Source: Asanoa ferruginea
GTDB lineage: Bacteria > Actinomycetota > Actinomycetes > Mycobacteriales > Micromonosporaceae
Assembly: GCF_003387075.1 (NCBI RefSeq)
Contig: NZ_QUMQ01000001.1
Coordinates: forward strand, 2,170,001 to 2,234,000
Direction: 5' to 3'
Length of the DNA: 64,000 bases
The notes beneath the pieces were generated by a model, which was not told the origin of the DNA, did no database searches, and was given only the letters and a program-made list of their open reading frames with translations. This document shows, one piece after another, positions 1 through 64,000 of this stretch (positions within the stretch are counted from its first letter, which is position 1; each line of letters opens with the position of its first letter). Made by a program: the position numbers and the translations under genes.

Positions 1-314
1 TAGTCGCGTCGCTCGGCGTCGAGCTCGGCTTTCGTGTTGCCGCCGCCGCCCATGGTGCCGATGGCCATGCCGAGCATCGAGACGCCGAACAGACCACCGG
101 CGATGTAGGTGACCATGCCGCCGCCGCGGCCGGCGTAGAGGAATGCCATCGCGCCGACGCCACAGACCATCGGCAGCACCATGAGCAGCTGACCGATGCC
201 GCGCGGAAGCTGCTCAGGCAGCTCTGGCGGTGACTCGATCAGCACCTCACCACGCGGCATGGCGGGGCCAGGCCGACGCGGCGGTCGACGGAACAGGACG
301 GTACTCAACGCCAT
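1..314 (-). CDS. eccC: Type VII secretion FtsK/SpoIIIE ATPase EccC, N-terminal part (cut by window edge)
   Basis: Only the first 104 or so residues are inside the window. They show the typical EccC start: a basic Arg/Pro-rich stretch ([16 protein letters not shown]), then [15 protein letters not shown], then two hydrophobic membrane segments at about residues 45-60 and 68-85. EccC is the motor of the ESX membrane complex and drives WXG100 substrates across the inner membrane; its ATPase domains must lie outside the window. The ATG at 314 has a purine-rich GGGGAGGA directly before it; that spacing is short, so the TTG two codons downstream is a possible alternative start. The gene is divergent from eccD with a 123-bp gap. 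Confidence 0.88.
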
Positions 315-437
315 TCCTCCCCAGGGGCGGCGCGCACGGACCGGGTGGACACCGGACCGAGGCCATCGTATGTACTCTGCCGGAAGCGGTGGCGCCCGCG
401 ATACGCCCGGGTGCGACCTGTGGATAAGGAGGACCTC

Positions 438-1835
438 GTGGCGGGCACGATGACAGCGGGATCGAGCCGCGTGACGATCGTCGCGCCCAAGACCCGGGTC
501 GACCTTGCCCTACCGTCCGACGTGCCGCTCGCCGACGTGCTGCCGACGTTGCTGCGGTTCGCCGGTGACCGGCTCGCCGACGAGCCCGACGGCCGCTACG
601 GCTGGTCGCTGGCGCGACTGGCGGGTCCGGCACTCGACATCGCACAGTCGCCCGCCCAGCTCGAGATCCGTGACGGCGAGTTGCTCTACCTGCGCCCGCG
701 CGGCGGCGAAGAGCCCGAGCCGGTCTTCGATGACGTGGTCGACGCGATCGCCACCGCGACCCGGATGCGCCCTGGCCGCTGGTCAACCGCGACCAGCAAG
801 GCCTTCGGGCTCGGGCTCGGCGTCACCGCGCTGGTCGGAGGCGCCGTCGCCCTCGCGCTGACCGGCCCACCGCGCGGCGCTGCTCCGTACATCGCGCTGG
901 TCCTCGCTTTGATTCTGCTGGCCACCGCGGCGGTCGCCGCCCGCGGCTTCGGCGACCACCGCAATGGGTTGCTGTTGGCGATCGTGTCCATGGTGTACGC
1001 CGCCGTCGGCGGACTGACCCTCTTCGCACCCGACCGCGGTCTTGGCAAGCTCGCCGCTCCCGACCTGCTGGTCGGTGCCGCCGCCGTGCTGTTCGTCGCC
1101 GCGGTCGCCGGCAGCGTCGCGGTCGCGGCCTACGGCCAGGTGTTCCTCGCCGCCAGCGCCGGTGCTCTCGGGCTCGGCGTCGCGGCCGTCATCTGCATGG
1201 TCTTCGGCAGCACGCCGGCCGGCGCGGCCTCGGTCGTGCTCGCGCTCGCCCTGGTGCTGGTGCCAGCGATGCCGATGATGTCCTACCGGATGGCCGGGCT
1301 GCCGGTGCCGACCGTGCCATCCGGCACCGAAGACCTGCGCACCGACACCGAGACGGTCGACGGGGCCCGGGTGCTGCGCCTCGCCGAGCGCGCCGACGAC
1401 CTGCTCGCCGGGATGCTGGGCGCGGTGGGCCTGATCGCGGCCGGTGCTTCCATCGCGCTGATCAGCACCGGAGGGGCCGCGGGGTACGCGCTGTGCGGCG
1501 TGCTCGGCCTGTTCCTGTTCATGCGGGCGCGCTGGTTCATCTCGACCGCGCAACGGGTGCCGTTGCTCGGTGCCGGTGTGGTCGCGCTCGGGGCGCTGGC
1601 CGTCGGCGGCTTCGTGACCACGAGCATGGTCGGCCGGCTCACCCTGGTCGTCGCCGGGCTGCTGGTGGTGGCCGCGATCAGCGTCGGCGCCGGGCTCGGC
1701 GCGGGCCGACGCCGCTCGCCGATGCTCGGCCGCACCGTCGACATCCTGGAGATCCTGCTGATCCTCGGCATCCTGCCGCTGGTCGTGTGGGTGAGCGGCC
1801 TCTACGGCTGGATCCGGGCGATCCGCGAGGGCTAG
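438..1835 (+). CDS. eccD: Type VII secretion integral membrane protein EccD
   Basis: 465 aa. An N-terminal ubiquitin-like (YukD-type) cytosolic domain of about 90 residues (begins [20 protein letters not shown], ends with [13 protein letters not shown]) is followed by a long chain of hydrophobic segments, about eleven, ending at the C-terminus. This is the layout of EccD, which forms the channel-lining part of the ESX inner-membrane complex. The GTG start at 438 was chosen because AAGGAGG lies at 426-432 with normal spacing and because the upstream in-frame stretch to 345 has no EccD-like content. It ends 1 bp before the convergent stop of the gene at 1836. Length fits the family. Confidence 0.92.
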
Positions 1836-2504
1836 CTAGAGCCGGCCTGGGACGCCGAACATCTGCTGCTCGATGTCGGTGGGTGACACCCAGGCCAGCC
1901 GGACCTGGCCGTCGCTGAGCAGCGCGACCGTGTCGTCGGGAAGGTTTTCCACCTCGGAGGCCGCCTCTGGGTCGACGCCGAGCCGGGCAGCGACGTAGAC
2001 CGCCTGCTGCGCCCACATCCGCTGCACCAGAGCCGCGTCGGCGACCGCGAGCGCGTCGGCCGCGGTGTCGGTGAGCTGCGCGGAGATGGTCAAGGTGGTC
2101 TGCCACGCGTCGCCGGGTTGTAGGTCGAAGACCCGCTGACCCTCGACGTCGTGGACGTGCAGCACCGGGTCACCGACCCGGGCGGCGATGTTGGGCCGGC
2201 CGCCGGTGACCACCCGCACGCGTTCGGGGTTGCCGACCGCGACCTCGCCGAGGCCGTGCCAGCGCCGCTCGTCGGAGGTGCGGACGAAGACCTGCGCGCC
2301 GAGTGCCAACGCGCGGAAGACGGTGATGCGGGCCAGCCACAGGCCGCCGATCAGCGCGATGCGGGTCGGCTGTGGACGGAACAGCCGCAGCAGCACGGCG
2401 TCGCCCTCGGCGCCGCGGCCGAGCAGCAGGCCGGTGTGCTCGGCGTTCATCCCGATGGCACCGGCCAACGCCGGCGACAGCGGCTGCCCGGCCCGGGTCA
2501 CCAC
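1836..2504 (-). CDS. Conserved type VII secretion locus protein of unknown function
   Basis: 222 aa, not assigned to a named Ecc family. It carries a hydrophobic strand-turn-helix (RIALIGGLWLARITVFRALA) that resembles the core of a P-loop domain but has no Walker A lysine, followed by a mixed alpha/beta region and an acidic, Trp-containing tail. The GTG start at 2504 overlaps the stop of eccE (translational coupling; a second GTG lies at 2501), so the two proteins are made together and it probably acts with the EccE membrane subunit. It could be a degenerate relative of an EccC ATPase domain, but that is inference. A profile search against EccC and EccE families would decide. Confidence 0.7.
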   Translation of the reverse strand: MVTRAGQPLSPALAGAIGMNAEHTGLLLGRGAEGDAVLLRLFRPQPTRIALIGGLWLARITVFRALALGAQVFVRTSDERRWHGLGEVAVGNPERVRVVTGGRPNIAARVGDPVLHVHDVEGQRVFDLQPGDAWQTTLTISAQLTDTAADALAVADAALVQRMWAQQAVYVAARLGVDPEAASEVENLPDDTVALLSDGQVRLAWVSPTDIEQQMFGVPGRL

Positions 2505-3628
2505 GGGCCACCGCCGGTCGGCGCGGTGGCGTAGGCGGCTGGGCCCTGCAAGCCGTCGAGCCGGCGGAGCTTGAGGCCGAGGTGGCCGGCGCGGCCGGCC
2601 AGGGTGCGGGCCGCTTCTGGCAGCCGGGCCGCGGGTGCCGCCATCCGCACCACGGTGCGGGCCAGGACCGGACCGCCGCTGGGCTGCGCCGACACCCGGG
2701 CGTCGTCGCGCCGGGCGATCGTGGGGCGCATCTCGACGGAAAGCACGACCTGGGCGGCCGGTGAACGCAGCAACGACGACAGCGGCGCCTCGCGCGGTGG
2801 CAGGCCGTGCACCTCGAACGCCAGATGGTGCAGGCCGCCGGCGTAGAACGTGGTCCAGTCTTCGGCCGGGGCGCCCGCGTCCTGCGGCATCGCCTCGACG
2901 CCCGCGCAGAGCCGCACGGCGGCCGCGAGCTGCTGCGGGCCGAGGATCTCGGTCACGATGCCGGCGCTGTTGAGCGCCTTGCTGACCCGGCCGACGGCCG
3001 CCGCGACCGCGCGGTGCACGCCGTCGACACCACCGCCGCGCCGGTGCGCGGCGACGGCCGCGTCGGTCACGTCGAGGCGGACGGCGACCCAGTCGCGCTG
3101 GTCGATCGGTGCCGGGCCCGGTGGGAGCAGGTCGGCGGCGAGCTGGTGGTAGGACGCGACGCTGGGGACCTGGCTGGGCAACAGATGGTGTGGCGACGGG
3201 GCGGCCCAGCTCACCACCTGTAGCCCGCTGAGCGGCAGGGTGGCGTCATCGAGCAGCTCCGCGAGGCGGGTGACCGGGACCGCGACGCCCCGGGTGCCGG
3301 AGACGCCGAGGGCGGGCGCGACCGCTACGGCGGCGTACCAACCGCCCTCGTCACAGCCGACGCCGACGCTGGTGCCGCGGTCGTCGTACCCGTTGATGGA
3401 ATGGCTCTGGAGCACGTGCCCGGTGCGGCGACGACGGCGCCAACGCCGGCGGGTGCGGGCATTGTCTGTCCACCATCGACCGTCGCGGCGCGCGTAGACG
3501 AACCCGCCCACGACGACGGCCGCCGCGGCGGCGGCGCCGAGCCCGATGGGCGAACCGCTGAACGCGGCCAGAGCGATGGCGACAATCGCGACCTCGGCGA
3601 CAACCAGTCGCCACACAGCCGTTCGCAT
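2498..3628 (-). CDS. eccE: Type VII secretion protein EccE
   Basis: 376 aa. Two transmembrane helices sit at the N-terminus (about residues 5-22 and 25-43), followed by a basic linker RRRWRRRRRTG and a soluble domain. This is the EccE arrangement: two membrane passes and a cytosolic/periplasmic domain at the edge of the ESX complex. The ATG at 3628 has GGAGGAGG six bases upstream and directly precedes the first membrane helix; the reading frame is open far upstream but without any EccE-like sequence. It is divergent from eccB (108-bp gap) and overlaps the next gene downstream by 7 bp. Confidence 0.85.
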   Translation of the reverse strand: MRTAVWRLVVAEVAIVAIALAAFSGSPIGLGAAAAAAVVVGGFVYARRDGRWWTDNARTRRRWRRRRRTGHVLQSHSINGYDDRGTSVGVGCDEGGWYAAVAVAPALGVSGTRGVAVPVTRLAELLDDATLPLSGLQVVSWAAPSPHHLLPSQVPSVASYHQLAADLLPPGPAPIDQRDWVAVRLDVTDAAVAAHRRGGGVDGVHRAVAAAVGRVSKALNSAGIVTEILGPQQLAAAVRLCAGVEAMPQDAGAPAEDWTTFYAGGLHHLAFEVHGLPPREAPLSSLLRSPAAQVVLSVEMRPTIARRDDARVSAQPSGGPVLARTVVRMAAPAARLPEAARTLAGRAGHLGLKLRRLDGLQGPAAYATAPTGGGPW

Positions 3629-3736
3629 GCGCGTCCTCCTCCCCAGGGGCACGGCGGGGACAGCGTACGACGAGTCACCTATCGTAGGGTGGCCGCGTCG
3701 CGGAAAGCGGCCGCACGATGCCGGGGGAGGGTCGTC

Positions 3737-5155
3737 ATGCGCAGCCGTCAGGAGCAGGTGCAGGCGCACCGCTTCATCACCCGGCGGATCATCTCCGGCC
3801 TGCTCACCGGCGAGCCGGAGACCAACGATCTGCCCATGCGGCGGTTCGGGTTGGCGCTGTTCGGCAGCATCATGGTGGCCGCGATCGTGTTCGCGATCGT
3901 CGGCGTGATCGGTCTGATCAACCCCGGTGGCGGCAAGCCGACAACCGGCGAGCTGATCATCATGCGCGAGACCGGCGCCCGCTACGTGCTCGTCGAGAAC
4001 ACGCTGCACCCGGTGCTCAACTGGACTTCCGCGCTGCTCTACTCGGGTGCCGAGGCGCCGGCCAGCCGGCAGATGTCGCGCGACTCGCTGTCGGCCTATT
4101 CGGTGGGTGAGCCGATCGGCATCCCCGGCGCGCCCGACCCACCGCCCGACCGCGCCTCTCTGCTCCGCCTGCCGTGGAGTGTCTGCAGCCTGCCACCGCC
4201 CAACAACAGTGCCGGCGCGACGAAGACCATGGTGTTCGTCGGTCGCGAACCGGCCGGCGGCGAGCCGGTCGGCGCCGACGCGGCATTGCTGGTCACCACG
4301 CCGGAAGACGCGAGCGGTCCCGCTGCGACCTATGTGGTCTTCGGCGACCGTCGCTACGAGATCAACGACGAGACCGCGCTCACCGCGCTGGAGCTTGCCG
4401 CCGTCACTCCGGTGACGGTCGGGAAGGCCCTGCTCAACGGCATTACCAGCGGCCCTCCACTGAAGCAGCCACCGATCCCCGACAAGGGGCAGACCAGCGA
4501 CAAACGCGTTGGCGGCGAAGAAGGCAAGAACGGCAAGGTCTACAAAAACGGGCAGCAGCGGTACGTGCTGACGAACGGCGGACTGGTGACCATCGGTTCC
4601 GTGTCGGCCAAGCTGCTGCTCGCCGACGATCCCAAGGAGATCGAGATCTCCGCGGCCGACGCGGCCGAGGCGCTGATTCGCAACACCACGGTCGAGCCGA
4701 AGGGTTTCCCGCACGACCTGCCGGAGATCCCGGCGACGCAGGCCGCCGACCCGATGCTGTGCGCGGTGCACAACGGCAGCGACGGCGACGTCTCCGCGCA
4801 GGTGCACCGCTATCCGGGCGGGCCGGGCCCGCTTCCCGACGGCGGCAGCCCCGCGGGTGGTGCCGGGCCCGACGGCGTCGGGGTGGCCGACCGGGTGATC
4901 GTGCCGAGCGGCAAGGGTGCGCTGGTCCGGGTCGAGCCGGCGCCGGGTGTGCAGTCCGACACGACGGTCTATCTGATCACCGATCAGGGCTACAAGTTCC
5001 CGTTGCGCAGTGAGGGACAGGCTGACGCGGTGGTCGCGCTCGGGTATGGCGGTGTCGAGCCGCTGCCGGTGCCGTCGAACCTGCTCGCGCTGGTGCCGAA
5101 TGGGCCGTTGCTCGACCCGGTTGCCGCGCGGAATTTCGTTCGGCCGAGCGGCTGA
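3737..5155 (+). CDS. eccB: Type VII secretion protein EccB
   Basis: 472 aa. It opens with the family hallmark MRSRQEQVQAHRFITRRII, then a cytosolic segment, one transmembrane helix at about residues 36-58, and a large extracytoplasmic repeat domain with Cys residues (for example WSVCSLPP and PMLCAVHNG) as in other EccB proteins. EccB forms the periplasmic part of the ESX translocon. The start is supported by GGGGGAGG at 3723-3730. Length matches the family (about 450-500). The putative substrate pair follows 135 bp downstream on the same strand, with a possible -10 element (TAGTCT) in that gap. Confidence 0.93.
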   Translation: MRSRQEQVQAHRFITRRIISGLLTGEPETNDLPMRRFGLALFGSIMVAAIVFAIVGVIGLINPGGGKPTTGELIIMRETGARYVLVENTLHPVLNWTSALLYSGAEAPASRQMSRDSLSAYSVGEPIGIPGAPDPPPDRASLLRLPWSVCSLPPPNNSAGATKTMVFVGREPAGGEPVGADAALLVTTPEDASGPAATYVVFGDRRYEINDETALTALELAAVTPVTVGKALLNGITSGPPLKQPPIPDKGQTSDKRVGGEEGKNGKVYKNGQQRYVLTNGGLVTIGSVSAKLLLADDPKEIEISAADAAEALIRNTTVEPKGFPHDLPEIPATQAADPMLCAVHNGSDGDVSAQVHRYPGGPGPLPDGGSPAGGAGPDGVGVADRVIVPSGKGALVRVEPAPGVQSDTTVYLITDQGYKFPLRSEGQADAVVALGYGGVEPLPVPSNLLALVPNGPLLDPVAARNFVRPSG

Positions 5156-5290
5156 CTGGCCAATCCTGCCCGGCGCGGGTCGAAAAGTGTCGCTCCCTAC
5201 CGCTAGTCTCGACTGTGGACGACGTGAAGTGAGCAAGCAACCGGTGACTCCGGCATTCGGGGCCACCCAGACGAGACTGGACATCTGTCG

Positions 5291-5653
5291 ATGGGGAACG
5301 AACAGACCAAGGTCGATATTCTCTCGCTGGAAGACTTCCGTCGAGCGCTCGACGCCCGCCTGACCGAGGCCGAGTCGCTGCTCAAGACGGTGACCGGCTC
5401 GGCCGCGGCGCGGCCACCGCTCGGCGCGTTCGCAGACGCCACCCGGATCCGCGACCAACACCACACCCGGCAGAACGATCAGGCCACCCGCGTGCGGCGG
5501 CTGATCGACGCGATCCGGGCCGCCCAGTCGGCGACCGACACGATCATCAGCAACTACCGCACGACCGAGCAGCGCAACGCCGCCAACTCGGCAGACATCG
5601 CCAACGTCCTCGGCGGCGTCACGAAGGCACTGGGGGGTTCGAGCAATGGCTGA
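5291..5653 (+). CDS. Small helical type VII secretion-associated protein, possible WXG100 partner
   Basis: 120 aa, predicted mostly alpha-helical from its heptad-like pattern of Ala, Leu, Arg and Asp, with no signal peptide and no membrane segment. I see no WXG motif in it. It overlaps the next gene by 8 bp, and that gene does carry a WXG100-type domain, so the pair looks like the usual heterodimer of a type VII substrate and its partner or chaperone. The ribosome-binding site is weak. The role is inferred from position and size; the family is not one I can name. Confidence 0.65.
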   Translation: MGNEQTKVDILSLEDFRRALDARLTEAESLLKTVTGSAAARPPLGAFADATRIRDQHHTRQNDQATRVRRLIDAIRAAQSATDTIISNYRTTEQRNAANSADIANVLGGVTKALGGSSNG

Positions 5654-7064
5654 CGGGGGCCGTTACGCGGGGATGAGCCACCGCGAGCTCTACGACCAGT
5701 TGTTCGCCGGCAAGCCGAGCGACGTCGAAAACACGATCGCGGCCTGGAAGTCGGCCGAGCGCCAGGCCGACACCCTCGCCGGCGCCGTCGACCGCGACCT
5801 CGACCGGGTCATCGCCGGCTGGGAAGGCACCGCCGGCACCGAGTTCCGCGACCGGATCGGCAAGATCTCCGGCTACTCGCGCGACCTGTCGGGCAACTTC
5901 CTCGCGACGCACAGCGGCCTGAGCCAGATGAGCGCCGCACTGGCCGACGCGCAGTCCAAGGCCGAGACGCCCGAGGAGCACGACGACAACGACAAGCTGG
6001 TCAGCGGCGCCCTCGACGGCGCGGCCAAGGGCGCGATGCTCGGCCCCGTCGGCGCCGCTGGCGGTGCCCTGATCGGCGGCATCTTCGGCCACAACCAGGA
6101 CGAGGAAGAGAAAGAGCGGGCCCGCGAGCGGATGGCGGCGCTCGTCGCCGGCGTGGCGGCCAACTACGAGATGGCTGACACCAGCGACTGGCGCCCGTTC
6201 CAGCCGCCGCCGCCCGGCCTGCCCGAAGGCGACCCCAACCTGCGCTCCGACCCGTCGAGTGGTCCGCATGTCGGCCGGCCGTCCGTCGACCCGGGCACCG
6301 GCCCGGGCGGTTCGGCCCGCACCGGCACGATCGACAACCCGGCACACGTGTCGGCCGACCCGGGCATCACCGGCGGCCCGGCGACGACAGGCAACGGCAC
6401 GGTCGGCAACGGCACCCACGTCGGCACGCAACTCTCCGGCAGCGGCGACGGCGCCCTGGCGGCCGGCGCGATGGCGGTCGGTGCGGCCGGCGCGCTGACC
6501 CAGATCGGCGGCACGCCCGGCCCATCCGGCCTCGGCGGCACCAGCCTGACGTCCGGCAACCTGCCACCGGGCGGGGTGCTCGGCCAGACCGGCAGCGGCA
6601 CGGGCGCCAAGCCGCCCACAACCGGCACCAACGCGACCACGCGCACGGTCAACATGACCAACGGGAGCGGCACCTCAACAGCATCCGCGACGGGCAAGGG
6701 CGCCAGCCCGACGAAGGGCGCCCCCGGGGCCGGCCAGTCGGGGCAGGGCCCACGCGGCGGCAGTGGCAACACGTCGACGGCCAACGCCAACGGCAAGTCG
6801 GCGGCTGGTCGCGGCGGGGCCAAGTCGGGCACCGGCACGGCCGGGTCCGGTCGTGAGGGTGGCAACCGCGGTGGCCGGCCGGCGATCGACGGCGAGGGCC
6901 GCAACACGACCTCGTCGGCGGCCCGCTCGCAGGCCGCGGCGGGTGCCCGCAGCAACGGCCCGGAAGAAGACGAGAACGACGAGCACAGCACCTGGTTGAC
7001 GGAAGACGACCTGGTCTGGCGCGACGCCGACGACGTCCCACCCCCGGTCCTCGGCGGCGTCTGA
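5646..7064 (+). CDS. WXG100-domain protein with glycine-rich tail, probable type VII secretion substrate
   Basis: 472 aa. Residues 1-105 look like a WXG100/PPE-type helical hairpin with Trp-Glu-Gly at 59-61. Residues 115-140 form a glycine-zipper-like hydrophobic stretch (GAMLGPVGAAGGALIGGIFG) followed by a charged segment. Residues 180-440 are low-complexity Gly/Thr/Pro/Asn repeats, and the C-terminus ends with an acidic Trp-containing motif (STWLTEDDLVW) that I recall from actinobacterial WXG100-domain substrates. It overlaps the preceding small gene and closes the ESX block, which fits an exported effector or surface protein. What the glycine-rich region binds, and whether the hydrophobic stretch inserts in a membrane, cannot be told from sequence. 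Confidence 0.75.
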   Translation: MADGGRYAGMSHRELYDQLFAGKPSDVENTIAAWKSAERQADTLAGAVDRDLDRVIAGWEGTAGTEFRDRIGKISGYSRDLSGNFLATHSGLSQMSAALADAQSKAETPEEHDDNDKLVSGALDGAAKGAMLGPVGAAGGALIGGIFGHNQDEEEKERARERMAALVAGVAANYEMADTSDWRPFQPPPPGLPEGDPNLRSDPSSGPHVGRPSVDPGTGPGGSARTGTIDNPAHVSADPGITGGPATTGNGTVGNGTHVGTQLSGSGDGALAAGAMAVGAAGALTQIGGTPGPSGLGGTSLTSGNLPPGGVLGQTGSGTGAKPPTTGTNATTRTVNMTNGSGTSTASATGKGASPTKGAPGAGQSGQGPRGGSGNTSTANANGKSAAGRGGAKSGTGTAGSGREGGNRGGRPAIDGEGRNTTSSAARSQAAAGARSNGPEEDENDEHSTWLTEDDLVWRDADDVPPPVLGGV

Positions 7065-7239
7065 GCCGCCTGGTTCTATCGCTTTGAGCTCTCGCCCCAC
7101 GGCGGCCGTGCCGCCGCGGGCGGGCGGCTCCAGCGTGCGCAACGTTTCACCGCAGCCTGCGGATCCATGAGGTCGAAAGGCATGTGGTCCGGCCGCGTGG
7201 CGCGGTGCGGAGGGTATGGCCGGCTGAAGGCCTACGTAG

Positions 7240-7530
7240 CTTCGCTTCACGGACCCGGCGGAGGCCGCCTTGGCGGCCCGAGGCCGACCTGGCTCGCTCC
7301 GCGGACCCACGACGAACCGGCTGACGCCGCCTTTGCCGGCGCGAGGGCCGACCTGGACCGCTTCACGGACCCACGACGAACCGGCCGACGCCGCCTTTGC
7401 CGGCGCGAGGGCCGACCTGGACCGCTTCACGAACCCACGACGAACCGGCCGACGCCACCTTCGCGGCCCGAGGGCCGACCTGGACCGCTTCACGAACCCA
7501 CGACAAACCGGCCGAGGCCGCCTTGGCGGT
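7240..7530. repeat. Tandem repeat array, period 63-64 bp, four to five copies
   Basis: The segment GCCGACCTGG recurs at 7283, 7347, 7411 and 7474, with the surrounding 60 or so bases repeated at high identity and a partial copy before 7283. Each unit contains a conserved half (ACCGCTTCAC, ACCCACGACGAACCGGCC) and a variable, partly palindromic half such as GCCGCCTTGGCGGC. It lies in the 596-bp gap 7065-7660 between the ESX block and the ligase; I see no credible gene in that gap. Confidence 0.85.
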
Positions 7531-7660
7531 CGGGGGCGGCGCGGCTCAGCCGCGTCTGCCGGGGGCGGTGTCCGCGGTCGGCGCGCCCGACGGCTCGGCG
7601 ACACCGGCCGTGTCGGGCGACCGGGGTCTTCTTGTCGGTCCGGCGCGAGAGGATGCAGGG

Positions 7661-8785
7661 GTGCAGTTGCCCGTCATGCCGCCGGTGCAGCCGATGTTGG
7701 CCAAGTCGGTTGCTGAGATTCCTGATGATCGGTTCTATGAGCCCAAGTGGGATGGGTTCCGGTCGATCGTGTTCCGCGACGGTGACGAGGTCGAGATCGG
7801 CAGTCGCAATGAGCGGCCGATGACCCGCTATTTTCCGGAGATCGTCGCGGCGGTGCGGGAGAGCCTGCCCGAACGGTGCGTCGTCGACGGCGAGATCGTC
7901 ATCGCCAGCACCGACACGCAGGGGCTCGACTTCGGCGCCTTGCAGCTTCGGCTGCATCCGGCCGCGAGTCGGGTCAATCTGTTGGCGGAGCGTACCCCGG
8001 CTAGTTTCATCGCCTTTGATCTGTTGGCTTTGGGCGACGACGACTTCACCGGGCGGCCGTTTCGGGAGCGGCGGGCCGCCTTGGAGCGGGCGCTTCGCGA
8101 CGCGCGGCCGCCGGTGCATCTCACGCCGATCACCACCGACCAGCGGGTGGCGCGGCAGTGGTTCGACCTTTTCGAGGGTGCGGGGCTCGATGGGTTGATC
8201 GCCAAAAGTGGGTTGGAGACCTATCAGCCCAACAAGCGGGTGATGGCCAAGATCAAGCATGAGCGGACCGCTGACTGTGTGGTTGCCGGTTACCGGCCGC
8301 ACAAGACGGAGCCGGAAGCTATCGGGTCGTTGCTGCTCGGGCTCTACGACGACCCGGCCAACTCGGTGCTTCCGGCGGCTTACCGGGAATACAGCGGTGG
8401 GTCCAACCTCAGCTCCGTCGGGGTGATCGGCGCGTTTCCGATGGCCCGACGCAAGGAGCTCTTCGTCGAGTTGCAGCCGCTGGTCACCGACTTCGCCAGC
8501 CATCCGTGGAACTGGGCCGCCGCGTTCGAGAACGTCGCCGAGAACCGGCGCGAAGCCAGTCGGTGGAACCCTGAGAAAGACCTGTCGTTCGTGCCGCTGC
8601 GGCCGGAGCGGGTGGTCGAGGTGAGATACGACCACCTAGAGGGGCACCGCTTCCGGCACACCGCCCAGTTTGTGCGGTGGCGGCCCGACCGCGACCCGGA
8701 ATCGTGCGGATATGACCAGCTCGACCAGCCGGTTCGCTTCGATGTGGCCGATGTTCTTGCTGGCCGCATCGCACCGGAGGCGTAG
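7661..8785 (+). CDS. ligC: ATP-dependent DNA ligase, LigC-like
   Basis: 374 aa. The adenylation motif EPKWDGFRS places the active-site lysine at residue 29; further nucleotidyltransferase motifs follow (VVDGEIV, FIAFDLLALG, EGLIAK-like DGLIAKSG, and VMAKIKHERT), then an OB-fold domain to the end. This is the compact LigC arrangement of actinobacteria, used in repair (for example base excision or end joining) rather than replication. The GTG at 7661 is taken as start; ATG at 7676 is an equally good choice. There is no polymerase or nuclease domain and no Ku or LigD partner next to it. Confidence 0.88.
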   Translation: MQLPVMPPVQPMLAKSVAEIPDDRFYEPKWDGFRSIVFRDGDEVEIGSRNERPMTRYFPEIVAAVRESLPERCVVDGEIVIASTDTQGLDFGALQLRLHPAASRVNLLAERTPASFIAFDLLALGDDDFTGRPFRERRAALERALRDARPPVHLTPITTDQRVARQWFDLFEGAGLDGLIAKSGLETYQPNKRVMAKIKHERTADCVVAGYRPHKTEPEAIGSLLLGLYDDPANSVLPAAYREYSGGSNLSSVGVIGAFPMARRKELFVELQPLVTDFASHPWNWAAAFENVAENRREASRWNPEKDLSFVPLRPERVVEVRYDHLEGHRFRHTAQFVRWRPDRDPESCGYDQLDQPVRFDVADVLAGRIAPEA

Positions 8786-8836
8786 CCACCCCTGGCGGCG
8801 GTGGGGTTACCCCGACCCTGAGTAGTAGGCCAGTGC

Positions 8837-8901
8837 AAACCCCCGAGACGATTCGCGGGTTTGGCCAGGGCGTCTCCCGATGTCGGGAAAACGCCCTGGC
8901 C
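8837..8901 (+). terminator. Two consecutive hairpins after the ligase gene
   Basis: The first (8837-8862) pairs AAACCC with GGGTTT around a short loop. The second (8863-8901) has perfect 11-bp arms GGCCAGGGCGT / ACGCCCTGGCC with a nested stem CCCGA/TCGGG in its loop. No U-run follows, as is usual in high-GC actinobacteria. The second ends only 14 bp before the next start codon, so it could also act as a leader structure for that gene. Confidence 0.6.
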
Positions 8902-8915
8902 GGAAGCCTTGAGGC

Positions 8916-9905
8916 ATGAACAAAACCGCCGCCCGCGCCTTCGCATCCGTCTCCATCCTCGGACTGCTCACCGCGGTCGTGGCGACGGTCATCGGACACA
9001 TCGGACTCGGACCGGGGTACGACCCACTCAAGCTGACCATCAGCGACTACGCGCTGTCGAACCGGGGCGTGACGATCGAGATCGCCATGGTCGCTCTGGC
9101 ACTCGGGGCGCCGGCCCTGCTCGCCGGGCTCCGCGCGGTCGGGGTGGCCATTCGTGGGCTGCCGGCCGTACTCCTGTCGATCTGGTCCGTTGGCCTGCTC
9201 GTTGCCGCGATCATCCCGACCGACCCGCCGGAGGTGACCACGATGTCGACCGCGGCGCTGGTTCACCGCTACACATCGGTGGCCGCGTTCGTCGCCCTGC
9301 CGATCGCCGCCGCGGTGATCGCCAGCCGGTTCCCTGGGATGGGCCGCCGGATGGTTTCCGCCGTTCGCCGGCTCTGCGTCGGGTGCGCGTTGGGCGTGGC
9401 CGTGCTCTGGTACGTCGCGTTCCCCGGCGGCCGGGTGATGATGGGCCTGGTCGAGCGCAGCCTGGTCAGCGTCGAGATCGCCATCCTGATGGTGCTCTCG
9501 TTCGGCATCCTCCGCGCCGCCCGCGCCGCCCGCGCCGCCCAGCCAGCCACCCGCGAGCCGATCACCCCCATGCCCGAGACCGCCACCGCTACCGCCGGCC
9601 GGACTGCCGCTACGACCACGACCGTCATCGCAGGCCGGGCCGCCACCACCACCACGACCTCAACCGCGATGCGGTCGGGCACCACCACGAGCGGCGACCG
9701 CGGCCGGACTGCCGCTAGGACCACGACCGCCGCCGGCCGGACCGGCGCCACCAGCACGACCGCCGCCTCCTCCGGGCGGACCGGCGCCACCGACTGGGCC
9801 ACCGCGGACCGCGCCGGCGCCGCCGCGGACGGTCAGCGGCGTTCCGACCGGGACCTGGTCGGGGCGGTTAGCGGTGCCGCACAGCGGGGTAGTCGGGACG
9901 CATGA
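8916..9905 (+). CDS. DUF998-like integral membrane protein with low-complexity C-terminal tail
   Basis: 329 aa. Residues 1-205 hold six hydrophobic segments and the pattern of DUF998 proteins (an early GPGYDPLKLTISDYALSNRG loop between helices 1 and 2). From about residue 206 the protein turns into a Thr/Ala/Arg-rich tail with no recognisable fold, encoded by degenerate repeats such as GGCCGGACTGCCGCTA at 9598 and 9703. The function of DUF998 proteins is not established. The stop overlaps the next gene by ATGA. The tail may be a genuine disordered extension or a recent read-through after a lost stop. Confidence 0.75.
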   Translation: MNKTAARAFASVSILGLLTAVVATVIGHIGLGPGYDPLKLTISDYALSNRGVTIEIAMVALALGAPALLAGLRAVGVAIRGLPAVLLSIWSVGLLVAAIIPTDPPEVTTMSTAALVHRYTSVAAFVALPIAAAVIASRFPGMGRRMVSAVRRLCVGCALGVAVLWYVAFPGGRVMMGLVERSLVSVEIAILMVLSFGILRAARAARAAQPATREPITPMPETATATAGRTAATTTTVIAGRAATTTTTSTAMRSGTTTSGDRGRTAARTTTAAGRTGATSTTAASSGRTGATDWATADRAGAAADGQRRSDRDLVGAVSGAAQRGSRDA

Positions 9906-10090
9906 CCGACGACCGCAGCAAGTCCCGTGCCGAGCACCCGCTTCCCGAAGAAGAAGCGGTAGGCAGCGACGACTTCCAGGAACAAGCGGAAGCGATCCTG
10001 CTGGAATCGGACATTCGGGAGGAAGAGCCCGAGGCCAGCGCGGAAGAGGTCCTCGAGCACCGGCTCCCCGACGACGAGGAAGACAAATAG
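9902..10090 (+). CDS. Small acidic conserved actinobacterial protein
   Basis: 62 aa, strongly acidic (Glu/Asp about 40 percent) and probably disordered or a single helix. The core FQEQAEAILLESDIREEE resembles a short motif (AEAILEESExRT type) that I recall from small uncharacterised actinobacterial proteins, which argues that it is real. It starts within the ATGA overlap with the membrane-protein gene and is followed by a strong terminator. Function unknown. Confidence 0.65.
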   Translation: MTDDRSKSRAEHPLPEEEAVGSDDFQEQAEAILLESDIREEEPEASAEEVLEHRLPDDEEDK

Positions 10091-10100
10091 CAAGAGAAAG

Positions 10101-10137
10101 AAGATCCCGGCACCCGCCAGAGGGGCGCCGGGATCTT
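10101..10137. terminator. Bidirectional terminator hairpin
   Basis: Perfect 11-bp arms AAGATCCCGGC and GCCGGGATCTT around a 15-nt loop, placed between the convergent stops at 10090 and 10144. It can serve both strands. Confidence 0.85.
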
Positions 10138-10143
10138 CCGCGT

Positions 10144-10998
10144 TCAGGGCCGCAACGGCGCCTGAGACGCCGCCGCCCGCATCTCGTCGGGCGTGCCCGG
10201 CGGCAGCCACTCCATCCACCAGGTGGCCCCGGCCTCGGCGACCGCCGCCACGTGCAGCCGCTCCGCCGACCAGTCCGCGCGCCGCCGACGGCCGCCGACG
10301 ATCAGGTCGAAGCCCTCGATCGAACCCCGATCGGCGCGCACCCGCGAGAGGATCTCGGCCACATCGCCCGCGGAAAGCTCAGAAGCGGCGTCGGCGTAGC
10401 GGTTGGTGGCCGACCGCCGATACGGCAGGAACCCGTCATGCCGGGCGGCCCGGGTAACCGCCGCCCGCCCCGGCCACCCGCCACCGATCCAGAGCGGGAC
10501 CGACACCGGCACCGGCTGGAACAGCACGTCGTCGACCCGGAAATGCTCGCCCGCGAAGCTGAACCGCTTACCGCCGAACAGCCCGACCAGGATCTCCAGC
10601 GACTCGTCGAGCAGGCTCGCCCGGACCCGAGGATCGGACACCCCACCGAAGCGGCGGTACGCGTCGTCGTTGGGATCGCCCACCCCGAGCCCGAGCACGA
10701 CCCGCCCGCCGCTGAGTTGGTCGAGCGTGCTGACCCGGCGGGCCAGTTCCCACGGCAGGTGCCGGGCGCCGCCGGTGACGGTCGTGCCCAGGCGGACCGT
10801 GTCGGTCGCGCCGGCCATCGCGGCGAGCGCTACCCAGACGTCGGCCGTCGGGCAGTCCGGTTCGGCGTTGTAGACCAGGTAGTCCTCGAGGAACACGCCG
10901 TCCCAGCCGGCGTCTTCGGCGCGACGAGCCAACTCGGCCAACAGGCGGGGGTCGGCGCAGGCGGCGCCGCAGGGCAGTTCAAGTCCGAATGACGTCAC
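10144..10998 (-). CDS. LLM-class flavin (F420/FMN)-dependent oxidoreductase
   Basis: 284 aa with the TIM-barrel pattern of bacterial luciferase-like monooxygenases: ELARRAEDAGWDGVFLEDY near the N-terminus, VRLGTTVTGGARHLPWELAR, then LDQLSGGRVVLGLGVG and VPLWIGGGWPGRAAVTRAAR, which form the cofactor site of F420-dependent members. Substrate cannot be inferred. The GTG start overlaps the stop of the B12-binding protein gene (GTGA), so it is the third gene of a three-gene coupled operon with a sensor and a phosphatase, an unusual setting for an LLM enzyme. Confidence 0.85.
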   Translation of the reverse strand: MTSFGLELPCGAACADPRLLAELARRAEDAGWDGVFLEDYLVYNAEPDCPTADVWVALAAMAGATDTVRLGTTVTGGARHLPWELARRVSTLDQLSGGRVVLGLGVGDPNDDAYRRFGGVSDPRVRASLLDESLEILVGLFGGKRFSFAGEHFRVDDVLFQPVPVSVPLWIGGGWPGRAAVTRAARHDGFLPYRRSATNRYADAASELSAGDVAEILSRVRADRGSIEGFDLIVGGRRRRADWSAERLHVAAVAEAGATWWMEWLPPGTPDEMRAAASQAPLRP

Positions 10999-11996
10999 GC
11001 CGTCGGGCTATACCCAGAATTCGCGCGCAGGATGTTGTGGGCCCGGGGAAAGTCGCGCAGCCGCTCGGCCATCACGTCGAAGGTCAGGCCGACGGTGTGC
11101 AGCGGCACGCCCCGGCTGGCCAGCACCTCGCCCAGCCAGCTCACGAACTCGGCGAACAACGACCCGTCGTCGACGTAGACCGCCGCGGCCAGCGAGTCGA
11201 CGATGTAGCCCAGGTCGGCGACCGTCGCGTCGACCTGCGCGGGCGAATAGCGACTCAAGTCGAGCCGGTCGAGCACGAGATCGATCAGCTCGACCCGGGC
11301 CGCGAGGAGGGCCGGATATTCGGTGTCGTCGACCAGCGCAGGCGGCAAAGCCGACGGGAGGGGTGCCGAGAGAAGCGCCGACGCGGCCCGGGCGTCCCCG
11401 GCGAACGGCACACCGAGCCGCCGTGCCCAGCGCCCGTCGGAGCCGAAGCCCCGGCCGCCGACCAGCACCGGCACGTCGGTCCGCCGGCAGGCCTCGATCG
11501 CGCGAAAAGCCTGCGGCAGCCGCATCGGCAACGCGCACGCGAGCAGCACCGCCCGCGGGTCGTGCCGGTGCAGGTAGGAGACCAGATGCGCCGACGGCAC
11601 GCTGGCACCGAGGAAGGTCACGTCCCAGCCGTCGAGCCGAAGCACCTCGGCCACCAGCCGCGGCGGCAACGCGTGCCACTCGCCGTCGAGACAGGCGACC
11701 ACGATCCGCGAACGGGTCGGCCGGGGCCGCACGGTCGCGCCCACCGCCGCCACGACCCGCTCGCTGATGTGGGTCGCGGCGTGCTCCTGGGCGACGCTCC
11801 ACTCGTTGCGCTGCCACCACTCGCCGACCTGCGCCTGCGCGGGCGCGACCAGGGAGAGCAGCACGGTGTCGGCCGGTACGCCGCCGTCGAGCAACGCGAG
11901 AGCCAGGTCGATCGCCCCGTTCTCGTCGGCCTCGTCGAGACAACGCAGGTAGGCCGGGTAGACGCTCCCGACCGTCTGCGCGAGCACGGCGGTCAC
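10995..11996 (-). CDS. B12-binding protein with CarH-type photosensor motif, no DNA-binding domain
   Basis: 333 aa. Residues 20-90 form a helical cap with an exact W-x9-EH motif (W61, E71, H72), the signature of adenosylcobalamin photoreceptors of the CarH family. Residues 95-200 are a Rossmann-like B12-binding domain with E106-x-H108 in the cobalt-ligand loop (in place of DxHxxG), S132 and the GG pair at 180-181. Unlike CarH or LitR there is no N-terminal MerR helix-turn-helix; instead a helical domain of about 120 residues follows the cobalamin domain. It overlaps the SpoIIE-phosphatase gene and the LLM gene by GTGA, which suggests that it passes a light or cobalamin signal to the phosphatase. 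That link is inference. Confidence 0.8.
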   Translation of the reverse strand: MTAVLAQTVGSVYPAYLRCLDEADENGAIDLALALLDGGVPADTVLLSLVAPAQAQVGEWWQRNEWSVAQEHAATHISERVVAAVGATVRPRPTRSRIVVACLDGEWHALPPRLVAEVLRLDGWDVTFLGASVPSAHLVSYLHRHDPRAVLLACALPMRLPQAFRAIEACRRTDVPVLVGGRGFGSDGRWARRLGVPFAGDARAASALLSAPLPSALPPALVDDTEYPALLAARVELIDLVLDRLDLSRYSPAQVDATVADLGYIVDSLAAAVYVDDGSLFAEFVSWLGEVLASRGVPLHTVGLTFDVMAERLRDFPRAHNILRANSGYSPTA

Positions 11997-13684
11997 GACG
12001 GCACCGCATGGAGATGCCGGGCGGTCAAACCGGAAGGAACCGCGCGCACGGCCAGGACCGCGATGTCGTCGTGGTTGCGGCCACCGAGCCAGTCACCGAT
12101 CACCTGCTCGACCCGCTCGGCGACCGCCGGCGCCGGCATCCGCTGGCAGCCGGTGAGAGCGTCGACGAGCCGGGCCGCTCCGAACTGGTCGCCCCGGACG
12201 CCGCCGCGCGCCTCGGTCACCCCATCGCTGAACAGCACGCAGGTCTCCCCCGGCGCGAGTTGGACGGTGACCGTGGCGATCCGTGGATCGGGCACCACCC
12301 CGATCAGCATGCCGCGCAGGTCGACCGTCTCCACCGAGCCGTCGGAGCGCAGCACGATCGGCGGCAGGTGCCCGCCGCTGGCCAGGGTGAGCGACAGGCC
12401 ACCGCTGTGGGTCGAGTGGGCGCGGCCGAGCACCATGGTCGCGAATCGACCTTGTCCGTGGGAACGGCTGGTCTCCAGCACGGCATCGTTGAGCAGGCTG
12501 AGCAGCCGCGCCGGGTCAGCCTCGATGCGCCGCAGCGCCTGGATCCCCTGCCGGATCTGCCCGGTGAACACAGCGGCGTCGACGCCCTTGCCGGAGACGT
12601 CGCCGAGGTAGAACAGCGCGCCGCCGTCGGGCATCTGGTGGGCGCCGTAGAAGTCGCCGCCGATCCGCAGTGAGCTTTGCGCGGGGCGGTAGGCGGCGCC
12701 CCACTGCACGCCGCCGACGGCCGGCGGCTCGGTCGGCGCCAGGCTCGCCTGAAGCGTCTCGGCCACCTCGGCCTGGTCTCGGTAGAGCACCGCGGCGTCG
12801 AGCGCGGCACCGGCGCGGGCCGCGAAGCCGCGCAGCAGCTGCATGTCGTGCTGGTCCGGGTCGGTGTCGCGGACGACCACCAGCGCACCGGTCGCCGACG
12901 CGCTGCCGGGCAGCGACACCACCCGGGCCGACACCGCGCGGCGATCGCGGTCGCCGAGCCAGCCGGCCTCGGCGAGTTGGTCGGCGAGCCAGTCGGCCTC
13001 CGACGGTTCGTTGCCGGCCAGCGCCTGCTCGACCGCGGGCGGCAACTCGTCGCCGGTCAGCACACCGCCGTCGACCATCGCCGGGTCGGCGCCGGTGGCC
13101 CGCCACCAGCGGGCCCGGCCACGGCGCGGCGACAGCACGACAACAGCGATTTCACCCAGCGTGGGTACGGCCAGCCGGACTGCCGCCCGTGCCGCCCGGT
13201 CTTCGTGCAGCGGGTTGCCCAACTGCTGGCTCGCCGCCGCGAGGAAGCGGGCCCGGCCACGCTCGGCGAGCAGGGCGTCGGAGCGCGCGATGGCGTCGGT
13301 GACGTCTTCGACGTACCAGGCAATGCTCGTCACCCCGGCGACCGTGAGGTCGACGCGGCGGGAGCGCACCCGCCGGTCGCCGATCGTCAGGTCGCCGTCG
13401 GTCAGCGCCGGCGCGCCGCAACCGGCGAGGGTGCGGCCGACCGCGAGGCCGGGCATCAGCCGCAGCGCGGGTTCGCTGAACTCGCGGATCACGCCGGCCT
13501 GGTCGGTGACCACGACGCCCTCGCGGAAATGGTCGAGCAACGGAGCCGGCTCGGAGCCCCCGACGACCGAGGGCCGAGGGATCGCGGGCGCGTCGGGCGC
13601 CGCTGCCGCCGTGACCCGGCGGCCGCCCGACCCCGCTCCGGCGACGTCGGCGGTATTCACGTTCGTCGACAACTCCCTGATCAT
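11993..13684 (-). CDS. PAS-GAF-SpoIIE (PP2C) serine phosphatase, RsbU/RsbP-like
   Basis: 563 aa. A PAS domain at about 45-130, a GAF domain at about 135-300 and a C-terminal PP2C/SpoIIE domain at about 325-550. The metal-binding residues are present: GGDFY at 342-346, GDVSGKG at 361-367, FSDGVTEA at about 486-493 and the Asp pair HDD at 538-540. Such phosphatases dephosphorylate STAS anti-anti-sigma factors in partner-switching pathways, and a STAS gene lies divergent just upstream. No RsbW-type kinase is in the cluster. The ATG at 13684 has only a weak ribosome-binding site, so the true start could lie downstream. Confidence 0.88.
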   Translation of the reverse strand: MIRELSTNVNTADVAGAGSGGRRVTAAAAPDAPAIPRPSVVGGSEPAPLLDHFREGVVVTDQAGVIREFSEPALRLMPGLAVGRTLAGCGAPALTDGDLTIGDRRVRSRRVDLTVAGVTSIAWYVEDVTDAIARSDALLAERGRARFLAAASQQLGNPLHEDRAARAAVRLAVPTLGEIAVVVLSPRRGRARWWRATGADPAMVDGGVLTGDELPPAVEQALAGNEPSEADWLADQLAEAGWLGDRDRRAVSARVVSLPGSASATGALVVVRDTDPDQHDMQLLRGFAARAGAALDAAVLYRDQAEVAETLQASLAPTEPPAVGGVQWGAAYRPAQSSLRIGGDFYGAHQMPDGGALFYLGDVSGKGVDAAVFTGQIRQGIQALRRIEADPARLLSLLNDAVLETSRSHGQGRFATMVLGRAHSTHSGGLSLTLASGGHLPPIVLRSDGSVETVDLRGMLIGVVPDPRIATVTVQLAPGETCVLFSDGVTEARGGVRGDQFGAARLVDALTGCQRMPAPAVAERVEQVIGDWLGGRNHDDIAVLAVRAVPSGLTARHLHAVPS

Positions 13685-13808
13685 CGGCCTGGGAAACCCA
13701 CCCTACGCGCTTGCTTGCCATACGGCATGGGACGCGATCGCGGCCAGCCGGATACCCAGCGCGCCTGGCCGGGCTGGCCTAATGTGTATCCGTCGAAAGG
13801 TGGCGAAG

Positions 13809-14159
13809 GTGAGTCAGCTGACACCGCTGCGGGTCGATGTCGAAGACGGCGTCGACGGCCCAGTGGTCACCGTGCGTGGCGATCTCGACTTCCCGTGTGC
13901 CGACGTGTTGCGCATCGCGCTGGCCAGCGCGCTCGACAAAACACCGGCCCGGCTGACCCTCGACGTCGAGCGGCTGACCTTCATCGACAGCACCGGCCTG
14001 GCCGCGCTGGTCCACGCCTGGCGGCGCGGCCACGAGGCGGGCATCCCGGTCACCCTGCGGGCGGTCCCGCCCTTCCTCGCCTCGATCCTGGAGATCACCG
14101 GGATCGGCGAGCTGTTCACGCGTCCAGCCGCCGGGACAAGGGAAGCTGCCACGGCCTGA
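13809..14159 (+). CDS. STAS-domain anti-sigma factor antagonist
   Basis: 116 aa, one STAS domain. The phosphorylation site lies in RLTFIDSTGLAALVH (Ser61); GDLDFPCADVLR and GIGELF are the usual flanking elements. It would bind an anti-sigma kinase when unphosphorylated and be reset by a SpoIIE-type phosphatase, most simply the divergently encoded one. Start choice: GTG 13809 is preceded by GAAAGG; ATG 13782 and GTG 13800 are in frame upstream. The 120-bp gap to the phosphatase gene must hold both promoters. Confidence 0.88.
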   Translation: MSQLTPLRVDVEDGVDGPVVTVRGDLDFPCADVLRIALASALDKTPARLTLDVERLTFIDSTGLAALVHAWRRGHEAGIPVTLRAVPPFLASILEITGIGELFTRPAAGTREAATA

Positions 14160-14207
14160 CGACCGCGGCCGCGTTCGCCCGCAGCGAACTTGTTCGTAAT
14201 TCGCTTG

Positions 14208-14226
14208 TGAGTGAGCGGCTCACTCA
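14208..14226. promoter_or_regulatory. Palindromic operator of the TetR-type regulator
   Basis: TGAGTGAGC-G-GCTCACTCA, 9-bp perfect arms around one central base, 14 bp upstream of the TetR start. The GTGA/TCAC half-sites are typical for TetR regulators of drug exporters. It probably mediates autoregulation of the regulator-exporter operon. Confidence 0.8.
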
Positions 14227-14240
14227 GTTAGCCTTCTCCC

Positions 14241-14873
14241 GTGATGACGTCCAGCGCCACCACCGGGGGTCGGGCCCGGCCCCTTCCACCCGAAGAGCGC
14301 CGCGCCGCCCTGGTCGAGGCGACGCTGCCGCTTGTTGTCCAACACGGCACCAAGGTCACGACGAAACAGATCGCCGAGGCCGCCGGTGTCGCCGAGGGCA
14401 CGATCTTCCGCGTCTTCCCTGACAAGGAGACGCTGGTCCGCGAGGCCATCGCCACCGTCCTCGACCCGCTGCCGACCGTGGCCGCGCTCAACGCGATCGA
14501 CCTGGACCTGCCGATTCGCGAGCGGATGGTGCAGGCGGCCGAGATCATGCGCAAGCGGATGGAGACCGCCTTCGCGGTGATGTCAGCGCTGCGGATGGAC
14601 GGCCCGCAACACCACAAGCCGGAGGAGCGGCCGAGCCACCAGCCGATGCTGGACGCGATGGAGCGGCTGGTCGCACCCGACGAAGACAAGTTCCGGCTGC
14701 CGGCCCCCGAGGTCGCGCGGATGCTCCGGCTGCTCACCTTTGCCGGCACCCACCGGATCATCACCGACAACCACCCACTCACCACCGAAGAGGTCGTCTC
14801 GGTCCTCCTCGACGGCGTGCTGCGCCGCCCGGAGACCGGTGACCACGTGAGCAACCCGGGGGAAAGTTGCTGA
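14241..14873 (+). CDS. TetR-family transcriptional regulator
   Basis: 210 aa. The N-terminal helix-turn-helix is clear (VTTKQIAEAAGVAEGTIFRV, then FPDKETLVREAIA); the C-terminal ligand domain has no sequence I can link to a ligand. The exporter gene begins inside its 3' end, so it is co-transcribed with the two transporter halves and likely represses the whole unit through the palindrome at 14208-14226. Start is GTG 14241 or ATG 14244. Confidence 0.92.
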   Translation: MMTSSATTGGRARPLPPEERRAALVEATLPLVVQHGTKVTTKQIAEAAGVAEGTIFRVFPDKETLVREAIATVLDPLPTVAALNAIDLDLPIRERMVQAAEIMRKRMETAFAVMSALRMDGPQHHKPEERPSHQPMLDAMERLVAPDEDKFRLPAPEVARMLRLLTFAGTHRIITDNHPLTTEEVVSVLLDGVLRRPETGDHVSNPGESC

Positions 14874-16600
14874 TCAAACTGCTGCGGGGCTATCTGCGCC
14901 CGTACAAGAAACCACTGCTCCTGGTCGTCGTGTTCCAGTTCGTCGGGACGATGGCGTCGCTCTACCTGCCCAGCCTCAACGCCGACATCATCGACAAGGG
15001 CATCGCGGCCGGTGACACCGGCTACATCCTGCGCACCGGCGGCTGGATGCTGGCCGTGACGATCGTGCAGATGGCGTGTTCGATCGTCGCCGTCTACTTC
15101 GGTGCGCGCACCGCCATGAGCTTCGGCCGCGACGTCCGCGGCGCGATCTTCCACCGGGTCGGCATGTTCTCCGCCCGCGAGGTCAACCACTTCGGCGCAC
15201 CGTCGCTGATCACCCGCAGCACCAACGACACGCAACAGGTGCAGATGCTCGTCGTGCTGAGCTGCACCCTGCTGGTCACCGCGCCGATCACCGCGGTCGG
15301 CGGCGTGATCCTCGCGCTGCGCGAAGACGTCGGGCTGTCCTGGCTGATGCTGGTCGCCGTCCCGGTGCTGGCGATCGCGATCGGCCTGATCATCCGCCGG
15401 ATGGTGCCCACCTTCCGCAAGATGCAGACCCGCATCGACGTGGTCAACCGGGTGCTGCGCGAGCAGATCACCGGCGTCCGCGTGGTCCGCGCGTTCGTCC
15501 GCGAGCCCTACGAGACCGAGCGGTTCGGCGACGCCAACCAGCAACTGACCGCGACCGCGCTGCGGGCCGGCCGGCTGATGGCGCTGATCTTCCCGACCGT
15601 CATGCTGGTGCTCAACGTGTCGAGCGTCGGCGTGCTCTGGTTCGGCGCCAGCCGGGTCGACTCGGGCCAGATCGAGATCGGCGCGCTGACGGCGTTCCTC
15701 AACTACCTCGTACTCATCCTGATGTCGGTCATGATGGCGACCTTCATGCTGATCATGGTGCCGCGCGCGGCCGTCGCCGCCGAGCGGATCACCGAGGTGC
15801 TCGACACCGACAGCACCGTTGTGCCGGCACAGAACCCGGTTACCACCGTCAGCGAGCACGCCAGCCTGGAGTTCCGCGACGTCACGTTCCAATACCCCGG
15901 CGCCGCCTCACCCGTGCTGCGCAACATCGACCTGCACGCCGAAGCAGGCAAGACAACAGCGATCATCGGGAGTACGGGAGCCGGCAAGACAACGCTGATC
16001 TCGATGGCGCCGCGGCTGTTCGACGCCACGTCGGGCACGGTGCTGGTCGACGGTGTCGACGTTAGGCAACTCGACGAAGACCTGCTCTGGAGCAAGATCG
16101 GGTTGGTGCCGCAACGGCCCTACCTGTTCACCGGCACGATCGCCAGCAACCTGCGCTACGGCAACCCGGACGCGACCGACGAGGAGCTGTGGGCCGCGCT
16201 CGAGGTGGCCCAGGCCAAAGACTTCGTCGAGGAGATGCCCGAGCGGCTCGAAGCGCCGATCGCACAGGGCGGCACCAACGTCTCCGGCGGCCAGCGGCAA
16301 CGCCTGGCCATCGCCCGGGCGCTGGTCCGCAAGCCCGAGATCTACCTGTTCGACGACTCGTTCTCCGCGCTCGACCTCGGCACCGACGCCCGGCTGCGGG
16401 CGGCCTTGCGGCCCGTGACGGCCGACGCCGCGGTGATCGTGGTGGCACAGCGGGTCTCCACGATCATCGACGCCGACGAGATCATCGTGCTCGAAGACGG
16501 CGCCATCGTGGGCCGTGGCCGGCACGCCGAACTTCTGGAAAGCAGCCCGACGTACGCCGAGATCGTCGAGTCGCAGCTCACGGTGGGAGCCGCAGCATGA
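14867..16600 (+). CDS. ABC exporter half-transporter with degenerate ATP site
   Basis: 577 aa: six-helix membrane domain (about 1-310) and nucleotide-binding domain (about 335-570). Walker A is GSTGAGKT (about 367), the Q-loop VPQRPYLF, the signature VSGGQRQR. The catalytic positions are altered: Walker B reads YLFDDSFSALD, with Asp where the catalytic Glu is expected, and the switch motif reads AQRVST with Gln instead of His. That is the pattern of the inactive-site partner in heterodimeric exporters. It starts with TTG 14867 inside the end of the TetR gene and overlaps the second half by ATGA. Substrate unknown; multidrug or lipid export is likely. Confidence 0.92.
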   Translation: MLIKLLRGYLRPYKKPLLLVVVFQFVGTMASLYLPSLNADIIDKGIAAGDTGYILRTGGWMLAVTIVQMACSIVAVYFGARTAMSFGRDVRGAIFHRVGMFSAREVNHFGAPSLITRSTNDTQQVQMLVVLSCTLLVTAPITAVGGVILALREDVGLSWLMLVAVPVLAIAIGLIIRRMVPTFRKMQTRIDVVNRVLREQITGVRVVRAFVREPYETERFGDANQQLTATALRAGRLMALIFPTVMLVLNVSSVGVLWFGASRVDSGQIEIGALTAFLNYLVLILMSVMMATFMLIMVPRAAVAAERITEVLDTDSTVVPAQNPVTTVSEHASLEFRDVTFQYPGAASPVLRNIDLHAEAGKTTAIIGSTGAGKTTLISMAPRLFDATSGTVLVDGVDVRQLDEDLLWSKIGLVPQRPYLFTGTIASNLRYGNPDATDEELWAALEVAQAKDFVEEMPERLEAPIAQGGTNVSGGQRQRLAIARALVRKPEIYLFDDSFSALDLGTDARLRAALRPVTADAAVIVVAQRVSTIIDADEIIVLEDGAIVGRGRHAELLESSPTYAEIVESQLTVGAAA

Positions 16601-18690
16601 CCGCGCCGCAGAACGGAAACAGCAACCCGGCCCCCAACCAGGCCAACCCGCCCGCCGCCGAAGACGGCGCCCGCGTGGTGCCCGCCCGGCTCCCCGCGGC
16701 CGGTGCCCGCCGGCCCGGCGGCGGTCCGCCGTGGATGAGCGCCGGCATGCCGGTCGAGAAGTCGATGACCTTCGTCCCGTCGGCGAAGCGCCTGCTCCGC
16801 CGGCTGAGCCCCTACCGCGGTCAGCTGTCGCTGGTCGTCCTGCTGGCGATCAGCAGCGTGGCGCTCGCGGTGATCGGCCCGAAGATCCTCGGGCACGCGA
16901 CCGACGTCATCTTCCGCGGCGTTCTTGGTCGCCGGCTGCCGGAGGGCGCCAGCCTCGACCAGGCCGCAGCCGCGGCCCGGGCCGGCGGCCAGGAAAACTT
17001 CGCCGAGTTGCTGCTCAAGACCAAGCCGATCCCGGGCGTGGGCATCAACTTCGAGCAGCTCGGCCAGATCCTGCTGGTCGTGCTCGCCATCTACGTGGTG
17101 TCCAGTCTGCTGGCCTGGGCCCAGGGCTGGGTGCTCAACGGGGTGGTGCAGCGCGCGGTGCTCAAGCTGCGCGCCGACGTCGAAGACAAGCTCAACCGGC
17201 TGCCGCTGCCCTACTTCGACAAGCAGCCCCGCGGTGAGCTGCTCAGCCGGGTGACCAACGACATCGACAACGTCGCGCAGAGCCTGCAACAGACGCTCAG
17301 TCAGGTGTTGACCTCGTTGCTCACCGTGGTCGGCGTTGTCACGCTGATGGTGTGGATCTCGCCCCTGCTCGCCGCCGTCGCGCTCGTCGCGGTGCCACTG
17401 TCGTTCCTGATCACCGCGCAGATCGGCAAGCGGTCGCAGAAGCAGTTCATCGCGCAGTGGAAGCACACCGGCCGGCTCAACGGGCACATCGAGGAGGCGT
17501 TCACCGGCCACGAGCTGGTCAAGGTCTTCGGCCGGCGCAAGGAGGTCGAGGCCGACTTCGAGACCAAGAACGACGAGCTCTACAAGGCGGCATTCGGCGC
17601 GCAGTTCGTCTCCGGGATCATCATGCCGGCGATGTTCTTCGTCGGAAACCTGAGCTACGTGGTGATCGCGGTGCTCGGCGGGCTCCGGGTGGCGTCCGGC
17701 ACGATGACGTTGGGTGACGTGCAGGCGTTCATCCAATACTCGCGCCAGTTCACCCAGCCGCTGACCCAGCTCGCGTCGATGGCCAACCTGCTCCAGTCCG
17801 GTGTCGCCTCGGCCGAACGCGTCTTCGACCTGCTCGACGCCGACGAGCAGTTGCCCGACCCGTCGCCCGCCGTCGAGGTGCACCAGCCGCACGGCCGGGT
17901 CGAGTTCGAGCACGTCTCGTTCCGCTACACGCCCGACACCCCGCTGATCGACGACCTGTCGCTGGTCGCCGAGCCCGGGCACACGGTGGCGATTGTCGGT
18001 CCGACGGGGGCCGGCAAGACCACGCTGGTCAACCTGGTCATGCGCTTCTACGAGCTCGACGGCGGTCGGATCACGCTCGACGGGGTCGACATCACGACGA
18101 TGAAGCGCGAGACCCTGCGCGGCGAGATCGGCATGGTGCTCCAGGACACCTGGCTGTTCGGGGGCACGATCCGGGACAACATCGCCTACGGGAACCCGAG
18201 CGCCACCGAGGAGCAGATCCACGCGGCGGCCGAGGCGACCTTCGTCGACCGGTTCGTGCGCAGCCTGCCCGACGGCTACGACACGGTGATCGACGAGGAG
18301 GGCAGCAACGTCAGCGCCGGTGAGCGGCAGCTCATCACGATCGCGCGGGCGTTCCTGGCCAACCCGTCACTGCTGATCCTCGACGAGGCGACCAGCTCCG
18401 TCGACACCCGCACCGAGGCCTTGCTGCAACGGGCAATGGCGGCGCTGCGGTCCGACCGGACCAGCTTCGTGATCGCGCACCGGCTCTCCACGATCCGCGA
18501 CGCCCACCTCATCCTGGTGATGGAGAAGGGTCGGATCGTCGAGCAGGGCACCCACGAGCAGTTGCTGATGGCCAACGGCGCCTACCGGCGACTGCACGAC
18601 GCACAGTTCACCCAGGCCGCCGTCGATCTCGACGGGTCGGCTGCCCCGGCCGGGGGAATCGCGCTCGCGGGGGCACCGCCGCGCGGCTAG
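16597..18690 (+). CDS. ABC exporter half-transporter with catalytic ATP site
   Basis: 697 aa. A Pro/Ala-rich N-terminal extension of about 65 residues precedes the membrane domain (about 70-420) and the nucleotide-binding domain (about 440-680). Walker A GPTGAGKT (about 467), signature VSAGERQ (about 571), Walker B LILDEATSSVD with intact catalytic Glu, and switch IAHRLST with intact His. It supplies the active site that the preceding gene product lacks, so the two form a heterodimer. An insertion of about 50 residues between the first two membrane helices (after HATDVIFRGVLG) is typical of this actinobacterial subfamily. ATGA overlap with the first half. Confidence 0.93.
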   Translation: MTAPQNGNSNPAPNQANPPAAEDGARVVPARLPAAGARRPGGGPPWMSAGMPVEKSMTFVPSAKRLLRRLSPYRGQLSLVVLLAISSVALAVIGPKILGHATDVIFRGVLGRRLPEGASLDQAAAAARAGGQENFAELLLKTKPIPGVGINFEQLGQILLVVLAIYVVSSLLAWAQGWVLNGVVQRAVLKLRADVEDKLNRLPLPYFDKQPRGELLSRVTNDIDNVAQSLQQTLSQVLTSLLTVVGVVTLMVWISPLLAAVALVAVPLSFLITAQIGKRSQKQFIAQWKHTGRLNGHIEEAFTGHELVKVFGRRKEVEADFETKNDELYKAAFGAQFVSGIIMPAMFFVGNLSYVVIAVLGGLRVASGTMTLGDVQAFIQYSRQFTQPLTQLASMANLLQSGVASAERVFDLLDADEQLPDPSPAVEVHQPHGRVEFEHVSFRYTPDTPLIDDLSLVAEPGHTVAIVGPTGAGKTTLVNLVMRFYELDGGRITLDGVDITTMKRETLRGEIGMVLQDTWLFGGTIRDNIAYGNPSATEEQIHAAAEATFVDRFVRSLPDGYDTVIDEEGSNVSAGERQLITIARAFLANPSLLILDEATSSVDTRTEALLQRAMAALRSDRTSFVIAHRLSTIRDAHLILVMEKGRIVEQGTHEQLLMANGAYRRLHDAQFTQAAVDLDGSAAPAGGIALAGAPPRG

Positions 18691-18700
18691 GGTCGCTCGC

Positions 18701-19258
18701 ATGACTGACGTGGAACGGGCGACGGCGGCCGACCGCCAACAGGTTGTCGAGACCGTCGTCGCCGCGTTCGACCGTGACCCGGCGTTCCGGTTCTTCTTCC
18801 AGGATCCGGTGACCCGCGACGCGGAGGCGGCGGTGTTCGCCGGCGCGCTGTTCGACCAGCGGGTCACCCCTGGCACCACCTGGGTGATCGACGGCGGCCG
18901 CTCGGTGGCCATGTGGGACGCGCCGGGCGGGTGGTCCGACGAGGAAGAGAAGCTGGCCGTCTCCGACGAGGCGCTGGCCCGGCTCGACGACTACCACCGG
19001 GCAGTCCAGGTGTTCTTTCCCCGGCGCCCATCGAAGTTCTGGTATCTCGGCGTGCTCGCCACCCACCCCTCGCACGCCGGCCGCCGGCTCGGCCGCGAGG
19101 TGATGAAACCGGGGCTGGCGGCGGCCGCCGCGGCGGGTCTGCCGGCCTACCTGGAGACGACCAACGAGGCCAATGTGGCGATGTACCAGCGCGCCGGCTG
19201 GCGGGTGAGCGGCAGCACACACCTCGATGATCTTCCGATCTGGGTGCTCACCCAGTAA
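18701..19258 (+). CDS. GNAT-family N-acetyltransferase
   Basis: 185 aa. The acetyl-CoA binding region is visible as YLGVLATHPSHAGRRLGREV (V-x-P-x-x-R/Q-G-x-G/A type loop) followed by GLPAYLETTNEANVAMYQRA, the C-terminal strand-helix of GNAT folds. It starts 10 bp after the exporter gene, so it may belong to the same transcript. Substrate unknown; the acceptor could be a small-molecule amine or a protein N-terminus. Confidence 0.88.
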   Translation: MTDVERATAADRQQVVETVVAAFDRDPAFRFFFQDPVTRDAEAAVFAGALFDQRVTPGTTWVIDGGRSVAMWDAPGGWSDEEEKLAVSDEALARLDDYHRAVQVFFPRRPSKFWYLGVLATHPSHAGRRLGREVMKPGLAAAAAAGLPAYLETTNEANVAMYQRAGWRVSGSTHLDDLPIWVLTQ

Positions 19259-19263
19259 CGTGG

Positions 19264-19375
19264 GTGGCTGCGAAGGGGAGTAGCTCCCAACGTGGTGGTC
19301 GACACACTGGCGTCCGCGCCCGGCCATCCGACCTGATGAGTTCGATCATCAGGTGAGCGAGACCTTCGGCTACGG
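19264..19375 (+). promoter_or_regulatory. yybP-ykoY manganese riboswitch aptamer
   Basis: The conserved parts of the family are present in order: AAGGGGAGTAGC (19273-19284), GTCGACAC, a CCCGGCCA element, a variable hairpin (CCTGATGAG...CATCAGG) and GAGCGAGACCTTCGGC near 19355-19370. The family senses Mn2+ and commonly precedes UPF0016/GDT1 transporters, which is the gene that follows here. Confidence 0.9.
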
Positions 19376-19388
19376 CAATGATCAATTG

Positions 19389-19419
19389 CCGGGTCGAAGT
19401 CTCGCGTGCCCCGACCCGG
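19389..19419 (+). promoter_or_regulatory. Expression-platform hairpin of the riboswitch
   Basis: Perfect 8-bp arms CCGGGTCG (19389-19396) and CGACCCGG (19412-19419), preceded by a smaller hairpin GGCAAT/ATTGCC (19374-19390) that shares two bases with the left arm. It lies between aptamer and ribosome-binding site (GGGGAGGG, 19431-19438) and could form alternatively to the aptamer to switch transcription or translation. Confidence 0.6.
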
Positions 19420-19445
19420 TGAAGACACCCGGGGAGGGTTTTTTC

Positions 19446-20033
19446 GTGGGAGGCTTTCTCGCCGCGCTCGCGCTCAGTTTCGGCGTCATCTTCGTCGCCG
19501 AACTAGGCGACAAGTCTCAGTTGATGGCGATGACTTTCGCCACCCGCTACCGCGCCCTGACGGTGTTGATCGGCATCACCGCGGCCACCGCGATCGTCCA
19601 CCTGGTCTCGGTGGCAGTCGGCTACGGCCTGGGCGCGACCCTGCCAACCGACTGGATCAGCCTCGTCGCCGGCGTGGCCTTCCTGGCCTTCGCGGCCTGG
19701 ACGTTGCGCGGCGACTCGCTCACCGAGGCGGAGAAGTCGAAAGCCCAACGCTCCCAACGCTCGGCGGTGCTGGCCGTCGGTGGTGCGTTCTTCCTGGCCG
19801 AGCTGGGCGACAAGACAATGCTGGCGACCATCACGCTGGCAACGCAGCACGGCTGGTTCGGAGTCTGGGTCGGTTCCACGATCGGCATGGTCGCGGCCGA
19901 CGCCCTGGCCATCGTGGTCGGCCGCATGCTCGGCAAGCGCCTACCGGAAAAGGCGATCAAGTGGGGCGCGGCCGCGCTGTTCCTCATCTTCGGCATCTGG
20001 CTGATCGCGGAGTCGCTGGTGAAGCTGGCCTGA
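19446..20033 (+). CDS. GDT1/TMEM165 (UPF0016) family Mn2+/Ca2+ transporter
   Basis: 195 aa, six hydrophobic helices in two homologous halves. Each half carries the cation-binding motif: ELGDKS at about 18-23 and ELGDKT at about 119-124. Family members export or exchange Mn2+ or Ca2+. The GTG at 19446 is chosen because GGGGAGGG lies 7 bases upstream and because an earlier in-frame start at 19353 would put riboswitch sequence into the protein. Control by the upstream Mn2+ riboswitch suggests Mn2+ efflux. Confidence 0.92.
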   Translation: MGGFLAALALSFGVIFVAELGDKSQLMAMTFATRYRALTVLIGITAATAIVHLVSVAVGYGLGATLPTDWISLVAGVAFLAFAAWTLRGDSLTEAEKSKAQRSQRSAVLAVGGAFFLAELGDKTMLATITLATQHGWFGVWVGSTIGMVAADALAIVVGRMLGKRLPEKAIKWGAAALFLIFGIWLIAESLVKLA

Positions 20034-20054
20034 CCTTGGCTCGCGTTGGGCGGT

Positions 20055-20924
20055 TCAGTCGGCACGGCCCCACAGATCGTAGGGGTTCGCGCTGGGGCGG
20101 AACCCGCAAGCTTCGGCCATCCGGGCCGCATCCCCGAGGCCGTGTGCGACGGCCTCGGGTCGGTGTGCGTCGCTGCCAAAGGTCACCGCGTCGCCGCCTT
20201 CCTGATGCCACCAGCTCAAGATGGTCGCGTCCAGCGGCAGCCGGGTGTTGATCTCGAGTGCCCGGCCGGACCGCGCGGTCGCCCGTAGCGCGTGGCGGAA
20301 CTCCTCTTCGAACGCCTTCGGGTCGAACGAACCGACCCGCTCCGCCGGCCACGAACGGACCGGGTAGTCGATGTGGGCGAGCACGGAGAACATGCCGCTG
20401 GTCGCCATCATCGTCGCGACGCCGGCCAGATATTCGCGCATCACCTCGTGCGGGTGACGGTGCGGGTAGACGCCCCACGGCTCGGCGAATGCGCCCTGAT
20501 CGGGCAGGGTATGCAGGGAGCCAAGCACTCGGTCGAACCGGCCTGCCGCGAGGATCTGGGAGCATTGTTCGACATGCCGGTGTGGTTCGCCCAACTCCAG
20601 GCCGCTGAGGATATGCAACTGCGTGAAGCGGTCGCGGCAGTGCTCGATCGCCGCCAGATAGCCGGTGGGGTCGAAGGTGGGTGGTGTCAGGAGGCCGTCC
20701 GGATCGGCGATCCCGGTGAGATGGTCCGTGGCGTAGGGACCTTCCAGCGCGATCCGCCACACCGTGTGGTCGAGGTGTTCCGTGAAGGTGATCGCCGGTA
20801 GCCCGATTTCCACGGCGCGGGCGCAGGAGCCTTCCATGTCCCCAACCGGTGTGTCCCAGGACCATTCGCTGTGCACGTGGCTGTCGCAAGGCAACGACAC
20901 TTCGCACCCCCGTCGATCGGGCAT
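20055..20924 (-). CDS. PHP-domain phosphoesterase, histidinol-phosphatase-like
   Basis: 289 aa. Metal-binding motifs of the PHP superfamily are in order: CDSHVHSEWS, TEHLDHT, SGLELGEPH, GSLHTLP, LAHIDYP, and FGSDAHRPE near the end. Related proteins include histidinol-phosphatase HisK and other phosphodiesterases; no his genes are nearby, so the substrate is open. The ATG at 20924 is used; GTG at 20900, which would begin VSLPCDSHVH and has a G-rich upstream stretch, is at least as likely. Confidence 0.87.
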   Translation of the reverse strand: MPDRRGCEVSLPCDSHVHSEWSWDTPVGDMEGSCARAVEIGLPAITFTEHLDHTVWRIALEGPYATDHLTGIADPDGLLTPPTFDPTGYLAAIEHCRDRFTQLHILSGLELGEPHRHVEQCSQILAAGRFDRVLGSLHTLPDQGAFAEPWGVYPHRHPHEVMREYLAGVATMMATSGMFSVLAHIDYPVRSWPAERVGSFDPKAFEEEFRHALRATARSGRALEINTRLPLDATILSWWHQEGGDAVTFGSDAHRPEAVAHGLGDAARMAEACGFRPSANPYDLWGRAD

Positions 20925-20960
20925 CGTCGTCTCGACGCTACCTGTTCACGGCGCGCCGCA

Positions 20961-21019
20961 GCTCTGCTGCCAATAGGCCCCGCCCAGGCTGCTGGGTGGG
21001 GCCTATTTGGCAGCAGAGC
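20961..21019 (-). terminator. Long stem-loop terminator
   Basis: Nearly perfect inverted repeat of about 28 bp per arm (GCTCTGCTGCC and GGCAGCAGAGC at the base) with a short GGCTGC-type loop and one unpaired base. It starts just after the stop of the secreted-protein gene at 21026 on the minus strand and separates it from the PHP gene. Confidence 0.88.
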
Positions 21020-21025
21020 AAGGGT

Positions 21026-21442
21026 TCAGCAGCGCACTTCGGTTTCCTTCGACGCCACGTCGGAGATGCCGCCGAGGGCGCGGGTGCACACCGACAAGGT
21101 GTTGGCGCCCAGCGACCACACGTCCGGGCCGCTCGAACACTGGAGGTCCCGCAGCGTGCTTCCGGTGACGATCGACGTGCAGACCTGGTAGGCGCCGTGG
21201 CTCGCGCGGTACTGCTGCCACACGTAGGTGTAGGCGTAGTTCTTGCCGCATCCCTTGTACTGCTTGACCGATGCGGCCGTCTGGCCACCGACGGTGACGT
21301 ACGCCGTCGCGCCGATCTGCACCGAGCCCGCGCAGCGCGGGTTGGTCTCGGCCTGCGCGGGGCCCGCGAACGCCAGCGCCGCGGGCACAGCCAGCGCCGC
21401 GGCTGCGAGGATCCGCACGCTGCTTCGGGAAAGGGTCTTCAT
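21026..21442 (-). CDS. Small secreted cysteine-containing protein
   Basis: 138 aa. A clear Sec signal peptide (basic start, hydrophobic core, cleavage near GPAQA-ET at residue 31) is followed by a mature domain of about 107 residues with six Cys, consistent with three disulfides, many Tyr and Thr, and two short strands. I do not recognise the family. The ATG has GGAGG six bases upstream. It is monocistronic with a strong terminator. Similar short secreted proteins are common in soil actinobacteria; no catalytic motif is visible. Confidence 0.8.
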   Translation of the reverse strand: MKTLSRSSVRILAAAALAVPAALAFAGPAQAETNPRCAGSVQIGATAYVTVGGQTAASVKQYKGCGKNYAYTYVWQQYRASHGAYQVCTSIVTGSTLRDLQCSSGPDVWSLGANTLSVCTRALGGISDVASKETEVRC

Positions 21443-21579
21443 CGATGGCCTCCGTCAGTGCACCGGTGACCGTCACAACCGGTGTCGTCAGCCACCACAT
21501 TGATGGCCGCCGACGCCCGTTCGGTACCCTCTTACACGCTCTGACAACGCCTGACGACGACGTCTGACATGGGGTATGG

Positions 21580-22473
21580 ATGAGAGACCAGCGTGCTGCC
21601 GCAGAGTCCATCCAGGACGGAATCACCGCCGAAGCGTTCGCTGAACAGTTGCGCGCACTGCGGGCCGCCGCGGGTGACCCGTCCTTCCGGAAGATGGCTG
21701 GTCGGTCGGGCCGGATCTCCCACACCACTTTGCACGAAGCCGCTGCTGGCACCCGGTTTCCGTCCTGGGAGACCACCCGTGAGTTCGTCCGGGCCTGCGA
21801 GGCCGACGAGGTCCAGTGGCGGCGCCGCTGGGAAGACGCTCAGCGCCCGGTGACCGTCGACGCGGATCCAGAGCCGGTCAGCACCACCGAGGTCGACGCC
21901 CCGGACACTGTGGACACAACAACGACAAGCAGTGAACAAAGCGCTCGGCGACGCCGGTTGCGGTGGATCGCCGCGGCCGCCGCGGTCGTGGTGGTCGTCG
22001 GCGCCGTCCTGGCCGTCACCATCCGCGGCCGGTCAGCCCCGACCGGCTCCGGCGCCGCGGCTGCCACGCCGTCAGCGACGTCATCACCGTCGTCCACACC
22101 CTTCTCCGACTCGCTGATCCCCGGCGACTCGAGCAAGTTCATCGCCGACGTCACCATCCCCGACGGCATGAAGGTGAAGGTCAACCAGGAGTTCACCAAG
22201 GTGTGGGCGCTCGCCAACGTGGGAACGGTCGACTGGCACAACCGCTTCCTGGCGCGGATCAACCCCACCGCTGACAACGACGGTTGCCACGTGCCGGACC
22301 GGGTCTCTATCGGCGACACGCCGCCCGGTCAGCAGGTGATGATCAGCGTTCCGGTGACCGCGCCGAGCCACCCGGGGAAGTGCTGGGTGAGCTGGAAGAT
22401 GGTCGACGAGAACGGCCGGGAATACTTCCCCAGCCGCCGTCCGGTGTACTTCATGGTCAACGTCACCGCCTGA
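21580..22473 (+). CDS. Membrane protein with XRE-type HTH and extracellular NBR1-Ig-like domain
   Basis: 297 aa. Residues 15-90 form a helix-turn-helix of the XRE-like kind found in actinobacteria (AEQLRALRAAAGDPSFRKMA, then RISHTTLHEAAAGTRFPSW). A basic patch and one transmembrane helix follow (RRRRLRW then hydrophobic residues about 129-147), a Ser/Thr/Pro linker, and then a C-terminal domain (about 190-297) with the Trp/Gly pattern of the NBR1 Ig-like fold: KVWALANVGTVDW, PPGQQVMISVPV, GKCWVSWKM. It thus links a cytosolic DNA-binding domain to an outside domain. It sits before the cell-wall hydrolase genes. Ligand and target are unknown. Confidence 0.82.
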   Translation: MRDQRAAAESIQDGITAEAFAEQLRALRAAAGDPSFRKMAGRSGRISHTTLHEAAAGTRFPSWETTREFVRACEADEVQWRRRWEDAQRPVTVDADPEPVSTTEVDAPDTVDTTTTSSEQSARRRRLRWIAAAAAVVVVVGAVLAVTIRGRSAPTGSGAAAATPSATSSPSSTPFSDSLIPGDSSKFIADVTIPDGMKVKVNQEFTKVWALANVGTVDWHNRFLARINPTADNDGCHVPDRVSIGDTPPGQQVMISVPVTAPSHPGKCWVSWKMVDENGREYFPSRRPVYFMVNVTA

Positions 22474-22615
22474 CACAACCTGACAACACCGCATTCGTCG
22501 AGGTCGGTGCCGGTCCGCCGAATCTGACAGGTCGACGGGGTACCGAACATCGACGCCCTTCTCGCAGGGTGAGTCCGTTCCCAACACGACTCACCACCTA
22601 CGAGGAGGATCGACC

Positions 22616-23479
22616 ATGCGCCGTCCCTGGTTGGCCGTCGGGTTCGCGGCGCTCTGCGTGGCCGTCGCCGCCCCCGCCTATGCGTGGGCTTCGACATCCG
22701 ACGCCGCAGCGCAGCGAACCAGCACCGCGGCCGCGCTGCCGGTCGTGGACATGGAGGCCACCGTCCTGGCCGCCCAGATCGACCCGCGGCGTGCCGACAA
22801 CACCCTGACCCCGGGCGCGAAGAGCTCCGTGCTCGCCGTCGAGCAGGCGCTCCAAGCCAAGAACCTGCTCAACGCACAGTGGGTCGACGGCTACTTCGGC
22901 ACCACAACCATCACGGCGTACGCGGCCTATCAGCGTTCCCTCGGCTACACCGGCCTGGCCGCCAACGGGCTGCCGGGCACCACGTCGCTGACGAAGCTCG
23001 GGCAGAACCGCTACACCGTCACCAACACGATCGGCCCCGGCGCGAAGGTCCAGCGCGACGGGTATGTCGTCAACGCGCGCACCCAGGCGATGCTCGCCGA
23101 GACCCAGCGCCTGCTCGGCTACACCCTGGTGCTCGATCAGGGCTCCTACAACCCCGGGGGCGACCCGACCTCGGCCGGTACGCACGACGGCGGTGGTGTC
23201 GTCGACATCTCGGTCACCGGCATGACCGCGGCCAAGCGCACCGCCGTCGCCAAGGCGCTGCGCCAGGTCGGTTTCGCGGCCTGGGTCCGCAACCCGAGCC
23301 AAGGCGACTGGCCTTGGCACATCCACGCCGCGGCGATCAACGACACCGACCTGTCCACGCAGGCGCAGAACCAGGTCGGCGACTACTACCTCGGCATGAA
23401 CGGCCTGGCCAACCACGGCCCGGACGACGGTCCCCGGATCGCGATCAAGACCTGGGAGCAGTACCAGCGCGGGCAGTGA
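22616..23479 (+). CDS. Secreted peptidoglycan-binding, VanY-like D,D-peptidase domain protein
   Basis: 287 aa. Signal peptide with cleavage near PAYAWA, a region (about 45-130) like a peptidoglycan-binding domain (VEQALQAKNLLNAQWVDGYF, then TITAYAAYQRSLGYTG), then a Hedgehog/VanY-type zinc peptidase region: THDGGGVVDIS (His and Asp ligands near 190) and WHIHAAAI (about 234-236). These suggest a zinc-dependent cell-wall peptidase. Start ATG with GAGGAGG upstream. It heads a run of three secreted cell-wall-related genes, 43 bp before the next. Confidence 0.8.
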   Translation: MRRPWLAVGFAALCVAVAAPAYAWASTSDAAAQRTSTAAALPVVDMEATVLAAQIDPRRADNTLTPGAKSSVLAVEQALQAKNLLNAQWVDGYFGTTTITAYAAYQRSLGYTGLAANGLPGTTSLTKLGQNRYTVTNTIGPGAKVQRDGYVVNARTQAMLAETQRLLGYTLVLDQGSYNPGGDPTSAGTHDGGGVVDISVTGMTAAKRTAVAKALRQVGFAAWVRNPSQGDWPWHIHAAAINDTDLSTQAQNQVGDYYLGMNGLANHGPDDGPRIAIKTWEQYQRGQ

Positions 23480-23522
23480 CCCGCACCCACCACCCCCTCA
23501 CTGTCCCTGAGAGAGGACACCC

Positions 23523-24296
23523 ATGAACATCCGCAAGAGCCTCGCCATCGTTGGCACAGCGCTCGCCATCACCACCTCCATCCTGGCGGTCGCCTCACCC
23601 GCGTCGGCGGCGTCCCGCGACGGGGTCTGCGACAGCGGCGAGTTCTGCTACTACTACAACAGCAACTACGCCGGCTCGGTCTCCGACTTCACCACGTCGG
23701 TCGACGACTACGGCACGACCCAGCCGTCCTGCTACGAGTTCAAGGGCTCGGGCGCCGGCCAGGGCCTGTGCATCAAGAACAACGCCGCGTCGGCATGGAA
23801 CCGCACCAGCAAGTCCGTGGTGGTCTACTTCAACAGCAACTTTGGCGGCGCGACCCAGACGATCGCGGCCGGTGCCAGAGCCAACCTCAACGCGACGCTG
23901 AAGAACAACAACGCCTCGCACGCCATCGGCGGCACCACCAACCCGGCCGACCCGCGTGCGGCCGAGGCCGTCGCGTTCGCGAAGGCGCGCCTCGGGCACA
24001 CCGACTGGAACAACGAGTGCGAGCTGTTCGTCGAGCGGGCGTTCGGCACCAGCGGCCGGTTCGCCACGGCCCGCGCGCACTACCTCTGGCAGCGCGACAA
24101 CGGCCGCATCCACACCGGCACGGTGCCGCCCGCCGGAACGGCCGTGTTCTTCACGTCGACCACGTCGGCCGGGCACGTGATGCTCTCCATCGGCGGCAAC
24201 AGCGCCATCAGCACCGGGCCGACCGTCTACCAGACCAGCACCTTCCGCGACCGGTCCGACTACCTGGGCTGGGCGTACGTCCCCGGCGGCTGGTGA
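23523..24296 (+). CDS. Secreted I36-inhibitor-domain fused to CHAP/NlpC-P60-like hydrolase domain
   Basis: 257 aa. A signal peptide (cleavage near ASPASA-AS) is followed at residues 33-135 by a domain like the peptidase inhibitor family I36 (GEFCYYYNSNYAGSVSDF, four Cys). The C-terminal half (about 145-257) looks like a CHAP or NlpC/P60 thiol hydrolase: NECELFVERAFG holds the putative catalytic Cys and GTAVFFT...SAGHVMLSIGG the His. A GAGAGGA ribosome-binding site precedes the ATG. The same I36 domain occurs in the next gene with a different partner, so I infer that it targets the enzyme to the cell surface or guards it. Confidence 0.78.
   Translation: MNIRKSLAIVGTALAITTSILAVASPASAASRDGVCDSGEFCYYYNSNYAGSVSDFTTSVDDYGTTQPSCYEFKGSGAGQGLCIKNNAASAWNRTSKSVVVYFNSNFGGATQTIAAGARANLNATLKNNNASHAIGGTTNPADPRAAEAVAFAKARLGHTDWNNECELFVERAFGTSGRFATARAHYLWQRDNGRIHTGTVPPAGTAVFFTSTTSAGHVMLSIGGNSAISTGPTVYQTSTFRDRSDYLGWAYVPGGW
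23611..23922 (+). repeat. Duplicated I36-domain segment, copy 1 (copy 2 at 24392-24703)
   Basis: The 312 bp here and at 24392-24703 align with a constant offset of 781 bp and no insertion or deletion, with high identity in DNA and protein. It records an intragenic domain duplication joined to two different C-terminal domains. Confidence 0.85.
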
Positions 24297-24300
24297 CCGG

Positions 24301-25227
24301 ATGAGCACCCCGAAACGAGTCGCCGGCATTCTGGCACTCCTGGTGGCGGCGCTGATCGGTGCCGCGGTGGCACCGGGCGCGGCATCCGCCGCGAGCCGTG
24401 ACGGAGCTTGCGACAGCGGCGAGTTCTGCTACTACTACAACAGCAACGAAGCCGGCTCGATCTCCGACTTCACCGGCTCCGAAGACGACTACGGCACGAC
24501 CCAGCCGACCTGCTACGAGTTCAAGGGCGCCGGCGCCGGCAAGGGCCTGTGCGTCAAGAACAACGCCGCGTCGGTGTGGAACCGCACCAGCAAGACCGTG
24601 CGGGTCTACTTCAACAGCAACTTCGCCGGTGCCACCCAGGACTTCGCGCCCGGCGCCAAGGGCAACCTCAACTCCACGCTGAAGAACAACAACGCCTCGC
24701 ACGAGCTGATCAGCGGGCCGACGGGTTGCAGCACCGACGGCACCAACGCCAAGCTGCCGACCACGATCCTGGTCTACCGGGTCAGTCTCGGGCGAGTGGA
24801 CAGGGTCGACTTCAAGACCTACGTCAAGAACGTCCTCCCGAACGAGTGGATCACCAGCTGGCCGAAGGCCTCGCTGGAGTCCGGTGCCATGGCCGTCAAG
24901 AGCTACGCCTGGTATTGGGCGCTGCACTCGACCCGCAAGACCGCCGGCGGGGCGTGCTACGACGTCCGGGACGACACCGGCGACCAGGTCTACAAGCCGT
25001 CGTCGGCGCAGTCAGCGACGTCAGCCGCGGTCGACAGCACCTGGTCGGCCCGGATGACCCGCAGCGGCAACATCCTGCAGGCGCACTACTGCGCGACCAC
25101 GACGGCGTGCGGTGCCTGGGTCGACGGGAACTGGATGTCGCAGTACGGCTCGCGTGATCTCGCGAACGGCGGCAGCAGCTACCAGTCGATCCTGCGTTAC
25201 TACTACAGCGGAATCGCGATTTCCTAG
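24301..25227 (+). CDS. Secreted I36-inhibitor-domain fused to SpoIID/LytB-like domain
   Basis: 308 aa. Signal peptide (cleavage near GAASA-AS), then residues 32-135 nearly identical to the I36-like domain of the preceding gene, then a SpoIID/LytB domain (about 150-305): VDFKTYVKNVLPNEW, LESGAMAVKSYAWYW, SQYGSRDLANGGSSY. SpoIID proteins are lytic transglycosylases or amidase enhancers acting on peptidoglycan. It begins 4 bp after the previous stop, so both are co-translated, and a strong terminator follows. The catalytic Glu expected in SpoIID is probably the one in PNEW. Confidence 0.85.
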   Translation: MSTPKRVAGILALLVAALIGAAVAPGAASAASRDGACDSGEFCYYYNSNEAGSISDFTGSEDDYGTTQPTCYEFKGAGAGKGLCVKNNAASVWNRTSKTVRVYFNSNFAGATQDFAPGAKGNLNSTLKNNNASHELISGPTGCSTDGTNAKLPTTILVYRVSLGRVDRVDFKTYVKNVLPNEWITSWPKASLESGAMAVKSYAWYWALHSTRKTAGGACYDVRDDTGDQVYKPSSAQSATSAAVDSTWSARMTRSGNILQAHYCATTTACGAWVDGNWMSQYGSRDLANGGSSYQSILRYYYSGIAIS

Positions 25228-25240
25228 CGCACCCTGAACA

Positions 25241-25271
25241 AGGGCCCGCGCCGGACAACGGCGCGGGCCCT
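25241..25271. terminator. Bidirectional terminator hairpin
   Basis: Perfect 13-bp arms AGGGCCCGCGCCG and CGGCGCGGGCCCT with a 5-nt loop, between the convergent stops at 25227 and 25288; short T-rich tail on the plus strand. Confidence 0.92.
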
Positions 25272-25287
25272 TCTCTGCGAACAGGCC

Positions 25288-27501
25288 TTACTTGAACAGC
25301 TTCCTCGCCGCGCCGAGGCGCATGAAGACCGTCTCGCCGGTGGCGTCTTCGACGCCGTCGTTGTCGGTGACCGCGTAGACCTGACCGTTGCCGGCGATCC
25401 CGAGGCCCTCGACCTTGTCCTGCACCCAGCCGTTGTCGGCCTTGAGCAACGGCAACAGGTCGACCGCGAGCTTCTTCGACACGGTCGGCATGCCGGTGCC
25501 GAAGGTGGCCGGCACGTCGAAGGTGTAGACCTTCTTGACCGTCGCCTTCAGGCCGCGCTGGTTGTCACGCTCGATGACCGCGAACGTGTTGTTGTCGACC
25601 GCGACCAATTCGGACAGCCCGATCCAGGCACCCGCGGGCGCCGCGTCGAGCTGGTAGCCGAGCCACGCCCAGGTCTTGTCGGCGACCGAGTAGCGGCCGA
25701 TCCGGACGGTGCCCTTCGGGTCGCCCTTGAGCTCGCGCTGCACCGCGACCCAGACCTGCTCACCGTTGCCGACGCCGGTCACCGCGACGCCCTCGAAACC
25801 GTTGCTGGTCACGTTGGCGGCCACGTCGGCCGGCAGCGGGATCTCCTCCTGCACGGCGCCCTTGGCGTCGAGCCGGACGATCAGGTTGGGCTTCGCGGCG
25901 GTGCCGTCACCCTCGATCGCGATCCAGTAGCCGGAGGTGGCACGGGCGGCGACACCTTCGGCGTCGTACCCGATCGGGTTGCCGTCCTTGGTGATCGTCA
26001 GTTCGCTCTTCACCAGGGCCGGCTGCTGCGCGGTGTCGATCGTCAGCAGGCGGGTCGGGGTGTAGACGTTGTCGGTGATCGACACGAGCTGGTTGGGCTG
26101 GCCGGGCACCTGGCTCAGGCCGGAGAGGGCGCCCCAGGAGATGGGAGCCTTCTGCTGACCCGGCTCGTATGCCGAGCGGATGGTCGGGAACGCGCTCTTC
26201 TTGTCGCCGTACTGGAAGATCGTCACCGACGCACGGATGCCGTCGTCGGGCAGGTCTTCCTCGCTGGAGACCACGAGCAGGTTGCGCGACGGCACCGTGG
26301 TGACCCCTTCGGGGCCGTTGGTGGTCGGCATGATCTGCATGAACCTCGGTGCCTTGGGCTTGCTGATGTCGTACGCCGCGACGAAGTTGCCCCGCTCGGA
26401 GTTGACGAACAGCACCGGCTTGCCGTCGAACTTGCCGAAGGCGACGCCCTCGGGCTCGGTGCCCTTGGCGTCGGAGCGGTTGTCCGGGTAGAGGCCGTGC
26501 GCGGCCGCGAGCCGGTCGAACGAGTTGCCGGCGTCGTAGAGCACCTCGCCGTTGCGCTTCCACACGGTGAAGCCGCGCGAGCCGCCGACGTAGTCACCCT
26601 CGTTGGCGGTCGCGAACGTGTTGTCGTCGATCCAGGTGACGCCGTCGGGCTCGCGGCGGACGGTGATCGAGTCGTCCTGCGCGATGGTGCCGTCGTCGAC
26701 GGTGTCCACACCGGACAGTTTGACCTGGCCGGCGCTGAAGTCCTTGACGACCTTCTTCTTCGCCAGGTCGATGATGGCGATGTGGTTGTTCTCCTGGAGC
26801 GTGACCACCGCCTCGTCGTTGCGGTTGATCGAGACGTACTCGGGCTCCGGGTCGCCGGGAGCGACCTTGGCCAGGCCGGTCATCTCGATCCGGGTCAGCG
26901 CCCACTTCTTGAGGTCGACGACCTGCACGAAACCGGCCGGCTGCTGCGGCAGCTCGCCGTCGTTGACGTCTTCGTCGCGCTCGTTCTCGATCGCGATCAC
27001 CGCGTACTTGCCGCTGGGCGCCACCGCGATCGAGTCGGGCTGGCCGCCGAGCGGAATCGTGCGGACCACCGTGCGGGTGTCGAGGTCGATGACCTGGAGC
27101 ACGCCGGAGGTGTCGATGAAGTTCTCGCTGGTGTTGACCACCGCGAGCGCGAAGTTCTTGTAGACGGCCACCGAGGTGGGCTCGCCGGGCAACGCGAGCG
27201 TGCCGGTCGGCTTCGGGTGCGCCGGGTCGGTGATGTCGAGGAAGCCGAGCCGCTCACCCGGGCTGTCGGTCGAGATCACCGTCTTGCCGTCGGTGCTGAC
27301 GGCGCTGATCTCGGCGACCGTCTCCTGGTCCTCGGAGCTGTTGAGGTAAACCGGCACGGTCGCGAGCCGGGCGAAGCCAGCGTCCTTGCTCTTGCTCGCC
27401 GGCGCGGCGTGTGCGGCCGGCCCGATCAGGGCCGGAACGGTGATGAGGCCGGCGACCATGGCCGTCCGGACGAACCGGCCGGTCGCGGGTGGAACGGGCA
27501 T
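25288..27501 (-). CDS. Secreted phytase-like (esterase-like) beta-propeller protein
   Basis: 737 aa. Signal peptide (basic start, hydrophobic core, cleavage near GPAAHA-AP) followed by repeated blade-like units typical of a beta-propeller: LGFLDITDPAHPKPTG, LQVIDLDTRTVVRTI, IAIIDLAKKKVVKDF. The C-terminal half matches the esterase-like activity of phytase family (YDAEGVAAR, NGFEGVAVTG, KVEGLGIAGNGQVYAVTDND). Such proteins are exported and calcium-dependent; phosphatase activity is possible but unproven. The ATG at 27501 has AGGGGAG at normal spacing; the frame is open further upstream without signal-peptide character. A single gene behind a terminator. Confidence 0.85.
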   Translation of the reverse strand: MPVPPATGRFVRTAMVAGLITVPALIGPAAHAAPASKSKDAGFARLATVPVYLNSSEDQETVAEISAVSTDGKTVISTDSPGERLGFLDITDPAHPKPTGTLALPGEPTSVAVYKNFALAVVNTSENFIDTSGVLQVIDLDTRTVVRTIPLGGQPDSIAVAPSGKYAVIAIENERDEDVNDGELPQQPAGFVQVVDLKKWALTRIEMTGLAKVAPGDPEPEYVSINRNDEAVVTLQENNHIAIIDLAKKKVVKDFSAGQVKLSGVDTVDDGTIAQDDSITVRREPDGVTWIDDNTFATANEGDYVGGSRGFTVWKRNGEVLYDAGNSFDRLAAAHGLYPDNRSDAKGTEPEGVAFGKFDGKPVLFVNSERGNFVAAYDISKPKAPRFMQIMPTTNGPEGVTTVPSRNLLVVSSEEDLPDDGIRASVTIFQYGDKKSAFPTIRSAYEPGQQKAPISWGALSGLSQVPGQPNQLVSITDNVYTPTRLLTIDTAQQPALVKSELTITKDGNPIGYDAEGVAARATSGYWIAIEGDGTAAKPNLIVRLDAKGAVQEEIPLPADVAANVTSNGFEGVAVTGVGNGEQVWVAVQRELKGDPKGTVRIGRYSVADKTWAWLGYQLDAAPAGAWIGLSELVAVDNNTFAVIERDNQRGLKATVKKVYTFDVPATFGTGMPTVSKKLAVDLLPLLKADNGWVQDKVEGLGIAGNGQVYAVTDNDGVEDATGETVFMRLGAARKLFK

Positions 27502-27682
27502 GCGAACACTCCCCTGGGTAGCTGACCTGATCTGCCTAGTAGCTCGCGTTGACGGGGGTGCGACCGCAAAGCCAACGGCCGATGTCGTACGGGCAGCGGG
27601 ATCGCGCATGAGCGGACATTTGCCCCAGCCGGCGCTAGGCTGAAGTGATCTTCCCGATTGGTCGTCTTCGAGGGAGTAGGTC

Positions 27683-28486
27683 GTGCCACCAGCTCATTCG
27701 TCCTGGGCACCCGCCGAGATCGACAGGGACAAGCCGAACGCCGCCCGGATCTACGACTTCTACCTCGGCGGTGCGCACAACTTCGCCGCCGACCGGTCGC
27801 TGGCGGAGCAGGCGATCGCCGACTGGCCGGAACTTCCGGCGATCATGCGCGCCAACCGGTCGTTCCTGCGGCGAGCGGTGCGGTTCATGGTGCAGTGCGG
27901 TGTGCGGCAGTTCCTCGACCTGGGCTCCGGGTTGCCGACCGCGGGCAACGTGCCCACCGTCGCGCAGGAGGTCGACCCGTCGTGCCGGGTGGTCTGCGTC
28001 GACAAGGACCCGGTCGCGGTGGTGCACAGTCGGGCGTTGCTGGAAGACAACCCGTTGGCCAACGCTGTGCAGGCCGACCTTCGCGACACGGCAACGGTGC
28101 TCGCGGCCGCGACCCTGGAGGGCGGTCTCGATCTGACCCAACCGGTCGGGTTGCTGCTGGTGGCAGTGCTGCATTTCGTGCCGGACACCGACGATCCGGC
28201 GGGCATCGTGGCGGCCTACCGCGACGCGATCGCGCCCGGAAGCCTGTTGGCGGTCAACCACGCGACGGCCGACGCGCAGCCGCGCAAGGCGGCGACGCAC
28301 CGGCAGCTCTACCAGCGGACGGCGACGCCGATGACGATGCGTACCCGTGCTCAGGTCACCGCTTTGTTCGCCGGGTTTGAGCTGTTGCCGCCGGGCGTGG
28401 TCGACATGACCCACTGGCAGGCGGACCCCGACACCGACCAGTCGATCAGCCTGGCCGGTTACGCCGCGGTCGGGCTCAAGCCCTGA
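27683..28486 (+). CDS. SAM-dependent methyltransferase, DUF574 family
   Basis: 267 aa. Starts with the family pattern DRDKPNAARIYDFYLGGAHN and carries the SAM-binding loop QFLDLGSGLPTAGNV and VVCVDKDPVAV, followed by VLHFVPD. These proteins are abundant in actinomycetes; their substrate is not known. GTG start with AGGGAGTAGG upstream. Its end overlaps the convergent reductase gene by 11 bp. Confidence 0.9.
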   Translation: MPPAHSSWAPAEIDRDKPNAARIYDFYLGGAHNFAADRSLAEQAIADWPELPAIMRANRSFLRRAVRFMVQCGVRQFLDLGSGLPTAGNVPTVAQEVDPSCRVVCVDKDPVAVVHSRALLEDNPLANAVQADLRDTATVLAAATLEGGLDLTQPVGLLLVAVLHFVPDTDDPAGIVAAYRDAIAPGSLLAVNHATADAQPRKAATHRQLYQRTATPMTMRTRAQVTALFAGFELLPPGVVDMTHWQADPDTDQSISLAGYAAVGLKP

Positions 28487-29093
28487 GCTTTCGCCTCAGT
28501 TCTGTCTTGTCGAGATCGGTGAGGTAGACCGGGGTGCCGGGTTGCTGGCGCCAGCTTCCGTCGAGGCTGCCCGCGTCGACCGGGTCGAAGCCGAGCTCGT
28601 CGACCAGCTCGTCGACCACTTCCTTGGCCTCGATGTCGTCGCCGGCGACCGGCAGCGCGATCCGGCCCTGCTCTCCCTCCGGTTTCCCGTAGCGGTCGAG
28701 GTGCCCGGCCATGATGTTGTTGAACGCCTTGACCACGCGGGCACCCGGGAAATGGTCGGCGACCCAGCGGCTCGACGAGACCGCACGGTCGACGATCGGC
28801 TCGATCTCGCCGTCGCGGTCCGGGAAGTAGTTGTTGGCGTCGACCACGATCTTCCCGTCGAACGCCAGCCCGGGTAGTTGCGGCACCGCGTGCGTCGGGA
28901 TGGCGAGCACGATCACGTCGGATTTCTCGGCCACCTGGGTGACGGTCCCGGCGGTCGCGCCGGTCTGGTCGGCGAGCGGTCGCAGCGAGTCGGGGCCGCG
29001 GCGGTTGGCGACCGCCACCTCGTGCCCGATCTCCCGGAACCGCCTCGTGAGCGTGCCGCCGACCTTGCCTGAACCAACGATGCCAATCCTCAT
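28476..29093 (-). CDS. NAD(P)-binding reductase, F420H2:NADP+ oxidoreductase-like
   Basis: 205 aa. The Rossmann start MRIGIVGSGKVGGTLTRRF and the NADP-type NRRG (residues about 30-33) are followed by IVLAIPTHAVP and VVDANNYFPDRDG, as in NADPH-dependent F420 reductases and related oxidoreductases. The size is right for this family. Whether it uses F420 or another partner is not decided by sequence. The ATG has GAGG upstream. Its 3' end overlaps the methyltransferase gene on the other strand. Confidence 0.87.
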   Translation of the reverse strand: MRIGIVGSGKVGGTLTRRFREIGHEVAVANRRGPDSLRPLADQTGATAGTVTQVAEKSDVIVLAIPTHAVPQLPGLAFDGKIVVDANNYFPDRDGEIEPIVDRAVSSSRWVADHFPGARVVKAFNNIMAGHLDRYGKPEGEQGRIALPVAGDDIEAKEVVDELVDELGFDPVDAGSLDGSWRQQPGTPVYLTDLDKTELRRKLRA

Positions 29094-29290
29094 GTCGCGC
29101 CTCTTTCCCTTCTTCGGGCTTTCTCCACCGCCGCGCTTGCGGTTTCTGTCGGATTTCGGCGTTTTCACTCTGGGTGGTTAAGCCGGTCCGCCCCGCTTGC
29201 GCGGACGTGTTCCCGATGGGGCTTTCCGCCCAGCTCTGGCACGGTTGTAGCTGTCTTCGAAGTGGTGTTCGTTTCGCTGGGGGTAGGTGG

Positions 29291-29328
29291 CCGGCCCCCG
29301 CAGCTCGTCCCGGAGCTGCGGGGGCCGG
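29291..29328 (+). terminator. Strong hairpin without an upstream gene on the same strand
   Basis: Perfect 16-bp arms CCGGCCCCCGCAGCTC / GAGCTGCGGGGGCCGG with a 6-nt loop, ending 18 bp before the DUF488 start. No plus-strand gene ends upstream, so it may terminate a small RNA from the 29094-29290 gap or act as a leader structure. Confidence 0.7.
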
Positions 29329-29346
29329 TCGTGGCAGGCTCTTCTG

Positions 29347-29742
29347 ATGGACGCGATCGGCATCGGGTACGAGGGCCTGACCCTCGCTGAGTTCCTCGAC
29401 CGCCTGGCGTCGCTGCATGTTTCCCGCGTGGTCGACGTGCGATTCGCCGCGCGATCCCGCAAGCGCGACTTCAACAAGAAGGCGCTGGCCGCCGCTCTGG
29501 CCTCGGCCGGTCTTGGCTACACGCACCTGCCGGCGCTGGGTAATCCACCGTCGAACCGGCCTGGGTTCCATGGTTCGCCCGCTGACGTCGCTGCGGCCCG
29601 GGCGGTTTATGCGTCTCTGATGCCGCCGGACGCGCTGTCGGCGTTGGCTTCGCTGGCGCGGCAGAAGCGGGTGGCCCTGCTCTGTTTCGAGGCCGACCAG
29701 GCTCACTGCCATCGCGACGTGATCCTGTCGGCGCTGTCGTGA
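29347..29742 (+). CDS. DUF488 family protein
   Basis: 131 aa. DUF488 features are visible: IGYEGLTLAEFLDRL, VVDVRFAARSRKRDFNKKAL, YTHLPALGN, and the C-terminal LLCFEADQAHCHRDVI with Cys and His residues. The biochemical role of DUF488 is not established. The ribosome-binding site is weak. The stop overlaps the next gene by GTGA, so it forms an operon with the DUF429 gene. Confidence 0.87.
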   Translation: MDAIGIGYEGLTLAEFLDRLASLHVSRVVDVRFAARSRKRDFNKKALAAALASAGLGYTHLPALGNPPSNRPGFHGSPADVAAARAVYASLMPPDALSALASLARQKRVALLCFEADQAHCHRDVILSALS

Positions 29743-30482
29743 TCACGGTCGGGGTGGACCTGGCCGCCGCTGACGAGCGGTCCGGGCTGGCGGTCGTGCG
29801 CTGGTCGCCGGCCGGCGCGGTCGTGGAGTCGGTCCAGGCGGGCGCGACCGACGCGGAGATCGTCTCGGCCGTTCGCTTGTCCGACAAGGCCGGGATCGAC
29901 AGCCCGCTGGGCTGGCCGGATGCGTTCGTGTCGTTCGTGGCCACCCATCGGTCCGGACTTGTGACGCCGCCACCTGCCGGCGAGGGTGCGTTGTGGCGGC
30001 GGCGGCTGGCTTACCGGATGACCGACGAGGTGGTGCGGTCCTCGACCGGGCTGATCCCGATGAGCGTGTCCGCGGACCGGATCGGCCACGCGGCCTTCCG
30101 GGCGGCGGGGTTGCTGTCGATGCTCTCCGATGACGGTCTTCCGATCTCCCGCGCCGGCGACGGCCTGGTCGTGGAGGTCTATCCGGCGGCGTCGCTGTTC
30201 GTTTGGGGACTGACCCATCGCGGCTACAAGCGGGCCGGGCTGGCCTCGGACCTGGTGTCGGCGCTGCTGTCCGCGGCGCCGTGGCTGTCGCTCGGCGCGT
30301 TCGAGCCGCTGTGCCGGCGCAGCCACGACGCGCTCGACGCGGTGGTGGCGGCGCTGGCCGCCCGGGCGGCGGCAACCGGCCGGGCCACCCGCCCGTCACC
30401 GGCTCAGGCGGCGGCTGCCGCGACCGAGGGCTGGATCGCCCTGCCGACCTGTCCGCTCGCGGACCTCCACTGCAGCGAGTAA
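29739..30482 (+). CDS. DUF429 family protein (RNase H-like fold)
   Basis: 247 aa. Starts ITVGVDLAAADERSGLAVVR, the first strand and acidic residue of an RNase H-like fold; GIDSPLGWP gives a second conserved Asp; RRLAYRMTDEVVR, VVEVYPAA, and HDALDAVVAALAAR near the end match DUF429 proteins. A nuclease activity is possible from the fold but not demonstrated. Co-translated with the DUF488 gene. Confidence 0.87.
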   Translation: MITVGVDLAAADERSGLAVVRWSPAGAVVESVQAGATDAEIVSAVRLSDKAGIDSPLGWPDAFVSFVATHRSGLVTPPPAGEGALWRRRLAYRMTDEVVRSSTGLIPMSVSADRIGHAAFRAAGLLSMLSDDGLPISRAGDGLVVEVYPAASLFVWGLTHRGYKRAGLASDLVSALLSAAPWLSLGAFEPLCRRSHDALDAVVAALAARAAATGRATRPSPAQAAAAATEGWIALPTCPLADLHCSE

Positions 30483-30734
30483 CCCAGAGTGACGAGATTC
30501 CCCGCCGCCGCGGATCGAGGACGGCGCGGTCACCATCTCACCCAACGACCTGCGTCCGCTGCTCGAATGTTTCAGCATCTCGACTGAACGAAGACCCGCT
30601 GACCTGGGCTTTCTTGGGTGATCAACGGCGCCGGCGCACGCGTGTTGGGAACTTCCGGTCCTATGTGGTTACATCTGCGGCGCCATGTCGTTAGCCGTAC
30701 GCGTGGTAACCGACAGTTAAGATCAGGAGGGCAC
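30483..30734. other. Intergenic gap, no gene assigned
   Basis: 252 bp without a convincing gene. One plus-strand frame reads EDGAVTISPNDLRPLLEC before a stop near 30620, which looks like coding sequence but has no start; it may be the worn 3' end of a lost gene. Confidence 0.4.
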
Positions 30735-31337
30735 GTGACAGCCGCCGCATGGGTCGGTCTCGGGTCCGCTGTCATCTCCGCGTTGGCCCTGATCTTCGGG
30801 CGCTATGACAGCCGTCGCACGGCTTCCAAGAAGATCGTCTGGCAGCTGCTGCCCTCAGCGACCAGCGACGCGGTGATGCGCCGTTGGCGGTCGGTCAGAT
30901 ACACCGTGGTCACCGGCGCCGATGAGGTCGTGCTGCTGGAGCCCCGCGTCCTGGACATTCTGATCGAGAACGTCGGCAGGAACGCGGTGACCGCCGCGAG
31001 CATGTCGATCCCGCCCCGGGTTGCGATCGCCGACGGTCGGTTGGTCGACGTGGAGGTCTCGCTGCTCACCCGGGGCGGAATCGACGGCACGCTGATCGAC
31101 GACTTCGTGGTCGAGGGAAACGGCGTCCGGCTCGCGGCGCTGACGCTCAATCCGCGGGACGCGGTCAGGATCTCCCTGCTGGTCGACGGCGGTGTGGCGA
31201 CGCCGACGGTGACGATGCAGGCGGTCGACTTCGAGTTCGCCCGCAAGCGTTCGCGCTGGACCCGCCGCACGACGTACCCGACCGGGATCGCGGTGTTCTT
31301 CGCCCTCGTCGCCATCGCCGCGTTTGTCATCTTCTGA
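30735..31337 (+). CDS. Hypothetical two-pass membrane protein
   Basis: 200 aa. One hydrophobic helix at the N-terminus (about residues 4-20) and one at the extreme C-terminus (about 182-199) flank a soluble domain of about 150 residues rich in beta-strand-like Val/Arg patterns (for example YTVVTGADEVVLLEPRVLDI, and LAALTLNPRDAVRISLLVDG). I do not recognise the family. The GTG at 30735 was chosen because AGGAGG lies 4 bases before it. It stands alone between the DUF429 gene and the convergent dehydrogenase gene. Confidence 0.7.
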   Translation: MTAAAWVGLGSAVISALALIFGRYDSRRTASKKIVWQLLPSATSDAVMRRWRSVRYTVVTGADEVVLLEPRVLDILIENVGRNAVTAASMSIPPRVAIADGRLVDVEVSLLTRGGIDGTLIDDFVVEGNGVRLAALTLNPRDAVRISLLVDGGVATPTVTMQAVDFEFARKRSRWTRRTTYPTGIAVFFALVAIAAFVIF

Positions 31338-31345
31338 GGCGCCGC

Positions 31346-32347
31346 TCAGGCGCGCTGCTCCTGGCCCGGCACGAAGAGGATCTTGCCGGTGCGCTGCTGC
31401 TGGCCGGCGTGGGCGAGCGCCTCGCGGTATTGGGTGAGCGGGTAGGTGGCCTCCACCTCCGTGCCGAGCACGCCCTGGGCGACCAGGTCGGCGAGCTCGC
31501 CGTACACCCGCTCGAGCTTTTCCCGCGGGGTCGTCTGCACCCAGTTGAGGATGTAGAACGCCCGCAGTGAGATCCCGCGATAGATCAGATCGGCCAGGGG
31601 TACGGTCGGCGGCGCACCGGTGACGGAGGAGAAGGTGACGACCGTGCCGCCGCTGGCGATGTGCGGGGCCAACGCGTCGAGGCCCGGTGCGCCGCCGTCG
31701 AACAGGACCCGCAGCTTCGCCCCGTCGAGGGCGTCGGCGATCCGGGCACCGAGGTGCTCGCCGTCGATCACCACGCGGTCGGCGCCGAGCGCGGTCGCCT
31801 GCTTGGCGGCGTCGTCGCGGCGCACGATGGCCAGGACCTTGATGCCGGCCCGCTTGGCCAGCGCGATCACGTTCTGCCCGACGCCGGAGTTGGCCAGCCC
31901 GAGCCCGATCCAATCGCCCGGCTGGATCGTGACGTAGTCGTTGAGCAGGGCGTATGCGGTTGCCGGGTTGACCGGAAGCATCGCGAGTTGCTTCGGGTCG
32001 GCCTGGTCGGTCACCGGCACGACGTTGCGGGCCGGCACGACGACCTGGTCGGCCCAGGTGCCCTGCACGAAGGTCGGCAGGATGATCACCCGCCGCCCGA
32101 CCAGTGCCTGGTCGACGGCGGGCCCGGCCGCTGTGACGCGTCCGACGCCCTCGGCGCCGACCGGGTTGGGGACCTGCGGGTAGACGCCGAACCAGCCGAG
32201 CATGAAGAGCTGGTCGGCCGGGTTGATCGGTGCCGCCTCGATCGTGACCAGGACATCGTCGGGGCCGACGGTCAGGTCATGGTCGTCGTCGAGCTCGACG
32301 GTCTGGTCGGGGTCGCCGCCGACGGCGGTGAGGATGAGCCGACTCAT
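31346..32347 (-). CDS. Zinc-independent MDR oxidoreductase (quinone / enoyl reductase-like)
   Basis: 333 aa with the medium-chain dehydrogenase fold: substrate domain start VTIEAAPINPADQL, PNPVGAEGVGRV, and a Rossmann domain with LANSGVGQNVIALAKRAGIK and VIDG. The NADPH-type 2-enoyl reductase/quinone reductase branch (MECR/ETR1-like) fits best; the structural zinc Cys cluster of alcohol dehydrogenases is missing. The start has GGGAGC upstream. It is divergent from a CGNR-type regulator gene with an inverted repeat between them. Confidence 0.88.
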   Translation of the reverse strand: MSRLILTAVGGDPDQTVELDDDHDLTVGPDDVLVTIEAAPINPADQLFMLGWFGVYPQVPNPVGAEGVGRVTAAGPAVDQALVGRRVIILPTFVQGTWADQVVVPARNVVPVTDQADPKQLAMLPVNPATAYALLNDYVTIQPGDWIGLGLANSGVGQNVIALAKRAGIKVLAIVRRDDAAKQATALGADRVVIDGEHLGARIADALDGAKLRVLFDGGAPGLDALAPHIASGGTVVTFSSVTGAPPTVPLADLIYRGISLRAFYILNWVQTTPREKLERVYGELADLVAQGVLGTEVEATYPLTQYREALAHAGQQQRTGKILFVPGQEQRA

Positions 32348-32365
32348 GAGGTGCTCCCTGTGGTG

Positions 32366-32396
32366 CGTAATGGGCTACTGCCATATGACCATTACG
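32366..32396. promoter_or_regulatory. Inverted repeat between divergent dehydrogenase and regulator genes
   Basis: CGTAATGG (32366-32373) and CCATTACG (32389-32396), 8-bp perfect arms with 15-bp spacer, just upstream of the dehydrogenase start. A candidate operator for the CGNR regulator encoded next door. Confidence 0.6.
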
Positions 32397-32465
32397 TTCT
32401 AGCACCGCGACGGCCAGCCCGTAAAGGTCTTTGTTATTTAGCCCATGTCGACGTAGCGTCTAGCC

Positions 32466-32978
32466 ATGCCCAGCCGAGACGAGGTCGTCGACCTGCTCAA
32501 CTCCCGGCCGCACGCCATCCCGGCGCTGCCGGACACCCTCGACGACCCGGAGATCGCGGCCGAGATCCTGGGCCGGTTCGGCGAGCCGGCCGGCGGGGCG
32601 GGCCGCGAGCAGCAACTCGACCGGGTCCGGGTGCTGCGTGCCGACCTCTCGGGTGTGCTCGAGGCCCGTGGGCCCGACGACGCCGAGCGGGCCTGGGCCA
32701 GCTTCACCGCGCACACCGCCGACGCCCTGTTCCGGCAGACCTTCCCCGATGCGGGGCTCCAGCAGGTGGCCGGTGATCCGGTCGTCGGCGGGATCGCCCG
32801 CGCCGTGGCCGACCTGGTCCAGACCAACACCTGGTCGCGGCTGCGCGTCTGCGACAACGGGCACTGCTCCCGGGTGTTCTACGACGCGACCCGCAGCCGC
32901 ACCCAGCGCTGGCACTCCTACGAGATGTGCGGCAACCGCGCGAATGTCGCCGCCTACCGCGCCCGCTCCAAAAGCTGA
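32466..32978 (+). CDS. CGNR zinc-finger protein, probable stress/repression regulator
   Basis: 170 aa. The C-terminus contains the CGNR-type zinc finger: LRVCDNGHCSRVFYD, RWHSYEMCGNRANVAAYRAR, with four Cys. The N-terminal 120 residues are the helical ligand-like domain common in this family. CGNR proteins are thought to be transcriptional regulators. Its divergent position to the dehydrogenase, with a shared inverted repeat, suggests that it controls that gene. Confidence 0.85.
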   Translation: MPSRDEVVDLLNSRPHAIPALPDTLDDPEIAAEILGRFGEPAGGAGREQQLDRVRVLRADLSGVLEARGPDDAERAWASFTAHTADALFRQTFPDAGLQQVAGDPVVGGIARAVADLVQTNTWSRLRVCDNGHCSRVFYDATRSRTQRWHSYEMCGNRANVAAYRARSKS

Positions 32979-33001
32979 GGACTGATCGCTACGATGCGGC
33001 C

Positions 33002-33748
33002 GTGTCGCTGCCGCTGCTCGCCGTCGCCGCCGGGATAGCCGGTGCGTGCTGGGGTGCGGTGTTGCCCGGCCTGGTCAGTCGCTTCGCGGTGGAATGGCCG
33101 GAAGACCAGCCGCACCCGCCGCCGTGGCGGCACGGCTGCCCGCACTGTGGCGCCGACCGACTCCAGTGGTGGCGGGCCTCGGGCCGGTGCCCGAACTGCG
33201 GCCGGGCACCCACACCCGGCCGGTGGGTGCTGGTGCCGATCACGGCCGCGGTCTGTGCGGCGACGGCCGCCGCGACCGGGCCGACCGCCGCGCTTCCGGC
33301 ATTTCTGCTGCTCGCCGCCCTCGCCGTCCCGCTGGCCGCCATCGACCTCGCCGTGTTGCGGCTGCCCGACCCGCTCGTCGGCACCCTCTTCGGCGGTGGA
33401 GCGGCCCTGCTCGCCCTCGCCGCGGTCATCGAGGGCGACGGCCCGGCGCTGCTGCGCGCCGGCCTCGCCGCCGCGGCCTGCGGGGCCGGCTATCTGCTGA
33501 TCGCGCTGATCCTGCGGTCCCAACTCGGGTTCGGCGACGTCAAGCTCGGTGCCGCACTCGGCCTGTTCCTTGGCTGGCTCGGCTGGCCGGCCGTGGTCGC
33601 CGGCGTCGTGCTCGCCCCCGTGGTCAACCTGCCTCTGGTGCTCGGCCTGCTGGTCAGCGGCCGGACGGACCGACGGGCGGCGGCGCCGTTCGGCCCGGCG
33701 ATGCTGGCGGCCGCGCTGCTGGCCACCGTTCTTGTCGCCGTTCTTTAG
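33002..33748 (+). CDS. Type IV prepilin peptidase (A24 family)
   Basis: 248 aa. A cytosolic loop with two CxxC pairs (CPHCGA and CPNCGR) lies near the N-terminus, followed by multiple membrane helices. The two catalytic Asp of the A24 family are present: AAIDLAVLRLPDP (about residue 114) and the GxGD motif GFGDVKLG (about 177). It would cleave the Flp prepilin encoded next in the locus, and sometimes methylates it. Start GTG 33002 was chosen as the first start before a membrane helix. A short intergenic leader separates it from the pilin gene. Confidence 0.93.
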   Translation: MSLPLLAVAAGIAGACWGAVLPGLVSRFAVEWPEDQPHPPPWRHGCPHCGADRLQWWRASGRCPNCGRAPTPGRWVLVPITAAVCAATAAATGPTAALPAFLLLAALAVPLAAIDLAVLRLPDPLVGTLFGGGAALLALAAVIEGDGPALLRAGLAAAACGAGYLLIALILRSQLGFGDVKLGAALGLFLGWLGWPAVVAGVVLAPVVNLPLVLGLLVSGRTDRRAAAPFGPAMLAAALLATVLVAVL

Positions 33749-33773
33749 CCGACCGGTCAGAGTTGCCCTCGTT

Positions 33774-33840
33774 TGATCGTGTCGTGGCCGTGTAGCCACA
33801 CTCAGCGATCATCCAGTCCGGATAGCTACCGGCGACGGAC
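33774..33840 (+). promoter_or_regulatory. Structured leader upstream of the flp pilin gene
   Basis: Nested inverted repeats: TGATCG (33774-33779) with CGATCA (33806-33811) enclosing GTGGC/GCCAC (33784-33788 / 33795-33799), then GTCCG/CGGAC (33816-33820 / 33836-33840). The 168-bp gap before flp holds these structures and presumably the pilin promoter. No match to a riboswitch class that I can name. Confidence 0.4.
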
Positions 33841-33916
33841 AGACAGTGATCTCTTCCCGAAACAGACTCATGTGCGTTCCCCCGGCCCTGTCCCGACAGC
33901 ACTGGAGTCATTTCTG

Positions 33917-34114
33917 ATGATCGAGAAGATCAAGCGGTTCGCTGACCGGCGCAATCGCGACCGCGGCGCGAGCGCTACCGAATACGCCCTGATCATGGGG
34001 TTCATCGTGGCCGGCCTCATCGCCATCCTGTTCGTGTTCGGCCCGGCCATCGCCCGGCAGTTCAACTCCGCCTGCGACCGCATCACCCCCGCGGACTCGT
34101 GCGTCACGCCGTAG
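33917..34114 (+). CDS. flp: Flp/TadA-type type IVb pilin
   Basis: 65 aa. The prepilin processing site is clear: positively charged leader, then RGASATEYALIMGF with cleavage expected after Gly17 and Glu22 at +5, then one hydrophobic helix. Such pilins polymerise into Flp fibres used for adhesion and biofilm. A strong hairpin follows directly after the stop, typical for raising the ratio of pilin to assembly proteins. The ribosome-binding site is weak, with GGAG about ten bases upstream. Confidence 0.93.
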   Translation: MIEKIKRFADRRNRDRGASATEYALIMGFIVAGLIAILFVFGPAIARQFNSACDRITPADSCVTP

Positions 34115-34557
34115 TTGCCCCAGGTGAAGCGCCGGCCGGCCACTGTGGCCGGCCGGCCTCTGCCTCCTCCCGCGGCCGGCGGGACCGGGGTGCGGCGGCC
34201 GTCGAGGCGGCCTTCGTCTTCCCCATCCTGCTGATGATCCTTTTCGGGATCATCGACTTTGGACGGATGTTGAACGCCCAGATGAACGTCACCGAAGCGG
34301 CGCAGCAGGGCGCCCGGATCGCGTCGTTCGGCGACCCGCCGGATCAGCGGATCCGGGAGATCGCCGGTGCGGAGGCCACCATCACGACCATCGAGACCTG
34401 CCCGGTCGCGGCGAGCGGTGGGACGGCCGCGGTGGTCGGCGTCAGCTTCCCGTTCGAGTTCGTGACGCCGATCGGCGCGCTCGCTGACCTGCTCGGCGCC
34501 GAAGGGCCGTCGGGCACCGTCACGTTGACCGGCAGCGGGGTCATGCCGTGCTCCTGA
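34099..34557 (+). CDS. tadE: TadE-like pseudopilin
   Basis: 152 aa. After a basic leader the pattern RDRGAAAVEAAFVFPILLMI, followed by GRMLNAQMNVTEAAQQGARI, marks a TadE/TadG-type pseudopilin with a processing site (G-AAAVE). It is thought to help start or stabilise the pilus. The only in-frame start is GTG 34099, which overlaps the end of flp and puts the hairpin inside the coding region; this start is therefore uncertain. GTG overlap with the next gene. Confidence 0.8.
   Translation: MRHAVVAPGEAPAGHCGRPASASSRGRRDRGAAAVEAAFVFPILLMILFGIIDFGRMLNAQMNVTEAAQQGARIASFGDPPDQRIREIAGAEATITTIETCPVAASGGTAAVVGVSFPFEFVTPIGALADLLGAEGPSGTVTLTGSGVMPCS
34131..34157 (+). terminator. Hairpin after flp (attenuator of the downstream tad genes)
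   Basis: Perfect 12-bp arms GCCGGCCGGCCA / TGGCCGGCCGGC with a 3-nt loop. It lies inside the 5' part of the tadE reading frame, so it probably acts by partial termination or by slowing translation of tadE. Confidence 0.75.
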
Positions 34558-35618
34558 GCCGCCGGCGCGGCACCCGTCGCGGCGACCGGGGTGCCGTCGC
34601 GGCCGTCGCGGCCGTGTTCGTCGGCTCCGGTGTCGCGCTCGGGATCTGCGCGCTGGTCGTCGACGTCGGGCTCATCTACGCCGAGCACAAGCAGTTGCAG
34701 ACGGGCGCCGACGCGGCCGCGGTCGAGGTCGCCCGGGTCTGCGCGACCAGCGAGGTGGCGTGTGGCGCACCGGAGAGCGGCGATGCCGCGACGGCGTACG
34801 CCCGGGTGAATGTCCCTGATGGTGAGGCGACGGCGGTGGTGTGCGGTCGCGGCGGCGGGTTGTCGGAATGCCCCGCCGAGTCCGACGCCACCTGCACCGG
34901 GACCGCTCCCGAGACCGGCGTCTACGCCGAGGTACGCACCAGCATTCTGACCGCCGACGGTTCGACGCTGCTGCCGCCGGTGTTCGCGCAGGCGGTCGTC
35001 GACGACTACGACGGTGCGGCCGTCACGGCGTGCGCCCGGGTCACCTGGGGCTCGCCGACGGCCGCGCGGACCCTCGCGCTGACCATCTCCACCTGCGACT
35101 GGAAGCGGATGACCCGCGGCGGCGGCACGTTTCCGTCCACCGAACAGGCGGTCGCGCTCTACACCGACACCGACCCGGCCGCCTGCGGCCGAGGCGGCAC
35201 CGGGCGCGGAGACCCGGGCGGGTTCCGGTGGGTGACCGGCGCCGACAACACCTGCCGGACGGCAGCAGCGACCAGCACACCGGTCCGCGCGACGCTGCCC
35301 GACCAGCGGCCGGACGGTTGCCTGGAGGCGCTCCAGTCGCTGATCGGGAAACCCGGCCAGGCGGTGGCCGTGCCGATCTTCGAGAAGGTGACCGACGCCG
35401 GTGACGGCGGTTTCGCGTACGCCATCCAGGGTGTCGGCGCGTTCGTCGTGACCGGCTGGCAGCTACCCGACTCGGTCGTCAACTCGCCGACCCTGAGCTC
35501 GTGCGGGCCCGGCGTGAGCACCTGCGTATTCGGCTTCTTCACCCGGGCGGTGGTGCCCGGCGGGGGCACGGTCGGCGGGCCTGACCTCGGCGCACAGATC
35601 ACCGCACTCATCGGTTGA
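34548..35618 (+). CDS. TadG-like / pilus assembly protein with Tad helical domain
   Basis: 356 aa. N-terminal leader and hydrophobic helix (DRGAVAAVAAVFVGSGVALG) with the Tad-type helix-loop DVGLIYAEHKQLQTGADAAA, then a large extracytoplasmic domain with several Cys and repeated strand-like segments to the end. It matches TadG/TadE-like pilus-assembly proteins of actinobacteria. GTG start overlaps the TadE stop. The exact role of the C-terminal domain is unknown. Confidence 0.82.
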   Translation: MLLSRRRGTRRGDRGAVAAVAAVFVGSGVALGICALVVDVGLIYAEHKQLQTGADAAAVEVARVCATSEVACGAPESGDAATAYARVNVPDGEATAVVCGRGGGLSECPAESDATCTGTAPETGVYAEVRTSILTADGSTLLPPVFAQAVVDDYDGAAVTACARVTWGSPTAARTLALTISTCDWKRMTRGGGTFPSTEQAVALYTDTDPAACGRGGTGRGDPGGFRWVTGADNTCRTAAATSTPVRATLPDQRPDGCLEALQSLIGKPGQAVAVPIFEKVTDAGDGGFAYAIQGVGAFVVTGWQLPDSVVNSPTLSSCGPGVSTCVFGFFTRAVVPGGGTVGGPDLGAQITALIG

Positions 35619-35651
35619 CCCGGAACAACGAACTGGTAGGGAACGACACAC

Positions 35652-36434
35652 ATGAACCGACGGATCATCGCGGTGTTCGCCGCCGTCGTCGTGGCTGCGG
35701 CCGGGGCGGTCGCCGTCCTGCTGTACGTGCGGTCGGCGGACTCCCGTGCCGTGGCCGGCAAACAGGCGCGCACCGTGCTGGTCGCGGAGAAACAGATCCC
35801 GGCCGGCACCACCGGTCGGGCGCTGCGCGATGGCGGCTACCTGCGGCAGACCCGGATGCCGGCCGAGACGCTGCCCGAGGACACCCTGGGTGCGGTGGAA
35901 GCCGACCTGGACGCGCTGGTCACCACCGCCCCCGTCCAGCGTGGACAGTTGGTGTTGCGGACCATGTTCGGCACCGCGGTCAACCGTTCGGGCATCGCGA
36001 TCCCCGACGGCAAGCTCGCCATCGCCGCGAAGGTCAAGTCGGCCGTGTTCGGTCCCGGCAGCGTGCGGGCGGGCACCCGGGTCGCCATCTTCTACACCTA
36101 CACGCCGTTGAAGCCCGACCAGCGCGACGACGTGTCCGGCACCGGCCTCGAACGCGGCCACGACATCAACAGCATCACCCGGGTGCTGATGACCGACGTC
36201 GAGGTCATCTCCGTCGGCGCCGCGACCGAGGGCGACGGCCTGCCGAAGCCGGCCACCACCAGCTCGCCGAGTGACGTCGCGATGACCTTCGCTCTCGACC
36301 AGCGGCAGGCGGAGATCCTGGCCCACGCCACCGCGCTGGGCGGGCTGCTCAACGTCGGTCTGCTCGGTGACTCCTCAGACGTCAGCCCCGACCGCGGGGT
36401 CGACAACGGCACGCTCTTCGGGAAGTCGCGATGA
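35652..36434 (+). CDS. cpaB: CpaB/RcpC-like Flp pilus assembly protein (SAF domain)
   Basis: 260 aa. One N-terminal membrane helix (about residues 6-26), then a SAF-type domain (VLVAEKQIPAGTTGRALRD, TAPVQRGQLVLR) and a CpaB/RcpC C-terminal region (VRAGTRVAIFYTY, VLMTDVEVISVGA, VAMTFALDQRQAEILAHA). It probably links the pilus machine to the cell wall or stabilises the base of the pilus. ATGA overlap with the next gene. Confidence 0.88.
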   Translation: MNRRIIAVFAAVVVAAAGAVAVLLYVRSADSRAVAGKQARTVLVAEKQIPAGTTGRALRDGGYLRQTRMPAETLPEDTLGAVEADLDALVTTAPVQRGQLVLRTMFGTAVNRSGIAIPDGKLAIAAKVKSAVFGPGSVRAGTRVAIFYTYTPLKPDQRDDVSGTGLERGHDINSITRVLMTDVEVISVGAATEGDGLPKPATTSSPSDVAMTFALDQRQAEILAHATALGGLLNVGLLGDSSDVSPDRGVDNGTLFGKSR

Positions 36435-37591
36435 CCATCCTCTTCGAACCCAACCGGCAGTGGTCGGCGCACCTGGCCGCGATGCTCGGCGGCGGTGTCC
36501 AGGCGGTCGCCCGGATCGAAGACCTGCAACGCTTGCTGGCCGACCTACCCGGCGAGCCGCTGGTCGTCTTCGGGCCCAGCACCCCCACCTCGGTCGCGCT
36601 CGACGTCGCCGCGCAGCAACGGCTGGTGCGGCCCGCCCTCGGTGTCGTGCTGCTCCGCGAACGCCTGGACATGGAGACGATGTCGCAGGCGCTGCGGGCC
36701 GGCGTGCGCGAGGCCGTCGACGCCCATGACACCGAAGGCGTCCGCGCGGCCTGCGGCCGATCGCTGGAAGTGTCGCGGCACCTGAACGGTGCGGTCGCTC
36801 CGGCCGTCGCGGCGCCGGCGGAGGCCAAGATCGTCACCGTGTTCTCCGCCAAGGGCGGCTGCGGCAAGTCCACGTTGGCCACCAACCTGGCGGTCTGCCT
36901 GGCCGACGGTGGACGGCGGCGGGTCTGCCTGGTCGACCTCGACCTCGCGTTCGGCGACGTCGGGATCATGCTCCAGCTCTCCCCCGACCGCGGGATCGCC
37001 GACGTGGTCGCGTCCCGGGACCGGATCGACGCCGGGTTGATCCGGGCGCTGCTGACCCCGTACGCGCCGGGTGTTGATGTGTTGCTCGCTCCTGTCGGAC
37101 CGACCGAGGCGGAGCGGATCGACCGGGAGTTGGTCGTGGCGGTGCTGGCCGCGGTGCGCACCATGGCCGACTTCGTGGTCATCGACACCCCGGCGCACTT
37201 CACCGAGGGCGTGCTGGCCGCGCTCGACGTCACCGACGTGCACGTCCTGGTCGCCACACCCGACGTGCCGGCGCTGAAGAACCTGCGGATCGCGATGGAC
37301 ATGCTCGACCTGCTCGGGCTCGGCAAGGACAACCGGCTGGTGGTGCTCAACCGCAGCGACGCCCGGGTCGGCCTGTCCGGCGCCGACATCGAACGCGTGC
37401 TGCAGAGCCGCACCACCGGACACATCCCGTCGAGCCGCGACGTGCCGATCTCGATCAACCGGGGCACCCCGATCGTGCTCGACAAGCCCAGCCACCCGGT
37501 CAGCAAGGCGATCCGCGACCTGGCATCGGGTCAGATCGCCCAGCAGGGCCGCCGGGAGCGGACCCGCAGCGGCCGGGCCGGTGGGCGATGA
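36431..37591 (+). CDS. cpaE: CpaE/TadZ-like ATPase for Tad pilus positioning
   Basis: 386 aa. Residues 1-125 form an atypical receiver-like domain; residues 130-370 a MinD/ParA-type ATPase with the deviant Walker A SAKGGCGKST (about 139), VCLVDLDLAFGDVG and VVIDTPAHFTEG. CpaE/TadZ proteins localise the Tad apparatus at a cell site. ATGA overlaps on both sides put it in the operon core. The basic C-terminal tail (RRERTRSGRAGGR) could be a membrane or DNA contact. Confidence 0.9.
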   Translation: MTILFEPNRQWSAHLAAMLGGGVQAVARIEDLQRLLADLPGEPLVVFGPSTPTSVALDVAAQQRLVRPALGVVLLRERLDMETMSQALRAGVREAVDAHDTEGVRAACGRSLEVSRHLNGAVAPAVAAPAEAKIVTVFSAKGGCGKSTLATNLAVCLADGGRRRVCLVDLDLAFGDVGIMLQLSPDRGIADVVASRDRIDAGLIRALLTPYAPGVDVLLAPVGPTEAERIDRELVVAVLAAVRTMADFVVIDTPAHFTEGVLAALDVTDVHVLVATPDVPALKNLRIAMDMLDLLGLGKDNRLVVLNRSDARVGLSGADIERVLQSRTTGHIPSSRDVPISINRGTPIVLDKPSHPVSKAIRDLASGQIAQQGRRERTRSGRAGGR

Positions 37592-38952
37592 GCCTGACCG
37601 ACCGGCTCTCCCAGCGCGGGCACGCCGGTGGCGACAGCGGTGCCTGGCCGACAACGCGACCCGGCCGTGGCCCGGGCGTCGGATCGGCGGCCGCCCTGCG
37701 GGTGCGGGTGCACCGCGAGCTGCTGTCGATCCTGGGTCCGCAGCTCTACGACCAGCGCACCGGCCACGAAGCGCTCGAGCAGAAGGTCCGCGAGACCATC
37801 AACGACGTGCTGGCGCGCGACGAGTCGCCGCTGGCGGTCGCCGACCCGGCCCGGATCGCGGCCGAGCTGATCGACGAGATCCTCGGACACGGGCCGGTCG
37901 AGCCGTTGCTCCGCGACCCGGACATCACCGAGATCATGGTGAACGGACCGGACCGGATCTTCGTGGAGCGGTTCGGCCAGATCCACCAGGTCGACGCCTC
38001 GTTCGTCGACGAGGACCACCTTCGCCGGGTCATCGACCGGATCGTCTGGCGGGTGGGCCGGCGGGTCGACGAGGCCAGCCCGATGGTCGACGCCCGCCTC
38101 CCCGACGGCAGCCGCGTCAACGTCGTGTTGCCGCCGATCGCGCTCGACGGCTCGATGCTGACGATCCGCAAGTTCGCCCGCGAGGCGTTCACGGTCGACG
38201 ACCTGATCGGCTTCGGCACGCTCACGCAGGAGGTCGCTCAACTTCTTTACGCATGTGTACGCGGCCGCCTGGACATCGTGATCAGCGGCGGGACGGGTTC
38301 CGGGAAGACGACGACGCTCAACGTGCTGTCCGGTTTCATCCCGCCCACCGAGCGGATCGTCACCATCGAGGACGCGGCCGAACTCCAGCTCCGCCAGGAC
38401 CACGTGCTGCGGCTGGAGGCGCGCCCGCCCAACATCGAGGGCCGCGGCGAGGTGACCATCCGCGACCTGGTCCGCAACTCGCTGCGGATGCGACCCGACC
38501 GGATCGTGATCGGTGAGGTCCGCGACGGCGCCGCCCTCGACCTGCTCCAGGCGATGAACACCGGCCACAATGGATCGCTGACGACCGTGCACGCCAACGC
38601 GCCCCGGGACTCGATCGCCCGGCTCGAGACGATGTCGATGATGGCGGGTCTCGACCTGCCGGTGCGGGCCATCCGCGAGCAGGTGGCCTCCGCCGTCGAC
38701 GTGATCATCCATCAGGACCGCATGCGCGACGGCACCCGGCGGGTCACCCACATCTCCGAGGTGATCGGGATGGAGGGCGAGGTCGTGACGGTGCAGGACC
38801 TGTTCGTCTTCGACCACCGTGCCGGTCTCGACGACCAGGGCCGCCACCGCGGCACGTTGCGATGGACCGGGTTGCGGCCACGGTTCCTGGACACGCTCGC
38901 CGACGCCGGGGTCCCGGTGCCGGCCACCCTGTTCGAGAGCTCGCCGTGGTGA
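37588..38952 (+). CDS. cpaF: CpaF/TadA secretion ATPase
   Basis: 454 aa. A helical N-terminal domain (about 30-110), then the secretion-ATPase core: EIMVNGPDRIFVERFG, Walker A SGGTGSGKTT (about 232), EDAAELQL and Walker B with DRIVIGEVRDGAA (about 304), then NTGHNGSLTTVHANAPRDS. It is the hexameric motor of the Tad pilus. ATGA overlap with cpaE; it ends in a GTGA overlap with tadB. Confidence 0.95.
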   Translation: MSLTDRLSQRGHAGGDSGAWPTTRPGRGPGVGSAAALRVRVHRELLSILGPQLYDQRTGHEALEQKVRETINDVLARDESPLAVADPARIAAELIDEILGHGPVEPLLRDPDITEIMVNGPDRIFVERFGQIHQVDASFVDEDHLRRVIDRIVWRVGRRVDEASPMVDARLPDGSRVNVVLPPIALDGSMLTIRKFAREAFTVDDLIGFGTLTQEVAQLLYACVRGRLDIVISGGTGSGKTTTLNVLSGFIPPTERIVTIEDAAELQLRQDHVLRLEARPPNIEGRGEVTIRDLVRNSLRMRPDRIVIGEVRDGAALDLLQAMNTGHNGSLTTVHANAPRDSIARLETMSMMAGLDLPVRAIREQVASAVDVIIHQDRMRDGTRRVTHISEVIGMEGEVVTVQDLFVFDHRAGLDDQGRHRGTLRWTGLRPRFLDTLADAGVPVPATLFESSPW

Positions 38953-40754
38953 TCCTTCGAGGGCTGCTGGTCGCAGTCGGCGCAGCGGCGATTGTTTTGA
39001 CAGGCTCACCGGCGTACGCGGAGAGCGATCTGCCCGTGTCGGTCGCCGATGTGCGTCCTGGTCAGGTCCGGCTCGTGGCGGCGTTGCCCGGCACTGAAGG
39101 TGGGCGGATCCCGCCGGTCACTGTTTCCCGAGATGGTTACGCGCTGCCCGCCGCGGTCGCTCCTGGCGCCGTCAAAGGGGCGCCGCAGCGCACGCTGACT
39201 GTCGTGGTCGGCCCTGGCGTCGACGGCGCGGCGGTGGCCGCCCTCGCCGGCAGCGTTCCGGCCGATGTCGCGCTCGGGCTGGTCGTCGCGACCGATCCGC
39301 CGGTGGCGGCGGTGCGGCCGACCCGTGATCGTGGCGCGTTCAAGGCCGGGCTCGATGCCCTGGGCGCCGGCAGCGGCGTCGATGTGGTGACCGGCCTGCG
39401 AACCGGTGCGGCGCTCGCTCCCGATGGCGGTGAACGGCGGCTGCTGCTGGTCGCTCGCGGGTCGAGTGGTTCGGTCGCCGGCTCCGCCGGGGTGGATCAG
39501 CGCGTCGACGTGGTCAGTGTCGGTCCGGCCGGTGGGCTCGGCGCACTCGCCTCCGGTGGCGAGGCGCGGGTCGCGACGACCGGAACGCTGGCTGCGGTGC
39601 TGCGCACGGCGGCGACGATGCCGGCGCTGTTCACCATCACAGTGTCGGTGCCACCGGAGCTTTCCGGCGCGGCCGCTTCTCTGCGGGTCACCGCCGGGAC
39701 GGGTGCCGCGCGCAGCAGCGGCGATGTTGATGTGCGGTTCGCGGACGCCCCGGCCTCGCCGGGTGACTCCGGCGGCGGCTCGCGGTCGCTGGTCGACGCC
39801 GTGCAGCCGGGCACCCTCGGCGTCCTGTTCTTCGGCGTGCTGCTGCTCGCCCTGCTGCTGGTTATCTTCGGCGGCAGTGGCACGACCCGGCAGCGCCGGC
39901 TCGAGCAGGTCGAACGGTTCCGGCTCGCCGGGCGCGGCAACGTCAAGGGCACGACGAACGCCGGCCTCGCTGGCACCGTCTCGAGCCTGCCCGGCAAGGT
40001 GGCCGCGGGCGACGGAGAGCGGGTCGCGAAACGGCTCGACGACGCCGACATCACCATGCGTCCCGGGCAGTGGCGGAGCATCCAGGCCGGTGCGGTCGCG
40101 ATGGGCGTCATCGTGCTCGGGATGCAGTTCGGGCTGCTCGGTGGGCTGCTCGGTGGGCTGCTCGGTGGGCTGTTGCCGGCTAGCTATCCGCGGCTGCGGA
40201 GCCGCCGGCGCCGGCAGGCGTTCGCGGACCAACTTCCCGACGCGCTCCAGCTCATCGTCGGGTCGCTGCGCTCGGGCTTCTCCCTGTCACAGGCGCTGGA
40301 CGCGGTCGTCCGTGACGCGCCGCCCGGCCCGCTGGCCGTCGAGTTGGGCCGCGCGATGGGTGAGGTGCGACTGGGCGCCGACCTGTCCGACGCGCTGGAA
40401 CGGGCGGCCGTGCGGGCCGACAACCAGGATCTGGCCTGGGCGGTGATCGCGATCCGGATCCAGCACGAGACCGGCGGCAACCTCGCCGAGACCCTGGACA
40501 CCACCGTGGACACGATCCGCGAGCGCAACCGGCTGCGCCGGCACGTGCGGGCGCTGTCGGCCGAGGGCCGACTGTCCTCGTACCTCCTGCTGGGTCTGCC
40601 CATCGCGATCGCCGCCTGGATGTTCCTGGTCAGCCGCGAATATCTCAGCGTGCTGTGGACCACGGGGACGGGTCTGATCATGCTGGCCGGCGCGGCCCTG
40701 CTCATGGTGTTCGGCGCGTTCTGGATGGCGCGCTGGCTGAAGGTCGAGGTCTAG
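38949..40754 (+). CDS. tadB: TadB-like inner-membrane platform protein with N-terminal extracytoplasmic domain
   Basis: 601 aa, almost twice a classical TadB. A signal-peptide-like helix (cleavage near SPAYA) is followed by an extracytoplasmic, Ala/Gly/Val-rich domain of about 260 residues with a weak von Willebrand A character (LTVVVGPGVDGAAVAALAG), a membrane helix near 295-312, and then the GspF/TadB domain (about 400-590: FADQLPDALQLIVGSLRSGF, then IRIQHETGGNLAETLDTTVD). Three perfect 12-bp repeats (GGGCTGCTCGGT, 40131-40166) encode a GLLGGLLGG membrane stretch. GTGA overlap with cpaF; GTG 38946 is an alternative start. Confidence 0.87.
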   Translation: MILRGLLVAVGAAAIVLTGSPAYAESDLPVSVADVRPGQVRLVAALPGTEGGRIPPVTVSRDGYALPAAVAPGAVKGAPQRTLTVVVGPGVDGAAVAALAGSVPADVALGLVVATDPPVAAVRPTRDRGAFKAGLDALGAGSGVDVVTGLRTGAALAPDGGERRLLLVARGSSGSVAGSAGVDQRVDVVSVGPAGGLGALASGGEARVATTGTLAAVLRTAATMPALFTITVSVPPELSGAAASLRVTAGTGAARSSGDVDVRFADAPASPGDSGGGSRSLVDAVQPGTLGVLFFGVLLLALLLVIFGGSGTTRQRRLEQVERFRLAGRGNVKGTTNAGLAGTVSSLPGKVAAGDGERVAKRLDDADITMRPGQWRSIQAGAVAMGVIVLGMQFGLLGGLLGGLLGGLLPASYPRLRSRRRRQAFADQLPDALQLIVGSLRSGFSLSQALDAVVRDAPPGPLAVELGRAMGEVRLGADLSDALERAAVRADNQDLAWAVIAIRIQHETGGNLAETLDTTVDTIRERNRLRRHVRALSAEGRLSSYLLLGLPIAIAAWMFLVSREYLSVLWTTGTGLIMLAGAALLMVFGAFWMARWLKVEV

Positions 40755-41651
40755 ATGCTGCTGATCATCGGATTGGTCGCGGTTGTCGGCGGCCTCGGCG
40801 TCGCGGCCGTTGTGCTGACCGCGGGCGGCCCACACGACGCCGTCACCCGCACGATCAAGACCGTCGACCAGGGGTACCGCGTCGCGGGCGCGAACCCCGC
40901 ACGGTCCGAACCGGCGACGCTGGTCCCTGGTTCCTACGCGCTGGGTCGCGCGTTGAGCCCCGGTGGCGCGTCCGCATGGCTGTCCCGGCGGCTGGACCAG
41001 GCCGGCAACCCGTCCTGGCTGAGCGTGCCCAAGGTGACCGCCTACCAGGGCCTGCTCGCGGTCGTCGGGTGCGGCGCCGGCCTCGGGTTGGCGATCATGT
41101 TCGCGCGGCCGCTGATGTGGCTGGTGTGGGCCCTGGTCGGCGCTGCCGTGGGGTTCGCCGCGCCGGCCCTGCTGGTGCTGCACCTCGCGCAGGAACGCCA
41201 GGAACTCGTCCGCCGCACTCTGCCCGATGTGTTGGACACGCTGGTGGTGACCGTCGAGGCCGGTCTTGGTTTCGAGGCGGCGATGGCGCAGGTGGTCCGC
41301 AACGGGCGCGGCCCGATGGTCGGCGAGTTCGCCCGGGTCCTGCACGAGATGCAGATCGGGCGGGCCCGGGTCGACGCGCTGCGCGAGATGGCGGCCCGCA
41401 CCACGATCACCGAGTTGCGGGCATTCGCGTCGGCAGTCGCGCAGGCCACGACGCTGGGCATCCCGATCGGCAAGGTGCTGCGCCAGCAGGCGGCCGAGAT
41501 GCGCCTACGCCGCAGTCAACGCGCCGAGGAGCAGGCCCAGAAGGTACCCGTGAAGATCCTGTTCCCAATGATCTTCTGCATCTTCCCGGCCCTGTTCGTG
41601 GTCGTGATCGGCCCGGCCGCGATCAAGATCATGCAGGCGTTCGGTGGCTGA
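40755..41651 (+). CDS. tadC: TadC-like inner-membrane platform protein
   Basis: 298 aa. Membrane helices near the N-terminus and C-terminus flank the GspF-type core: RTLPDVLDTLVVTVEAGLGF, EFARVLHEMQIGRARVDALR, and VKILFPMIFCIFPALFVVVI at the end. With TadB it forms the membrane platform on which the pilus is assembled. The start codon follows the tadB stop directly. It is the last gene of the Tad block; 13 bp later begins a convergent regulator gene. Confidence 0.9.
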   Translation: MLLIIGLVAVVGGLGVAAVVLTAGGPHDAVTRTIKTVDQGYRVAGANPARSEPATLVPGSYALGRALSPGGASAWLSRRLDQAGNPSWLSVPKVTAYQGLLAVVGCGAGLGLAIMFARPLMWLVWALVGAAVGFAAPALLVLHLAQERQELVRRTLPDVLDTLVVTVEAGLGFEAAMAQVVRNGRGPMVGEFARVLHEMQIGRARVDALREMAARTTITELRAFASAVAQATTLGIPIGKVLRQQAAEMRLRRSQRAEEQAQKVPVKILFPMIFCIFPALFVVVIGPAAIKIMQAFGG

Positions 41652-41664
41652 CGTGCTTGTTCGC

Positions 41665-42246
41665 TCAGCCCGCTTGCGGGAGGTCACCGCCGCCAGCGGT
41701 CTTGGCCCGGACGCGGGCGACGTAGGTGCGCACGGTCGACTCGCCGACGCCAAGCTCGGCGGCGACCTCGACGGGGCTGTGCCCGGCCCGGAGCAGGTCG
41801 TAGACCTGTCGCTCGCGGCGGCTCAGCCCGACCGGCCGCGGATGGCGCAGGGCGGCGTTCAGGGTGTGCGCGGAGTAGCTGCCACCGCCGGACAGGCAGG
41901 CGCGGATGGCCGCCGCGACCTCGACGACTCCGGCGTCGCGACCCACGTAGGCGGCGACGCCGGCGGCGAGGGCGCGTTCGAGCAGCCGGTGCGCCGTGGC
42001 GCCGATGACGAGGACGGGCAGGTCAGGCCGGGTGGCCCGGAGCCGTTCGGCGAGGGTGATCCCGTTGCCGTCGGGAAGTTGCAGGTCGACGGTCACCACG
42101 TCGGGCGCCAGGGTCTGGAAAACCCGTTGGGCCTCCACCGCCGAAGCCGTGCGCCCGGTCAACTCGGCGTTACTCACACTGGCCACAGCACGACTGACAG
42201 TCAGCTGAGTGGTCGCGTTGGCGTGAATGGCGAAAATAGTCGCCAT
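41665..42246 (-). CDS. Atypical response regulator (pseudo-receiver plus LuxR HTH)
   Basis: 193 aa. The receiver-like domain keeps an Asp at the phosphorylation site (VVTVDLQLPDGNG, D54) but lacks the N-terminal acidic pair (reads IFAIHANATTQ) and has Arg where the conserved Lys is expected (AYVGRD). A LuxR-type helix-turn-helix ends the protein (LSRRERQVYDLLRAGHSPVE then GVGESTVRTYVARV). It may therefore work without standard phosphorylation. It lies between the Tad genes and the kinase gene, divergent from the latter. Confidence 0.85.
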   Translation of the reverse strand: MATIFAIHANATTQLTVSRAVASVSNAELTGRTASAVEAQRVFQTLAPDVVTVDLQLPDGNGITLAERLRATRPDLPVLVIGATAHRLLERALAAGVAAYVGRDAGVVEVAAAIRACLSGGGSYSAHTLNAALRHPRPVGLSRRERQVYDLLRAGHSPVEVAAELGVGESTVRTYVARVRAKTAGGGDLPQAG

Positions 42247-42416
42247 AGCACCTCTCCGATCCGCTCGGTTCCTTCCTCAGCCCCGTGTGAAGTCCTGTCG
42301 ACGGTACTTGGCATGCCTATGGATCCGCCTAGCGCCGGCTTAGCCGACGGTTAGGTCTTGCTTAAATCAACCGGCGGCGATCCATTCGGGACAACGGCGG
42401 AAGGAGGCTTGCAACC

Positions 42417-44489
42417 GTGGACGGGGAGACGCTCAGCGCGCGCTACCGGCTGACCCGCCGGCTGGGCGCGGGCGGCATGGGCGTCGTCTGGCAGGCCTAC
42501 GACCAGGTCCTCGACCGCGACGTCGCCATCAAGGTGCTGGCCGCCCAGTTCGCGAAGGACGCCGAGTTCCGCCGCCGCATCCTGGCCGAGGCGCGCGCCG
42601 CCGGCCGGCTCAACCATCCGCACATCGCGAGCGTCTACGACTACGGCGAGGCGGCCGGTGCGCGGCCGTTCGTGGTGATGGAGCTGTTGCACGGCCGTTC
42701 GCTGGAGCAGCGCCTGCGGCGCGGGCCGGTGACCGTGGAGACGGCGCTGCGCATCTGTGCCGAGGTGGCGTCGGCGCTGGCCGCGGCGCATGCGTCGGGG
42801 GTTGTGCATCGCGACGTGAAGCCCGGGAACGTGATGCTTCCGGCGGCCGGTGCGAAGGTGGTCGACTTCGGACTTGCGGCGGTGGCCGGCGAGCGGGACA
42901 TGATCGAGGGCGATCAGATCCTGGGTACGCCCGCCTATCTGGCACCGGAGCGGCTCGACGGTCGGCCCGTCGTCGCAGCCACCGACGTGTACGCACTCGC
43001 GCTGCTGCTCTATCGGCTGCTCGCGGGCCGAATGCCGTGGACCGCCGAAACCAGCACGCAAATGGTCGAAGCGCACATCTACCAGGAGCCGACGCCCCTC
43101 CCGAAGCTGCCTGGCGTGCCGCCGGTCATCCGGGATCTGCTGCACCGCTGTCTCAACAAGGAGCCGGACGACCGGCCAGTCAGCCGTGAGGTGACCGTGA
43201 CGCTTGCCCGCGCCGCCGGCATCCGAGTCCCGCTCGACGGACTGGAGGAGGACACCGACTCCGCTTCCGCCGACGACGACGATTTCGAGGATCCGAAGCC
43301 GTCGGGCTCGCGGACAACGGCTGACCGCCAGCCACCGCGCGGCGTCGGCGCGCCGCGCACCGGGCACGAACCGTTCGCGGTGCGGGTTGGCGCCGACCTC
43401 GATGTGTCCCTCGACCACGTCGACCTGCGCCGCCAGGCCAGCGAGATGCTACGCGACACGGTCGGCTTCGACCTGGCGATCTGGGCGGTGCTCGACCCGC
43501 TGACGATGATGTGGGCATCGTGCGTGGTCGACGGTGGGCCGCACGACCATTCGTTGGAGCGGGAGCTGTTCGCCAACGAATACGGGCAGGACGATGTGCT
43601 CAAGCTCGTCGACCTGGTCGGTGAGCAGCGTCTTGGCACGCTCGCGGGTTTGACTCATGGCGACCCGTCGTTGAGTGCGCGGTTCCGGACGGTGTTGCGG
43701 CCGCGTGGTTTCACCGACGAGTTGCGGCAGACGTTCCATGACTCCGAAGGCACCTGGGGTGCGCTGCTCGCCTATCGGGTCGGTGGCCGGTTCAGCGCTG
43801 ACGAGGTGGCGCAGTTGGCGCCGGCTGGGCGGTTGTTCGGTGCTGCCCTGCACAACGCGCTGGCCCGCGGCCGCGGGGCGGTCACTGTGGCGCCGGATCC
43901 CGCGCCGGCTGGTGCTTCCTCGCGCTCGTCACGCTTCTGGCTTCCCCGGCAGCGGCGGGCACGCCCCGACCTTGTCGCCGCGTCCCCGGCTTTGGTGCCG
44001 GCAGCCGTGGATTCGCCGTCGGGTCGGTTGTTCATGTCACCTGACGGGCGGCTGCTCGACGTGACGGCCTCCGCGCGCAGTGTCCTGGACGCTGTGGAGC
44101 TCGACCGGGTCGGCACCGCGGTCGCTAAGGGCCGGCGGACCGGGCTGATCGACGCTTCCGGGAGCCCTTGGTTGGCGTTCCATGCAACTGAGCTGGAGAA
44201 CGCGATCGCGGTGACGGTCGGGCGGATCCGCCCGCACGAGATCGGCGAGTTCGTGGTGCGGGCTCGCGGCCTGCAACCGTGGCACGGCAAGGTCCTCGGT
44301 GCGGTCGCCCGCGGCCTCAACACCCGGCAGATCGCGAAAGAGCTGAACCTTTCCGTGTACGCGGTCGAAGACGGAATGACGGCCCTGTTCACGGCGTTCC
44401 GAGCCAGTGGCCGGGTGGCGCTGCTGACCAGCCTGTTCTTCGACCACTACGTGCCGTTCCACATCGCCGACGTCATCGAGACGCGGTAG
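42417..44489 (+). CDS. Ser/Thr protein kinase fused to GAF-LuxR-type transcriptional regulator
   Basis: 690 aa. Residues 10-270 are a complete Hanks-type kinase: GAGGMGVVW, K39 in DVAIKVL, HRDVKPGN (131-138), DFG (150-152), APE (186-188). An acidic linker (about 275-330) leads to a region (about 335-480) typical of stand-alone actinobacterial LuxR regulators (VGFDLAIWAVLDPLTMMWAS), and the end holds a LuxR HTH (ARGLNTRQIAKELNLSVYAV, about 631-650). No membrane helix is present, unlike PknB. It could phosphorylate itself or a partner and bind DNA. GTG start with AAGGAGG upstream; the divergent gene is an atypical response regulator. Confidence 0.87.
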   Translation: MDGETLSARYRLTRRLGAGGMGVVWQAYDQVLDRDVAIKVLAAQFAKDAEFRRRILAEARAAGRLNHPHIASVYDYGEAAGARPFVVMELLHGRSLEQRLRRGPVTVETALRICAEVASALAAAHASGVVHRDVKPGNVMLPAAGAKVVDFGLAAVAGERDMIEGDQILGTPAYLAPERLDGRPVVAATDVYALALLLYRLLAGRMPWTAETSTQMVEAHIYQEPTPLPKLPGVPPVIRDLLHRCLNKEPDDRPVSREVTVTLARAAGIRVPLDGLEEDTDSASADDDDFEDPKPSGSRTTADRQPPRGVGAPRTGHEPFAVRVGADLDVSLDHVDLRRQASEMLRDTVGFDLAIWAVLDPLTMMWASCVVDGGPHDHSLERELFANEYGQDDVLKLVDLVGEQRLGTLAGLTHGDPSLSARFRTVLRPRGFTDELRQTFHDSEGTWGALLAYRVGGRFSADEVAQLAPAGRLFGAALHNALARGRGAVTVAPDPAPAGASSRSSRFWLPRQRRARPDLVAASPALVPAAVDSPSGRLFMSPDGRLLDVTASARSVLDAVELDRVGTAVAKGRRTGLIDASGSPWLAFHATELENAIAVTVGRIRPHEIGEFVVRARGLQPWHGKVLGAVARGLNTRQIAKELNLSVYAVEDGMTALFTAFRASGRVALLTSLFFDHYVPFHIADVIETR

Positions 44490-45708
44490 CGCGCACCTCG
44501 ATCGCCCAGACGGCGGCTGTGTTGGCCACCTGTCGCACCGTCAAAGGGGCGGCTTCCAAGGCCCGTTCGATGTCTGCGTTGCCGTTCGTGGTTCCCGCGA
44601 GAATGAGTGTTGGGGCGAGCCGGAGGCTCTCGCGGATCAGGTGGCCCAGGTCAGTGATGGTCAGGATGCGCCAGGTTTGCCAGTGCACGACGTCGTCGAA
44701 TGCGCCGTCAGGCCATGGCGTGGCCAGGCCGAGCAGTTGCTTGTTGGTTTCCGAGCGCGGCTGATGCACGTCGAGGGTGGCGGCTGGCTTGTCACGTAAC
44801 CGATCGGCGCCGGGTCCTGCCCACAGCCTCTTGGCACTTCTTGGCAGAAACGCCTCCAACGTCGGGGTCAGGTGGCCGTTGTCCAGCCTTTCGAGGTGCG
44901 CGGCGTAGGCCGGCATGTCGAGGACCAGGTCGCGAAGGCGGAAGCCGAGCCGCTCGACTTCCCAGTGTTCGTGCTTGGTCTGTAGGTAGGCCAGTCCTGC
45001 CTTCGCCTCGCGCCAGTTGGCCGTGAGATCTGAGTAGTGCGGGACGTGGTAGCAGATCGCCTCCGGTGCCCAGACGAACCGGCCTGGCTCACGCTGCCAG
45101 TGCCGGAACAGGCGGTAGCCCAGCTCGGTGTCCTCCCAGCCCCACCGGACGAACGCCTCGTCGAAGCCGCCTACCTCAGTGAAGACCGCTCGGGGCAGGG
45201 AGAAGTTGTGCGCGTGCAGGAAGACCCATGGCGAGCGGTCGACGGCCCATTGTTTGGCCACTTCCAGGGCGTAGCGGCCGTCGTCCTGATGTGGCGGCAC
45301 CTCCGTGGGCAGGGTCGTTGGGTCGCCGAACCGGGCCGCCATTTGCCAGTCGGCCTTGATGCGTCGGCCGAGGACCACTCGCGGACCCTCTCCATGCCGG
45401 TCTTTGTGCGCTCCCAACAGGTTCGGGTGGGCGACCGAGTCGGCGTCGAGGAACACCAAGTGGTCGCCTGTCGCTTCGGCCGCACCGGTGTTGCGGGCGG
45501 CGGCCCTCCCCTTGTTGCTCTCGTGGCGCTCGCAGCGGACGTTCAGCCTTCCCGCGAACTCCTTGACGACATCTCCGACCGGCTCTGGTGAGCCGTCGTC
45601 GACGACGATGACCTCGAAGTCTTTGGCTGTCTGGGCGGACAGCGATGCCAGCGTGTGTCGCAGGGCCTGGCGCTGCCGATACACCGGCACCACGACGGAG
45701 AGCGTCAT
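44473..45708 (-). CDS. Glycosyltransferase family 2 with C-terminal extension
   Basis: 411 aa. The GT2 domain (about 1-225) starts MTLSVVVPVYRQRQALRHTL and has the nucleotide-sugar motifs VIVVDDGSPEP and VFLDADSVAHP, then the GGFDEAFVRWGWEDTELGYR acceptor-side motif. The remaining 190 residues are not a known domain to me. The ATG at 45708 overlaps the preceding stop by ATGA, so it is co-translated with the second glycosyltransferase. Its 3' end overlaps the kinase gene on the other strand by 17 bp. The acceptor is unknown. Confidence 0.87.
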   Translation of the reverse strand: MTLSVVVPVYRQRQALRHTLASLSAQTAKDFEVIVVDDGSPEPVGDVVKEFAGRLNVRCERHESNKGRAAARNTGAAEATGDHLVFLDADSVAHPNLLGAHKDRHGEGPRVVLGRRIKADWQMAARFGDPTTLPTEVPPHQDDGRYALEVAKQWAVDRSPWVFLHAHNFSLPRAVFTEVGGFDEAFVRWGWEDTELGYRLFRHWQREPGRFVWAPEAICYHVPHYSDLTANWREAKAGLAYLQTKHEHWEVERLGFRLRDLVLDMPAYAAHLERLDNGHLTPTLEAFLPRSAKRLWAGPGADRLRDKPAATLDVHQPRSETNKQLLGLATPWPDGAFDDVVHWQTWRILTITDLGHLIRESLRLAPTLILAGTTNGNADIERALEAAPLTVRQVANTAAVWAIEVRATASR

Positions 45709-46688
45709 GTCGCCGGGAACGGTTTCTTCGTGCCGTGCACCACCGGCCAGATGTTGCACGGCCGCAGCGGTACTCCGCGCTTTAGGAGCCAGAGGCTGGT
45801 GGCGAGCTGCCATTGCGCCAGCCGCCACAGGCCCGAATAGAGCCGCTGGTAGAGCCGGCATTGCAGCCGCTGCGCCGGGGTCAGCCGTGCGTAGGCCGTG
45901 CTGTCGAACCGCCGCCCGAAGAACTTGCCGCGCACTCCACGCAGCTCGGGGAAGAGCAGATTGAGTCGCTCTACCTCGTACGCCTTGCGGCGTTGCGCTC
46001 TGTAGAGGTCGCGCAGGCTGCGCATTGGCTGCGCGTAGACGATGGCGTCGTTCCCCGGGCGGATGGCGTCTTGACCGAAGGCGGCGATCAGTGCCCGGGA
46101 GAGGTAGGAGTCGTCGGTCAGCGGGCCGCGGTCGAGTTGGAGGTGGGCGGCGACGTTCGCCGGCACGGGTTCGCGGCTGGGTGAGTCGTAGGGCACGTCG
46201 TATTTCCGGATGGCGAAGGCTTGCCCCACGACGTAGTGGCCGCGCAGGATCACGTCGCGGTGGTAGTCGCCGAAGTTGAGCAATGCCTGCCAGAACCCGG
46301 GTTTCGCCGGGCCGGCCAGGACACGCTGGGCCCAGGTCGCCTGCACGGTCGGATCCCGCATGACCTCCGACAGTTTCCGCAGGCACTGCCGGTCGAGCAG
46401 GCAGTCGGCGTCGACGAAGATCAGGTAGTCGGGCGCTTTGGCGGCTCGCGCGACCGCTCGCTGGGCTTCCACTATTCCCGGCTCGGATTCGATGACCCGG
46501 TAGCGGCTGGGGTCGCGGTTTGCGAAGGCTTCGGCGAGCTCGCGGGTGCGGTCGGTGGAGTCGTTGACCGCGACGATGAGCTCGGTCGCGCCCTCGCCCG
46601 GGATTTCGGCGAGCGCGTTTTCGATCGACTCCAGCGAGTGCGAGATCGTCGCCTCCTCGTTGCGGGCGGCGACGCCAACGGTCAGCAT
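45705..46688 (-). CDS. Glycosyltransferase family 2 protein
   Basis: 327 aa. GT2 features: MLTVGVAARNEEATISHSLE, ELIVAVNDSTDRTRELAEA, YLIFVDADCLLDRQCL and a later acidic DDSYLSRALI that could be the catalytic base. The C-terminal part has an amphipathic or membrane-near character (RLAQWQLATSLWLLKRG). It begins 8 bp after the GAPDH stop and overlaps the next glycosyltransferase, so all three form one unit. Product unknown; a polysaccharide or glycolipid is likely. Confidence 0.88.
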   Translation of the reverse strand: MLTVGVAARNEEATISHSLESIENALAEIPGEGATELIVAVNDSTDRTRELAEAFANRDPSRYRVIESEPGIVEAQRAVARAAKAPDYLIFVDADCLLDRQCLRKLSEVMRDPTVQATWAQRVLAGPAKPGFWQALLNFGDYHRDVILRGHYVVGQAFAIRKYDVPYDSPSREPVPANVAAHLQLDRGPLTDDSYLSRALIAAFGQDAIRPGNDAIVYAQPMRSLRDLYRAQRRKAYEVERLNLLFPELRGVRGKFFGRRFDSTAYARLTPAQRLQCRLYQRLYSGLWRLAQWQLATSLWLLKRGVPLRPCNIWPVVHGTKKPFPAT

Positions 46689-46696
46689 GGCGTTGG

Positions 46697-47704
46697 TCAG
46701 CCCGCGGCGGCGATCAGCTCGACGGTGTCGGCGAGGACCCGCGCGTACCCGATCTCGTTGTCATGCCAGACCACCAGCTTGGCGTTGCGCCCCAGCATGG
46801 TGGTGAGCTGGGCGTCCAGGATGGACACCTCGGTGGCGCCGACGAAGTCGGAGGAGACCAGCGACTCGTCGGTGTAGCCGAGCCGGCCCTTGAACTGACC
46901 GTTGGCGGCGGCCCGGAACGCGGCGTTGACCTGCTCGACGGTGGCCTGGGTGTTCAGCTCGGCGACCACCTCGACGGCGCAGCCGATCCCGGCGGGCACC
47001 CGCATCGCCATGCCCTCGATGTGCTGGGCGAGGTCGGGAAACACGTACCCCAGTGACCGGGTGGTGTCTTTGATCTTGACCGGCACAATGTTGACCCCGG
47101 CGGCCCGGCCCATCCGCCGATCGCGATGCGGGGCGTCGTGCAGGGAGCTGTGCGTCCCGTCGTAGGCGTGGATGGTGTTGATGAAAACGCCGGCGACACC
47201 GAACTCGGCGCGCAGGGTGGCCACGACGGGGGCGACCGCGTTGCCGGTGCAGCAGGCCGGCGAGACGATGTGGTGCCTGGTTGGGTCGTAGTCGTGCTCG
47301 TTGACGCCGATGACGATGGTGGCGTCGGGGTCGGGCGCGGCGGCGGAGACAAGCACCTTGCGCGCGCCGGCTGCGAGGTGACCGCGGAGTCTTTCGGCGC
47401 GGAAGTATCGGCCGGTGGACTCGACGACGAGGTCGACGCCTAGCTCACCCCAGGGGATCTCTTCGGGGGTGGGGTTTTGGCTTACGGTGACTGGCTGGCC
47501 GCCTAGCACGACGCGGTCTGACTCGACAGTGGCCTTCTGTTGTGCCCGGCCGCGGACGCTGTCGAAATTGAGCAGGTGGGCGATGGCCTGCGGGGTCAGC
47601 GCCGTGTCGTTGACGGCGACCACGTCGAACCCGGGTCGCTCCAGGGCGGCCCGCCAAAACGACCGCCCGACCCGACCACACCCGTTAATGCCGACTCGCA
47701 TCAT
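46697..47704 (-). CDS. Divergent glyceraldehyde-3-phosphate dehydrogenase-like protein
   Basis: 335 aa with an NAD-binding start (RVGINGCGRVGRSF) and the dehydrogenase core. The active-site motif is SPACCTGNAVAP instead of SNASCTTNCLAP; the catalytic Cys (about 152) and the His in NTIHAYDG are kept, but the phosphate-loop STGAAK of normal GAPDH is replaced by VKIKDTT. It is thus likely a paralogue with changed substrate or inhibitor response rather than the housekeeping enzyme. GTG 47710 and ATG 47701 are alternative starts. It stands between the exporter genes and two glycosyltransferases. Confidence 0.8.
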   Translation of the reverse strand: MMRVGINGCGRVGRSFWRAALERPGFDVVAVNDTALTPQAIAHLLNFDSVRGRAQQKATVESDRVVLGGQPVTVSQNPTPEEIPWGELGVDLVVESTGRYFRAERLRGHLAAGARKVLVSAAAPDPDATIVIGVNEHDYDPTRHHIVSPACCTGNAVAPVVATLRAEFGVAGVFINTIHAYDGTHSSLHDAPHRDRRMGRAAGVNIVPVKIKDTTRSLGYVFPDLAQHIEGMAMRVPAGIGCAVEVVAELNTQATVEQVNAAFRAAANGQFKGRLGYTDESLVSSDFVGATEVSILDAQLTTMLGRNAKLVVWHDNEIGYARVLADTVELIAAAG

Positions 47705-47780
47705 GGCCACCCCGCAATGTCATGATGATCAGATCGACGGATATTAGCGCGGTGGCCTCCTTTTGGCTGTCCCGTCTTCG

Positions 47781-48581
47781 TCAGCTCAGGTCGTCGAGGC
47801 CGTAGCGGCGGGCGAGCAGGGCCTGCACCGCGAGGCAACCAGAGGCGACCGCCAACCAGCCCGCGGCCACGAGAAGTTCGAGACCGATCTGCGTCCATTC
47901 GTGCCGCCCAGCGAGCCAGCCGTGGGCTGCGGCCAGTGCATGCCGCAGCGGCAGGAACTGACCCACCGTGTCGAGTAACGGCAGCCTTCCCGGCGGGAGA
48001 ATGACGCCGGCGGCGAGCAGGACCAGGTATTGGGCGAGGTTGGACAGCAGGATGTCGGTGCGCGGGCTGCCACCGGTCGAGCCGATGGCCAGGCCCATGC
48101 AGAGCATGCTGAGCAGTCCGGTGGCGAGGATCGGCAGCAGCAGGGCGACGCGTAGGGATAGCTCGGTGCCGACCAGCACTGGACCGGCGATCAATGCGCC
48201 GAGCACCATCGCGACAAGGCCTTGCACCAGGTAGGGCGGGGTGCGCAGCGCCACCAGCACCAACATTGGTAGACGGCCGAGCCGTAGGCGGTAAATGGTG
48301 CCCTGGTTGCGATCCTCGAGCATGGCGTCGGACACGGCGCCGAGCGCCCAGGGCGAGGCGGCGAACGCTACCGCGCCGACAAAGGCGTAGTCACGGCCGG
48401 CGGTGCCGGCGTAGAACTGGCCGGCCAGGATGACGAACGCGGCCTGGAAGACAGCGCGGATCGGCATGCTCCAAGCGGCGACCCAACCGCTGCGGTTGAT
48501 GACGTAGTCGCGGGTGGCCAGCAGTGGCATCTGCACGAGAAAGGGCAGGTCACGCCCGGCAAGGCGGTCAGACCAGGTCAA
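47781..48581 (-). CDS. ABC transporter permease (ABC-2 type)
   Basis: 266 aa, about six hydrophobic helices, ABC-2 family topology: cytosolic start, LLATRDYVINRSGW, helices up to the C-terminus. The TTG start is preceded by a good GGAGGG ribosome-binding site and lies inside the end of the second permease gene; the first ATG is about 17 codons downstream. It pairs with the next permease to form the membrane part of a heterodimeric exporter. Substrate unknown. Confidence 0.83.
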   Translation of the reverse strand: MTWSDRLAGRDLPFLVQMPLLATRDYVINRSGWVAAWSMPIRAVFQAAFVILAGQFYAGTAGRDYAFVGAVAFAASPWALGAVSDAMLEDRNQGTIYRLRLGRLPMLVLVALRTPPYLVQGLVAMVLGALIAGPVLVGTELSLRVALLLPILATGLLSMLCMGLAIGSTGGSPRTDILLSNLAQYLVLLAAGVILPPGRLPLLDTVGQFLPLRHALAAAHGWLAGRHEWTQIGLELLVAAGWLAVASGCLAVQALLARRYGLDDLS

Positions 48582-49332
48582 GGGTGCCCTCCCTGCGCGC
48601 CTGTCTCGTGGCCGCGCCCATCAGGACGATGCCGGCGGCCAGGTAGGCGGCGGAGAGCCCCAGCACTGCGGCGACCTGGCTTCCGTCGAGGTGCTTGCCG
48701 ACGACCATGACCGCGACGTGGTGGAGGCTGACCAGTTCCGCGGGCCAGCGGACGGCTGCCGGGAGCAGGTTTACCGGGATCAGTAGGCCGCCGAGGACGA
48801 AGATGACGTAGACGAAGGTGTCGATCACCATGGCTGCGCCACGGCTGGCTACGACGACGGCGCTGAGCAAAACGCCGAGGCAGGCGGCGGATCCGGCGGC
48901 CAGCAGGGCGAGCACCACCATCGTGGTTGGGCCGGGCAATTCGGGCGGTGGGCCACCGCGGGCGTTGACGATCACGACGACGACCAGGGCGTTGGAGACG
49001 ATCGCAGTGAGGGCGACCAGGAGGGTGCGGCCGAGCAGAACGGCGACCAGTGGGTAGGGCCTAACCATGATCGTGGCAAGCGCACCGGCCATGCGGTCGC
49101 GCAGCAACAGCGTGCCGGAGTTCCAGAGCACGACCGTCCAAAGTGACAGCATGGCGGCGCCGGCGATGACCTGGCCGACGTACTTTGGGTCGGCGTTGCC
49201 GCGGGCGTAGAGGCCGAGGCTGATCACGACGAGCGGCTGCACGATGCCGTGGACGAGCAGGTTCGACGAACGTTTGGCTTCGTGGACCTGGAGGACCGCA
49301 CCCCGCCAGGCCGCCCATAGAACGTCGGTCAC
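48568..49332 (-). CDS. ABC transporter permease (ABC-2 type)
   Basis: 254 aa, about six hydrophobic helices with the ABC-2 pattern (HEAKRSSNLLVHGIVQPLVV before the first helix, then SGTLLLRDRMAGALATIM). GTG start overlaps the ATPase stop by GTGA, and the 3' end overlaps the other permease by 14 bp, so the three genes are translated together. A three-component exporter of antibiotic, lipid or polysaccharide type is the likely function. Confidence 0.85.
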   Translation of the reverse strand: MTDVLWAAWRGAVLQVHEAKRSSNLLVHGIVQPLVVISLGLYARGNADPKYVGQVIAGAAMLSLWTVVLWNSGTLLLRDRMAGALATIMVRPYPLVAVLLGRTLLVALTAIVSNALVVVVIVNARGGPPPELPGPTTMVVLALLAAGSAACLGVLLSAVVVASRGAAMVIDTFVYVIFVLGGLLIPVNLLPAAVRWPAELVSLHHVAVMVVGKHLDGSQVAAVLGLSAAYLAAGIVLMGAATRQARREGTLDLV

Positions 49333-50255
49333 CGGCTGCCTCCGAGCAGCGAGTGCAGCACCCCTTCCAGCCCGACGGGGGTGACCTGCAACTCAGCCAC
49401 CGCGTGCCCTTTGGTGATCGAGGTCAGCATGTCGAGGGTGCCGAGGTCCCACCGACGCAGGCGGCAGGTCATCGTCCAGCCGTGTTGGTCGGTGGCGATT
49501 TCGAAGCCCTCGCTGGTGGGGGTCTGCGGCTGCGGCCCGGCGCCGGTGATCCGCACTTCGGCGACGAACCCGGCGAGCTCCCGAAACCGGGCGATGGGCA
49601 GATCGTTGCGGTTCACCCCGTCCTGCAACACGACCACGCGGCTTGCTAGTTGGTCCACGTCGACCGGGTAGTGGGAGGTAAGCAGCACCGCAACGCCGGT
49701 GCGAGCAAGCCCTGCGATGTGGTCGCGCATGCGCTGAGCCTCAACGACGTCGAGCCCCGTGGTGGGCTCGTCGAGCAACAGCAGGCGAGGCTGATGCAAC
49801 AACCCGGCGGCAAGGTGCAGCCGCTGCCGCATACCACGTGACAACGTCTCGACCCGGGTGTTCGCCCTGTCGCGCAGGCCCACCTGCTCCAGCGCCTCCA
49901 TGGCGCGCAGGCGCAGACCGCGACGGATGCCGGAGAGCCCGCCGAAGAAGATGAGGTTGTCCACGGCGGACAGTCGCCCATAGAGACCACGATCACCCCC
50001 GAAGACAACACCGAGATGCGCGCGAGCGTCGCGTCCGCGGGAGGTGACGTCATAGCCGCACACCCGGGCCGTGCCTGAGGTCGGCTGTAGCAGGGTCGCG
50101 ACTATCTTGACGAGGGTCGTCTTGCCGGCACCGTTAACTCCGAGAAGGCCGACAATCTCGCCGGCCTCGGCCGTCATGCTGAACCCTTGGAGTGCGGTTA
50201 TCGGCTGCTTGCCACCAAACCGCCGGACGACGTCAACGACTTCGAGAACCGCCAT
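49329..50255 (-). CDS. ABC transporter ATP-binding protein (DrrA-like)
   Basis: 308 aa. Walker A GVNGAGKTT (about 39-47), Q-loop LGVVFGGDRGLYG (Gly replaces the usual Gln region), signature LSRGMRQRL, Walker B LLLLDEPTTGLDV and switch LLTSHYP. The C-terminal 80 residues are the regulatory extension of DrrA-like exporters. It heads the three-gene exporter, and its promoter must lie in the 50256-51048 gap. Confidence 0.92.
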   Translation of the reverse strand: MAVLEVVDVVRRFGGKQPITALQGFSMTAEAGEIVGLLGVNGAGKTTLVKIVATLLQPTSGTARVCGYDVTSRGRDARAHLGVVFGGDRGLYGRLSAVDNLIFFGGLSGIRRGLRLRAMEALEQVGLRDRANTRVETLSRGMRQRLHLAAGLLHQPRLLLLDEPTTGLDVVEAQRMRDHIAGLARTGVAVLLTSHYPVDVDQLASRVVVLQDGVNRNDLPIARFRELAGFVAEVRITGAGPQPQTPTSEGFEIATDQHGWTMTCRLRRWDLGTLDMLTSITKGHAVAELQVTPVGLEGVLHSLLGGSR

Positions 50256-51048
50256 CGGTCGTTGCTATCCCATTCGAGCACGGCAAGTGGGCCCGGCGCC
50301 GTCAGCACGAATCATCGTCAGTCCCCCGTGGACAACCGTGGGCGAAAGCCTCGACAGATTACGCTGAGGGTGAGTAGTGCGCTACCCGTAGCGGTCATCG
50401 CCCGTGACCTCGGTAGGCGCATGCTTCGACGACCACCCATGCGGCGGCCCGGCTGACCTGCCGATTTCGCTGGCCGGCGAGTCGGGGGCGTGCCTTGCAG
50501 TGGCCGCATCGAACGCCGACGAGTCAGGACGCCGGGGTGCCGTCAGCCGTGTCCCATCGCGGATCTGGGCGAAGGCCGGTTCGGAGCTGGTCCGGTCCGC
50601 ACCTTCGAGCTGTCGCTAGGGAGACCTGAGGATTAAAAGTCTCCCGCTGGTCCACTTCGCATCGTCTCTCCGGGCGATCCAGCTCCGTACTCCTAAGTCG
50701 GTAAACCACCCAGCCCCGTCCGCGCTGGTCGGCGCGCATACCACCGAGGGAGCATCAAATTTGAACTGTCATCTTCGGCGACGGTCCGGCTCATTACGGG
50801 TGCGTCCGTCCCGGCAGGCGAACATACGAGCTTCCACGGAGCACCAGCCGTCCGAGCAGCGCCACCAGCAGGTGGCCGCAAGCCCAGCGGGCTCACAGAA
50901 ATCGGCGTCTTCCACATCGGCGACGTGCCGCCCGCCACCGCCACCACCCGGTTCAGCGTCACCATCGACCCCCGGCGCGATCCGCGACGGTCCGCGGACC
51001 TAGTCGGGTTGGAGTGGCGTCACCAGCGTCGAGGAGGCTCGGCGAACG
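50256..51048. other. 793-bp gap with no convincing gene; tRNA-Lys-like remnant
   Basis: No reading frame here is supported by a domain or clear ribosome-binding site. An inverted repeat GGGAGAC (50619-50625) / GTCTCCC (50639-50645) lies in a minus-strand stretch resembling the anticodon region of a tRNA-Lys (CTTTTAATC), but it is degenerate. A minus-strand frame near 50693-50965 reads VTLNRVVAVAGG and may be a fragment of a lost gene. The gap marks the border of the defence island. Confidence 0.45.
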
Positions 51049-53712
51049 CTAGTTCATCGACGAGCCGAGCTTGATGGTTCGGCGTTTGAAGGGCACTGGG
51101 CCGCCTTCCAGGTGGTACAGCGCCAGCGCGTTGAGGTCGTGGCGTTCGAGCGATCCCGTGGCTTCGACGACGCCGTTGCTCGCATCGGAGGTAAGGGTGA
51201 TGATCATTTCAGCGTCGGCAGAGACGACCAGTCCCGGACTACGGGTGGCGAAGATGTACTGCCGGCTGCCACGCAGATCGCGAAGTTTTGCGACCAGATA
51301 TTCTTCGATCCACGGGGCGTGGAGCGCGTCTTCAGGCTGATCGATGATCAGGGGGTCGTTGCCGTCGGCGAGAGCGACAATGAGGATCGCGGTGCATTTC
51401 TGGCCGTGGGCGAGCCGCTCGATCGGCACGTAGCTGTCGTTGGGACGCTTGCGGAATTCGACGGAGAGGCCGTCGTGTAGATCGAGCGTCTGCATCTTGA
51501 GGAAGTCCTCGATGGTGCCCTTCTCCCTCACATGCTCGAAAAGAGCTTCGACGTGCTTGCGCTCGGCGCCGGTGGCAGCGCTCACGCCGTCGACATCGTC
51601 GGCGAGGAACGAGCGCACGAGCTTGACCGGGGCGGACTTCTCGCAAATCTGCTGGAGGACCGACGCACGCAGCCGGGAGCCCTTAGCGACGGCCGATAGT
51701 TCGGCCAGGTAGAGCGAGTCGTCGTTCTCGGAAAGCATCTTGATCCGGACGATGCCCCCCATCAGCTTGTTGAGCGCCTTTATCCGATCCTCGCGCCGCC
51801 GTCGCCGTGCCTTGCGTCCCTCGATCAGCTCGTTGATCAGCTCCTCCCGGTACCTCGTGGCCGCCGACAGGTTCGGGAGCAGTTCGTCATCCATCTCGGT
51901 CTGCTGCGTGTCGAGTTTGGCCTTCTCCGTCTGCAGTTCGACCAGGCGCATGCGAAGTGCGGCGAGGCCCTTGTTGTCGACATCGATATGGCTCACCGCC
52001 TCTGCGAGTTCGCGGTCGAACTCGCGGTACCGCTCAAGCCACTGTTGCTGAATCGCGACGAGTTCCTTGTTCACCGCCAGCTCAACGTGCGCCAACTGCA
52101 CGTTGGCAGTTTCGACGGCCTCGCGCAGCTGGGTGTAGGCAGCTTGCACCCGTTCGTAAAGGTCATGGTTGCTTGCGATGGCGGCCGAGCCGCGGAATTT
52201 GTCCCCGCCGTCCGTGCGGGCTGTAACTCTCAGTTCGGGGATGCCGACCAGCGGCTCGAAGAGCGCCTTCTCCGTGCTCCAGTCCGCCTGCATTTTGACC
52301 GTCTCGCCATCGAACAGGCCGGACAGCTCCTCCAGCCGCTTCTCGACCTCAGGGAGCTTCTCCAACTTCAGCCGCGCCTGCGCGATCTTCGACTCGAGCG
52401 AGCTGATGTAGCGCCCGTTGTCGTTCAGGCGATACACCGCATCCGTATCGCGGACTTCGAACTCGGTCAGGTCGAGAGCCGCGTCGATGAGCGCCATACG
52501 CCCGACCGGGGTTCGTGCGTACTCGATCACCTCGCCCTGGGAGAAGCCGGTGATCGCGATCCGGCCGGAGAGGCCGATCAGCTGCTCGGTGTCACCGATG
52601 AACTCCGGCTGGGTGGAGCCGTCCTCGAAGTAAGCACGGCGGACGAGGCACCGCGCGTGGCCGCGCGTGAGCATGACCTCGACGGTTGAGCCAGAGGTGA
52701 GCGCGTACTTAAGCCGGGACTCGACCTCCTTACGTATCTGCGGGAAGTCGCCTGCGTCGGTCTGCTGGTCGAGCGCGAATCGGACCAACTCGATTAGCAA
52801 TGATTTGCCCGCCCCGGTCCCGCCGAGCAGACAGTTAAGATCGCCGGAAAGCTCAAACTGCTGGCCGTCGAGGAACCCGCCGGCCACGGTCACAGACTCG
52901 ATCATCGTGTGCTCCGGTGCCGCAGGCTCGACCAGCCGAACCCGCAGAGCCGGATCCGCCAGTGCGTGCCGCAGGCCGCGGAGATCGGGCTTCGACGCCT
53001 TGATCCAGGTCCGACGGTTGCCTATGCCGCGTAAGACATGAGCGCTTGCACCGGGCGCGGTTGTGTCGGAGCTTCGGACGACCGCTAGCTCGCGCTTGCC
53101 GTTGAGCCGCGCGCTGACCCTGTCGGCCTCGGTGATGTCGACGATCTCGACAGCACCGATAGCCTCGTCGAGCAAGGTCTGGTTGACGTGGTCGGCCACG
53201 GGGATGCGGAGCAGCCCTTTCTCTCGGTCCGCGTGTGCCGCGATCGCCAAGCCACCCCGGGCGGCGATGACCTTCGCGGTGTCGGCGAAGCCGGTACGCA
53301 GCGCCTTGTGAATGTCACCGTGGTCGGCGCGGAGAACCCCTAGCTCGACGAGCACGTCCTCGAGGAACTGGGCGGGGGTGCCCTCTTCCCATATGGCGAG
53401 GAGATGCCCTTCTGCCGTGCTGAGCTCTACGCCGGGAAGGACCACGAGCGGCGTGTCGCTGGCGGCCTCGGCTATCGCGTCGCACCAGGCTGCGGTGTTG
53501 TGATCAGTGACGGCGATCGCGTGGAGCCTTGCCGCAACCGCCGCGTCGACGATCTCGCGAGGGTCCTTGGCGCCATAGGTGTGGACGTCGACATCCCGCG
53601 AGGCTGGCGTGTGCACGTGCAGGTCAACAGCCCAGAATCGCGCGGGCCCGTGCTTTGGGTCCGCAGGCGGTGCCGCCCGCACGCTCCCAGTTGCTGCTGT
53701 TGCTGACGTCAA
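51049..53712 (-). CDS. trlF: TrlF-family PHP-domain SMC-like ATPase
   Basis: 887 aa. An N-terminal PHP domain (HVH at 32-34, DHN at 70-72, PGVELS near 92-97, AHADREKG near 160) is followed by an ATPase domain with Walker A GGTGAGKS (297-304), long coiled coil (about 440-650), signature-like region and a late Walker B (LIIDQPEDALHA, near 800). This is the TrlF arrangement found in anti-phage islands, combining a phosphoesterase or nuclease with an SMC-like motor. TTG start with CGGAGC upstream. It forms its own transcription unit at the edge of the island. Confidence 0.87.
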   Translation of the reverse strand: MTSATAATGSVRAAPPADPKHGPARFWAVDLHVHTPASRDVDVHTYGAKDPREIVDAAVAARLHAIAVTDHNTAAWCDAIAEAASDTPLVVLPGVELSTAEGHLLAIWEEGTPAQFLEDVLVELGVLRADHGDIHKALRTGFADTAKVIAARGGLAIAAHADREKGLLRIPVADHVNQTLLDEAIGAVEIVDITEADRVSARLNGKRELAVVRSSDTTAPGASAHVLRGIGNRRTWIKASKPDLRGLRHALADPALRVRLVEPAAPEHTMIESVTVAGGFLDGQQFELSGDLNCLLGGTGAGKSLLIELVRFALDQQTDAGDFPQIRKEVESRLKYALTSGSTVEVMLTRGHARCLVRRAYFEDGSTQPEFIGDTEQLIGLSGRIAITGFSQGEVIEYARTPVGRMALIDAALDLTEFEVRDTDAVYRLNDNGRYISSLESKIAQARLKLEKLPEVEKRLEELSGLFDGETVKMQADWSTEKALFEPLVGIPELRVTARTDGGDKFRGSAAIASNHDLYERVQAAYTQLREAVETANVQLAHVELAVNKELVAIQQQWLERYREFDRELAEAVSHIDVDNKGLAALRMRLVELQTEKAKLDTQQTEMDDELLPNLSAATRYREELINELIEGRKARRRRREDRIKALNKLMGGIVRIKMLSENDDSLYLAELSAVAKGSRLRASVLQQICEKSAPVKLVRSFLADDVDGVSAATGAERKHVEALFEHVREKGTIEDFLKMQTLDLHDGLSVEFRKRPNDSYVPIERLAHGQKCTAILIVALADGNDPLIIDQPEDALHAPWIEEYLVAKLRDLRGSRQYIFATRSPGLVVSADAEMIITLTSDASNGVVEATGSLERHDLNALALYHLEGGPVPFKRRTIKLGSSMN

Positions 53713-53941
53713 CGCAATCGCTCCGTGTGATCTTTCGCCGTCGTCCGAGCGTCCGGGTCGACACTCTAACGATCAGGGAACCGAAGAGGCGGCGCGACAC
53801 TCGCCCATACGTACGAATAGGGGCCAACCGGATGACTCGCCGACAGATGATTGGCCTTGACCAACGCCTGCGGTCCGGCACCTCCGGCCGTTTCCGCCGC
53901 GCACCTTGGCGCATCTGACCCCACGCTGCCGATCGGACCAA

Positions 53942-53987
53942 GCGGGGTGGGTGGCCACACCTGCCTAAAGACGAGGCCACCCACCCG
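53942..53987 (-). terminator. Terminator of the two-gene module
   Basis: Strong inverted repeat GCGGGGTGGGTGGCC / GGCCACCCACCCGC with one bulge, starting 11 bp after the stop at 53998 on the minus strand. It separates this module from the TrlF gene. Confidence 0.85.
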
Positions 53988-53997
53988 CACTGTTCAG

Positions 53998-54426
53998 TTA
54001 CCGGAGTGCACTGGTGCCAGTCGGTCTTCTACCCCTCCGAAAGGTCGGTAGACGCAGCGTGTCGATCGGCAACAGGACGGCGCCGATCCGCCCTTCGATC
54101 CGGCGTACGAGGCTCGCTTCGGTGTCTGCGGACAGGGGCACCACCATCAGCCGCGTCCAGCATGCGGCCCGACCGGCCCGCGCATGCTCCTGGATACGGT
54201 CGCCCACGTTGGACCGACCTGAGCGCACCGCACTTCCGACGTAGCGGATCGTGTTGTTCGAGTCGGCGCCGATGTAGACGGCCGTCGAGAACTCCGACCA
54301 CACTTTCTCCTCGGCGACCTGCAGCAGCGTCGCAGCCGCCGGAACCCGTCGTAGCAGGGCCGCCCCGGCGAGGTCACAGGCAGTGTCATACGCCTGCTTG
54401 CTCAGCGCCCGCCCTTGGCGGTTCAC
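53998..54426 (-). CDS. GIY-YIG-like nuclease
   Basis: 142 aa. The region AVYIGADSNNTIRYVGS resembles the GIY-YIG core, followed by a conserved-looking Arg-x-x-x-His (DRIQEHAR) and a C-terminal Glu (VRRIEGRIGAVLLP) at plausible spacing. A nuclease role is likely but not certain. The GTG start overlaps the stop of the 625-aa gene by GTGA, so both are made together. The module lies in the defence island, so it may cut phage or modified DNA. Confidence 0.62.
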   Translation of the reverse strand: MNRQGRALSKQAYDTACDLAGAALLRRVPAAATLLQVAEEKVWSEFSTAVYIGADSNNTIRYVGSAVRSGRSNVGDRIQEHARAGRAACWTRLMVVPLSADTEASLVRRIEGRIGAVLLPIDTLRLPTFRRGRRPTGTSALR

Positions 54427-56300
54427 TTCTCGTCCCCGCCGTCGTCCAAGTCAGCCCGCATCCGAGTGGCACGGCGACGCGTGGCCCTCCATTCCGAGAT
54501 GAGATCGGAGACCTCGTTGAAGGTGCGCTTCATCTCTGGATCGTCGTAGCCCGACGTGTCGACCAGCGCCACGCCATGGTGGTCGACGACCTCGTTTACC
54601 TCGATCGCTGTGGCGTGCAACTCCTCCAGGTGCTTCCGGAAATCCGCGATCGCGGCGGCGAAGAGATCCTCGGGACTCTCGTGCGTGATGCTCTGCTCGT
54701 CGGAGATCAGTGCAAGCTCACGCAACCGGCCGGCCGTCAGCCGCTCAGCCCGCACGAAGCGCTTGTTCCTCGGAGCGGCCCCGTCAGACAACTCCTGCGG
54801 ATCGCGACCGGCCCTACCGTCCAGCACGACCTGACACAGCTGGCGAAGACCAGTTTCGGTCTTCGTCAGCTGCCTGATGATCTGCTGCGGCTCGGTGTTG
54901 CTTCCGCGACCGCCGAACTCGGAGCGAGTCAGCAGCTGGGTACGTGTCGCGACGAGGTGGTAGCTGGCAAGAGTCGCGAGTTCCGCGGTGGCCGCGCCGA
55001 CGCCGCCGTCCATCTCTGCTAGCTCGATTTCCGCCTCGGCCAAGAGATCGAGCGGTTCCCAGCGGGACAGCTCCACTCCGCGAAGCGCCGACCAGCGCCA
55101 CGCCCGATCGAGTGCCGAGCGCAGAGCCGTGAGCCGCTTGTCTGCGGGGAAGCCCCGCAGCGCGACCTCGGCTGCGAGCTGCGTACGCTCCTCGACCTTC
55201 GGCCGTGCGCCTGTGAGGTCGACGATGGCCTCGTTGACCGCACGTGCCTGCCGCGTGCTCGCCTGCGGGTTGAGCGCTCCGCAGGCCAGGACCGCGAGTT
55301 CGTCATCGAGTAGATCATGTTCGCGATCGGTGCCATCGAGGATGTCGCGCACTTCTTCAGCGGTCATCTCCTCGACGGCAGGCAGGAGGTCGCGGATATA
55401 GAGCTTGTCGATCGCCGCATTGGCCTTGGCGTTGAGTGTGGCCGCGGTTGTGAAGTTCATCGGTGGCGCCATGTGGAGGTGCGCCACGAATCGTCGGCGA
55501 GCCCGGTCGAACTCGCGCGACGCGTTGAAGTCGATGATGACCCGGGCGTTAGGCATGATCGAGCAGCGAACCTTGCGGGCCTGCTCCTCGGTGACTTCAT
55601 AACTGTCGGCCCACTCGGCCAGGTTGCGCTGCAGGGTGAGCGCGCGGCGGCTGCCCGGACGCAGGTTCCAAGCCGCGTCCTTGAAGGTGATCCCGAGGCC
55701 CTTATGGGCGGCGACGGTGCGGCCAAACCCATCCGTAGACTCCAGGACGGTCACCTGACCGACGTCCGTGGTCAGCCGTAGAAAGCTCAGCCACCCTGGC
55801 GTCTCGATGCCCCTGTCCTGGATGGACGCGACGTGCGGATTGTTCTCCGTCATGTCGGCGATCATTGGGGCCATCTGATCGATCATCTCGTCGGCCGAGT
55901 CCATCTCGAACGTCAGCAGCGGCTGCCCTTCCAGCGCTCCGAACCTAGGCATGTTGATCGCGCCGCGTGCGTGCTCGCCTTCGAATCGGATGTTGTCCGG
56001 CGATGGCAGGATGCGCCAGGTGAGGACGTCGAACTCGATGTAGGTGAACTCGTCCGTGCCGAACCGCTGTACCTTGGGCGCCTTCAATGCACGCCGGAGC
56101 TCCTGCTGGTCGCCGGCAGCGTGGGCGAGCGTCCTAGCGAGTTCCTCACTCAGCCCCGCGGCCACGCCGGTCGCGACGCTCTTCGCGATTACCGCCGCTG
56201 AGGCTGGCGGCCGCAGCCTCGCACCGATCAGCTGATGATCAACAATGTCCGACTCGACAGCAAGCTCCGCCTCGACAGCGGGCGCGGGAACGGGCGCCAT
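54423..56300 (-). CDS. Unknown protein of a defence-island module
   Basis: 625 aa, not assigned to a family. A helical first part (about 1-75) leads to a mixed region (about 80-320) in which ESTDGFGRTVAAHKGLG (D190-G191-x-x-R194) recalls the DGQHR motif of DndB/ParB-like proteins, and FTTAATLNAKANAAIDKL the later part of such folds. From about 330 to the end it is largely alpha-helical. The ATG at 56300 has GAGGAGG upstream; an earlier in-frame start would add residues without a clear domain. It is translationally coupled to the GIY-YIG-like gene. Confidence 0.6.
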   Translation of the reverse strand: MAPVPAPAVEAELAVESDIVDHQLIGARLRPPASAAVIAKSVATGVAAGLSEELARTLAHAAGDQQELRRALKAPKVQRFGTDEFTYIEFDVLTWRILPSPDNIRFEGEHARGAINMPRFGALEGQPLLTFEMDSADEMIDQMAPMIADMTENNPHVASIQDRGIETPGWLSFLRLTTDVGQVTVLESTDGFGRTVAAHKGLGITFKDAAWNLRPGSRRALTLQRNLAEWADSYEVTEEQARKVRCSIMPNARVIIDFNASREFDRARRRFVAHLHMAPPMNFTTAATLNAKANAAIDKLYIRDLLPAVEEMTAEEVRDILDGTDREHDLLDDELAVLACGALNPQASTRQARAVNEAIVDLTGARPKVEERTQLAAEVALRGFPADKRLTALRSALDRAWRWSALRGVELSRWEPLDLLAEAEIELAEMDGGVGAATAELATLASYHLVATRTQLLTRSEFGGRGSNTEPQQIIRQLTKTETGLRQLCQVVLDGRAGRDPQELSDGAAPRNKRFVRAERLTAGRLRELALISDEQSITHESPEDLFAAAIADFRKHLEELHATAIEVNEVVDHHGVALVDTSGYDDPEMKRTFNEVSDLISEWRATRRRATRMRADLDDGGDEK

Positions 56301-56631
56301 GAGAGTCCTCCTCGACTCTGTTCCGCAAACCACGTTGGTCAGCGGAATGGCGAGGACTCGGCCCGACTTAGCACCATCTCCCCACCTGTCCCTCTCGGCT
56401 GATGCCGTCCAGGGGTGTGTGGCGCGTCGCCGACTCACCGCTCCTTCAGGACACCCGCCGGTCTATGACGGGTGGAGCCCTAGCCCGGCCGGGACCTCAG
56501 AAAGATCAACGGCCGAACTGGATGCAGCAATCTGACGACGTGAACAACTAGCGAGGCACACTAGCAGACCCGATCGCCGCCGCGCTGCGTAGAGTCCGGG
56601 TAGGACGTTGTTTCACTTGAATGCGCAGCTC
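56301..56631. other. Upstream region of the unknown module, nothing else seen
   Basis: 331 bp holding the presumed promoter of the 625-aa gene on the minus strand. No further gene, repeat or RNA motif was recognised. Confidence 0.5.
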
Positions 56632-57108
56632 TCACCGCTCTTGCCGAGTGAGCCGATGCCGGGCGCCGGCGAACCGCCAAGATCCAGTGTGGTCGGAGAT
56701 GTCAAGCCGGCCGGGGCTCGTACCAGCCCGGATTGTGGGGAACAGCAGACTCCTCCTTCGGAGCGATGTGGTCCACGGTGGATGGGGAAAGGTGCGGTAC
56801 AGCTGCGTTTCCGCGTGACGGGTGGCCTGGACCACGGGCTCGGCGAACGTGCGACGCGGGCACGACGGCCCGGGACAGAAGAAGCGGCGCACCGTCAGAT
56901 CCAGCCGGACTTCCCGGCCACCGAGACCAGGATCGGCGACCCTGCGCACGTAGCGGCTATGAACCCGAGACGAAAGCGCACCACAGTCCGGGCAGACAGC
57001 CTCCGCCGTGGTCGTCGCCGCTTCCACCCGAACCGTCGACGCGGCCAGCCGCACACGCTGCAGCTGAAGCGACGCAAGATGCGGCGACAGCACCACTGCC
57101 GACTCCAC
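56632..57108 (-). pseudogene. Truncated ISL3-family transposase
   Basis: 158 codons remain. Codons 1-92 match the N-terminal zinc-finger region of ISL3 transposases (STVRVEAATTTAEAVCPDCG, SSRVHSRYVRRVADPGLGGR, RRFFCPGPSCPRRTFAEPV), then the frame continues without homology. The DDE catalytic part is absent. A mobile-element scar between the unknown module and the BREX genes. Confidence 0.8.
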
Positions 57109-57320
57109 AGAGGACGGGCGAACGAGCCGCTGGCCGAGTTCGACCAGGTGTCCGCGGGCCGGGTAGATCGGTCGGGTTAGGCCGCCGCTTGTCCGTGTCG
57201 GGCTCGGTCAGACTTACTGTTGACCTGCTCGAACTGTTTCGGTCGGTGTCCGACGGGCGTCGTGATCGAGGACGCGACCATCCGGTGGCGGCGGTGCTCC
57301 CTTGGCCACAATTAGACCCG

Positions 57321-59435
57321 TCAGGCCCGGGGGCCGCTGACGGAGACGAAACGGGTCGGTTCGCCGAGCACGGCGGCGGCTCCGTCGAGATCTGCCAGCC
57401 GCGCGGCGAGTGTCGCCGCGGCCATCCGCGGCGGTAAGGCGGCCCCGAACTTGAGGCCCTCGACGGCGCGTGGCGTCACCTCCGGCAGGCAGAGACGCTG
57501 TGCGGCATCGGCGGTCAACGTTTGCCAGTCAGCGCGCGTGAGATCGGATCGCAGCCTCATCGATTGGTCATCGAAGCGCTGAACTGGATCCACGACCTCG
57601 GTGAGCGTCGCCGCGAGCGTCGCGTTCGTCCGGAACCCAGCCCACGTCCACCAGCGCAGGTCCGGGCCGTCACGAACGATCAGCGAACCTCCCGGGTGCA
57701 CCTGGTGTCGGCGCTCGTCGCGTTCTTTGCCGAGGCGGTCGACGGCGCGGCGGGTCATTCGTACGGGCGGATCAAGCCCGAGCAGCACGTCTCGCATCGC
57801 GCGGGTGAGTTCGTAGCCTTGTCCACCCACTCCTGATGTCTGCCAGCGTGCCCGGCCGCCGCCGTCGGCGATTTCGACGTAGCAGCGCCGCCGGCGCCAG
57901 TCGATGTAGGTGACGTGCCAGCTGCGTCCGGCCAGCAACAGCCGTCGGTCGCCTTTGACCTCTTCGGTCAGCAGGCTCGGGTCGATCCTGCCGATCTCGC
58001 TTCGCCCGGCGAAGACGGTGAACTCGGGCGGACCCGTGAAGACGGCGGTGAGTTCCATGAAATGCCGGCGACCGAACTTCCGCTCGGCCTCTCGACCGAT
58101 GAACAGCAGCTCACCGTCCTGTTCGAGGAAGCCTTCGTTGACGAGGTGTCGCAGGATGACATCCGCGCCGGCGCTCAACGGCGCGAGTCCGTTCCACCAT
58201 TGTGGCCAGAGCCGGTCACCGATGCGGTTCTCCTGTAGGCATAGCGCCAAAATCTGCTGGGCGATGATGTGGCGCGGTTCCGGCGGGGATGTGACGGGTT
58301 CGACCCAGCCCTTGCCCCACAGCGAGAGCAGGGCCGCGGCCTTGAGGAGCGCGTCTCCGCTCACGGCAAGGAAAAGGCAATTCCGCATGGTTGTCGACCG
58401 CCGCCCGGTGCGGCCGAGCCGCTGCAGGAACGAGGCGACGGTCGACGGAGCGTCGATCTGGATCACCCGGTCCAGGTCTCCGACGTCGATGCCGAGCTCG
58501 AGGGTGCTCGTCGACACGATGACGCAGTCGCGCGCCTCGGCGAAGGCCTCCTCGGAACGACGGCGCTCCTCCGCGGACAGCGACGCGTGCGAGAGGAAGG
58601 TGGTGATCCCTTCGTCGCGCAAGAGAGCGCCCAGCTCCTCCACGGTCTGCCGGGCCTCGCAGAACACCAGGCGTTTCTCGCCCGCATGTAGGGAGGCGAT
58701 GACGGTGGCGGCGTTCGCGAGGGTTCCGACGAAGTCGAGTTCGACATCCCCGGGTGGCACCGCGGGCGCCGACGGGATCGGGTCGGTCTCGGGCGCCACC
58801 ACCTGCCGTGGCCGCTTCCCGACGTTCGACCCCTGGAGCCAGGCGACCATCTGCTCCGGATTGCCGACCGTGGCCGAGAGACCGACGCGCTGGATCGGTC
58901 GCTCGACAAGCGTTGTCAACCGCTCGAGGACGGCGAGAAGGTGCCAGCCACGGTCATCACCGGCGAACGCGTGCACCTCGTCGACGACCACGGCGCGGAG
59001 TCCGGAGAAGAACTGCTTGTGGTCGACCTTGGTGCTGACCAGCATGGATTCCAGCGATTCCGGGGTTGTCAGCACGATGTCCGGCCGATCCCACAAGACC
59101 GCCCGCCGGGCGGCCGCTCCCACGTCGCCGTGCCAGAGCGCGGCGCTACGGCCGAGCCAGCTCGCATATGAGGTGATACGCGGGTGCAGGTTGTTGAGGA
59201 GCGCCCGAAGCGGGCACACGTAGAGGACTGAGGGGCCGGTCCACTCCTCGTTCGCCATCCGCGACAGGAGCGGGAAGACGGCGGCTTCGGTCTTGCCACC
59301 GGCGGTCGGCGCGACCAGCAGGGTGTCGTCGCCGGCGAGCACTGGACCGATCGCGGCGCGCTGCAGCGGACGCAGGTCCGACCAGCCAAGGCTGTTGACG
59401 ATGTGGTGGATCACAACGGGATGCAGGTCGTCCAT
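57321..59435 (-). CDS. brxHI: BREX type 2 helicase BrxHI (DEAD/Lhr-like)
   Basis: 704 aa. Superfamily 2 helicase motifs: VAPTAGGKTEA (motif I, about 41-51), VVVDEVHAF (DEVH, about 150-158), GLSATVGNP, SHASLSAEER, STSTLELGIDVGD and QRLGRTGRR. A Lhr-like C-terminal region follows. In BREX type 2 loci this helicase lies at the end of the operon, downstream of brxD, as here. It starts 2 bp after the brxD stop. The ATG at 59435 is the first start before motif I. Confidence 0.9.
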   Translation of the reverse strand: MDDLHPVVIHHIVNSLGWSDLRPLQRAAIGPVLAGDDTLLVAPTAGGKTEAAVFPLLSRMANEEWTGPSVLYVCPLRALLNNLHPRITSYASWLGRSAALWHGDVGAAARRAVLWDRPDIVLTTPESLESMLVSTKVDHKQFFSGLRAVVVDEVHAFAGDDRGWHLLAVLERLTTLVERPIQRVGLSATVGNPEQMVAWLQGSNVGKRPRQVVAPETDPIPSAPAVPPGDVELDFVGTLANAATVIASLHAGEKRLVFCEARQTVEELGALLRDEGITTFLSHASLSAEERRRSEEAFAEARDCVIVSTSTLELGIDVGDLDRVIQIDAPSTVASFLQRLGRTGRRSTTMRNCLFLAVSGDALLKAAALLSLWGKGWVEPVTSPPEPRHIIAQQILALCLQENRIGDRLWPQWWNGLAPLSAGADVILRHLVNEGFLEQDGELLFIGREAERKFGRRHFMELTAVFTGPPEFTVFAGRSEIGRIDPSLLTEEVKGDRRLLLAGRSWHVTYIDWRRRRCYVEIADGGGRARWQTSGVGGQGYELTRAMRDVLLGLDPPVRMTRRAVDRLGKERDERRHQVHPGGSLIVRDGPDLRWWTWAGFRTNATLAATLTEVVDPVQRFDDQSMRLRSDLTRADWQTLTADAAQRLCLPEVTPRAVEGLKFGAALPPRMAAATLAARLADLDGAAAVLGEPTRFVSVSGPRA

Positions 59436-59437
59436 CG

Positions 59438-60736
59438 TCAGATCTGCAGTTCGATCTCGTCGGCTGATGCCGCGTTCCGTTCGACCTCGGACAGCTCGTC
59501 GGACCGTACAGTCAGCTGGTAGTGCTGGCGCGGGTCGTAGTCGTCGAACTGGTCGACGCGGTCGAGCACATCGGCGACCAGCTTCTTGAGGAAGACGCGC
59601 GGCGCGATGCCGACCTTGCCGCCGAGCCGCCCGGTGACCGCTTGCGCGAGTTCCCGCACGTATGCGTCGTCGACTCTGCTGACCCGCTCGGAGCCGTAAA
59701 GCTCGCGGACCTTGATGCCGAGTTCGACGAGCCGGTCGATGTCGAATCCGGGCAGCCGAACCTGCGCCGCCCTCGGGTTGTCCCACCGCGGGTCGGAGCC
59801 GAAGTCGGTGGCCAGTCGCTGCGACAGCGGAGCAAGCCGCTGCACGCCCTGCGGCCCATCGAAGAACGCTGGCGTGCCGGTGATCACCAGAAACAGGCCC
59901 GGGAACCGTCCCGCGTAGATGTCGTCAACGAACTGCCGCAGCGCGTTGAGGGCCTTGTCCCGCGCGTCGCTGCGTACCCTCTGCAAGGTTTCGACCTCGT
60001 CGAGCACCAGCAGCAGCCCGGATCCCCCACCATCGCGCAGCACGGTCAGCAAACCCTGCAGGAAGCTCAGCGCACCGAAATGGTCGAGGTCCCCCTTCAC
60101 ACCGGCTGCCCGCCGCGCCGAAGCCGCGACCTGCGGCTGCCCGCCGAGCCACGCCGCGAGCGCACTCGCGGTGGCCAGGTCACCGGCAGCGGTCGCGGTC
60201 CGATAACCACGCAGGCCCGCGGCGAACGCCGGGGTACGCCGGGAAATCTCCGCCAGCCGTTGCTCCATCAGCTCGCCCACCGCATGGTCGAGCGCGTCGG
60301 CGTCGTCCTCCGCGACCTCGCCGCCGGCGAGGACGTCCTCTTCCAGAGCGAAGATCCAGCTGTCGAGTACAGGTCGCAGCGCGCTGGGCGCGAACTGCTC
60401 GGTGGTCAGGTGATCTGCGAGCCGCCGGTAGACGGTCTCCATCCGGTGCAGCGGAGTCTCCAGCTCCGAGATCTGCACCTCCGAGGTCGCGAACCCGCTC
60501 CGCTTGGCGCGCTCGGCGAGCCAACGGGTGAAAAACGTCTTGCCCGCGCCGTATTCACCGCGAATGGCCTTGAAGACGCTCCCGCCGCCGGCGACCCGCT
60601 CGAGGTCCTCGTCGATCGCGACCACGAACCGATCGAGCCCGACGGCGAGCGCGTCCAAGCCGTTGTGCGGCACGACGCCACGTCGCAACGCGTCGACGAT
60701 GTCGCGCCGGCGCCGCGCCGAGACCTCGAGCGTCAT
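59438..60736 (-). CDS. brxD: BREX system ATP-binding protein BrxD
   Basis: 432 aa. Walker A GEYGAGKT (60-67), Walker B LLLVLDEVETL (about 246-256), and the layout of the DUF2791-type ATPase (RGVVPHNGLDALAVGLDRFV near the N-terminus). It overlaps pglZ by ATGA and is followed by brxHI, matching the type 2 BREX gene order. Role within the phage-exclusion complex is not settled. Confidence 0.9.
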   Translation of the reverse strand: MTLEVSARRRRDIVDALRRGVVPHNGLDALAVGLDRFVVAIDEDLERVAGGGSVFKAIRGEYGAGKTFFTRWLAERAKRSGFATSEVQISELETPLHRMETVYRRLADHLTTEQFAPSALRPVLDSWIFALEEDVLAGGEVAEDDADALDHAVGELMEQRLAEISRRTPAFAAGLRGYRTATAAGDLATASALAAWLGGQPQVAASARRAAGVKGDLDHFGALSFLQGLLTVLRDGGGSGLLLVLDEVETLQRVRSDARDKALNALRQFVDDIYAGRFPGLFLVITGTPAFFDGPQGVQRLAPLSQRLATDFGSDPRWDNPRAAQVRLPGFDIDRLVELGIKVRELYGSERVSRVDDAYVRELAQAVTGRLGGKVGIAPRVFLKKLVADVLDRVDQFDDYDPRQHYQLTVRSDELSEVERNAASADEIELQI

Positions 60737-63474
60737 TTCTGGTCCAGTCCGAACTGCTCGACGAGCAGAGCGATGTCGAGGATGACCGTCTGGCCGTCAG
60801 GATCGATCTGCAGAACCGGGTAGCCCTCGACCTGAAGGACTTTCCGGAGCGCGGTGATTGTCGAGTTGATCCGGTGTGCGGGTATGCCGGCCTGCGTGGC
60901 CAGCATATCGACCCGGCTGCGTCCCCGACCCGTGAGAAGAATCCGAACCATCGCGGCCACCCGGTTGTCCGGCAGCCCGCCCCGTCCACCGCGACGCTGC
61001 GCGTACGTGTCGCTGGCCAGCAATGCGGCGACGAGTCGGTCTGCCTGCGATGGCTGCGCCGTCGGCTCCGGCGCGGCCTCGGCCTTCGACGCCGCAGCAC
61101 CGGCGGGAGTGTCGAAGAGTGTCTCGGCCTGTGCCTGCGACGGGGGCCGGGCAGCCTTATGCGGCTTCCCTGCCTTCACCGACTCGACCAGCCACGACTG
61201 CGACGCGGGTGAGGGCAACGACGAGGGCGTTTCCGCGTCATTGGCGGGCCACCACCACGACGGGCTGGCGACCGGGGCGCCCGCCCATCCGGGAACGGCG
61301 TTCTCGTCGCCCGCGCTGAACATCAGCAACGGGATCACGACCTCGGCGGCCGAGGCACCCCCGTGGTAGCCGGCCTTGCGGGGGCCGTAGCGGATCTCCT
61401 CCCGCCAGGGTAGGACGACCTCCCCGTCGCCCTTCGCGACGCGTGGCCCGCGCACCAGCACCTCGCCGTCACCGACCGCATGGTCGCTGGGCCGCCACCG
61501 GTTTTCACTCGACGAACTCGGACGCGTTACCGCGTCGGGGCCCCGGTCGACCACGTGGCCGTGGTCCGAGACCACGATGACGACGCGGTCGGACGCCAGC
61601 GTGAGCAGGTCGCGTACCGCCTGGATGGTCTCGGTCCCCCACACGGTGGTGCCGGGGTCACTCCGGTCGAGTGCGTCGTCGATGGTGTTGACCACGGCCG
61701 CGACCACCGGCGCGTTCGGGTCGCCGAGTGCCTCGATCACGTCGGGGTCGAATGCCGCGCCCGCACCGGCCCGAAGCCGCGACTTGTGCAGCAGGAGTCC
61801 GGTGGGGAACCGCTGGTTGAAGGCGGCCAGCTCTTCTTTCTGTTCGCCGGTGGCGATCCGACCGGTGAACAGCGAGCAGCGGCTGACTTCGGTGATCGTC
61901 GGGAGGGCGGCCAGCACGCCGACCCGCTCCTGACCCTGCGGCGTCAGCTCCATCCACGAGCCCGTGCGGGTCATCGACTCGGCGAGCTCGGTCGAGGCGG
62001 CGACGCTCATACCGTCGAGGACCAGCAGAAGCACGCGCTTGCCATTGTCGAGGACCGGGTGGACGACGCGGTCGAACACGTCCTCCACGCGGATCAACGC
62101 GCCCGGTTCGGCATCGTGTTCAGTTGCCTCGGCCAAGAGCGTCGCGAACCGCTGGTCGTGCCGTGCGCGCCGGGCGTCAACCTCCCGGTGCAGCAGGTGG
62201 TATGCCTCTGCGACGACCGGGTCGACGTCTCCGACGAACACGTCGAGGCGCGCCCGATCGACGAAGCCGTCGTCCCTCACCTGGCGCAGCAAAGCGTCGT
62301 AGAGCGTGGCTGGCTGGGGACCGTCTCCGCTTTCGAGCCAGCGCAGCAGGCGTACCGCCATCCGTGCGGCTTCGAGCCGGAAGGCGTCGGCGCCCCGATG
62401 GGCCTCGGCATATGCCAAGGCCCGCTCCGCCGACGTGACCGCGGCGGCGGGTCGTCCTCCGGCCGCGCCCAGCCGCACCGCGACGGCGACCGCCTGGAGC
62501 CGTTGCAAGAAACCGGTCGGCAACACGTCGCTCCCGCCGAGGAGGTCGGTCGCGTCAATCTCCTGCGCGATCTTCTCGGCTCGGACCAAATAGCCGTTAG
62601 CTTTGCGGCGACCCTCGTCGTCACTGGTGCCGACCCGGCCGAGGTAGGCCAGGGCCAACGTGTGCAGCGCCGCTGCCTCGTCGTTGCCAGGCCGCGTGCC
62701 GCCGAAGTAGCGCTCGAGGCGGGTCTGAGCGACGGCCACCGCCGTGGCGCGTGGTCCGCCTGACGGCGCCGGCCACAGCGCACCCGCAAGCAATCCCAGA
62801 GGTACGGCGTCCGCACCGTTACCGGAACGGACCGCTGCCATGATGGCTGCCGCGCCGGGCCCGCCCACCTCCGAGAGGTAGCCGCGGATTCCGTCCAAGA
62901 CCGCCGCAGGCCGCTGTGTCGCCCGCAGGACTTTGGCCGCCTCGGTCGTCCAATCCATCAGGCCCGCACCGTCGAGCTGATCGCTGTCGATGCCGAGCGC
63001 CTCCGCCACCAAGCTCGCCAGCGCGAGGTCGCGGCTCAACACAGTGCCCAGAGCAGGCGGCCAACCATCGGTGGGAACGAGGTCGATGAGCGCGTCGGCG
63101 ACCCACCGGCCCTCACGGATCAGCATCGGATCGTTCTGCGACGCGCCGAACAGGCCGGCAGCGATCTCCCACGCGTCGACGCGACGCACCGTGTTCAGGC
63201 TGACGTACGCGAGCAGACCGTCTCCGAGCTGACCGTCGGTCAGTTCGGTCAGCAAAACCAGCCGTTCACCGTCCCGGCGGTCTCCGAGCGCGGCCCACGC
63301 GGCAAGCGGCGTGGGGCACGGCACGACGCGTGCGATCGTCGCTCCGAAGGTGAGGACGGGATCGTTGGTCCAGTCCGGACGAGACCGAAGCGCGATCGCC
63401 GGCGCCTGGTCTTCGGACTTGCGAAGCCAATCCTCGACCTTGCGGCGGATCGCGGCCGGCTGCACCGCTGTCAC
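60733..63474 (-). CDS. pglZ: BREX type 2 phosphatase-like protein PglZ
   Basis: 913 aa. The PglZ alkaline-phosphatase-like core shows LLLVLDGMSVAAS (about 485) and VVIVVSDHGHVVDRG (about 636) with the metal-binding Asp/His residues; a long helical N-terminal part and a winged-helix-like C-terminus complete the usual length of the type 2 form. GTG 63474 was chosen because GGGAGG precedes it and it forms a GTGA overlap with the upstream pglY stop; GTG 63486 is possible. Part of the pgl phage-growth-limitation system. Confidence 0.92.
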   Translation of the reverse strand: MTAVQPAAIRRKVEDWLRKSEDQAPAIALRSRPDWTNDPVLTFGATIARVVPCPTPLAAWAALGDRRDGERLVLLTELTDGQLGDGLLAYVSLNTVRRVDAWEIAAGLFGASQNDPMLIREGRWVADALIDLVPTDGWPPALGTVLSRDLALASLVAEALGIDSDQLDGAGLMDWTTEAAKVLRATQRPAAVLDGIRGYLSEVGGPGAAAIMAAVRSGNGADAVPLGLLAGALWPAPSGGPRATAVAVAQTRLERYFGGTRPGNDEAAALHTLALAYLGRVGTSDDEGRRKANGYLVRAEKIAQEIDATDLLGGSDVLPTGFLQRLQAVAVAVRLGAAGGRPAAAVTSAERALAYAEAHRGADAFRLEAARMAVRLLRWLESGDGPQPATLYDALLRQVRDDGFVDRARLDVFVGDVDPVVAEAYHLLHREVDARRARHDQRFATLLAEATEHDAEPGALIRVEDVFDRVVHPVLDNGKRVLLLVLDGMSVAASTELAESMTRTGSWMELTPQGQERVGVLAALPTITEVSRCSLFTGRIATGEQKEELAAFNQRFPTGLLLHKSRLRAGAGAAFDPDVIEALGDPNAPVVAAVVNTIDDALDRSDPGTTVWGTETIQAVRDLLTLASDRVVIVVSDHGHVVDRGPDAVTRPSSSSENRWRPSDHAVGDGEVLVRGPRVAKGDGEVVLPWREEIRYGPRKAGYHGGASAAEVVIPLLMFSAGDENAVPGWAGAPVASPSWWWPANDAETPSSLPSPASQSWLVESVKAGKPHKAARPPSQAQAETLFDTPAGAAASKAEAAPEPTAQPSQADRLVAALLASDTYAQRRGGRGGLPDNRVAAMVRILLTGRGRSRVDMLATQAGIPAHRINSTITALRKVLQVEGYPVLQIDPDGQTVILDIALLVEQFGLDQK

Positions 63475-64000
63475 CGCACCTCCCACCAGACCGTCACCGT
63501 CTTCCCCGACTCAACTTCGCGGCTAAGTCGGTTTGTCAGTTCATCCAGGCCAGTACCGTCAAAGATCTCCATCCGCGCGTTCGCGCGCTCCCGATCGCGC
63601 CTTTCTCGCTCTTCCTTCTCCTTCAGCTCCCGATCACGCTTTTCTCGCTCTTCCTTCTCCTTTCGTCGCCTCTCTTCCTGCTCCGGATCGATCTGTGCGA
63701 TGTGGCGAGCGGCGGCATTACCCGCGTTTCGGAGAGCTTCGACGAGATCCTTGGCGTTCTGTTCATGGCGTGCGGCCATCTCGAGCCGCTCGACGATTTC
63801 CGCGGCCCCTGTGTCAGACGGAGTTAGCGTCCGGATCACATGGATCAGTGGCCATTGTGCGCCCGCGAGGGCGTCGATGACGGCACCGGCGGACTTGAAG
63901 GCCCTGCCCGCGACCGCGTCGTCGACATCGCCGACGTCGGCCCGAGCGACACGAGCGATCAGGTCGACGTCATCGGACTCGCCAGAAAGCTCCTTGAGCA
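63471..64000 (-). CDS. pglY: BREX type 2 ATPase PglY, C-terminal part (runs off the window)
   Basis: The last 175 or so residues. A highly charged coiled coil (EERRRKEKEEREKRDRELKE) encoded by a 22-bp direct repeat (63602-63623 and 63641-63662) is followed by IFDGTGLDELTNRLSREVES, ending VTVWWEVR. Position directly before pglZ with a GTGA overlap, and the helical tail, fit PglY; the ATPase domain lies beyond the window. The identity rests on gene order more than on the visible sequence. Confidence 0.75.
   Translation of the reverse strand, partial: LKELSGESDDVDLIARVARADVGDVDDAVAGRAFKSAGAVIDALAGAQWPLIHVIRTLTPSDTGAAEIVERLEMAARHEQNAKDLVEALRNAGNAAARHIAQIDPEQEERRRKEKEEREKRDRELKEKEERERRDRERANARMEIFDGTGLDELTNRLSREVESGKTVTVWWEVR

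Follow-up and report, generated by a model that had tools for sequence, protein, structure and literature searches.

Photocobilins are photosensors that use adenosylcobalamin (AdoCbl) and biliverdin. SasPcob of Saccharothrix syringae (PDB 8J2W, dark; 8J2X, light) is a standalone photocobilin, while in AbDPcob of an Acidimicrobiaceae bacterium (8J2Y, its photocobilin part) the sensor lies behind a fused diguanylate cyclase. The paper that defined the family (PMC10979010) gives the order within the single AbDPcob polypeptide as cyclase, B12 domain and biliverdin domain, reports that light activates this cyclase more than 10-fold, and describes how the standalone SasPcob alters cyclase activity in trans, with the opposite sign of action when biliverdin is left out. 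The same paper calls the function of standalone photocobilins "less clear" and, on the basis of a network analysis, lists STAS proteins along with SpoIIE and PP2C phosphatases among the proteins with which SasPcob might interact (PMC10979010); the family, its photochemistry and a possible link between SasPcob and SpoIIE/STAS proteins are already published there. Precedents for partner-controlled phosphatases come from Bacillus subtilis, where RsbP and RsbU each consist of a sensor domain, a helical linker and a PP2C domain and are controlled by separate proteins, RsbQ and RsbT (PMC12143880); the phosphatase described here is built alike, and its candidate partner is a photosensor. That paper also proposes that phosphatases and GGDEF cyclases have swapped control modules (PMC12143880). 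In the open-licence PMC literature, we found neither a binding or light experiment on a photocobilin together with a SpoIIE phosphatase nor an account of a dedicated phosphatase clade, a conserved 4-nt overlap or a GGDEF exchange in the same gene slot. Photoglobins were reportedly the subject of a study by Schneider et al. in 2022.

The window analyzed here is a 64-kb stretch of the 9.07-Mb genome of Asanoa ferruginea, for which the nearest named records are from Asanoa species (80 to 83% protein identity). Three genes run along its minus strand, encoding a SpoIIE phosphatase, a B12-binding protein and an LLM oxidoreductase, and a plus-strand STAS gene, ending at 14159, is divergent from them. 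All four genes named in a first-pass annotation of this DNA are present in the sequence and supported by Pfam. The two GTGA stop-start overlaps that it had described, one between the phosphatase and photocobilin genes and one at 10995-10998 between the photocobilin and LLM genes, are exact on direct reading of the sequence. The features of the locus are as follows.

10144..10998, minus strand: LLM (bacterial-luciferase-like, F420 Rv2161c-like) oxidoreductase (Bac_luciferase, 123.9 bits)
10995..11996, minus strand: standalone photocobilin, 333 aa, GTG start (phmmer to SasPcob and AbPcob structures; Foldseek of the model)
11022..11318, minus strand: predicted C-terminal globin-like biliverdin-binding domain, about aa 227-325, with Asp261 and Trp287 (SasPcob alignment; model)
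11391..11708, minus strand: Rossmann B12-binding domain, aa 97-202, with the E106-x-H108 cobalt-ligand motif (Pfam PF02310, 57.3 bits)
11745..11951, minus strand: four-helix B12-binding_2 domain, aa 16-84, with W61-x9-E71-H72 (Pfam PF02607, 45.6 bits)
11993..11996, minus strand: GTGA stop-start overlap of the phosphatase and photocobilin genes (direct reading)
11993..13684, minus strand: PAS-GAF-PP2C (SpoIIE) phosphatase (Pfam PF07228, 147.8 bits; ATG 13684 is the listed start)
13698..13729, minus strand: putative promoter of the phosphatase-photocobilin operon (dyad and -10-like box)
13809..14159, plus strand: STAS protein of the anti-sigma-factor-antagonist type, 116 aa, with the Ser in DSTG (Pfam STAS_2, 61.5 bits; STAS, 53.1 bits)

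The best explanation of the whole, to which we assign a probability of about three in four, is that the photocobilin controls the co-encoded phosphatase and hence STAS partner switching. For the phosphatase, GTG 13660 is a more probable start than ATG 13684, since the sequence GTGA(A/G)(T/C)ACCGC is kept in 6/6 genus loci. The dyad CATGCCG(C/T)ATG at 13719-13729 and the -10-like box TAGGGTGG at 13698-13705 are likewise each kept in all six genus loci, and together they may form a conserved promoter driving the phosphatase and photocobilin genes. On the other strand, GTG 13809 is the probable start of the STAS gene, whose start region is conserved in the same 6/6 loci. No tRNA was found in the window, and a cobalamin riboswitch or other RNA element was rejected, given that no Rfam model matches within it at the gathering threshold.

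By sequence and by predicted structure, the B12-binding protein is a full-length photocobilin, a member of the standalone branch of this AdoCbl and biliverdin photosensor family. Both B12 domains (PF02607 and PF02310) score over the Pfam cut-off. In phmmer searches the best solved relatives are the two SasPcob structures, 8j2w (E 1.3e-97) and 8j2x (E 1.5e-97), with further matches to 8j2y, the AbPcob part of AbDPcob (E 5.5e-43), to a MerR-family B12 protein, 8jbs (E 1.2e-11), and then to CarH entries (E 2.9e-9). An AlphaFold model built from an alignment of seven rows (mean pLDDT 86.4) aligns with 8j2w in Foldseek along its whole length (325 alignment columns) at a TMq of 0.89 and 55% identity, and its C-terminal globin-like domain has six helices, the globin of the family being described as a five-helix one. 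The W61-x9-E71-H72 motif is exact, as the first-pass annotation had stated, Glu106-x-His108 is present, and Asp261 and Trp287 correspond to biliverdin-pocket residues Asp270 and Trp296 of SasPcob in a mapping made by hand on the phmmer alignment. These positions correspond to the ligand residues published for photocobilins; by analogy with the family, His108 would be the AdoCbl ligand, Trp61, Glu71 and His72 the adenosyl cap, and Asp261 and Trp287 the biliverdin site. Judging from sequence and model, the A. ferruginea photocobilin should also bind biliverdin.

The protein had been described at first as an orphan CarH-like B12 photosensor without a DNA-binding domain. The CarH/LitR likeness applies to the B12 core, with its W-x9-EH and E-x-H motifs, and Pfam does find B12 domains only, with no MerR DNA-binding domain. 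However, the NCBIfam CarH model reaches 58.1 bits, far below its cut-off of 400, and the extra C-terminal, bilin-binding globin domain had been overlooked; the match to SasPcob puts a full-length photocobilin in place of the orphan sensor. Since the photocobilin family has been described before, the sensor itself is not new. Like SasPcob, it is a standalone protein with the same domains at full length and the same AdoCbl and biliverdin residues, although light function has been tested in SasPcob, whereas its A. ferruginea counterpart is known from sequence. AbDPcob differs in having His in place of the biliverdin Asp.

Across 90 aligned photocobilin rows, with gaps scored as misses, Trp61 is retained in 86, Glu71 in 88, His72 in 86 and His108 in 86, while the biliverdin Trp is found in 88 and the biliverdin Asp in 68. 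(These rows do not coincide with the 90 loci considered below, as they omit L134 and L135 and include second tandem copies from L099 and L101.) The variation at the Asp position, where 21 of the 89 rows with a residue have one other than Asp, would suit a sensor that reads cobalamin status or redox rather than light, with biliverdin and the Trp/Glu/His cap serving in ligand sensing, and the evidence at hand, being drawn from sequence, is open to such a reading. We nevertheless consider it unlikely, given that the checked residues of the crystallized, light-tested SasPcob are all present in A. ferruginea and that the genome encodes a heme oxygenase.

A cobalamin adenosyltransferase is also encoded in the A. 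ferruginea genome. Among its relatives, heme oxygenase (PF01126) was found in 17/21 genomes with a photocobilin versus 14/40 without (Fisher one-sided p 0.0007), and within the family in 15/17 versus 11/20 (p 0.03), but this co-occurrence is weak as support for biliverdin because of shared ancestry, a marginal heme oxygenase match in G048 (E 7.9e-5) and the use of PF01126 only. One of the 4 photocobilin genomes (of 21) in which no PF01126 match was found is G036; its photocobilin keeps the pocket residues and is 76% identical to that of A. ferruginea.

We asked how the photocobilin gene is placed in other genomes, using 90 loci: 24 from relatives (strong photocobilin matches, >130 bits), 2 named records and 64 from a sample of the class (73 places, less 6 already taken and 3 inside another stretch). 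Of eight loci considered for the named records, L055 to L058, which repeat G003, G005, G001 and G002, and the partial matches L061 and L062 were dropped; the named records that were kept, L059 and L060, may repeat a coded genus. The gene order, which the first-pass annotation had suggested looking for elsewhere, recurs widely: in 76/90 photocobilin loci, covering 32/40 genus labels, a co-oriented SpoIIE gene lies close upstream of the photocobilin gene. The SpoIIE gene is the next gene in 74 of these loci and one gene further in 2, and it overlaps the photocobilin gene by exactly 4 nt in 47 of the 76, although overlap counts are approximate because the gene calls came from a simple GC-frame script. 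Gene labels at the loci came from custom-built profiles. The 14 loci counted without an upstream SpoIIE comprise two without a called photocobilin gene (L135 and L134, the latter a match at a contig end), one photocobilin fragment, one locus with SpoIIE on the opposite strand, and a remainder with other neighbors; fragments among the loci are L148, L153 and L155. With 16 SpoIIE matches in the A. ferruginea genome and 6 to 42 in 12 other genomes, and assuming roughly one gene per kb, the chance of such a neighbor is <1 in 100 per locus, and the adjacency of SpoIIE and photocobilin genes is conserved far beyond chance. With five candidates scored per genome, photocobilin matches occur in at least 65 of the 394 class genomes searched (E 1e-20 or better) and in at least 22 of 396 in a sample of the phylum (1e-25), at least 11 of the latter lying outside the class. 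On inspection of the locus gene lists, no in-frame fusion of phosphatase and photocobilin was noticed.

On the evidence of their SpoIIE domains, the partner phosphatases are one dedicated clade. In a tree of this domain, the 76 partners fall together with a single label change (SH-aLRT 98) against 42 others, and in a more careful tree with three more rows the partner clade (support of 100/98) stands against 43 others and takes in two orphans, G008:5735025 and G027:4628937, with no photocobilin in the 12-kb stretches around them. Both trees were built from the SpoIIE domain only under LG+G4, and the 43 nonpartners are a sample, consisting of 12 of the 15 other SpoIIE proteins of A. ferruginea itself, 20 from 12 other genomes, 10 neighbors in the fetched stretches and 1 from L230. 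A search of 61 relatives, in which at most 22 candidates were scored per genome, gave a similar picture: among the matches scored, 21 of the 23 above 160 bits to the A. ferruginea phosphatase adjoin a photocobilin gene, the two exceptions are the G008 and G027 orphans, and the next-best match scores 150.2. The photocobilin-linked phosphatases of G048 and G043 score 140 to 144 bits, amid unlinked ones.

The phosphatase had initially been read as a PAS-GAF-SpoIIE protein. Its SpoIIE domain is clear (147.8 bits), while PAS and GAF are below significance in the protein itself, where none reach E 0.1 in Pfam. In an alignment of 51 of the 76 partners, however, the GAF model matches 27/51 and PAS_8 matches 10/51 at E 0.01. 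The AlphaFold model made from the same alignment (mean pLDDT 88.3) has a long helix at 278-314 followed by PP2C, and its Foldseek matches cover the phosphatase part. In our reading, the strands and helices of the model fit PAS-like and GAF-like domains joined by long helices to PP2C, in keeping with the original description. Five catalytic Asp columns (344, 362, 487, 539 and 540), which are presumably metal ligands, hold Asp in 76/76 partners, that of A. ferruginea included.

The position upstream of the photocobilin gene is an effector slot. In L141, L143 and L146, where SpoIIE is missing, a GGDEF cyclase gene occupies it and overlaps the photocobilin gene by 4 nt; elsewhere, a GGDEF gene is divergent from the photocobilin gene (L110) or a GGDEF-EAL gene lies downstream of it (L142). 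In 14 photocobilin loci from other classes of the phylum, labels were given to genes lying within 3.5 kb, and none of these was SpoIIE. A GGDEF match is the next upstream gene in 6 of these 14 (two of them weak, at 27.5 and 18.0 bits) and lies one gene further upstream in a seventh; L264 is without a called photocobilin gene, and the upstream genes of L253, L254, L256, L259, L261 and L265 gave no identification. AbDPcob has the same arrangement, with the effector ahead and the photocobilin behind, but its effector is a fused diguanylate cyclase, whereas here it is a separate phosphatase. Since the phosphatase sits in the slot held elsewhere by GGDEF, which is fused in AbDPcob, it should be the output at this locus, and the co-encoded SpoIIE phosphatase is very probably the output of the photocobilin. 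Of the earlier proposal that the sensor signals through the phosphatase to a sigma factor, the first half is thus made likely by the 76/90 linkage and the single clade. The second half is a step that we infer, given that none of the 58 HATPase_c_2 matches (anti-sigma kinase) and none of the 31 SigBFG matches (sigma factor) in the genome fall in the window, where a sigma or anti-sigma gene was sought among them and rejected. Candidates elsewhere in the genome are the 58 HATPase_c_2 matches and 6 SigBFG matches over the cut-off.

The divergent STAS protein was correctly recognized from the outset. Both STAS models are over their Pfam cut-offs, TIGR00377 is just under its own (52.8 bits against 53.45), and the position of the DSTG serine is Ser in 62/62 neighboring STAS proteins. 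A STAS gene lies within four genes in 49/76 linked loci. It comes next downstream in 30 of them, while 15 have the layout of the window, with STAS divergent and two genes upstream. The other 27 linked loci have no STAS gene in four-gene range, so in those genomes the substrate may lie elsewhere. At the A. ferruginea locus, the STAS protein is the likely substrate of the phosphatase. Given that 30 of the 76 loci have a co-oriented STAS gene next downstream, and that in L139, a stretch in which no gene was labelled SpoIIE, the photocobilin gene precedes one for a HATPase_c_2 protein, the photocobilin might instead act on STAS or on a STAS-kinase complex, leaving the phosphatase merely to reset the switch. 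This seems improbable to us, as the phosphatase slot is more constant (76/90) than STAS (49/76), the 4-nt overlap in 47 loci belongs to the phosphatase gene, and it is in the phosphatase slot that the GGDEF swap takes place.

Control of the phosphatase by the photocobilin can be pictured as a series of steps. AdoCbl would be bound via His108, its adenosyl group capped by Trp61, Glu71 and His72, and Asp261 and Trp287 would line the site at which the C-terminal globin holds biliverdin. Light at either chromophore would lead to loss of the adenosyl group and a change in the shape of the photocobilin, which would then bind or release the PAS-GAF-linker part of the phosphatase made from the same message, in the role of RsbQ toward RsbP or of RsbT toward RsbU. 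The PP2C dimer would be changed and, with it, dephosphorylation of the divergently encoded STAS protein; once dephosphorylated, the latter would take an anti-sigma kinase, encoded elsewhere, off its sigma factor. Family membership, the intact ligand and catalytic residues, the dedicated clade and the conserved overlap were computed directly. Direct photocobilin-phosphatase binding, the STAS substrate, the sigma factor and the sign of the effect are what we infer. By analogy with AbDPcob we favor a light-on sign, which could be reversed; since SasPcob has the opposite sign without biliverdin, the sign in A. ferruginea is not predictable.

Taken this way, light probably controls a stress-type gene switch in A. 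ferruginea. More generally, and with about as much doubt as confidence, we propose that photocobilins are a light-driven counterpart of RsbQ and RsbT, acting in trans on one dedicated PAS-GAF-PP2C clade in the class Actinomycetes and giving sigma partner switching a green-to-red light input in nonphototrophic actinobacteria, and that diguanylate cyclases have also acquired the sensor by exchange, chiefly in other classes of the phylum, either as a 4-nt-overlapping neighbor or as a fusion. The conserved pair points to a single partner for standalone photocobilins, the co-encoded phosphatase, and this is directly testable. If true, visible light would be tied to general-stress type sigma control in soil actinobacteria, and the locus would encode a natural light-switched Ser/Thr phosphatase.

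The third gene of the minus-strand run encodes an LLM protein that scores 136.4 bits against TIGR03619, under the cut-off of 166.9. The first-pass annotation had suggested that this enzyme might be a new output or be tied to the module through a cofactor, and several observations favor such a role. The gene overlaps that of the photocobilin by GTGA in the window, its orthologues (E 1e-60 or better) lie at the photocobilin locus in 4/4 genomes that have one, and only about 26 nt separate the genes in G004. Three of the 90 loci (L099, L103 and L149) also hold a more distant LLM-family gene no more than four genes away from that of the photocobilin, in no case adjoining it. We regard the role as very improbable all the same. 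The four orthologues, out of 37 genomes, all belong to one genus (4/6 genus genomes), with no match at E 1e-60 in G002, G005 or the 31 genomes outside the genus. In two of the four, G001 and G003, the photocobilin and LLM genes are parted by a gene on the opposite strand (166-168 aa; weakly glyoxalase-like in G001), so a shared operon is unlikely there. An opposite-strand gene also separates the LLM gene from the phosphatase gene in L099 and L103. We rejected the LLM enzyme as a conserved part of the module on these grounds, and from its distribution it is probably a genus-limited neighbor of the sensory module rather than a component of it.

The region between the phosphatase and STAS genes holds a dyad, CATGCCG(C/T)ATG, followed 13 nt on by TAGGGTGG, and this arrangement is kept at all six loci of the window's own genus. 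Among 70 loci other than these six, five also have TAGGGTGG 5' of the partner phosphatase. We regard this stretch as a putative promoter of the phosphatase-photocobilin operon. The neighborhood past the STAS gene was compared over the same genus.

Window 13698-13729, minus strand: putative promoter between the phosphatase and STAS genes (dyad plus TAGGGTGG)
Window 14241-18690: past the STAS gene, a TetR regulator plus two ABC transporter genes

The TetR/ABC transporter block is present at 5/6 genus loci; at the sixth (G005), the contig starts just past the STAS gene. Among the loci of other genera compared, TetR had no matches, and the only ABC transporters were distant ones, in L041 and L044.

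Two phosphatases fall within the tree clade that holds all photocobilin partners and possibly once had a sensor that has since been lost.

L230:5017-6543 (G008): partner-clade phosphatase, no photocobilin in the stretch fetched
L231:5399-6736 (G027): partner-clade phosphatase, no photocobilin in the stretch fetched

At L137 (G129), a photocobilin relative that adjoins a SpoIIE gene lacks the cobalt His as well as Trp61, and neither biliverdin residue is left; judging from these missing residues, the protein has perhaps abandoned its photosensor role. At L139 (1083-4247), photocobilin is followed by an HATPase_c_2 protein, resembling an anti-sigma kinase, and a KaiC-like ATPase, and no SpoIIE label occurs in the whole fetched stretch. 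Two further loci, L099 (G218) and L101 (G075), carry one SpoIIE gene, then a tandem pair of photocobilin genes, then STAS.

Repeats lie elsewhere in the window.

Window 7255-7524: 4.3 tandem copies of a 64-nt unit, 5' of a DNA-ligase-domain gene
Window 9592-9767: imperfect 33-nt tandem repeats within the 3' part of a DUF998 membrane-protein gene
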